Source: a virus. From it: a DNA stretch of 25,210 nt. The first letter of the stretch is position 1. Each line of letters begins with the position of its first letter. The notes beneath the pieces were generated by a model, which had not been told where the DNA came from, searched no databases, and saw only the letters and a program-made list of their open reading frames with translations. The stretch lies in the IMG/VR virus record IMGVR_UViG_3300006028_000035, positions 1-25,210 of that record. One strand, given 5' to 3'. Shown piece after piece: positions 1 through 25,210 of this stretch. The position numbers and the translations under genes were made by a program.

Positions 1-1860
1 CGAATTGCCCAGCGAATTGTAATCCGCCTGAACGGCAGCGGTCATCGTTTGCGCCCCGGTCGTGATCTTGTCTTTTGCCATCATGAAGGCTGCGACCATC
101 ACCCCAGCGGCCAGGCTAAACCCAAGTGTCGCGATGCCCATTGCTGCGGTCATGCCAATAGCAGCGCCCTTGACCACGCCCTGCGCACCCACGGCAGCAG
201 GCCCGATGCCCGTGACAGCCGTAGCGACACCTGATGCAGCGGTTCTTGTCCAGCCAAGCGCCTGCGAAAGCTCTGGCAACGCCTGTGTTGCGAGTTCGGC
301 AACGACTCCCGCGCCCTTCTGCATTTCCTGGAAAGAGTTGAAGATGCCGGCGGCAAATTCCTGAAATTTGATGAGGCCGATAGCGACGCCAACGGAGGTC
401 AGCAGTCCCGCAAGCGCTGCTACCAGTGGATTGCCGGATTGTAGCCCGGAAACGAAACCAGCTATCCAGCTTACCAGCGTCCCAAGCACGGCGGAAACCG
501 TGCCTATAGCACCAGCAAGGAAGCCGGATTGTATCGCCCAATTCCCAACGGCCAGCACGATGCTCCCAACGCTCTGAACCAGGGACACAAGCGGGGGTAG
601 CAAGTTTTGCTCGACGGTCTTTGCCAGCGATTGCATGTAGGGGATCGCCTTGTTCGCAAACCAATCGCTAAACTGGAGGAAGGCCGGGATCGCCGTCTTT
701 ATCACCCAATCACCGAGGCGGTTTAAGATCGGCATGCCCTTATCATTCAGGAAGTTGATAAATTGTGAGACGTAGGGGAGTAACGCCGTGCCGATCTTGA
801 TACCGAAGGCTTCCAGGGACGCTTTCGCCTTGTCCACAATCACGTTGAGGTTTGATTGCGCTAAGGCCCAACCGTTCACATCGACTGCGCTCGACTTCAT
901 ACCGGCGCTTATATTCGCAACGCCCGCTCTCCACTTGTCCATGTTCTGCGTCAAGGCGTCGATGGTCTTGGCGGTTCTGGTGCCACCGCCGATCATGTCA
1001 GCCATCGCCCGGTTAAAGGGCACGCTTCCCTCTGGCCCGACTTTCAGCGCGGCATCAATGAGCATCTGGATTGCGCCAGGCAGCGACGTTTTCATTTCAT
1101 TGGCGACGTCAACGGAATTCACGCCATATTGCAGCATGGCAGCAGCCGCTTTTTTCGTCGGGTTTTCGATGTTGACGAAGACCGCCTGTAAGCCCGTTGC
1201 AGCTTGAGCAGCTTTCATGCCAGCGTTCGTTTCCACCGCCATTGCCGCTGCAATATCCTGAAAGTGGATGCCCATCTGCTTAGCTATCGGGAGGATTGGC
1301 CCCATATAGGCGGTGAGTTCTTCCAGGGTGATCTTGCCACCAGACACCGCCACGATTAACCCGTTCATGTACTGCGCAGCGGTGAAGGTCGAGATGCCCC
1401 AGTTGGTTTGAAGCGTGGTGAGAGCTTTGGTGACATCGGAGAGGTTCGCTTGCTCAATCTGCGCACCTTGCGCAGCCACCTTCAAGGTATCGAGGGATTG
1501 CGCACCCCGCTGGTTTGCTGACAAGATCAAATACATCGCCGGCAGCAGCTTGTCAGTCAATACCCCCGTAGAGGTTGAGACGCCAAGTATCCCCTGACCC
1601 AACTTCGTCATGTTATCAGTCGCATCACCTGCACCGGTGACCAGCCGGTTCATGCCTTGCTGGAAGTTAGCGGCTGCCTCTATAGATTTGACACCCACGA
1701 ACGCCAGTGCCGCGCCCGCAACCACCGCCGTGCCGGTGGCCAGCATCGCCAGTTTCGCGCCCAGGTTATCAGTAGACGCACCCACAAGCTCAAGTTTGCG
1801 CGTGCTCTCTTCAGCGCCGGTGATAGTGACGAGTCCTACCAGTTGTGAGACGGTTATCAT
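1..1860 (-). CDS. Tape measure protein, N-terminal 620 residues (partial)
   Basis: This is the tail tape measure protein, which sets tail length and is packed inside the tail tube until DNA ejection. The reading frame is open from an ATG at 1860 to the window edge without a stop, giving 620 codons, so the C-terminus is missing. The N-terminus (MITVSQLVGLVTITG) is followed by long Ala/Gly-rich helical and hydrophobic stretches typical of TP901-type tape measures. A predicted helical region runs through MNRLVTGAGDATDNMTKLGQ, and membrane-like hydrophobic segments lie around residues 450-560. The start is supported by GGAAG about 8 bases upstream and by its place 10 bases after the tail chaperone extension, the standard order chaperone then tape measure. 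Many small open frames on both strands here are shadows. Confidence 0.9.
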   Translation of the reverse strand, partial: MITVSQLVGLVTITGAEESTRKLELVGASTDNLGAKLAMLATGTAVVAGAALAFVGVKSIEAAANFQQGMNRLVTGAGDATDNMTKLGQGILGVSTSTGVLTDKLLPAMYLILSANQRGAQSLDTLKVAAQGAQIEQANLSDVTKALTTLQTNWGISTFTAAQYMNGLIVAVSGGKITLEELTAYMGPILPIAKQMGIHFQDIAAAMAVETNAGMKAAQAATGLQAVFVNIENPTKKAAAAMLQYGVNSVDVANEMKTSLPGAIQMLIDAALKVGPEGSVPFNRAMADMIGGGTRTAKTIDALTQNMDKWRAGVANISAGMKSSAVDVNGWALAQSNLNVIVDKAKASLEAFGIKIGTALLPYVSQFINFLNDKGMPILNRLGDWVIKTAIPAFLQFSDWFANKAIPYMQSLAKTVEQNLLPPLVSLVQSVGSIVLAVGNWAIQSGFLAGAIGTVSAVLGTLVSWIAGFVSGLQSGNPLVAALAGLLTSVGVAIGLIKFQEFAAGIFNSFQEMQKGAGVVAELATQALPELSQALGWTRTAASGVATAVTGIGPAAVGAQGVVKGAAIGMTAAMGIATLGFSLAAGVMVAAFMMAKDKITTGAQTMTAAVQADYNSLGNS

Positions 1861-1870
1861 GGGCTACTTC

Positions 1871-2131
1871 CTAATGTGCGTCTAGAATTTCACGCGCCTC
1901 GCTCTCCGCCTTGTTCTTGACGTGCGCTTTTTGTTGCCACCACACACTTTGCTTCATGACTTCCCACGGAGGCGCGTGCAGGATGTCAGCCGCCACGAAC
2001 AGCCCGTACCAGTCCGGCGGTTCATACCGATCCGATTTGCCTTTGAGCGCCAGATAGCGCCTCAGATTCAGGAGTTCTAGTTGTTCATCTGAGGCGCTAT
2101 CGATTCCGGGCGGAAATCCCCCATCACCATG
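1871..2131 (-). CDS. Tail assembly chaperone frameshift extension (gpT-like second frame)
   Basis: This is a second reading frame with no usable start codon. It opens right after a TGA at about 2132-2134, overlaps the last ~18 codons of the upstream chaperone gene and ends with TAG at 1871-1873. It is in the -1 frame relative to that gene. The translated tail is charged and well formed (SASDEQLELLNLRRYLALKG, then YEPPDWYGLFVAADI, then a helical KKAHVKNKAESEAREILDAH-like end). In long-tailed phages the two overlapping genes before the tape measure make gpG and gpGT by programmed frameshifting, and this layout matches. The probable slip site is the G-run ATG-GGG-GAT-TTC at 2124-2114. It is not a perfect X-XXY-YYZ heptamer, so the exact slip codon is inferred. 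Confidence 0.8.
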   Translation of the reverse strand, partial: HGDGGFPPGIDSASDEQLELLNLRRYLALKGKSDRYEPPDWYGLFVAADILHAPPWEVMKQSVWWQQKAHVKNKAESEAREILDAH

Positions 2132-2433
2132 TCAAGTGCTATGTTGCGGATCACAATAGGCACACTTGACAGCCGTTTCTCTGTCAATGGCACCGGCGTT
2201 ACACCATCATCCTCCATCAAATCCCAGGATTTAATGAGCGTCAGCAGCACTTCGTTGAAGCCCCTGAAGTTCTCGGTAATGGTGTCCTCGCCCATCTTGC
2301 CAAATGCGATTAGTTGGGCGTACAAGTCCTCGGTGACCATGTTCGGGTCGTACTCGATGGTCAGTGACCCCTCCTCAAACTTGCGTGTGACCTTTGCGCG
2401 TGATTTGGCGATGTTTCCAATGGTAACTGGCAT
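2077..2433 (-). CDS. Tail assembly chaperone, short form (gpG-like)
   Basis: This 118-aa protein lies between the tail tube and tape measure genes. It is assigned by position and by the overlapping -1 frame that follows. Small proteins here bind the tape measure during tail assembly and are not in the virion. The N-terminus (MPVTIGNIAKSRAKVTRKFE) is basic, and the rest is acidic and helical. Ribosome binding site TAAGGAG lies about 8 bases upstream of ATG 2433. Sequence alone shows no catalytic motif. Termination at TAG gives the short product, and a -1 slip near 2114-2124 would give the long product. Confidence 0.8.
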   Translation of the reverse strand: MPVTIGNIAKSRAKVTRKFEEGSLTIEYDPNMVTEDLYAQLIAFGKMGEDTITENFRGFNEVLLTLIKSWDLMEDDGVTPVPLTEKRLSSVPIVIRNIALDMVMGDFRPESIAPQMNN

Positions 2434-2455
2434 AGAAACTCCTTACAGTGCTATC

Positions 2456-2587
2456 ATGATTGCTATGCAAACGCTCATCACTATTTCATGGATCTTCCTC
2501 GGTATAGCGGTCGTTGTTTTCCTCGCAGTCGCGGGTTATGCGATCTGCTGGGTTATCAAAAACTGGCCCAAACCTCCATTGTCATAA
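2456..2587 (+). CDS. Possible small single-pass membrane protein on the opposite strand
   Basis: This is a 43-codon open frame, MIAMQTLITISWIFLGIAVV followed by a further hydrophobic stretch and a KNWPKPPLS tail. It fits a signal-anchor or small holin-like peptide. It fills the only ~150-base gap between the tail tube and tail chaperone genes, where the minus strand has no open frame, and its last bases overlap the tail tube stop. Against it, no ribosome binding site precedes either ATG and no plus-strand promoter is evident. Hydrophobic NTN codons can occur by chance. Function unknown. Confidence 0.3.
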   Translation: MIAMQTLITISWIFLGIAVVVFLAVAGYAICWVIKNWPKPPLS

Positions 2588-3880
2588 AGCCGTAAGTAAT
2601 GTGGTAATCAAGAACTTCTGCGCAGCGCCCCAGGTCGCATCCTCCACAATCGCAAATTCCCATTCCTCAGCAAACACGCCGTTGCTATCCGAGAACGGGT
2701 TGGGCTTCGTCACTTTCACCGCCATATCATGCTGAAAGATGTTGTACGCTTGCGCGACCGATGAAACGGTTGGCGTGCCACCTGTGAGGGCGACGTTTGT
2801 CACACCGACTGGCGACATATCGGAGGCCAGCGCACCGGAGAAGGTGAAGATGTACGGCCCGCCCGCACTGCCGGTCACCGTACAGTTGGTGCTGACCGTA
2901 GAGAGCAACTGAAATGCGGTGTTGACTGTCGCGCTCGTGAGTCCTACGCTATAGGTGATCAGCGCAGTAGTCTGGTTCTTGTATGAGAGCGTAAACGTGC
3001 CGCCGGTCGCGCCGCCGCCGATCGTCACGGTCTGCAAATTATCGATGATTGATCCCTGGCCTTGCACACGCAAGAAGTTCGTGGTGCCTGCTTGCAGGTA
3101 GGACAAGGGCGTCATGCCCGTTGCATCAGCCTCCAGCAAGAGTTTAATGGAGCAGGTCGGGTTGAGATCGACGTGTGTAGCCCAACCAAGATTGGCACGG
3201 TTGAACGGAAAGAACATGCCGTACAGATTGCCAAAGAGGTAGTCGTGATTGAGCACTTTCAAGAGTTGCGTGGTACCGAGCGCCGCGCTCGTCGGGTCAA
3301 GGAAGTAGTTGAAGTGCTTGCCTGCCGTTGGTGCCAGCGCAACCGTCGTGGGGCTTGCCGTCATCGTGATACCCCGCTGGAGTGCTTGCGCCAGTACCTT
3401 GCCGCTTACCGTGTAGCCCGTTTTCCGATCCCCCTTGTAGCCAAGTTCTGAGATTAGGCCATAATTGACTTTGTGATTGTAAATGGCGTTGCCGAAGGCG
3501 TTGTTTTCGCCCTGTTCAATCGTGAGGGTTTGCGGCTGCACCGAGCCGGTCAGGGGTGGCACGAATAACCAATCTTTTGCGGTGGCTGACGCGCCGTGCG
3601 CACTGATGGTGGCTGCACCACACGTACCGGCAAGCGCGTAGACGATGCCGTTATAGTCAAGTATGCCGGTCAGCGTACCCTCGACCCACTCACTATTTTC
3701 GATCACGATGGTGGGGTATTTGCGGCCTGTCGCCTCGAATTGGGCGACATCGGCCATTGGCGCAAAGACGATGGCGAAGCATTGTATCTGCTTGGTTGCT
3801 GCTACATTGACACCGGGCGTTGCCTCAAGCCCGAATTGCAGAGTTTGGTTGATGGAGCTGCGCTCCGGCGTCCACGGCAT
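2582..3880 (-). CDS. Major tail tube protein with inserted beta-domain
   Basis: This 432-aa protein is in the major tail protein position, between the tail terminator and tail chaperone. The N-terminal part (residues 1-280) resembles phage tail tube proteins of the TP901/Phage_tube_2 kind (TPGVNVAATKQIQCF, VEGTLTGILDYNGIVYALAG). Residues ~281-375 form a separate Thr/Gly-rich beta domain (VTIGGGATGGTFTLSYKNQT through GPYIFTFSGALASDM). This is recognisable as the repeat-like GTFTL...TVTFxGAL module found in structural proteins of many actinobacterial and related phages. The last ~55 residues return to the tube fold (MAVKVTKPNPFSDSNGVFAE). ATAGGAG lies 8 bases before ATG 3880. It should polymerise into the tail tube with the inserted domain on the outside. 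Confidence 0.8.
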   Translation of the reverse strand: MPWTPERSSINQTLQFGLEATPGVNVAATKQIQCFAIVFAPMADVAQFEATGRKYPTIVIENSEWVEGTLTGILDYNGIVYALAGTCGAATISAHGASATAKDWLFVPPLTGSVQPQTLTIEQGENNAFGNAIYNHKVNYGLISELGYKGDRKTGYTVSGKVLAQALQRGITMTASPTTVALAPTAGKHFNYFLDPTSAALGTTQLLKVLNHDYLFGNLYGMFFPFNRANLGWATHVDLNPTCSIKLLLEADATGMTPLSYLQAGTTNFLRVQGQGSIIDNLQTVTIGGGATGGTFTLSYKNQTTALITYSVGLTSATVNTAFQLLSTVSTNCTVTGSAGGPYIFTFSGALASDMSPVGVTNVALTGGTPTVSSVAQAYNIFQHDMAVKVTKPNPFSDSNGVFAEEWEFAIVEDATWGAAQKFLITTLLTAL

Positions 3881-3970
3881 GATTTATACTCCTATCATCC
3901 CCTGCCGGACTACCGAAACGCGCTGGGGGAATCACTTCCGCGCCCAGTAGCCCGGCACGAGATACACAAG

Positions 3971-4402
3971 TCAACTTCCTTGTAGTTCTATGACATACAG
4001 CCCGCCCAGGTGTGACCAGGGTTGACCATTGACAATTTCACCATAGGCCACGGTCTGCTCTCTGTAACAGTCCAGCACACCGCCGCTGCCTGCAAGCCCC
4101 ACACTGCGCACACTCCTAAAGAGCGCATCGATGCGATCAGCCCCGGTCACAAGCGCCGCGTAGTTGCCGCCCGACCCGCTTGGGCCAAGCATCTTGATTT
4201 GCAGCAGGAGCCGCACGAAGAGCCGTACCGCGTTCACCGTGAGCACATCCGTTCCTGCCTGCTGTGCCACCAGCGCGAAAGGCGGAATGGTGTCGATTGG
4301 CGCAAACTCCCGAAACACGCCACCCGTGGCCGCTGCCATAAGCGCAGAGTCAGCCTGCATAGTGGTGCTCACCCAGGTATAGGCTTGCGCTATCTCACTC
4401 AT
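3971..4402 (-). CDS. Tail terminator / DUF3168-like protein
   Basis: This 143-aa protein starts SEIAQAYTWVSTTMQADSAL and contains GGVFREFAPIDTIPPFALVA, the usual opening of DUF3168 (lambda gpU-like) tail completion proteins: a short helix, then a statement of a current maximal parameter value followed by a beta strand. It ends in a typical GGLYVIELQGS strand. Such proteins cap the tail tube and join it to the neck. The start overlaps the upstream stop as ATGA, implying translational coupling. The 90 bases downstream to the tail tube gene hold no credible gene. Confidence 0.7.
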   Translation of the reverse strand: MSEIAQAYTWVSTTMQADSALMAAATGGVFREFAPIDTIPPFALVAQQAGTDVLTVNAVRLFVRLLLQIKMLGPSGSGGNYAALVTGADRIDALFRSVRSVGLAGSGGVLDCYREQTVAYGEIVNGQPWSHLGGLYVIELQGS

Positions 4403-4722
4403 AGCGTCCTACACTTTTCGATAATTTCGTGCGCATACATCAGCCACAAATCCCCGATAGCGCGCTCTTCTGTAATGCCGATACCTTCTCTCCAATTGCC
4501 CACAAGCCGAGCTACCCAAAAATGCGTAGGCGGTGGCGTCTTCCGCCGCTTCTCCGCTGCTGTCAACTCATGAGGCGCATAGGCGCGTTGCTCAGTGACG
4601 ATCACCTGCTCGCGCTCAGCCACCTTTTTTGCGTGCGCAGCATTTTTCTCTTCTTCCCACTTCTTTGCTTCCTCTGCACTCTCGAAGATGGGTAGATCGC
4701 AATGAATGTGTGTCCAGGTCAT
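4399..4722 (-). CDS. Unknown protein in the neck/tail gene cluster
   Basis: This 107-aa protein is not recognised. It begins MTWTHIHCDLPIFESAEEAK, continues with a Glu/Lys-rich helix (KKWEEEKNAAHAKKVAEREQ) and has a C-terminal WVARLVGNWREGIGITEER region. Both ends overlap neighbours as ATGA, so it is translated with the gp10-like and DUF3168-like genes. That placement suggests a virion assembly role or a small accessory protein, but no fold can be named. Confidence 0.7.
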   Translation of the reverse strand: MTWTHIHCDLPIFESAEEAKKWEEEKNAAHAKKVAEREQVIVTEQRAYAPHELTAAEKRRKTPPPTHFWVARLVGNWREGIGITEERAIGDLWLMYAHEIIEKCRTL

Positions 4723-5135
4723 ATCCGCGCCTTGATCCTGGCTTCCATCGTCGCCATATACACATCAAACTGTGCGCTTCCCTGTTCCATGCCAGGCTCA
4801 AAGAATGGGCGAGGCGGGAGATAGCGCGTGCCGTAATTCTGGAAGATGGCATATGGCGCCGCTACGCCAAAGGTGCCTTGTTGATCGTTTTCCGGTTTCA
4901 CTTCAGGCAAGCGGTACGAGTCACCCGGCGGTGTGCCACCTCCATACGTGCTTTCATTCACGGTAGAGGCGTAGGTGCTATCGTACATAAAGCCGGTGTC
5001 TACCTGGCCGTTCGCCTGGATTTGCGCCTTGATCGCATCTGCGATGAAAAAGGCTTCATCTCGCACGACTTCAGCGGCAGCAGGCTTGAGCGCAGCCGCT
5101 ATTTTGGCCCAGTTATTGAAATTGAGAAGTCCCAT
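4719..5135 (-). CDS. HK97 gp10-like neck/tail completion protein
   Basis: This 138-aa protein contains the hallmark ordering of HK97 gp10 family proteins: an N-terminal helix, VDTGFMYDSTYAS (usually VDTGxLRxS), GVAAPYAIFQNYGTRYLPPR (the conserved 'YAxxxExGT...PxRPF' region) and PFFEPGMEQ near the end. Family members sit at the head-tail interface. GAGGTGAAG lies just upstream of ATG 5135. The stop overlaps the next gene by ATGA. Position after the head closure gene is as expected. Confidence 0.85.
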   Translation of the reverse strand: MGLLNFNNWAKIAAALKPAAAEVVRDEAFFIADAIKAQIQANGQVDTGFMYDSTYASTVNESTYGGGTPPGDSYRLPEVKPENDQQGTFGVAAPYAIFQNYGTRYLPPRPFFEPGMEQGSAQFDVYMATMEARIKARI

Positions 5136-5139
5136 CGCT

Positions 5140-5529
5140 TCACCTCACGGTCCCGGTTGGCTGCCACTCTTGCAGGTACAACACAATGTCACGATTGCCC
5201 TCGTCATAATTGCTGGCTTCCGTGATGCGGTAGATATGGCCGCCATAGACCATGCGCATAACGCCCGCCCGGATGTTGACGCCTTTGCGCCAGCGCATGT
5301 AGGCCCGACTGCCGGTTCCCTCAAAGTCTTGTCCGGCCATCGCCTTTTCGTAGGGACTCCACGTTTTGAACGTCACCGGTACATTGGAGAGGCCCGGGAC
5401 ATCGGTCCAGGTACCACCGTCCGTAAAGCCTGGCCCGGTTGTAGCTCCGGTCAACTGCTGAATACGGACAACGGCGTGGCGGCCCGATGCGGTGCTATTG
5501 ACAATCCTTCTACTTGCGATCCCAGGCAT
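5140..5529 (-). CDS. Head closure / head-tail joining protein
   Basis: This 129-aa basic protein (MPGIASRRIVNSTASGRHAV...) has a beta-rich body with WTDVPGLSNVPVTFKTWSPY and a C-terminal YRITEASNYDEGNRDIVLYL strand pair. It resembles the SPP1 gp16/HK97 gp9-type head-tail adaptor family (often written 'GxxYxI...i..vd..gr...l.l.a'). The chosen ATG overlaps the upstream stop as TAATG. An in-frame GTG four codons earlier (5541) is a possible alternative. It would plug the connector after packaging and receive the tail. Confidence 0.75.
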   Translation of the reverse strand: MPGIASRRIVNSTASGRHAVVRIQQLTGATTGPGFTDGGTWTDVPGLSNVPVTFKTWSPYEKAMAGQDFEGTGSRAYMRWRKGVNIRAGVMRMVYGGHIYRITEASNYDEGNRDIVLYLQEWQPTGTVR

Positions 5530-6197
5530 TACAGTGACCACACCTTTCTACCCATGAAGATCAGTCGCAGCTCGTCCGATTTATCTTCACCGAGCCGATT
5601 TTCATACTTCCAGGCGATATATTGCAGCAGCGCCAGCTTCAGTTCAGGCGGGAGCGTCGTATACCCCGCTGTGTAGGTAAGTCGGTACTGATAGGCTGGG
5701 GGCGGATATTGCAGGTAGACCACACCCGGTATAGGCAGCGTATCCACCACATAATTTGGTGTGCTCCCGACCAGTGCGGGCCATGTCTGCCACGCGGCAA
5801 ATGCTGTGATCCTGTATTCGAACAGCGACACAGCCACGAGTGGCGGCATGGGCAACGGCAAGATGAACGGCGCAGGGCTATACGGGTTGGCTCCCAAACT
5901 CTCGTTGTAGTTGTAGAAATCCTGATCGTACAGCAGCTTTGCGCCAGCAAGGTTGTTCCCTGAGATTTGAGGCATGGTCCACATCGCTTGAATGGTTTGG
6001 GGCGCAAACGCTTTGCCCGTCATGCGCTCCGCGTCTGCTCTGCACTGCGAGATGAGTGAAGAGAGTACTAAGTCATCGTCGGTGAAATCCACACGCAGGT
6101 AGGAGCCGGTCGTGGTGGATCGCAACTCCAACAACGATAGAGGCTCCACTGTTACCGGGACGGTGACTTGCCAATCCAGTTTCAAGCTATCGGTCAT
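5529..6197 (-). CDS. Head-tail connector (gp6-like adaptor)
   Basis: This 222-aa protein begins with a strand-rich region and then DFTDDDLVLSSLISQCRADAERMTGKAF, the helical core of gp6/gp15-type connectors ('D..D..l..li..A...ve..tg..l'). The C-terminal helices PPELKLALLQYIAWKYENRL are also typical. It attaches to the portal as the first adaptor ring. GAGGTTGAGG precedes ATG 6197. Residues ~100-160 form a proline-rich stretch (PYSPAPFILPLPMPPLVAVS) that probably lies in the beta sheet linking the helices. Confidence 0.8.
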   Translation of the reverse strand: MTDSLKLDWQVTVPVTVEPLSLLELRSTTTGSYLRVDFTDDDLVLSSLISQCRADAERMTGKAFAPQTIQAMWTMPQISGNNLAGAKLLYDQDFYNYNESLGANPYSPAPFILPLPMPPLVAVSLFEYRITAFAAWQTWPALVGSTPNYVVDTLPIPGVVYLQYPPPAYQYRLTYTAGYTTLPPELKLALLQYIAWKYENRLGEDKSDELRLIFMGRKVWSL

Positions 6198-6274
6198 GCC
6201 TCAACCTCGATCCAGCCTTGCAAAAAGCGTGTGTATGCTTTTTACACTGCCTACCTCATATGAGCCACCTAGAA

Positions 6275-6736
6275 CTAGGCAGCCGGGAAGATGTTTGGCG
6301 CAGCCAGGATACCGTCAACGGCGTAGACCGCGCCGGTGGTCGTGCCGCCCTCAGTTGAAATCACACGTACCCAGCGCTGCCGACCGATGTAGTCAATGCG
6401 CTGCACGACGGTGGAGGCCGCGTTGAACGGTAGGAACGTGGTAGCTGTGCCGTATACCCCGACTTCAGGGCTTGGCATGAGGTCAGCCGCCGCCACAGTC
6501 GTATAGGTGCCAGGCGCGCCAGAGCCGTTATCCGGCGCCTCCTGGATGGTGAAGGCGTGCGTGCCGTCCGTCCAGAGCCCAGGCAGGAATACCAGGGTTA
6601 GCGCCGCGTAGCCGCCATTGCGGAAGCGATCAATGTTGCCGCCATTGGTGCTGGCTGTGTAGGCTTTCGGCAGCAAGGACTGGACGTGAAAGGAATATTT
6701 GGCCGGGTTCTTCCCGGTTGGTCCAACAAAAGACAT
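6275..6736 (-). CDS. Capsid-proximal structural protein (decoration-like), unassigned
   Basis: This 153-aa protein directly follows the capsid/CxxC pair. Its sequence (YAALTLVFLPGLWTDGTHAF, TYTTVAAADLMP, IDYIGRQRWVRVISTEGG, TGAVYAVDGILAAP) follows a pattern common in small beta-rich proteins next to phage capsid genes ('YTDGTHT..vee..dg..w..va..dl...ig..g.kRyvrv'). I recognise the pattern but not a demonstrated function; a capsid decoration or head fibre role is inference. The start ATG comes immediately after the upstream TAG. The ribosome binding site GAGGAGG is encoded in the last codons of the upstream gene. Confidence 0.7.
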   Translation of the reverse strand: MSFVGPTGKNPAKYSFHVQSLLPKAYTASTNGGNIDRFRNGGYAALTLVFLPGLWTDGTHAFTIQEAPDNGSGAPGTYTTVAAADLMPSPEVGVYGTATTFLPFNAASTVVQRIDYIGRQRWVRVISTEGGTTTGAVYAVDGILAAPNIFPAA

Positions 6737-6946
6737 CTACTTGTCCTCCTCAAGCTTGGCGTGTTGTGGCGGCAAGCCGTTAGTCTCAAAGTCTTCGTGC
6801 CCGACATAGACGACCTGGCCACAGACTGTGCATTTATATGCGGTGTACGTGACACCCTCAACAGCGGGAAGCGCCTCAAGCTCGCCTGCGCAATTGCCAG
6901 GCAGTACCACTACAGCCGCTTCCTCTTTCTGTAAATCTTCTGCCAT
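6737..6946 (-). CDS. Small CxxC zinc-ribbon-like protein
   Basis: This 69-aa acidic protein has one CxxC knuckle (YKCTVCGQVVYVG, residues ~38-50) and a second lone Cys near residue 19, so it could bind a metal with three Cys and His. It lies between the capsid and the putative decoration protein. AAAGGAG sits about 9 bases before ATG 6946. Similar short 'head' genes with a Cys knuckle are frequent here in phages of this type. Function not known. Confidence 0.65.
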   Translation of the reverse strand: MAEDLQKEEAAVVVLPGNCAGELEALPAVEGVTYTAYKCTVCGQVVYVGHEDFETNGLPPQHAKLEEDK

Positions 6947-6997
6947 GTTATGTAAACTCCTTTAATTTTTCTGCACATGACTGTCAGAAAATCTAGG

Positions 6998-8314
6998 CTA
7001 GATCATCTTCAGGACGGAGATTGCTTCAGGCAATACCACCTTGCCGCCGACACGAACGCGAGCCAGGTAAGCGACTTGGTTCTGAATGGCGAATAGTTCT
7101 TTGAGCGTCTGGAACGTCAGTCCTACGCGGTCAACGATCTGATAGCCTTGTCCGATGTCACCAAAGACGACGGGCAACTGACCGGCGGTGAAGGCGGGGA
7201 AGGTGCCGCCCTGATTGGGCATGTCGGGCATCTCGACTATTGGGCGACCGAACAGTGTCTCGCGGAACTCATCGCCAAAGACTGTCCATAAGGGGCGGGT
7301 CGTGGTGTCAGCGAACAGCCTGCATATACCAATCGTGGAGTTCGACATGAGCCACGTACCGGTTGCGCGGTAGCCCGATTTGCCAACGTGCATGAGTGAG
7401 ATCAGGTCGGAGGGCAAGAGCAGGTGCGAGGCGCTGGTACCGCTGAAAATGTTCATGCCGGTGTTTGAGAGCGCCGCATTGGTCAGAATGCCTTCAGGAC
7501 GCGCCACACCGTCACCAGAGATGAAGGCTAAACCTTCCTTCTGCGCGAATTGACGGGTGAGACGCTTGAGAATGTAGCCCTCTACGTCAAACACCGAGTC
7601 TTCCAGGTTTTGCCGGGACAGCTTGAGATAGCCGTTCAACTCACGCGCGTAAATCTCGATCATGCCTAGGTTCGGATCAGGGGATGCCTGGAAGCCGGTT
7701 TGCTCGTCAGACCAGAAGATATTAGTATCTGTGGTCCCCTCGCTCGGTATGAGTAGCTTCTCTCCCCCTATCGTCTGAGTGTCGGCATACGCGCGAAGTG
7801 GGCTTATAAGGAACAGTTTTTGAATGAACTTGTCACTTAAATCTGTCCCCGCAAAAAAACCTCCAAGTTCCGCAGCACCCGATACCATGACCTTTTGCTC
7901 AGGCGTGAACTGGTCCATGTTCATGTGGTTAAAATCCACATAGCTGCGCTCTTCCATCGTGAGCGCCTGCACATCGCCGCCCTTGCGCATCCACTTCTCA
8001 AGCGCTTTGGTGGCCGGAGGTTTATAGGAGCCGGCAGCGGAGCCACGATAGCCGTTGGTAGGCGGTGGGCGCTGCGCGGCAAGCTGCATTTCCTTTTGCT
8101 CAGCGACTAGCTTGCGATACTCTTTGATCTCAGCGTTAATTTGGTCATTGATCTTGTTGAGTTCAGCCCTTGCCTCCGCCGCGACGGGTCCACCTTGCGA
8201 GATCTTCGTCTCTGTCTTGGATTGCCGATCTTCGATGGTTTTGACGCGTTCGTCTAAGTGGCGATTGAGTCGATGTATCTGCTCTACGAGCTCTTTTACT
8301 TCCTCATAGGCCAT
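6998..8314 (-). CDS. Major capsid protein, HK97 fold
   Basis: This is a 438-aa shell protein. Residues 1-75 are charged coiled coil (MAYEEVKELVEQIHRLNRHL...), matching the delta/scaffolding domain removed by the prohead protease. A PPATKALEKWMRKG linker follows, and then the HK97 core: AAELGGFFAGTDLSDKFIQK, LISPLRAYADTQTIGGEKLL, DPNLGMIEIYARELNGYLKL, and FGRPIVEMPDMPNQ and VVFGDIGQGYQIVDR near the end. The start is ATG 8314 because a perfect AAGGAGG (8330-8324) lies 9 bases upstream; the frame stays open 19 codons further back, but through the hairpin. That ribosome binding site is inside the 3' arm of a 15-bp hairpin, so translation is probably regulated. Confidence 0.92.
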   Translation of the reverse strand: MAYEEVKELVEQIHRLNRHLDERVKTIEDRQSKTETKISQGGPVAAEARAELNKINDQINAEIKEYRKLVAEQKEMQLAAQRPPPTNGYRGSAAGSYKPPATKALEKWMRKGGDVQALTMEERSYVDFNHMNMDQFTPEQKVMVSGAAELGGFFAGTDLSDKFIQKLFLISPLRAYADTQTIGGEKLLIPSEGTTDTNIFWSDEQTGFQASPDPNLGMIEIYARELNGYLKLSRQNLEDSVFDVEGYILKRLTRQFAQKEGLAFISGDGVARPEGILTNAALSNTGMNIFSGTSASHLLLPSDLISLMHVGKSGYRATGTWLMSNSTIGICRLFADTTTRPLWTVFGDEFRETLFGRPIVEMPDMPNQGGTFPAFTAGQLPVVFGDIGQGYQIVDRVGLTFQTLKELFAIQNQVAYLARVRVGGKVVLPEAISVLKMI

Positions 8315-8484
8315 ATAAAAAAGCCTCCTTCTGTGGTGTTCAGAAGGAGGCTTTTCTGTTTGCTCTCTCACCTTCTGAACATAGTTTTGTTCTATGCCAG
8401 AAGGGTAGAAATCAGCGCCTTCACAGCGTTCTCTTCGATTGTTCTATTGTTAAACAGGGCGACTTACCGCGCCTGTTGCTCGCT
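8315..8484 (-). promoter_or_regulatory. Capsid mRNA leader with attenuator-like competing hairpins
   Basis: The minus-strand leader of the capsid gene has four interacting segments. Segment 1 (8404-8392) pairs with segment 2 (8384-8371) by CCTTCTG/CAGAAGG plus CATAG/CTATG. Segment 3 (8355-8341) pairs with segment 4 (8333-8319) in a perfect 15-bp stem AAAAGCCTCCTTCTG with a 7-base loop, ending in a T-rich tract just before the start codon. Segment 4 contains the capsid AAGGAGG. Segment 2 can instead pair with segment 3: GTTCAGAAGG (8380-8371) is a perfect 10-base complement of CCTTCTGAAC (8347-8338), which would disrupt the terminator-like stem. A possible 10-codon GTG-initiated leader peptide (8424-8392, MKALISTLLA) ends inside segment 1. 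The pairing is seen; regulation is inferred. Confidence 0.7.
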
Positions 8485-8490
8485 GCTCTT

Positions 8491-8499
8491 AGTATAACA
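8491..8499 (-). promoter_or_regulatory. Extended -10 promoter for the capsid gene
   Basis: TGTTATACT on the minus strand is an extended -10 element with no good -35. It sits just after the homing endonuclease stop (8505) and ~170 bases before the capsid start. It would give the capsid its own leader, separate from transcription through the upstream genes. The same TGnTATACT motif recurs elsewhere in the window. Confidence 0.5.
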
Positions 8500-8504
8500 C
8501 AAAA

Positions 8505-9203
8505 CTATCCAGATTTCTCTCTTCTTTTAACCCAGGCTAACTTCATGTTCTCTCGTGCTTCAGCAGACTTTGGCTTGCTCAATTTCTCAATATGTTCAGG
8601 AGACTTTGGCTTACCAAGATGGGCCTGTCTCTGTTTCTCTTTGGTTTCAGGAGTATGTTTCCTATTGAGCCTGGCCTGTCTTAACTTCTCGGCATGCTCA
8701 GGAGTACGTTTTGGTTTTTTCCTCCCAAGATGGGCCTGTCTCATAGCCTCAATAGCATTAGGCGAAAATCCTCTATCGAGAGCAGACTGTCTCATGTTTG
8801 CTCTGGCTTCAGGAGAGGCTTTCCTACCTTTCATGTTCTCAATCTCTTCAGGCGTATGTTTCCGGCCAAGATTGACAGGTCTTCCACGTGTTGGAGCACT
8901 GGCATCAAGAGCAATATTGAAACCCTTACGGCCAAATGGTTTGAGCTTGTTCAGCCAGTATTGTTCTCTATTTGTTGGGTCCAGAGGCAAGACTAGCTCT
9001 ACTACCTCAAATGTGAAGGCATCGGGGCCGTACTTATTCCAAGCATTTTGTAGATGTGGATTAGTGTGCTTATTTAGTCGAAGTAGATACCAATGTGCAT
9101 TTTCGCGTCTACGCAGATTGACCGCACTTCCAATGTAGATTTTCTTCGTGGGAATGCAGGTAATTTTGTATATACCTGCCGATGGGGGTATACTATGCTC
9201 CAT
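8505..9203 (-). CDS. GIY-YIG homing endonuclease with NUMOD3 repeats
   Basis: This 232-aa protein has an N-terminal GIY-YIG nuclease: AGIYKI (residues 9-14), KIYIGSA (21-27), Arg30-33 and catalytic Glu80 in REQYWLNKL. The rest is seven short NUMOD3-type DNA-binding repeats (TPEEIENMKG, SPEARANM, SPNAIEAM, TPEHAEKL, TPETKEKQ, SPEHIEKL, SAEARENM), each preceded by a Gly/Arg/Lys turn. It is a free-standing homing endonuclease that cuts genomes lacking it and spreads by repair. The gene is visibly more AT-rich than its neighbours and interrupts the usual protease-capsid pair. ATG 9203 is preferred; an in-frame GTG at 9215 is an alternative. Confidence 0.92.
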   Translation of the reverse strand: MEHSIPPSAGIYKITCIPTKKIYIGSAVNLRRRENAHWYLLRLNKHTNPHLQNAWNKYGPDAFTFEVVELVLPLDPTNREQYWLNKLKPFGRKGFNIALDASAPTRGRPVNLGRKHTPEEIENMKGRKASPEARANMRQSALDRGFSPNAIEAMRQAHLGRKKPKRTPEHAEKLRQARLNRKHTPETKEKQRQAHLGKPKSPEHIEKLSKPKSAEARENMKLAWVKRREKSG

Positions 9204-9272
9204 GACGGAACTCACTTTCTGTCATCGGGCTGGGATGTTTACGGCATCGCCAGCCACAACAATTTATACCTC

Positions 9273-9281
9273 ATTATACCA
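9273..9281 (-). promoter_or_regulatory. Extended -10 promoter for the homing endonuclease
   Basis: TGGTATAAT on the minus strand lies about 70 bases upstream of the homing endonuclease start, in the 100-base gap after the protease gene. A perfect -10 with the extended TG compensates for the lack of a -35. It suggests the mobile gene brought its own promoter. Confidence 0.5.
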
Positions 9282-9315
9282 CATCTGTCACCTTCATGCC
9301 CCTTGCAATGCGGTT

Positions 9316-10878
9316 TCACATACCACGATTAGCATTATCAGAAGCCAGTGTCAGCGTCAAGTCATGTATCAAGGAGTGGATATCCACCTCAAGTTCTTCT
9401 TTCGTCTGCGTCGGCTCACCTTCTTCTTCTTTCTGCTCAGGCACCGGGTCGTCGTCTCCGTACACTTGATACCCTGAAAGCCGGTTTTGCCCTGATGCCG
9501 CCGACGCTGAACTGAGCACCTTCCTGATATTCATGATATGCTCATCAATACCCCCAGCCGTCTTCTTGATTTCTATGTTGTGTTTTCCGAGCGCCTCAAC
9601 CGCATTGGACAATGCCCTATGATTGGCTGCTGAGAGCACACGGCCCGCCTTCACCTCTTTGGTTTCGGGGTTGTCATCGGCTGACATCATGGACGGCATA
9701 TGACCGCTATCATCGTCATCATCGTCGGGTTGCAAGAACTCGGTCATGCCCAACTCAATACCACGCTGCACGTAGGCAAGTGCGGCTGTGCTGAACTGCT
9801 TAATCGCTTTCTGTATATCCTCTTCAGGGGTATTGCCTGTGATAAACGCCTGGAGAAATTCGTTGCGCAGTGGATACCATAATTTCCACATGCCAGCAAC
9901 CCAATCTTGTTGATTGGTTTCCATGTAACTCGTAGCGTAGTCTTTACTCCATATGTCCATCGTCGCACCTTTCTCCCACGGCGGGGTCATCTTCATTTTG
10001 CTGTAATACGAGGCTATTTTCGATTTCACTCCGTCCACATCGTCGATATTCGCGCCGCCGCGAGCGCCAGAGATCACGCCTGCACAGGCAATGATACCCG
10101 CCGGGATCGCTTTCATGCTCCCGCCTGATTTGGCGACAAACGGCATTTTGCACTGACTCATGTTTTCGGGTGGGCTTTTCTCCACCCAAAAGAAGCACTG
10201 TGCCGCCTTTGACCAGTTCACGGTATCCCCCGACGTGGCCCAGGCTTGAATGTCTTTGCGGGCCTGTCCGCCATCCCAGGAGACGCCGCGTTCGGCAAGC
10301 GGCCATGACGTTTTGCCGGATGCTGAACCTTTGGCGCTATACCCCGGCCAAAAGCGCTTTACAGTTTCGACTTGAGACAAATCATTCATAGCGAACACAA
10401 CTGCACTTCCCTCCTTGATCGCAACTTCAAGCAAGTTGCGAATAGGTCGATTTGTCGCCTCATCTTTGGTCCATTCAAGCTGAATTGCGTGATAGCCCAT
10501 GCTCTGCTTTTTCATGGTGCCCAGCTTGAAACTGCTGTAGAGTTCTCTCCCCAACTGCATATCCAGGTTGAGTTGCGTCTTGGTGTATAAGCCCTTTGGC
10601 GTCTCGTCTGCCTCGAAGATACCGCCCGGTGGCAGCTGGTTATAATCGTGGTTCCACAAGTACGGCCACAGAAAATCTAAGCCTTGTGTAGATTTTCTCT
10701 TATAGCTATCCTTGAGCGTCTGCTGAAACGCACCCTTCATCGTGCGGTCATCGCCAAAGTCGATGTTGCCGATGTAGTTGAGATAGCCCTCGATAATGCC
10801 CTGCTGGTCGTTCGTGGCTTTGATCTCACCACCACCGAGGAGATATTCCTTTTTGCGGTCAATCTTTGGTACTCTCAT
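9316..10878 (-). CDS. Prohead protease with extra domain and scaffold-like C-terminus
   Basis: This 520-aa protein has three parts. Residues ~15-175 are the HK97/U35 prohead protease: IIEGYLNYIGNIDFGDDRTM, catalytic His77 in LWNHDYNQLPPG, catalytic Ser126 in MKKQSMGYH, and the closing LLEVAIKEGSAVVFAMND. Residues ~190-302 are a module with WDGGQARKDIQAWA, AAQCFFWVEKSPPENMSQCK and IASYYSKMKMTPPW. It resembles a domain I have seen appended to prohead proteases of diverse phages and whose function I cannot name. The C-terminal third has an Asp run (384-390) and helical coiled-coil-like segments (AANHRALSNAVEALGKHNIE), consistent with a scaffold fused to the protease. ATG 10878 overlaps the upstream stop. 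Confidence 0.85.
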   Translation of the reverse strand: MRVPKIDRKKEYLLGGGEIKATNDQQGIIEGYLNYIGNIDFGDDRTMKGAFQQTLKDSYKRKSTQGLDFLWPYLWNHDYNQLPPGGIFEADETPKGLYTKTQLNLDMQLGRELYSSFKLGTMKKQSMGYHAIQLEWTKDEATNRPIRNLLEVAIKEGSAVVFAMNDLSQVETVKRFWPGYSAKGSASGKTSWPLAERGVSWDGGQARKDIQAWATSGDTVNWSKAAQCFFWVEKSPPENMSQCKMPFVAKSGGSMKAIPAGIIACAGVISGARGGANIDDVDGVKSKIASYYSKMKMTPPWEKGATMDIWSKDYATSYMETNQQDWVAGMWKLWYPLRNEFLQAFITGNTPEEDIQKAIKQFSTAALAYVQRGIELGMTEFLQPDDDDDDSGHMPSMMSADDNPETKEVKAGRVLSAANHRALSNAVEALGKHNIEIKKTAGGIDEHIMNIRKVLSSASAASGQNRLSGYQVYGDDDPVPEQKEEEGEPTQTKEELEVDIHSLIHDLTLTLASDNANRGM

Positions 10879-11201
10879 ATGTCTACCCTCACAAGAGTTG
10901 TTGACCCATCCGCGTTACGTTGATACATTGGTGTGAGTTGGGGGTATTCTTGGCCCTCTACTACAGCAGGCAACTCTGGCGCTGCTACGACGATGCTCCA
11001 TTGTCTGTACGTCCATGAGTAGAAGACGCCAAGAACGGTATAGGAGGCAGGCAGCAGCAAGCGTTTGTGGACTTCGGTATACACGCCCCTATCACGCAGT
11101 ACGCCTTGAATGTCAAGCGAGTCTTCTGTAAGCACATCCTTGAACATGTCACGCCACACCGCATCCGTAATGCAAATCACGCCGCCGTGTTCATCACTCA
11201 T
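10875..11201 (-). CDS. Unknown small protein upstream of the protease
   Basis: This 108-aa protein (MSDEHGGVICITDAVWRDMF...) has a beta-rich middle (LLLPASYTVLGVFYSWTYRQ, WSIVVAAPELPAVV) and a C-terminal MYQRNADGSTTLVRVDI hairpin. It is not recognised. The strand pattern resembles small virion or host-takeover proteins but supports no assignment. AAGGTGAG precedes ATG 11201. It overlaps both neighbours (8 bases upstream, 4 bases ATGA downstream). Confidence 0.65.
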   Translation of the reverse strand: MSDEHGGVICITDAVWRDMFKDVLTEDSLDIQGVLRDRGVYTEVHKRLLLPASYTVLGVFYSWTYRQWSIVVAAPELPAVVEGQEYPQLTPMYQRNADGSTTLVRVDI

Positions 11202-11400
11202 GGCTCACCTTCTTCTTCTCATACTGCTTGTATCCATCCTGCGCTGGTGGCACGTCCTGGCAGAGCTTGACAATGGCCTCTAGCCCAGCACGTGCATCGA
11301 GGCCAGGGTCGTCACCGATGTAAATGGCGGTGCGCTTCTCTTGCTCCAATGCCTTGTGCGCGATGTCAAGTATCTGCCGTGCGAGTTCTTGTGTCGTCAT
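11194..11400 (-). CDS. Unknown 68-aa protein
   Basis: This small helical protein reads MTTQELARQILDIAHKALEQ followed by IYIGDDPGLDARAGLEAIVK and a Lys-rich C-terminus. It has no recognised domain. It is coupled to the next gene by an 8-base overlap and to the preceding gene by ATGA. Overlapping starts and stops on both sides argue that it is translated. Confidence 0.6.
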   Translation of the reverse strand: MTTQELARQILDIAHKALEQEKRTAIYIGDDPGLDARAGLEAIVKLCQDVPPAQDGYKQYEKKKVSHE

Positions 11401-11597
11401 CGGCTCATCCCTTCATTCGAGTGCGGAAGCCAACTGAGATATTCAACGTGGAAAGAGAGATGCGTTCCTTTGAGATACTCATCAAAGGGCACGCTGCCAT
11501 CGTAATCAGCAAATACTATCAATAATTCATCCCTCTCTTCTCTGGTCAGGATGTGATCAGTCATAATGACTCCTGTTGGCTGTTCTCTCGTCGTCAT
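11397..11597 (-). CDS. Unknown protein, paralogue of the 12379-12771 product
   Basis: This 66-aa protein aligns over most of its length with the N-terminal half of the 130-aa protein 1 kb upstream: REQPTGVIMTDHILT against REKPTGVIITDRILT, then YDGSVPFDEYL against YDGALPLAEYL. The conserved part before the internal Met supports the upstream ATG at 11597 (AAAGGG 7 bases before it). However, AGGAG lies 6 bases before an internal ATG at about 11564, which may be a second start. Function unknown. The gene is coupled to both neighbours by ATGA overlaps. Confidence 0.6.
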   Translation of the reverse strand: MTTREQPTGVIMTDHILTREERDELLIVFADYDGSVPFDEYLKGTHLSFHVEYLSWLPHSNEGMSR

Positions 11598-11755
11598 GGC
11601 CTGGCCCTTTCTGCTATACTACATCTGGCATCTGGTGTATTCAGAGCCTGACGTTCAGGCGTGCCCGGTGTGAAAGCATGCTGATGCACCGGCGTGTGAG
11701 TAAATCCTTGCGGGAGGACATCTTCCCGCAAGGCGTGCCGCCCGTCGTACCTCAT
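11594..11755 (-). CDS. Possible 53-aa coupled protein built on hairpin DNA
   Basis: This open frame begins with an ATG overlapping the upstream stop (ATGA at 11755-11752) and ends in another ATGA overlap with the next gene, a pattern seen throughout this operon. The product (MRYDGRHALREDVLPQGFTH..., then HQHAFTPGTPERQALNTP) is rich in Pro, His and Thr and not recognised. AAAGGAG lies further upstream than usual, about 11 bases. The DNA contains three tandem hairpins, so the stretch may serve as structured RNA instead of, or as well as, coding. Confidence 0.4.
   Translation of the reverse strand: MRYDGRHALREDVLPQGFTHTPVHQHAFTPGTPERQALNTPDARCSIAERARP
11646..11733. repeat. Three tandem hairpins sharing a GGCGTG or AGGCGTG edge
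   Basis: Three adjacent inverted repeats occur. GCCTGA/TCAGGC (11646-11660, 3-base loop) and CCGGTG/CACCGG (11665-11692) are followed by CCTTGCGGGA/TCCCGCAAGG (11706-11733, 8-base loop). Each 3' arm runs into GGCGTG on the plus strand. Upstream on the plus strand is the extended -10 sequence TGCTATACT (11612-11620), so a plus-strand RNA is possible. On the minus strand the same stems would lie inside the small coupled gene. Confidence 0.55.
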
Positions 11756-11934
11756 GGTTGCACCAACTCCTTTTGAGCGGCCCACTTGACCAGGCACGCC
11801 TTCGAACAAAAGTGATGCTCTACCTCCAAGCCAGAGGGCTTATGCTGAATGGTGGTGATCCACTCAGGCGGCAGTATGTATTGGGCATCGTGCTTTTTCT
11901 CGCACACATCGCACTGGATAAATTCAACTCTCAT
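11752..11934 (-). CDS. Small zinc-finger-like protein (CxxC...HxC...C)
   Basis: This 60-aa protein has CDVCEKKH (Cys8, Cys11) and EVEHHFCSKACLVKWA near the end, giving a four-ligand Cys/His site of the FCS/MYM-like kind used for protein contact or nucleic-acid binding. The start ATG overlaps the stop of the preceding 56-aa gene (ATGA), with GGGGGTAG upstream, and its stop overlaps the next. Target unknown. Confidence 0.7.
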   Translation of the reverse strand: MRVEFIQCDVCEKKHDAQYILPPEWITTIQHKPSGLEVEHHFCSKACLVKWAAQKELVQP

Positions 11935-12101
11935 GGTGCTACCCCCAAATCATCACTTGCCTCAGAGACATCGAGATCAAGTACATCGGCAATCCTCCAA
12001 AGAAGATATTGTTTATGATGTGCGCCATCGGTCTGCAATGCTTGAATGAGCAACCCCTTGATTGCTTCGTCATCCAGGGTTGTTCTTTGTTCTTCACTCA
12101 T
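11931..12101 (-). CDS. Unknown 56-aa protein (short gene)
   Basis: This is a complete 56-codon gene easily missed because of its size. The product starts MSEEQRTTLDDEAIKGLLIQ, continues ALQTDGAHHKQYLLWRIADV and ends DLGVAP. It is helical and acidic. GAGGTGAAG lies 5 bases before ATG 12101, and the stop overlaps the next ATG (ATGA). Nothing in the sequence reveals its role. Its neighbours share similar MSE- starts, suggesting recent duplications of the translation start region. Confidence 0.7.
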   Translation of the reverse strand: MSEEQRTTLDDEAIKGLLIQALQTDGAHHKQYLLWRIADVLDLDVSEASDDLGVAP

Positions 12102-12110
12102 CGCTTCACC

Positions 12111-12386
12111 TCAATCGTTCTTATGGCTATTGATATGCCTGATGATGGCCAACTCTTGCTTTTGCGCGGCCTTTGCCGTCTGCACAATCTCCAGTAAGAG
12201 TTGCGGGCGGCTGAGTACCCACTGTTTCGCCAATGCGTCCATCGTCTCATCGGGCAGGCCCAAATTGACCGGATACGAGCAATTGAGCATCACGCCTTGC
12301 GGCAACACCTGGATGGACAATTGCACCTGACCCTGTTGTGGTTGTGGCGGATCTGCGTCTACCACCTTGCCGTTGTCTTCACTCAT
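12111..12386 (-). CDS. Unknown 91-aa protein
   Basis: The product begins MSEDNGKVVDADPPQPQQGQ, a proline/glutamine-rich lead. It is followed by a beta-like segment (VQLSIQVLPQGVMLNCSYPV) and a helical end (LLLEIVQTAKAAQKQELAII). GGAGG is 8 bases before ATG 12386, inside the last codons of the upstream gene (8-base overlap). Unrecognised. Confidence 0.65.
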   Translation of the reverse strand: MSEDNGKVVDADPPQPQQGQVQLSIQVLPQGVMLNCSYPVNLGLPDETMDALAKQWVLSRPQLLLEIVQTAKAAQKQELAIIRHINSHKND

Positions 12387-12771
12387 CGTTTAGCCCTCCT
12401 TGCTCCTTTGCTATCTTCTCTAAGGTTTCACGTTCCTGCTCTAGCCATGCCAGGAGCGATAAGGCTTGCTTTGCACTTAACAGCACATTTTCAGCGCCTT
12501 GATCCCTAATCTCTATATCGTTGTAGTGCCACGCAACGGCATGCCCGCGATATGGGGCATTTTCAAGCGTTCCATCATGCTTCTCGGGTTCCCTAAAGGT
12601 GCGATACTCAATGCCAATAGATAGACGCTTTTCGAGATATTCAGCAAGAGGTAACGCCCCATCATACTCTCGAACCGCCTGCGACACCTCCGCAAACTCT
12701 CTTTCTGTCAGAATGCGATCAGTGATAATCACTCCTGTTGGCTTCTCTCTTGCATGCTTAGGTTCGTCCAT
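12379..12771 (-). CDS. Unknown protein, long paralogue of the 11397-11597 product
   Basis: This 130-aa protein reads MDEPKHAREKPTGVIITDRI, then LTEREFAEVSQAVREYDGAL. Its N-terminal ~60 residues match the 66-aa protein at 11397-11597. Matches in third codon positions are often silent (GAA/GAG, GTC/GTG, ACC/ACA), so selection is on protein. The extra C-terminal part (DIEIRDQGAENVLLSAKQAL...) is helical and unique. AAGGAG lies about 10 bases before ATG 12771. Function unknown. Confidence 0.65.
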   Translation of the reverse strand: MDEPKHAREKPTGVIITDRILTEREFAEVSQAVREYDGALPLAEYLEKRLSIGIEYRTFREPEKHDGTLENAPYRGHAVAWHYNDIEIRDQGAENVLLSAKQALSLLAWLEQERETLEKIAKEQGGLNDE

Positions 12772-12857
12772 ATGCTATACTCTCCTTGAGGCTTCAAGCG
12801 TTGAGGCAGGGGCAACCATGTACGCACGGTCTCTTGGCACCTGCCTTGCTCACTCAT
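12729..12857 (-). CDS. Possible 42-aa protein overlapping the portal stop
   Basis: An ATG overlapping the portal stop codon (ATGA, 12857-12854) opens a 42-codon frame, MSEQGRCQETVRTWLPLPQR and on to RSQQE. It ends inside the next gene. The coupling and MSE- start resemble neighbouring short genes, but the composition is unremarkable and it overlaps the start of the next gene by 43 bases. It may be a shadow. Confidence 0.3.
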   Translation of the reverse strand: MSEQGRCQETVRTWLPLPQRLKPQGEYSIWTNLSMQERSQQE

Positions 12858-14467
12858 CGCTTAGCCCTCAACAATGCTCTATACTCCTCTCGCGTCACCG
12901 CCAACTGTGGCAGCGTCTTGACATACTTTAGCAGCATCTTGCCTATCTCGCTCTCGTCTTCATCCTCTAGCGGTGCCTCTCCCACGTCTGGGTCGTCGGC
13001 TTCCACGTCCTTTGCCTGCTCTGGCGCTGCCGGTATGCCCTCCTCGCTTTCAGTCGCCAGATGCCCCGTATCAGCAGGAAGGGCACGAGATTTGCCAGGA
13101 GGCTTATCAGTGCTATCACTGCTATCTGTTGTACCATCGTCATCTGCTGTATCATCTTGCACCTCGGTTACTGTCGTTTTCGGTGGTGGCAACTGCGGAG
13201 CCGGTTCCGGTGGATTAATGGCCTTGCCACTCATGGCCTGGATGTAGTCGTCTAAGTCTTCCACATGCACCGGGATCTGGTTGATAATCACAAAGTCCTT
13301 GACGGCGAGCTTTGGCCTGCCTTGTATCTCCCTGGCCTCCAAGAACGTCGTAGTACCGCCGGTAAATTCAGCCGCCGCTCTATCGCTGGCTTGCGCCTTC
13401 GCCTCCTGTAAACGTCGCTGAATGGCTTCCACGTCCTCTTGATCGTAGCCCAGGTAGCCACCGTAGCGCGGCGTGAGCCACATGTTCAAGCTATCCTGAA
13501 ACATGTCCAGGAGCGGGAATTCAATCTCCGTGTACAAGGCATAGCGGGCTTCTTCCTGGTTGCTGTAGGTTGAGTCAGCCAACCCGAGCAAGAACAAAGG
13601 GAAGTTGAAGAAGATACCAGCGATGTCTCTATCGCCTTTGGTGTCGCTCTGCAACCAATCAAGCTCAGATGGTGACATGCTCATGCTCTGCCACTTCACG
13701 CCACCATGCAGGATAGCCGTTTCACCGGCATTGCGCGGGCCTGCAAACTTTGCCCTGATTTCTTTCTTGAGCGATTGGTACTCGATATCACCAAGCAAGG
13801 CATCCGTCACCCATGCACCGCCGGGTCGTGCCATGTTACCCATGAGCGCCAGGTTCCACTTTTGCCCAGCCTTTTGGATGTCCACGAGCATAGCCGCCAC
13901 TTCTATGGGAGACATGCCATATACATCGTCATTGCCTGCGAAGAGCTTGTTGTGCAGCACGAACGGATCGGCATACCGGCGTGGAGGTGAGAAGTTGCCG
14001 AACTCATAGTACAAGGGGCCGTTGTCATCGACCTTGATCTTGGTGAGATCGGGGCGCAAGTTGTACAGTTCATCAAATGGCGCAGTTGGGTTTTGTTTGG
14101 CGTTGATGCCCAGGATGTAGCTATTCCCGGTCATGCAATAGTAGGCAATCATGGCCTCGCGGAACTGAGTGCCGCCTGTCTTTGGTGCTGGGTGATTCCA
14201 CAGCGTCATGAGTTCAGAGTTGGGCACTTCGCGCTTCTTCGTCTCGTCGGTGTAGTGCTTCCACTTGATGCCAGCACCGGCGCGTGCGATGTGGCCGATC
14301 ACACGAAACACCGTCTTGTTACCTCGGTAGCCTTCCTGGATATACGCTCGTGTGTTGCGTGCCATCGTAGCAGGGGTAGCTACGCCCTGCTGAGCGACCA
14401 CCACCTGAATGTTCGGGTCGGCTTTCTCGCTGTATTGCCTGGTGGAGCGGTTGCGGCGTCTACTCAT
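12854..14467 (-). CDS. Portal protein
   Basis: This 537-aa portal forms the dodecameric ring at one capsid vertex, through which DNA is packaged and ejected. ATG 14467 has GGGAGG 5 bases upstream, within the end of the terminase gene (8-base overlap). It contains portal family signatures: the N-terminal VFRVIGHIARAGAGIKWKHY, LMTLWNHPAPKTGGTQFREA, YYCMTGNSYILG, the clip/stem region with DVYGMSPIEVAAMLVDIQKA, and IAGIFFNFPLFLLGLADSTY. The last ~110 residues are acidic, Pro-rich low complexity (QLPPPKTTVTEVQDDTADDD), longer than a core portal and perhaps protruding into the capsid or cleaved by the prohead protease. Confidence 0.9.
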   Translation of the reverse strand: MSRRRNRSTRQYSEKADPNIQVVVAQQGVATPATMARNTRAYIQEGYRGNKTVFRVIGHIARAGAGIKWKHYTDETKKREVPNSELMTLWNHPAPKTGGTQFREAMIAYYCMTGNSYILGINAKQNPTAPFDELYNLRPDLTKIKVDDNGPLYYEFGNFSPPRRYADPFVLHNKLFAGNDDVYGMSPIEVAAMLVDIQKAGQKWNLALMGNMARPGGAWVTDALLGDIEYQSLKKEIRAKFAGPRNAGETAILHGGVKWQSMSMSPSELDWLQSDTKGDRDIAGIFFNFPLFLLGLADSTYSNQEEARYALYTEIEFPLLDMFQDSLNMWLTPRYGGYLGYDQEDVEAIQRRLQEAKAQASDRAAAEFTGGTTTFLEAREIQGRPKLAVKDFVIINQIPVHVEDLDDYIQAMSGKAINPPEPAPQLPPPKTTVTEVQDDTADDDGTTDSSDSTDKPPGKSRALPADTGHLATESEEGIPAAPEQAKDVEADDPDVGEAPLEDEDESEIGKMLLKYVKTLPQLAVTREEYRALLRAKR

Positions 14468-16124
14468 TCCAACCTCCCTCATGCTCAGCAGCCCATTCAA
14501 ACGGATTGATCTGAGGCCCACGCTTGAACAGTTCTTGTGTAGCTTTCTCGGCTTCTTCCTCAGCTTGCCGTTTCTGCTCTTCGGTGACAGCCTCCGCTTG
14601 CTTCAAGTGCTCAATGGAAAGCGTCGTATCCAGTTCAGGCTCTTCATGCTCCAAATCCAGCAGCCCTGGCCTGCCATAGCTTGAGATGACGAGCGCCATC
14701 ATTGCATGGCAATCGGGGTATTCATCGTGAGGCGCTTTAGGGAAGCTAAACAGTTCTTTCTCCGCCTCCTCGATGCCCTCCATGTTCTTGTTGTGGTACA
14801 CCTTGCCATTGCTGTAGAGGATAGAGCCAGTGGTGGAGCGCATGATCTTATCGGTCTTGGGGGTAAACGGCTTGATAGGCAATCCCTGACTAATGAGATA
14901 TTGTATCATTGCCAGTTGGTAGCCAACCTTCTCCACCGCAATGATGCTATGCATGAACCGTTGGAAGATGAGCGGGATCTGTTGTTGCTGCTCTGGAAAG
15001 TCCAGGTGCTCATGCAGCGCGTGGAGCAAGAGCGCATCCTTGTAGGGTGTGATGGCCCACGTTTCCATCAAGAAGAAGTCAGCCGTGCTTTTCGTCGATA
15101 CTGCCAGGTCAATCACCGCTAGGTTCCAACAATCCTTGATAGGCACGGTCACTCTCCCTCGAGGAGTCTCTAGCAAATACGATTGCGTGGTATGATCGAT
15201 GGTGAACCAGCGTCTGTCACGCGCCTTGTAGATAAATCCGCCGTAGGGTATCGGGCTTTGCTGGTACTGCGCTGAGTAGTGGAGGGGCCCTAAACCACGC
15301 TTGAGCTTGTCGAGCACTTCGCGGGGGAACTTCTCCGGCCAGAGCAACTCACCTTCTTGTGTACGCATATCGTAGGCACCGAGCGAGGTGGTCTGAGCGC
15401 GCGCCGGCTCATATTCCTCTGGTAAGTCAACGTGCTCCCAGCCTTGCTTGAGAATGTGCCCGATCAGATCATCCTCATCCAATCGTTGGCCAACCACGAT
15501 CATGGGACCGTTTTCCTGATCGTTGAGTCTCGACATCCACGTTTTGCCAAACCATTCCTTCGTCGCCTCTATATCGGCGCGTCCAGCCATCGCGTTATTG
15601 GGATCGTCAATCAGCAGGTGTGAGGCGCGTTTGCCGGTAGCGGATGAGCGCACAGCCACGGCCATGCAATAGCCACGTTTCGTATTCTGGAAAAAGCTCT
15701 TGATGTTCTGGCCGGTGGAGAGCTTGAAGAGATGGCCATAGCGTTCTTGAAACCAATCTGATTCGATGAGGTCACGCCGGTACTTGTTATCGCGCACTGC
15801 CAGGTCCAGCGAGTGAGAGGCGCAGAGCCACCGGGAATAGGGATCATTGATCCAGCACCAGACGGGGAACATCACCGAGATGAACGAAGACTTGGCATGG
15901 CCGGGGGCGAGCGTGATCGCCAGGCGATTGATACGACGCTCATAGACGGCTTGTAGATGGTCACAAATCACGTCAAGATGCCAGTTCCACAGAAGCGGGG
16001 TGCCAGGCTCAATCACAGCCCAGGCGTTCTTCGCAAAGAGCTTGAAGTCCAGACGCATCTCGTACATTCCATCGTGTGCGTCAAACAGTTCAAGCGGCGT
16101 GGAGGGCTTGACAATGGTGAGCAT
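14460..16124 (-). CDS. Terminase large subunit
   Basis: This 554-aa protein is the packaging ATPase-nuclease. Walker A-like APGHAKSS lies at residues 73-80 and Walker B LLIDD at 170-174, followed by a coupling region (MIVVGQRLDEDDLIGHIL). The RNase-H-like nuclease domain has Asp339 (VIDLAVS), Asp349 (STADFF), Glu399 (AVEKVGY) and Asp471 (HDEYPD). ATG 16124 overlaps the HNH stop (TGATG), with GGGAGGTG upstream. The longer frame adds five residues upstream of the ribosome binding site and is less likely. The C-terminal ~60 residues are a charged helix. Confidence 0.92.
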   Translation of the reverse strand: MLTIVKPSTPLELFDAHDGMYEMRLDFKLFAKNAWAVIEPGTPLLWNWHLDVICDHLQAVYERRINRLAITLAPGHAKSSFISVMFPVWCWINDPYSRWLCASHSLDLAVRDNKYRRDLIESDWFQERYGHLFKLSTGQNIKSFFQNTKRGYCMAVAVRSSATGKRASHLLIDDPNNAMAGRADIEATKEWFGKTWMSRLNDQENGPMIVVGQRLDEDDLIGHILKQGWEHVDLPEEYEPARAQTTSLGAYDMRTQEGELLWPEKFPREVLDKLKRGLGPLHYSAQYQQSPIPYGGFIYKARDRRWFTIDHTTQSYLLETPRGRVTVPIKDCWNLAVIDLAVSTKSTADFFLMETWAITPYKDALLLHALHEHLDFPEQQQQIPLIFQRFMHSIIAVEKVGYQLAMIQYLISQGLPIKPFTPKTDKIMRSTTGSILYSNGKVYHNKNMEGIEEAEKELFSFPKAPHDEYPDCHAMMALVISSYGRPGLLDLEHEEPELDTTLSIEHLKQAEAVTEEQKRQAEEEAEKATQELFKRGPQINPFEWAAEHEGGWNE

Positions 16125-16459
16125 CAATGCACCTCCCACAAAAATGCTAATTGACCACTTGCTATTTGTGCCTCACACTCTTTACGAAATCTTGTTTGAC
16201 GAGCACTACGCCCATTTTCCAAGCCATCGTATTTCAAATGACAATCCTGGCAGAAAGCCATCAAACGTGGGTTCGGGTTTTCAGGGTCATGGTCAAGATG
16301 AGCAGCTTGCAATCTGACCTGATAAGCCCTACTATGCCCGATACGCCATGTTCCCTCAGCAATACCGCATTGCTCACAACGCCACTTTGCCCTTGCCTTA
16401 CAGGTCAAAGACATTTCTTCCCAATTATCGGGATAGCGTTCGCGTTGCTCTGCATACAT
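16124..16459 (-). CDS. HNH endonuclease adjacent to terminase
   Basis: This 111-aa HNH nuclease has zinc-binding Cys28/Cys31 (WRCEQCGI), the HNH core AAHLDHDPENPNPRLMAFCQ (His54, His57, Asn61/63) and Cys70/Cys73-His74 (FCQDCHLKYD). Small HNH proteins encoded beside terminase often assist cleavage during packaging at cohesive ends, so a packaging cofactor role is likely, though a homing role is not excluded. GAGGTGAG lies before ATG 16459. Confidence 0.9.
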   Translation of the reverse strand: MYAEQRERYPDNWEEMSLTCKARAKWRCEQCGIAEGTWRIGHSRAYQVRLQAAHLDHDPENPNPRLMAFCQDCHLKYDGLENGRSARQTRFRKECEAQIASGQLAFLWEVH

Positions 16460-16462
16460 GGC

Positions 16463-17455
16463 TCACCTCATAGGAACACGTGATGGTATAGCACCATTGG
16501 ACTCAACAATCATTCCATCACCCTCAAAACGGAGATGATTACATTCCTCAATCACACGGCGTAGTGTTTCCTTGAGATGATCGACACGCGCCCAATCATC
16601 TGCTTCAAACGCCCTTGTATCAAGGGATGTAGGCCATTGCCCTAAAAGGCGCATCATACTTGAATGAACTTCACTCGTGATTTGACGCCAGCCTTGGCGA
16701 GTACGATCATCGTTTTCAGTCGCGGCCTGCTTGCGAACCACTACGGATAGATCAGTATTGAGCTTCTCAATACGCTCCTTTTGGCTATTGCGTTCTTTCT
16801 TCAGGTCATCTAGTTGTTGCTGCAACTTCTGAAGCTTCATCGTGACAGCCGGGGGGGTGACTTCCTTTTCAACCTCTCGAATCTCGATTTCTGGCGTTGT
16901 GATCGTCTTGATTTCTTCCTCTAGGTCATTGATCTGTTGTGTTAGATCGTCAATCTGTGACTGAGAAGTTTCTTGGAGGTTCAAAAGGCGCTGTTGAGCG
17001 GCCTGGAAATCGGCTTGTGCTTTGGCCTCAGCTATCTTTGCCTGTCTGAGTTCTGCCTTTGCCTTACGGATGTCTTCGAGCGTTGGGGGAATTTCACCTG
17101 ACTGGACTTGAGAGACCACAGACTCAGGAGTAGACGGGGATGCTAATAGATAGAGGACGCTCATACTCAAATCTTTAAATTTTAAAGATTTGTCGTCGGC
17201 TCCAAATCTCTCTGCTACATTCATGAAATTGTAGGCTGTGTTATAGGACATATCAAATTCAGACTTTAGCCAGTCCTGAAATAGTCCATGTCCCAAGTCT
17301 TGTTTTACATCAATCAGGTCTTGCCCTGTAGCTATGACATCCTCAGCAGTGCGCTTTAACCTCACACGAATTGACTCAGTCTTTACCTGGACCCGAATCC
17401 GTTTAGCTTCGTCGAGCAGGCTATAATCGAATGTCATCTGCACAAGGTCACTCAT
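16463..17455 (-). CDS. DUF3102-like coiled-coil protein
   Basis: This 330-aa protein starts with a region (DVIATGQDLIDVKQDLGHGL, QDWLKSEFDMSYNTAYNFMN, VAERFGADDK) matching the DUF3102 pattern found in phage and mobile element proteins. It is followed by long Gln/Glu/Lys coiled coil (residues ~120-250) and a C-terminal globular part. It may bind DNA through the first part, but its role is unknown. ATG 17455 overlaps the upstream stop (ATGA). Its place in front of the packaging genes does not by itself assign it to packaging. Confidence 0.7.
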   Translation of the reverse strand: MSDLVQMTFDYSLLDEAKRIRVQVKTESIRVRLKRTAEDVIATGQDLIDVKQDLGHGLFQDWLKSEFDMSYNTAYNFMNVAERFGADDKSLKFKDLSMSVLYLLASPSTPESVVSQVQSGEIPPTLEDIRKAKAELRQAKIAEAKAQADFQAAQQRLLNLQETSQSQIDDLTQQINDLEEEIKTITTPEIEIREVEKEVTPPAVTMKLQKLQQQLDDLKKERNSQKERIEKLNTDLSVVVRKQAATENDDRTRQGWRQITSEVHSSMMRLLGQWPTSLDTRAFEADDWARVDHLKETLRRVIEECNHLRFEGDGMIVESNGAIPSRVPMR

Positions 17456-18111
17456 ATGGCTACCTCATCATCGGATGGTCCTATAAGTTGAAGGATGTCA
17501 TCGCGTTGTGGGAAGGGGATAGCTCGGAACTGCTCATAGTGAGCAGAAAAGAAGTCGTTGAGGTATTGCTTGGCCTTTTCCTCATCTTTGATAATGTGTT
17601 GAATGAGTCTAGCGGCTCCATCCATTGCTGTTCGTATCTGCCTCACAAGCGTGCAGAAGTAAGCTACTCGATCATCCATAAAGGTTTCCTGGCCCTGTAA
17701 GTATCCATCAAGTTTGTTCTCCATGATGTGATACTCAACTGCCAAACGCACTACTTTCCGACGCCAAATCTTACCCGTTGCATCCAGGTTGCGATATCGC
17801 TCAGTACAAGAGGGGGTTTCCAAATAGGCATCAAGTTCTTCTGTGAGGCGGTCAACTTCATCCACAAGACTAATCAAGTCTGCATCAATGTAGCCTTTGG
17901 AGGCCAGGAACTTTTGCCATAGATCATCTTTCTTGATGTCCTGGCCTCGGGCATGCACATCTTTCTTTTTCTCAGTTGATGGATACTCCAATAGCAATTT
18001 GTTGAAGCGTAAAATATCCGCAAACGAGGTACTACCAACTTCTATAGCAGCTAGTCTCTCTGCTTTGATTTCTTGCCTGATATACCTTTTGCGTTCATTG
18101 AATGACGACAT
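17452..18111 (-). CDS. Unknown 219-aa charged helical protein
   Basis: A basic N-terminus (MSSFNERKRYIRQEIKAERL) is followed by mainly helical, charged sequence (LVDEVDRLTEELDAYLETPS, AARLIQHIIKDEEKAKQYLN). No catalytic motif is seen. AAGGTGA precedes ATG 18111, and the stop overlaps the DUF3102-like gene, so the two are co-translated. It could be a partner of that protein; this is inference from coupling only. Confidence 0.65.
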   Translation of the reverse strand: MSSFNERKRYIRQEIKAERLAAIEVGSTSFADILRFNKLLLEYPSTEKKKDVHARGQDIKKDDLWQKFLASKGYIDADLISLVDEVDRLTEELDAYLETPSCTERYRNLDATGKIWRRKVVRLAVEYHIMENKLDGYLQGQETFMDDRVAYFCTLVRQIRTAMDGAARLIQHIIKDEEKAKQYLNDFFSAHYEQFRAIPFPQRDDILQLIGPSDDEVAI

Positions 18112-18143
18112 AAATTCACCTTCTTAATTCAAATTCCTGAGCA

Positions 18144-18599
18144 TCAACCTACCTCCCGCTGCGCCTGTTCATCTTCAGCCAGCAGCTTGCGTATCTCCTT
18201 ACGGGTACTCGGGAGTAGCTTCTCAAGTGGAATGACCAACCCGTCTTGTGTCTCCGTCTCACGCGGGGCAATCAGCAGCACCTTGACGTATTCAGAGAGG
18301 GCACGCGAGGCTTTCACATGGTCGCTATAGTCCAGGCGGGACGCCTCACCTTGTACGAGGTTAGCAAGATCAGTCAGCAGCGTAGAGGCGATTGTAACAG
18401 CATCGGGGGGCATTGATGATGGAGGGATGGACACCATTTTTCTCGCGTCCGGTGTCCGGCGTCCGGTGTCCGGTCTGTCCCACTGCTCTTTAAACTTGCG
18501 CTCGGCAATGGTAGACTTGCCTACACCATGCTTGGCTGCCAGAGTGCGCAAGGAAGCCCCTTGTTCGTACTCCTGCCGGATGGCGCTCCAATCTGTCAA
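18144..18599 (-). CDS. Terminase small subunit candidate (HTH protein)
   Basis: This 151-aa protein reads MTDWSAIRQEYEQGASLRTL, AAKHGVGKSTIAERKFKEQW: a single N-terminal helix-turn-helix as in small terminase proteins that recognise the packaging site. The C-terminal half is helical (LLTDLANLVQGEASRLDYSD). The start is TTG 18599 with GGAAAGGAAAG upstream. The segment coding DRPDTGRRTPDAR consists of tandem CCGGA-type repeats (18452-18478). Three genes separate it from the large subunit, so a general DNA-binding role is the alternative. Confidence 0.6.
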   Translation of the reverse strand: MTDWSAIRQEYEQGASLRTLAAKHGVGKSTIAERKFKEQWDRPDTGRRTPDARKMVSIPPSSMPPDAVTIASTLLTDLANLVQGEASRLDYSDHVKASRALSEYVKVLLIAPRETETQDGLVIPLEKLLPSTRKEIRKLLAEDEQAQREVG

Positions 18600-18626
18600 A
18601 GCTTTCCTTTCCGCTCAGTGGGCTGA

Positions 18627-18815
18627 CTAATTCTGACGCGGATCGAAGCCAGCTAAACACCTTACTATATGTTCAGTATGGCTATCATTGATGGCCTGTC
18701 CGAGCCGTGCCCGGCGCTGAATTTCGCGTATCGGCTCTGTTGCCAGGAGGTTTGTATCGAACTGTACTTCGATCACCTTTTGTTGCAGCTTGCGTATTTC
18801 ATCGTGCAGGTTCAT
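18627..18815 (-). CDS. Unknown 62-aa protein, first gene of the late operon
   Basis: This short helical protein (MNLHDEIRKLQQKVIEVQFD..., ending LAGFDPRQN) begins the packaging/structural operon. AAAGGA is 5 bases before ATG 18815. It resembles a dimerising coiled coil but has no recognisable function. Upstream is a candidate promoter and, beyond it, a terminator that ends the early genes. Confidence 0.6.
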   Translation of the reverse strand: MNLHDEIRKLQQKVIEVQFDTNLLATEPIREIQRRARLGQAINDSHTEHIVRCLAGFDPRQN

Positions 18816-18909
18816 ACGTTCCTTTCCGTCCAGCGGAACCGATATATCGTTAAGATGGCTTCAGAAGCGGCGTTACGGGTAGTACGAGTAGATACATAAG
18901 TCCAGGCTT

Positions 18910-18938
18910 ATATGAGCCGGGTACTATCAAAGTTTCAA
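18910..18938 (-). promoter_or_regulatory. Candidate late-operon promoter
   Basis: On the minus strand TTGAAA (18938-18933) and TCATAT (18915-18910) are separated by 17 bases, about 95 bases upstream of the first late gene. A perfect TTGACA also occurs at 18972-18967 without a good -10. The interval 18816-19038 has no convincing gene. Overlapping short open frames here run through the terminator and look like noise. Confidence 0.4.
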
Positions 18939-19038
18939 CGTATACCGAAATGGTGTGAAGCCGCCTGTCAAGCCATTCCGGTACAAGTTCCTGGTAGGTA
19001 GTGCTGACTTGGGCAGTGTATTGGCACTTGCTCCAGAC

Positions 19039-19080
19039 AAACAAAAAGGCACCTCCAACCATTTCAGGTTGAAAGCGCCT
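19039..19080 (-). terminator. Strong intrinsic terminator ending the early operon
   Basis: The minus-strand arms AGGCGCTTTCAACC (19080-19067) and GGTTGGAGGTGCCT (19060-19047) form a 14-bp stem, including a few G-U pairs, with a 6-base loop TGAAAT. It is followed by TTTTTGTTTG. It lies 35 bases after the stop of the last early gene (19115) and separates early from late transcription. Confidence 0.85.
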
Positions 19081-19114
19081 GCATAGGGCGAAGCCCCGCA
19101 CATCAGCACTTTAG

Positions 19115-19396
19115 TTATTCATGTAGTTCGCCTGCTATAAATTCGACTGCTGTAAAGACTTTCTGCAAAACAGTGCCATCTCGCAAGGTGAGTGTGACCG
19201 TATACAGTCCAAGCTCCTCAAGCGCCCGGTAGTGACTGTAGTTGGTTTCCTCCTGCGTCTTCAGGCGTACTTCACTCTCAATCCCTACAGCTTCAACCTG
19301 GCTTACGTCTCGGTGCTCTTGCTCTAGCCAGGCACTCACAACGAGAGGAACATGCACAGTAAAACCATTCACAACCTCTTCTCCTCCACGCTGCAT
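19115..19396 (-). CDS. Unknown 93-aa protein
   Basis: The product reads MQRGGEEVVNGFTVHVPLVV, then SAWLEQEHRDVSQVEAVGIE; it is probably an alpha/beta fold with a C-terminal VTLTLRDGTVLQKVFTAVEF strand pair. Start ATG 19396 is one base after the upstream stop, with AAGGA 8 bases ahead. The longer frame would overlap the upstream gene. Unrecognised. Confidence 0.65.
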   Translation of the reverse strand: MQRGGEEVVNGFTVHVPLVVSAWLEQEHRDVSQVEAVGIESEVRLKTQEETNYSHYRALEELGLYTVTLTLRDGTVLQKVFTAVEFIAGELHE

Positions 19397-19397
19397 G

Positions 19398-19616
19398 CTA
19401 GTCCTTCTTCTTCTTGGAGATAGTAGCCGTGTGCTCAAACTCTGTGATGTTGCCGCCAAAGATTTTGAGCAGCAGTCGCCCGTTGCCGCGACACGTTTTC
19501 TTAAAGAAGCCGATCAACTGGCTAATCATGCCGATATCTTCTGTGTGGACATTCTCGTAGTGTCTAAGCATGTCTTTGCAGATAGCCGGTAGTTCTTTTG
19601 TGTCACAGCCATACAC
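19398..19616 (-). CDS. Unknown 72-aa protein, GTG start
   Basis: GTG 19616 is chosen over an upstream TTG because TGGAG lies 7 bases before it and a promoter -10 (19650-19645) sits upstream, overlapping the codons of the longer version. The protein (VYGCDTKELPAICKDMLRHY..., then GMISQLIGFFKKTCRGNGRL) ends in a Lys tail. No domain recognised. Confidence 0.6.
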   Translation of the reverse strand: MYGCDTKELPAICKDMLRHYENVHTEDIGMISQLIGFFKKTCRGNGRLLLKIFGGNITEFEHTATISKKKKD

Positions 19617-19644
19617 GGTCGCACTCCAGGAAGGTTCTGATACA

Positions 19645-19653
19645 ACTATAGCA
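19645..19653 (-). promoter_or_regulatory. Extended -10 promoter upstream of the 19398-19616 gene
   Basis: TGCTATAGT on the minus strand lies about 30 bases before the GTG start, giving a short 5' leader. No -35 is clear. It supports the choice of the GTG start. Confidence 0.45.
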
Positions 19654-19787
19654 TATATTGACAGCAAATAACAGTATCGCTACAATGAGGCTGTTGCATT
19701 AGAGAAACCTCCAGCTCCAGGTGAGGGATAACAGGAGCGGCCCACCAGAGCGATACATCTGACGCCGAAGGTGGGATTTTTGCGCAC

Positions 19788-19888
19788 AAAAAACGCCTGA
19801 CAGTGGGGGGCTGTCAGGCGTTCATGTTGATGGGGTTTCTTGTGTAAATGGTGTGAAGCATGAAGCAAACGATGGGTAAACCATCAAC
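19788..19888 (-). ncRNA. Candidate ~100-nt small RNA with promoter and terminator
   Basis: On the minus strand an extended -10 TGCTATACT (19903-19895) is followed ~7 bases later by GTTGATGG (19888-19881). This can pair with CCATCAAC (19833-19826) to close a ~40-base interior. The RNA then ends in a perfect 12-bp hairpin AACGCCTGACAG/CTGTCAGGCGTT (19822-19792, 7-base loop) with TTTTTT. An alternative is a 20-codon peptide starting MVYPSFASCF, but its ribosome binding site is weak. Confidence 0.55.
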
Positions 19889-19903
19889 ACCTGTAGTATA
19901 GCA
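19859..19903 (+). repeat. Direct repeat copy 1: promoter plus leader module
   Basis: CATGAAGCAAACG, GTAAACCATCAACA and GTAGTATAGCA recur in the same order at 20210-20255 with 1-3 mismatches between words. In minus orientation the module is an extended -10 followed by the start of a transcript (GTTGATGGTTTAC). Duplication of promoter and leader suggests two related RNAs or regulatory leaders. Confidence 0.6.
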
Positions 19904-20100
19904 TGAGTTGGCCGTTTTGTCGGAACGGCTAAACCTAGGCAATTAAGCCCGCCTTGCGGCGTAAGATGCCCCTCGCGACGTTTCATAAGGTTTTTACAGC
20001 ATGCACACATTCGGCTTTCGCTTACCCTTAATGCATGCCCACAGAGCCTGGAGCAGGAACAAAACCCCAAGGTGTGATCACTTATCAAACTACTGCCATC

Positions 20101-20213
20101 ACTGGCCCGCTGTTGGCTCCCTATCAGAGAAACCTCTGACGTAGGAACCATGCGCGCGCGGGGGAGTGGCCCGCTGTTGGCCCCATGAGTCCAGAGGACT
20201 TTTAGGAACCATG
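20101..20213 (-). repeat. Two tandem structured repeats with paired but different inner stems
   Basis: Copy A is 20101-20152 and copy B 20165-20213. Both carry GGCCCGCTGTTGGC at one edge and TAGGAACCATG at the other (plus strand). The inner stems differ completely, yet each is perfectly paired: TCAGAG/CTCTGA (A, loop AAAC) and AGTCC/GGACT (B, loop AGA). As minus-strand RNA the outer GGUUCC pairs with GGAGCC (A) or GGGGCC (B), the change being A-U to G-U. In plus orientation copy A would contain a C-A mismatch. This supports RNA-level constraint on the minus strand. Confidence 0.6.
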
Positions 20214-20255
20214 AAGCAAACGTGATCGTAAACCATCAACAGTGGTAGTATAGCA
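20210..20255 (+). repeat. Direct repeat copy 2: promoter plus leader module
   Basis: This is the second copy of the module at 19859-19903, carrying TGCTATACT (20255-20247) as minus-strand extended -10. The repeat directly precedes the tandem structured repeats, so their transcript would begin at about 20240 with CACTGTTGATGG. No terminator comparable to those of the neighbours is obvious downstream. Confidence 0.55.
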
Positions 20256-20259
20256 CAAC

Positions 20260-20333
20260 AAAAAACCCCTCGATTCTGCCGGAGGGGGCGGCTTGGGGAA
20301 ATCACAGATTGTATGGATTTGGAACAGTGTATG
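20260..20333 (-). ncRNA. Candidate ~75-nt small RNA ending in an intrinsic terminator
   Basis: The minus-strand promoter at 20367-20339 predicts a start near 20333. The only structured end is CCCCTC/GAGGGG (20287-20266, 10-base loop) followed by TTTTTT (20265-20260). There is no start codon with a ribosome binding site inside, so this is probably a short untranslated RNA. It might instead be a leader attenuating transcription into the region downstream. Confidence 0.5.
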
Positions 20334-20338
20334 GGGAC

Positions 20339-20367
20339 ATTCTAGCACAGGGCGCAATGTGTTACAA
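20339..20367 (-). promoter_or_regulatory. Promoter with -35, 17-bp spacer and extended -10
   Basis: TTGTAA (20367-20362) and TAGAAT (20344-20339) on the minus strand are spaced 17 bases, with TGC just before the -10. It lies between the phosphatase gene and the small-RNA candidate. Confidence 0.6.
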
Positions 20368-20418
20368 TCATGATAGCCCGTTTGTTTTTCCCTATCAACG
20401 ACGTAAGCAGTGACTCTC

Positions 20419-20452
20419 ACCGGCGCAGACAGCCCGCTAAGCCTGCGCCGGT
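20419..20452 (-). terminator. GC-rich hairpin after the phosphatase gene
   Basis: ACCGGCGCAG/CTGCGCCGGT forms a perfect 10-bp stem with a 14-base loop immediately after the stop of the HAD gene. No T-run follows on the minus strand, so termination may be weak or factor-dependent. It could instead protect the mRNA 3' end. Confidence 0.4.
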
Positions 20453-20458
20453 CACACG

Positions 20459-20926
20459 CTACTTGAAAAACTCGTCAGCCCATATGAAGGCGACCCCGGC
20501 ATTTTGCGCGGCTTGCTCGTCTTCTGGCCTATCTCCAACCATGAGCGTATCTTGTGGCGCTATTTTCCGTACTTCCATGATCTCAAGGAGCATGCCCGGC
20601 CCTGGCTTGCGTCTCGTATCATCTTCACCTCTAAAGTCTTCAATGGTTGCCTTTGGATGTGAGAAGCAGACGCTAACAGGGATATTTATCCCAGCTTCAA
20701 AACTCATTTTAACCAACTCATCGAGGATATCTTTTCTCCGCATGTAGCCGAATGCAACGCCGCCCTGATTGGTGGCAATGCCAAGATGTATACCCTGTGC
20801 TTGCAATGCTCTCAGCTTCTCACGGCGTCCAGGCAACCACTGCCAATCATCGGCAGTCTTGCGGAACGTTGCGCCGCTCTTTGTGGTGACGAGCGTTCCA
20901 TCGACATCAAAAATGATAAGTTTCAT
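20459..20926 (-). CDS. HAD-superfamily phosphatase (PNKP 3'-phosphatase/HisB-like)
   Basis: This 155-aa protein has the HAD motifs: DVDGTLV (Asp7, Asp9), IATNQGGVAFG (Thr52-Gln54), RRKPGPGML (Lys107) and VGDRPEDEQAAQNAG (Asp132, Asp136). The TNQ, RRKPGPG and GDR signatures match the IIIA subfamily of polynucleotide 3'-phosphatase and histidinol- or heptose-phosphatase-like enzymes. It could remove 3' phosphates from DNA or RNA ends, in keeping with the annealing protein just upstream. Substrate not determinable. ATG 20926 has AAAGGAG 5 bases ahead. Confidence 0.85.
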   Translation of the reverse strand: MKLIIFDVDGTLVTTKSGATFRKTADDWQWLPGRREKLRALQAQGIHLGIATNQGGVAFGYMRRKDILDELVKMSFEAGINIPVSVCFSHPKATIEDFRGEDDTRRKPGPGMLLEIMEVRKIAPQDTLMVGDRPEDEQAAQNAGVAFIWADEFFK

Positions 20927-20966
20927 GATACTCCTTTGCCCACAGATCTCGCGGTGGGCGGCGCGA

Positions 20967-21695
20967 CTACTTGCCAACTCCCTTGCTCTCGGCTTTCTCC
21001 TGTTGTGTGATCCAGCCGTTGATGTGCACGAATGAACTGGCAACGAGCTTTGTATCAGGGAAGTTTACGCGGGCTTCTTTCTTGACCGTCTCCCAGGAGA
21101 CACCGAGTTTTTCCGCGCGATGCTTCGCAATGTCGATCATGCGCTGGATTGCCGGGGAGATGTCCGAGTTGGCTTGCTCCTGCGCTGCCTCGTGTTGCTC
21201 ATATGATCCAGGCGCAGTCAGGTTGTGCAGGGCTTGCCCGTTGGAAGCCTGCACGGGACTATCAACAATGCGCTTCCCCTCGTCAAGCTCGTCGCCTGTG
21301 AACTGCGTGCCGTATCCGAGCGCAGCCAGGGCGCGCCCGATTGCGCCCGTTTCGGCTTTCTCACCAAAGTCAGGAAAGTTGGCGGCACACTCTGACTTTG
21401 TGCCCGTCGCGCGTGCCCCGTTGCCATCGGTCACAATCGCTCGATAGCGGGCATAGCCTTTTGCCGTCTTTGTGTAGGCAACTTTTCTCTTCTTGCCAAG
21501 CCGGACTGGGTCATCTTCCCACCTGAAAAGTTCAACGGCAACCTCGCGGTCGAGGTCGTACGCTACCTCTTCAGTATCAATTGTACCCTTCGGGCACTGC
21601 TCACGAAACCAAACCATGCGCCATTTTACCTCGAGGTATTGCTTGCCTCCCAGGTCCATGCACTTCTTTTCTGCATCTTCTCTCGTGAATGCCAT
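20967..21695 (-). CDS. Putative single-strand annealing (Rad52/Erf-like) recombination protein
   Basis: This 242-aa protein reads MAFTREDAEKKCMDLGGKQY, LEVKWRMVWFREQCPKGTID, and then RYRAIVTDGNGARATGTKSE and EKAETGAIGRALAALGYGTQ. The EKAETxAIGRALAxLGYG stretch with a preceding beta sheet is characteristic of phage annealing proteins of the Rad52/Erf-like group. The C-terminal part (after ~180) is Gln/Ala-rich, then helical (IAKHRAEKLGVSWETVKKEA). It would pair single strands in recombination and genome circularisation. No exonuclease partner is seen. ATG 21695 has GAGGTG 5 bases ahead; the longer frame overlaps the upstream gene. Confidence 0.5.
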   Translation of the reverse strand: MAFTREDAEKKCMDLGGKQYLEVKWRMVWFREQCPKGTIDTEEVAYDLDREVAVELFRWEDDPVRLGKKRKVAYTKTAKGYARYRAIVTDGNGARATGTKSECAANFPDFGEKAETGAIGRALAALGYGTQFTGDELDEGKRIVDSPVQASNGQALHNLTAPGSYEQHEAAQEQANSDISPAIQRMIDIAKHRAEKLGVSWETVKKEARVNFPDTKLVASSFVHINGWITQQEKAESKGVGK

Positions 21696-21696
21696 A

Positions 21697-21897
21697 CTAC
21701 ACCTCTTGTATGATGCTTCTGACTTCACAGAGGGCAAGAAAGAATTTCTTAGCATCCTCTGGAAAGTCAGGATTGAAATTGAATTGAAGATAGCCAATAT
21801 GCTGTGTCTGGATGCTGACATAGCTTACAGACGCCTCTTGCTCGATATACAATTCTATTTCTGCTCCGCTATGCGTAAATCCTGTCAAATGTTCCAT
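21697..21897 (-). CDS. Unknown 66-aa early protein
   Basis: This protein (MEHLTGFTHSGAEIELYIEQ, then VSIQTQHIGYLQFNFNPDFP) looks like a small beta-strand-rich fold with a helical end. GAGGTG lies 6 bases before ATG 21897. It is one base from the downstream annealing-protein gene. No domain recognised; position suggests early expression. Confidence 0.6.
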   Translation of the reverse strand: MEHLTGFTHSGAEIELYIEQEASVSYVSIQTQHIGYLQFNFNPDFPEDAKKFFLALCEVRSIIQEV

Positions 21898-21906
21898 TCT
21901 ACACCT

Positions 21907-22257
21907 CTATACTTGTCTGCCGCTAAACAGCGCGGCGCCTGCGTCTATCGTCAGGATGCCATCGAGCCACGGCTGATAAATGTATGTCTGCCATAACTCA
22001 CTGTCAAAGTGGCACTCACACCGCATATCACGACAGAACGGGCGATCAGCGGTGTGCAGCTCTTCCCCCTGCTCGTTGTACTGAATGACGAGCGGAGCCG
22101 CGCACATGCGACCAATCAACTCTTGTGCTTGTTCGTGTTTCAAGATGAAGCGCATCACTTCAGGATGTGCCACGAACCAATTTTGTTCTTGCATCTCTGC
22201 CTCCTGCCTGCACCGTCGCGCAAAGGCGACGGCCAGGTCGTGAACCCAATCACTCAT
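21907..22257 (-). CDS. Unknown 116-aa early protein
   Basis: This protein (MSDWVHDLAVAFARRCRQEA..., then DRPFCRDMRCECHFDSELWQ) contains a Cys/His cluster CRDMRCECHF that may bind metal. ATG 22257 follows the upstream stop by two bases. A longer in-frame start (22407) would overlap the zinc-ribbon gene and is rejected. Not recognised. Confidence 0.6.
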   Translation of the reverse strand: MSDWVHDLAVAFARRCRQEAEMQEQNWFVAHPEVMRFILKHEQAQELIGRMCAAPLVIQYNEQGEELHTADRPFCRDMRCECHFDSELWQTYIYQPWLDGILTIDAGAALFSGRQV

Positions 22258-22259
22258 AA

Positions 22260-22442
22260 TTAATACCCGCGTCTTCCGCGTCCATACATGTCTTTCGTGT
22301 TCTGCCGGCGTGCCTCTCGGTGAGCGCACGTCCCACATTCCCAATAGGGAAAGTCCTCGGTGCCCGTATTGCGGAGCGCCTTGTTCGGCTTGCCGCACTT
22401 CTCGCATGTGCCTTTGACTTGCTGCTCTTGCTGCTCGTTCAT
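22260..22442 (-). CDS. Small zinc-ribbon protein
   Basis: This 60-aa protein has TCEKCGKPNKALR and YWECGTCAHREAR, a classic two-CxxC zinc ribbon. The C-terminus is basic (TKDMYGRGRRGY), suggesting nucleic acid binding. ATG 22442 is chosen for AAGGAGG 6 bases ahead. Possible transcription or RNA regulator, unproven. Confidence 0.7.
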   Translation of the reverse strand: MNEQQEQQVKGTCEKCGKPNKALRNTGTEDFPYWECGTCAHREARRQNTKDMYGRGRRGY

Positions 22443-22510
22443 CTCTTCCTCCTTGCCATCGCTGGCTTGTCTCATTTTGTGTAACAAACCGTTATATTAT
22501 TTTCAACAAC

Positions 22511-22738
22511 CTACCAATCCAAGCCATTGTGGGCGATTGCTGCTTTTCTGGCAGCTTCTTTTGCCTCGCGCTCATTCATCTGGAATGCTTCGTTGTACGC
22601 ATCCTGCAAGCTTAGATATCCATAGCCGACAATCTTGCCGTATTTTGACTCAGTGTCTACTATTTCGTAGTAACCATTGTCCGGGCCACCAACTGTCATC
22701 CTTGCCTGATATCTGCCAGTGTTGTACTTATTCTCCAT
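22511..22738 (-). CDS. Unknown 75-aa early protein
   Basis: MENKYNTGRYQARMTVGGPD, then IVGYGYLSLQDAYNEAFQMN: a short beta hairpin and an amphipathic, Ala/Glu/Arg-rich helix. AAAGGAG lies about 8 bases before ATG 22738. Unrecognised. Confidence 0.6.
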   Translation of the reverse strand: MENKYNTGRYQARMTVGGPDNGYYEIVDTESKYGKIVGYGYLSLQDAYNEAFQMNEREAKEAARKAAIAHNGLDW

Positions 22739-22756
22739 TTCATTTCTCCTTTGTGT

Positions 22757-22783
22757 GAATGCCTGGGGTTAAGCCCCCAGGCT
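22757..22783 (-). terminator. Hairpin over the stop of the first early gene
   Basis: GCCTGGGG/CCCCAGGC forms a stem around a short TTAA-centred loop that includes the stop codon of the SWIM gene. No T-run follows, so it may be a partial terminator or mRNA stabiliser controlling how much of the early operon is read beyond the first gene. Confidence 0.35.
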
Positions 22784-23017
22784 CATTTCGTAGTAACAAC
22801 GTTGTGTATCGGCTTGCCCGTTCAGGCGGCTATCGTACTGCTGGCGCATCCGGTTGAACTCCTCGCGGCGCACTTTTGCGTAGAGCCTGCGTAACGCTTC
22901 CATGTGCTTGCAGCACTCGCCCCGCGCTGCTTTCCGATAGATGAAATCGCCGCAGGTGCAATCGTCAAGTGTCGTCTCGTATCGCTGAGTGATATCGCTA
23001 AAACTGTTGAGTGTCAT
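22769..23017 (-). CDS. SWIM zinc-finger protein, first early gene
   Basis: This 82-aa protein has a Cys20-x-Cys22 ... Cys36-x-His38 motif (CTCGDFIYRKAARGECCKHM), the SWIM finger signature, followed by a basic/acidic helix (LRRLYAKVRREEFNRMRQQY). SWIM fingers mediate protein or DNA contact. It is the first gene transcribed from the leftward promoter, where phages usually place regulators. ATG 23017 follows GGGAGCAAGGA. The leader of about 105 bases is GC-rich and contains near-repeats of GCGGGGGAGCC. Confidence 0.7.
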   Translation of the reverse strand: MTLNSFSDITQRYETTLDDCTCGDFIYRKAARGECCKHMEALRRLYAKVRREEFNRMRQQYDSRLNGQADTQRCYYEMSLGA

Positions 23018-23130
23018 CGTCCTTGCTCCCTTGATGTTCTTGAGAGGGTTGTGTGGCTCCCCGCGTCACTGGTCCCAGGTCTAGCGGTCGGCTCCCCCGC
23101 TTCAGCGTCCCCACTTCCCTCTACTCTTAT

Positions 23131-23159
23131 ATTATACGATATTTTAACGTCGTTGTCAA
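23131..23159 (-). promoter_or_regulatory. Leftward early promoter, consensus sigma70
   Basis: TTGACA (23159-23154) and TATAAT (23136-23131) on the minus strand are spaced exactly 17 bases. This perfect consensus should be one of the strongest promoters in the window and read the early operon. Its -35 is one of four TTGAYA half-sites in the 60 bases between the divergent promoters, consistent with repressor control. Confidence 0.85.
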
Positions 23160-23214
23160 TACATCTACGTATCAATATCGGCAAAATATCCACATTGACA
23201 AAAATACGTTGATA
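23154..23214. promoter_or_regulatory. Operator-like TTGAYA half-sites between divergent promoters
   Basis: TTGACA (23159-23154, minus), TTGATA (23175-23170, minus), TTGACA (23195-23200, plus) and TTGATA (23209-23214, plus) form two pairs facing away from each other. Each pair is separated by 8-10 bases. Two of these half-sites are the -35 boxes themselves. A small Cro/C1-type protein is encoded just to the right, so this is a likely operator region; the exact half-site is inference. Confidence 0.5.
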
Positions 23215-23223
23215 TGTTATCAT
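23195..23223 (+). promoter_or_regulatory. Rightward lysogeny promoter
   Basis: TTGACA (23195-23200) and TATCAT (23218-23223) are spaced 17 bases, with TG one base before the -10 giving an extended -10. It lies 20 bases upstream of the GIY-YIG start, so the repressor gene downstream is in the same unit. Strength: perfect -35, good -10. Confidence 0.8.
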
Positions 23224-23242
23224 GCTTGTAAGGAGGCAGTGT

Positions 23243-23560
23243 ATGGAAAAAGTCTCGATCTATACTTTGGTCGATCCGAGAGATGGCACAGTCCGTTATG
23301 TGGGGATGAGCAATAATCCTCAGAAGCGGCTTCAGCAGCATTATAGCGGTGGTTATGCTGCTGCTGCTGCTGTAAAAGATTGGATAAGGGAACTCAGAGC
23401 ACTAGAAACCAAGCCACTTTTATTTATTGTTGAGGAGGTCGATAACTATGATACCGCGTGGAGGCGCGAAACATACTGGATAAATTTCTTTCTTGCTGAG
23501 GGTGAGCCATTGGTTAACTGGCTATCTGAAGATAGAAAGCAGTTCTATTCCACAGTTTAG
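23243..23560 (+). CDS. Small GIY-YIG nuclease-domain protein in the repressor operon
   Basis: This 105-aa protein consists of a single GIY-YIG domain: SIYTLVDP (residues 5-12), VRYVGMS (17-23), Arg29 and Glu76 in RRETYWINFF. It lacks a DNA-binding tail, unlike the homing endonuclease at 8.5 kb. The active-site residues seem complete. ATG 23243 is chosen over the upstream in-frame ATG (23222) because AAGGAGG (23230-23236) precedes it and the upstream codon is within the promoter. Being first in the lysogeny unit suggests a role in the lysogen, for example against other DNA, or an inactive regulatory use. Function not known. Confidence 0.85.
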   Translation: MEKVSIYTLVDPRDGTVRYVGMSNNPQKRLQQHYSGGYAAAAAVKDWIRELRALETKPLLFIVEEVDNYDTAWRRETYWINFFLAEGEPLVNWLSEDRKQFYSTV

Positions 23561-23568
23561 GAGGTGAT

Positions 23569-23811
23569 ATGTCTAGACTACGCATCAAAGAACTTGCTGA
23601 AAAGCAGGGATTGAACCGCAATCAACTACAACTCAAGAGCGGCGTAACGCTCCCGCTGCTGACTCGCTACTGGAATAACACCACAACAGAGGTCAGGCTA
23701 GATGCATTGGAGCGGATAGCAAAAGCCTTAAATGTAAGGGTCGGGGACTTGTTTGTTTCCGATGAGGCAGAGACGGACCCGAAACGGCCAGCCGTGAAAC
23801 CGGCTGCTTGA
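23569..23811 (+). CDS. Cro/C1-type repressor (XRE family)
   Basis: This 80-aa protein is a single HTH domain: MSRLRIKELAEKQGLNRNQL, QLKSGVTLPLLTRYWNNTTT, then LDALERIAKALNVRVGDLFV, the hallmark HTH_26/XRE ending. The tail EAETDPKRPAVKPAA is short, so no C-terminal dimerisation/protease domain is present. GGAGG precedes ATG 23569. It probably binds the operator between 23154 and 23214 and sets the lysogenic state. Confidence 0.9.
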   Translation: MSRLRIKELAEKQGLNRNQLQLKSGVTLPLLTRYWNNTTTEVRLDALERIAKALNVRVGDLFVSDEAETDPKRPAVKPAA

Positions 23812-23858
23812 GCCGTGGGCGATGTCGAGAGGGGTCAAGACTCAGTAACATCGCCCAC
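23789..23858 (+). terminator. Hairpins after the repressor gene
   Basis: CAGCCG/CGGCTG (23789-23806, 6-base loop) spans the end of the repressor gene. Next GTGGGCGATGT/ACATCGCCCAC (23815-23858) forms a perfect 11-bp stem with a 22-base loop. No T-run follows on either strand, so it may slow transcription or mark an mRNA end instead of being a classical terminator. Confidence 0.4.
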
Positions 23859-23908
23859 AAGAGGTACTGCGCATAGTATACCATACAAACATGTAAGGAG
23901 AAAAACTC

Positions 23909-24421
23909 ATGTTAGAACAACAACGACCCAAACGCCACTACGGGCGCAATATCGGCATCGGCTGCGGTGCGTTCGCTGTACTGGTGGTCATCCTCATTAT
24001 CGGGATCGCTGTCACTGAGGGGAGCGGGAGCCACAGCACAGCAACCAGCAGTGACACGCCAACGGCTCAGGACACGACCGCACCAACTGAGCAGGCCACG
24101 CAAGCGCCTACCGTCGCGCTCAAGTGGACTACGACGCAGAGCTTCAGCGGGAACGGAAGTAAAAAGACGCAAATTTTCACCGTACCGAATGATTGGAAAA
24201 TCGTCTGGAAGTGTGACCCATCATCCTCCTTTGGGGGCCAGTATAATGTCATTGTTGGTATTACAGCGAGTGACGGGAGTTCCATTGATCCGGCAGCTAT
24301 CAACACGATCTGCAAGGCTGGCAATACTGGCGATAGCACTGAAGAGCACCAGGGCGGGCAAGTGTACCTCGACATAGAGAGCGAGGGGGCCTGGTCGATC
24401 ACCATTCAGGAGTTGAAATGA
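23909..24421 (+). CDS. Membrane-anchored exported protein, lysogenic conversion candidate
   Basis: This 170-aa protein has a basic cytoplasmic start (MLEQQRPKRHYGRN), one membrane segment (IGCGAFAVLVVILIIGIAVT), a Thr/Ser-rich linker (residues ~38-70) and an external beta-rich domain with two Cys (WKIVWKCDPSSSF and INTICKAGN) and a GGQVYLDIESEGAWSITIQE ending. Similar secreted domains occur as superinfection exclusion or surface proteins of lysogens, but this is inference. AAGGAG precedes ATG 23909 by 7 bases, and the stop overlaps the next gene (ATGA). Confidence 0.75.
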   Translation: MLEQQRPKRHYGRNIGIGCGAFAVLVVILIIGIAVTEGSGSHSTATSSDTPTAQDTTAPTEQATQAPTVALKWTTTQSFSGNGSKKTQIFTVPNDWKIVWKCDPSSSFGGQYNVIVGITASDGSSIDPAAINTICKAGNTGDSTEEHQGGQVYLDIESEGAWSITIQELK

Positions 24422-24618
24422 GCGAAGACCTGACACTTATAGCCTTAGCTGAAACGATCAAGATGCTGCGCCAGTACCGAGAGGTTAGCGAAGTCCTCCT
24501 GCAACGCCGCCGGGCACGCTATGTCAGAGTAGGTGATAGGCAACGGTTTACGGCCCTCAATCGCAAGGTGGAAGGTATGGAAGAAGTGCTAAGGCAGTGG
24601 GCAATTGAATGTGGATAA
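24418..24618 (+). CDS. Unknown 66-aa coiled-coil protein
   Basis: MSEDLTLIALAETIKMLRQY, then a basic stretch (LLQRRRARYVRVGDRQRF) and a helix (LNRKVEGMEEVLRQWAIECG). ATG 24418 overlaps the preceding stop, so it is translated with the membrane protein. It could be a cytoplasmic partner. No domain recognised. Confidence 0.6.
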   Translation: MSEDLTLIALAETIKMLRQYREVSEVLLQRRRARYVRVGDRQRFTALNRKVEGMEEVLRQWAIECG

Positions 24619-24680
24619 CTTGTTTATAAGTGTGCCAACCTGTATCGTAGGATACCAGGGAATGCCAGAACGGAGGTTCT

Positions 24681-24986
24681 ATGGATGACGAACTGAGCGA
24701 AATGTCAACCGATGGGTCAACGCCGCCACCATGCGACCCGAAAATCTTTAGCGAGGGCGTGCAGGTATTCATGACTGATACTATACCCTCGAACGCAATG
24801 GAATACTGGGTCAAGCAGGTAGCCGAGATTTCAGGACAGCCGGTCGACTGGCACTTTGCCGGAAGTCGAGCGCGAGTCCTGGCGCTGGGGGATATTGAGC
24901 GGGTGCAAGCGGTCATCGCTGCACTGATGCCTGAGCATGACCTGTTGCGACGGGTAGCCCTTGACCGCTTATTCCCAAGAGAGTAG
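24681..24986 (+). CDS. Unknown 101-aa protein of the lysogeny module
   Basis: MDDELSEMSTDGSTPPPCDP, then VFMTDTIPSNAMEYWVKQVA and EISGQPVDWHFAGSRARVLA: an alpha/beta fold with no familiar signature. GGAGG is 5 bases before ATG 24681. A short weak CCCC/GGGG hairpin follows the stop (24990-25003). Confidence 0.6.
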   Translation: MDDELSEMSTDGSTPPPCDPKIFSEGVQVFMTDTIPSNAMEYWVKQVAEISGQPVDWHFAGSRARVLALGDIERVQAVIAALMPEHDLLRRVALDRLFPRE

Positions 24987-25127
24987 CCCCCGCCGCCGGG
25001 GAGAGTGACGACGAGGGCCAGGACAGGTGAGGGCGCTACGTGGACGTGATACCGATACAGTGTAGTGAGCGATGTGCATGTTGCACGGCTCTGTAGATAT
25101 GACGTTTTCGGAAAGGATTTATAAAAT

Positions 25128-25210
25128 ATGCTCATAGCTGCACTTGTGATCTCACACATTGTCGTATTTGCGCTTGGTTGGTGGCTGTGCAGTAAAGCCA
25201 CGCAAGCCTA
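25128..25210 (+). CDS. Start of a small membrane protein (partial)
   Basis: The reading frame from ATG 25128 gives MLIAALVISHIVVFALGWWL, followed by CSKATQA, to the window end. It is a signal-anchor type N-terminus. AAAGGA lies 11 bases upstream. The rest lies outside the window. Confidence 0.5.
   Translation, partial: MLIAALVISHIVVFALGWWLCSKATQA

Follow-up and report, generated by a model that had tools for sequence, protein, structure and literature searches.

A conserved capsid gene leader in a clade of uncultured phages that looks like an RNA switch

To our knowledge, few tailed DNA phages have been documented to control synthesis of their major capsid protein at the level of RNA. Some riboswitch leaders combine an aptamer-like conserved part and an alternative fold with a terminator hairpin that sequesters the Shine-Dalgarno (SD) sequence, and the attenuators of amino-acid operons, such as the Phe and Thr leaders, are arranged into mutually exclusive 1:2, 2:3 and 3:4 pairings. 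In ANTAR systems (EutV/NasR/AmiR), two small, similar hairpins lie ahead of a terminator that belongs to an alternative fold, and a protein binding both of them switches the gene on; the RNAs are recognised via hexanucleotide terminal loops bearing A1 and G4 (PMC3369931). The put element of HK022 acts on RNA polymerase, and its effect extends to terminators as distant as 10 kb (PMC9378689). Here, we describe a phage leader that, judged from its sequence and that of its relatives, looks like a real and new cis-regulatory RNA family and a previously undescribed RNA switch for a phage capsid gene. The mechanism class, in which exclusive RNA folds hide the SD or form a terminator, is known; what appears undescribed in the literature searched, outside which most subscription papers lie, is the sensor motif, the fact that it is repeated, and its occurrence in both coding and leader contexts upstream of a tailed-phage capsid gene.

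The window, meaning the whole stretch of DNA that was analysed, is a 25,210-base virus record from a soil phage, and all features located here lie on its minus strand. The order of genes is prohead protease (Peptidase_S78, 9316-10878), GIY-YIG homing endonuclease (8505-9203), leader, and major capsid protein (6998-8314), the latter being of HK97 type (Phage_capsid, PF05065) with its ATG at 8314-8312. The capsid gene is the one that the leader would control, and the endonuclease is an optional neighbour outside the switch. A predicted extended -10 promoter element, TGT-TATACT, is found at 8491-8499 with the -10 proper at 8496-8491, so transcription would be expected to start near 8484, the position that an earlier note on this DNA had assumed. 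The -10 is conserved in 21 of 26 leaders, mostly in the extended form TGn-TATA(A/C)T-A and 18-29 nt upstream of the first of the motif hairpins described below, and five leaders are without a recognisable promoter. An N-terminal extension of the capsid protein from an in-frame GTG at 8371 was considered and ruled out by stop codons in relatives L004 and L007.

The earlier note had drawn attention to a perfect 15-bp hairpin with a trailing T-tract, the 3' arm of which contains the capsid AAGGAGG, and to a second hairpin upstream of it, and both are indeed present, at 8355-8319 and 8404-8371, respectively. The first is terminator-like, with 15 perfect pairs, or 17 if extended to 8357-8317, a loop of 7 and then UUUUUUAUAU. 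We refer to it (8317-8357) as the OFF hairpin; its 3' arm, segment 4, contains the SD AAGGAGG (8324-8330), which it would thereby also sequester. Segment 1 (CCUUCUGGCAUAG, 8392-8404) pairs with segment 2 (CUAUGUUCAGAAGG, 8371-8384), the alternative partner of which is segment 3 (8337-8355), composed of the 5' arm of the OFF hairpin (8355-8341) and the loop bases AACA that lengthen the 2:3 pairing. The match between segments 2 and 3, previously put at ten bases, exists and is one base longer, with 11 bases matched (8381-8371 with 8347-8337). These structures are far above chance: the predicted folding energy of the leader is -70.1 kcal/mol (z = -6.5), a stability that none of 200 shuffles reaches, and a 15-bp perfect hairpin arose in none of 3000 dinucleotide shuffles, the longest there being 12. 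They represent just the downstream half of a larger leader element.

A 1-2-3-4 arrangement recalls the attenuators of amino-acid operons, and a permissive Rfam scan returned just sub-threshold leaders (Phe_leader and Thr_leader), the terminator being the part that is shared. The earlier note had further proposed that a GTG-initiated 10-codon frame (8424-8392, VKALISTLLA) tips the balance between the folds. Such a frame is indeed present in the window, ending inside segment 1 as suits a classical ribosome-mediated attenuator. However, it is peculiar to the window, the 24 other leaders examined having retained neither the frame nor its start and stop: the start is lost, the frame is shifted, or a stop follows after 3 codons. 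Additionally, it has no clear SD and no run of one regulatory codon. The role of trigger is therefore unsupported, and we regard an attenuator run by this frame as very improbable. The capsid leader differs from the amino-acid operon attenuators in being without a conserved leader peptide and in controlling a phage capsid gene.

Relatives were gathered by searches with the capsid, protease and endonuclease, which yielded about 35 contigs, all from uncultured phages and with capsids 56-95% identical, and the 330 bases upstream of each relative's capsid gene were inspected. The earlier note had suggested looking for the leader in such places, and the arrangement, with compensating mutations, recurs in about 30 relatives; these share ancestry, and the leader and copy counts given here are not independent. 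The relatives also bear on the idea, raised in the same note, that the terminator of the homing endonuclease was captured as a control element. In the window, L007 and L040, the endonuclease gene ends just before the leader promoter. Nevertheless, in L005, L010, L014, L015, L022, L024 and L036 a leader of the same kind follows directly after the protease with no endonuclease in between, which refutes this reading, and the promoter sits between the endonuclease and the hairpins. We assign it next to no probability.

Each leader of the two intergenic types defined below, A and B, carries two or three copies of a small hairpin of the form [stem]-C-GC(G/U)-[inner]-(Y)(R)C-[stem], and a subtype [stem]-CCG-[inner]-CA-[stem] is also seen. 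In the window these hairpins were missed by the earlier note. Hairpin A (8477-8453) is AACAGG-C-GCGGUAAGUCGC-CCUGUU, with a bulged C followed by GCG/CGC and an outer stem that covaries in relatives. Hairpin B (8422-8400) is GAAGG-CGCU-GAUUUC-UAC-CCUUC, and its 3' arm is the start of segment 1, making it the proposed switch point. Across relatives the outer stems vary yet remain paired (CAGG/CCUG, CGGG/CCCG, CGGA/UCCG, UGGG/CCCA, GAAG/CUUC, GAGG/CCUC, GGAG/CUCC and AAAG/CUUU). For 42 distinct subtype-I copies, 83% of cells are paired versus 69% when shuffled, and covariation is 0.443 versus 0.187, with none of 500 shuffles as high and the signal lost when the partner is slid out of register, although the motif finder chose copies partly by pairing and permutation on them is partly circular. 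We therefore built a control from sequence only. Among distinct GCGCTG-N(3-12)-CTACC sites in the DNA examined, the 19 located in capsid leaders have a flanking stem of 4-8 bp, and the 10 found elsewhere have one of at most 2. In an alignment of hairpin A, linker and hairpin B from 15 leaders, both sides change at 8 pairs, a result reached by none of 500 shuffles. RNAalifold did not return hairpin B from the raw type-B alignment, an input with competing folds and shifted columns. The linker between A and B (about 8452-8423 in the window) is nearly invariant, ACAAC-GAATA...ACGC, and in type B its ACGC could pair with a GCGU located 3' of hairpin B, lengthening that hairpin. In the leaders of L022 and L023, three GCGCTG...CTAC hairpins with three different stems are found 60-190 nt upstream of the capsid gene, two of which are outside the switch region.

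Similar to ANTAR RNAs, these are tandem, similar small hairpins that are mutually exclusive with a terminator, the 3' arm of hairpin B being shared. However, their inner parts span 4-14 nt with no constant hexaloop bearing A1 and G4; what stays constant is an internal bulge, the terminal loops differing in both length and sequence; and the output of the capsid leader includes SD masking. A scan of the window proteins detected no ANTAR domain. The capsid leader is like riboswitch leaders in combining a conserved part with an alternative fold and with a terminator that sequesters the SD, but its sensor is a repeated minimal hairpin and not a compact aptamer, and no Rfam family matched the window or 19 relatives at or above the gathering score.

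The leaders can be sorted into three types. Type A comprises the window and 12 others, in which the 3' arm of hairpin B, CCUUCUG, serves as segment 1. In these 13 leaders the 1:2, 2:3 and 3:4 pairings are all possible, upholding the alternatives that had been described for the window, and the chain is not found in types B and C. The 2:3 pairing occurs in 13 of 13 type-A leaders; one of its pairs is switched from UA to CG in five of them and is the sole compensated pair (28 of 500 shuffles). The loop of the OFF hairpin is conserved as AACA or GACA, as expected if it lengthens 2:3. Type B (L003, L005, L006, L008, L012, L014, L090, L022, L015, L017 and L105) is without segments 2 and 3; here, CUACCUUCG of hairpin B directly pairs with CGGAGGUAG (a CUACC:GGUAG pairing), and a U-tract follows. 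In L003, L015 and L017 CUACCU has become CUACCC, and the 5' arm of hairpin B and the SD strand both change alongside. Type C comprises L028, L032, L038, L034, L029 and L030, relatives that were first read as leaderless until a covariance model revealed motif hairpins within the protease gene. These hairpins lie inside the last protease codons, with hairpin B approximately 82-95 nt upstream of the capsid gene, and no U-tract is present. They include GAUGA-CGCG-GUAUC-CAC-UCAUC, GCUGA-CGCU-GGAAUCUC-UAC-UCAGC and GAAGA-CGCG-GAUGUUUC-CAC-UCUUC; joined with type-A and type-B examples, the copies give a covariation of 0.896 versus 0.293 shuffled (0 of 500). Some of the type-C compensations alter the encoded residue (H, Q or L).

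Throughout the clade, the 3' half of hairpin B is complementary to the capsid SD strand, which extends to all of these leaders the ribosome binding site masking that the earlier note had proposed. In type C the pairings of hairpin B with its own SD region are GGUAUCC:GGAUACC, GAAUCUCU:GGAGAUUC and UGUUUCC:GGAAAUA, and a search of the 270 nt upstream places the best complement to the SD region exactly within hairpin B at four of five type-C loci. For 28 leaders, complementarity between hairpin B and the SD of its own leader averages 7.75, versus 5.95 when partners are swapped (sd 0.25; maximum 6.75 of 500). As in an SD-sequestering switch, the predicted states differ in whether the SD is paired or free, and both pairings are conserved. 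Given that type C has no U-tract, SD masking, acting on translation, would be the output common to all types and termination an addition.

On balance, we think it probable that the capsid leader works as a bistable RNA switch with the motif hairpins as sensor, hairpin B as switch point, and a putative factor acting in trans. The two or three motif hairpins would act as the sensor, and the last of them, hairpin B, would lend its 3' half to the switch. In type A, a folded hairpin B would make segment 1 unavailable, so that segment 2 could pair with segment 3 and the SD strand would remain open (ON); with hairpin B open, segment 1 would take segment 2, allowing 3:4 to form and bury the SD (OFF), a state in which the U-tract could also terminate transcription. 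In type B the 3' arm of hairpin B, when open, would itself pair with the SD strand, and in type C equivalent masking would be provided by the hairpins within the protease coding sequence. From this topology we infer that ON corresponds to a folded hairpin B in all three types. A factor binding the conserved core would hold hairpin B folded, freeing segment 2 in type A or removing the anti-SD strand in types B and C, and capsid would be made only when that factor is present.

The earlier note had asked for the leader to be folded and its alternative states compared, and in the window the predicted advantage of OFF over ON is approximately 23 kcal/mol (ensemble -68.4 versus -45.1). Even with hairpin B fixed, 3:4 is still favoured over 2:3 (-56.8 versus -45.1). 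Folding of the nascent chain places hairpin B in the minimum-energy fold for chains ending at 8393-8381, after which 1:2 displaces it as segment 2 emerges, and 3:4 forms next. Left alone, the leader would be expected to go OFF. Since ON is far less stable and 3:4 wins at equilibrium, the type-A ON state would need kinetic trapping or the binding of a factor.

So strong a default OFF fold also suits an arrangement in which the SD is masked with no dedicated ligand involved, the anti-SD pairing holding capsid translation low until it is undone by passage of the ribosome or RNA polymerase, and the hairpins merely timing the folding. In type C the disrupting ribosome would be the one translating the end of the protease, and the position of hairpin B there, within the last protease codons and a short distance before the capsid gene, suits translational coupling. 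However, the type-A and type-B hairpins are outside any conserved reading frame, yet their core is kept while the stems vary freely, which suggests recognition by something, and we consider masking of this ligand-free kind unlikely. A further alternative is a processive antitermination element that acts in cis on RNA polymerase and is followed by a simple terminator. The two tandem hairpins, with their conserved bulges and their position directly after a phage promoter, are broadly reminiscent of HK022 put (PMC9378689), but the likeness ends there: in the capsid leader, hairpin B belongs to the switch itself and overlaps with the anti-SD strand in all three types, a U-tract is missing from type C, and the element is found at one gene only. 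A put-like element is accordingly quite improbable.

For the factor-dependent switch that we favour, our best guess from the conservation of the motif is that hairpin B is stabilised when a trans-acting factor, probably a protein from the phage core or the host, binds to the motif. Such a factor remains plausible, with the conserved hairpin motif as its likely recognition site. The motif is common to type C and to all leaders of types A and B, so a common factor would be a host or phage core protein; the phage core proteins found in both groups include capsid, protease and portal, among others. A gene for a 69-aa Cys-containing (CxxCG) protein is located directly after the capsid gene (6946-6737 in the window), as is the case at 14 of 20 loci with intergenic leaders and at none of six type-C loci, and the protein has no PHROG or Pfam match above cut-off. 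We rejected it as the required factor because L015, L022 and L023 retain the motif but do not have this gene after capsid.

Sequence and covariation together establish the motif and its copies, the pairings that exclude one another, and the confinement of all of these to capsid leaders of this clade. Across the 35 contigs, a degenerate pattern finds the structured motif at the capsid leader only, with matches elsewhere being unstructured. Exact hairpin-B patterns searched across IMG/VR match this clade's capsid leaders, the remaining matches being without leader features; for the third such pattern this holds among the matches listed. The covariance model scores these leaders at about 60-77 bits for subtype I and lower for divergent leaders, and weak matches were also seen, the type-C region of L034 among them. 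No strong match was obtained at distant capsid loci, and L106, with 34% capsid identity, showed no such hairpins when inspected by eye. The GTDB genomes hold no capsid relative above about 36% identity, and the INPHARED cultured-phage records none above 60%, the best among those listed being about 30%.

A broader reading, which we offer tentatively as a possibility somewhat short of an even chance, is that this is a new protein- or ligand-sensing RNA class in tailed DNA phages, in which tandem bulged hairpins would be read by a phage factor, perhaps one of capsid assembly, that times capsid synthesis, the sensor being kept while moving between coding sequence and leader with three topologies of SD masking. 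A whole clade retains one sensor motif upstream of its capsid genes, whereas the lock on the ribosome binding site has been rebuilt in three ways, one of them inside the upstream coding sequence. This sensor-lock logic is open to simple reporter testing, and may provide a route to a phage or host RNA-binding factor.

The homing endonuclease of the window has its own extended -10 (TGTGGTATAATG) within 9284-9204, and a hairpin in that leader, GGCUGG-CG-AUG...CAU-C-CCAGCC, recalls the bulge of the capsid motif and is not matched by model R1. Related GIY-YIG genes are located between protease and capsid in the window, L007, L013 and L040, and upstream of the protease in L005, L006, L012, L014, L025 and L033. 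Given their presence at two sites of the head-gene cluster, it seems likely that the cluster is a repeated homing target.
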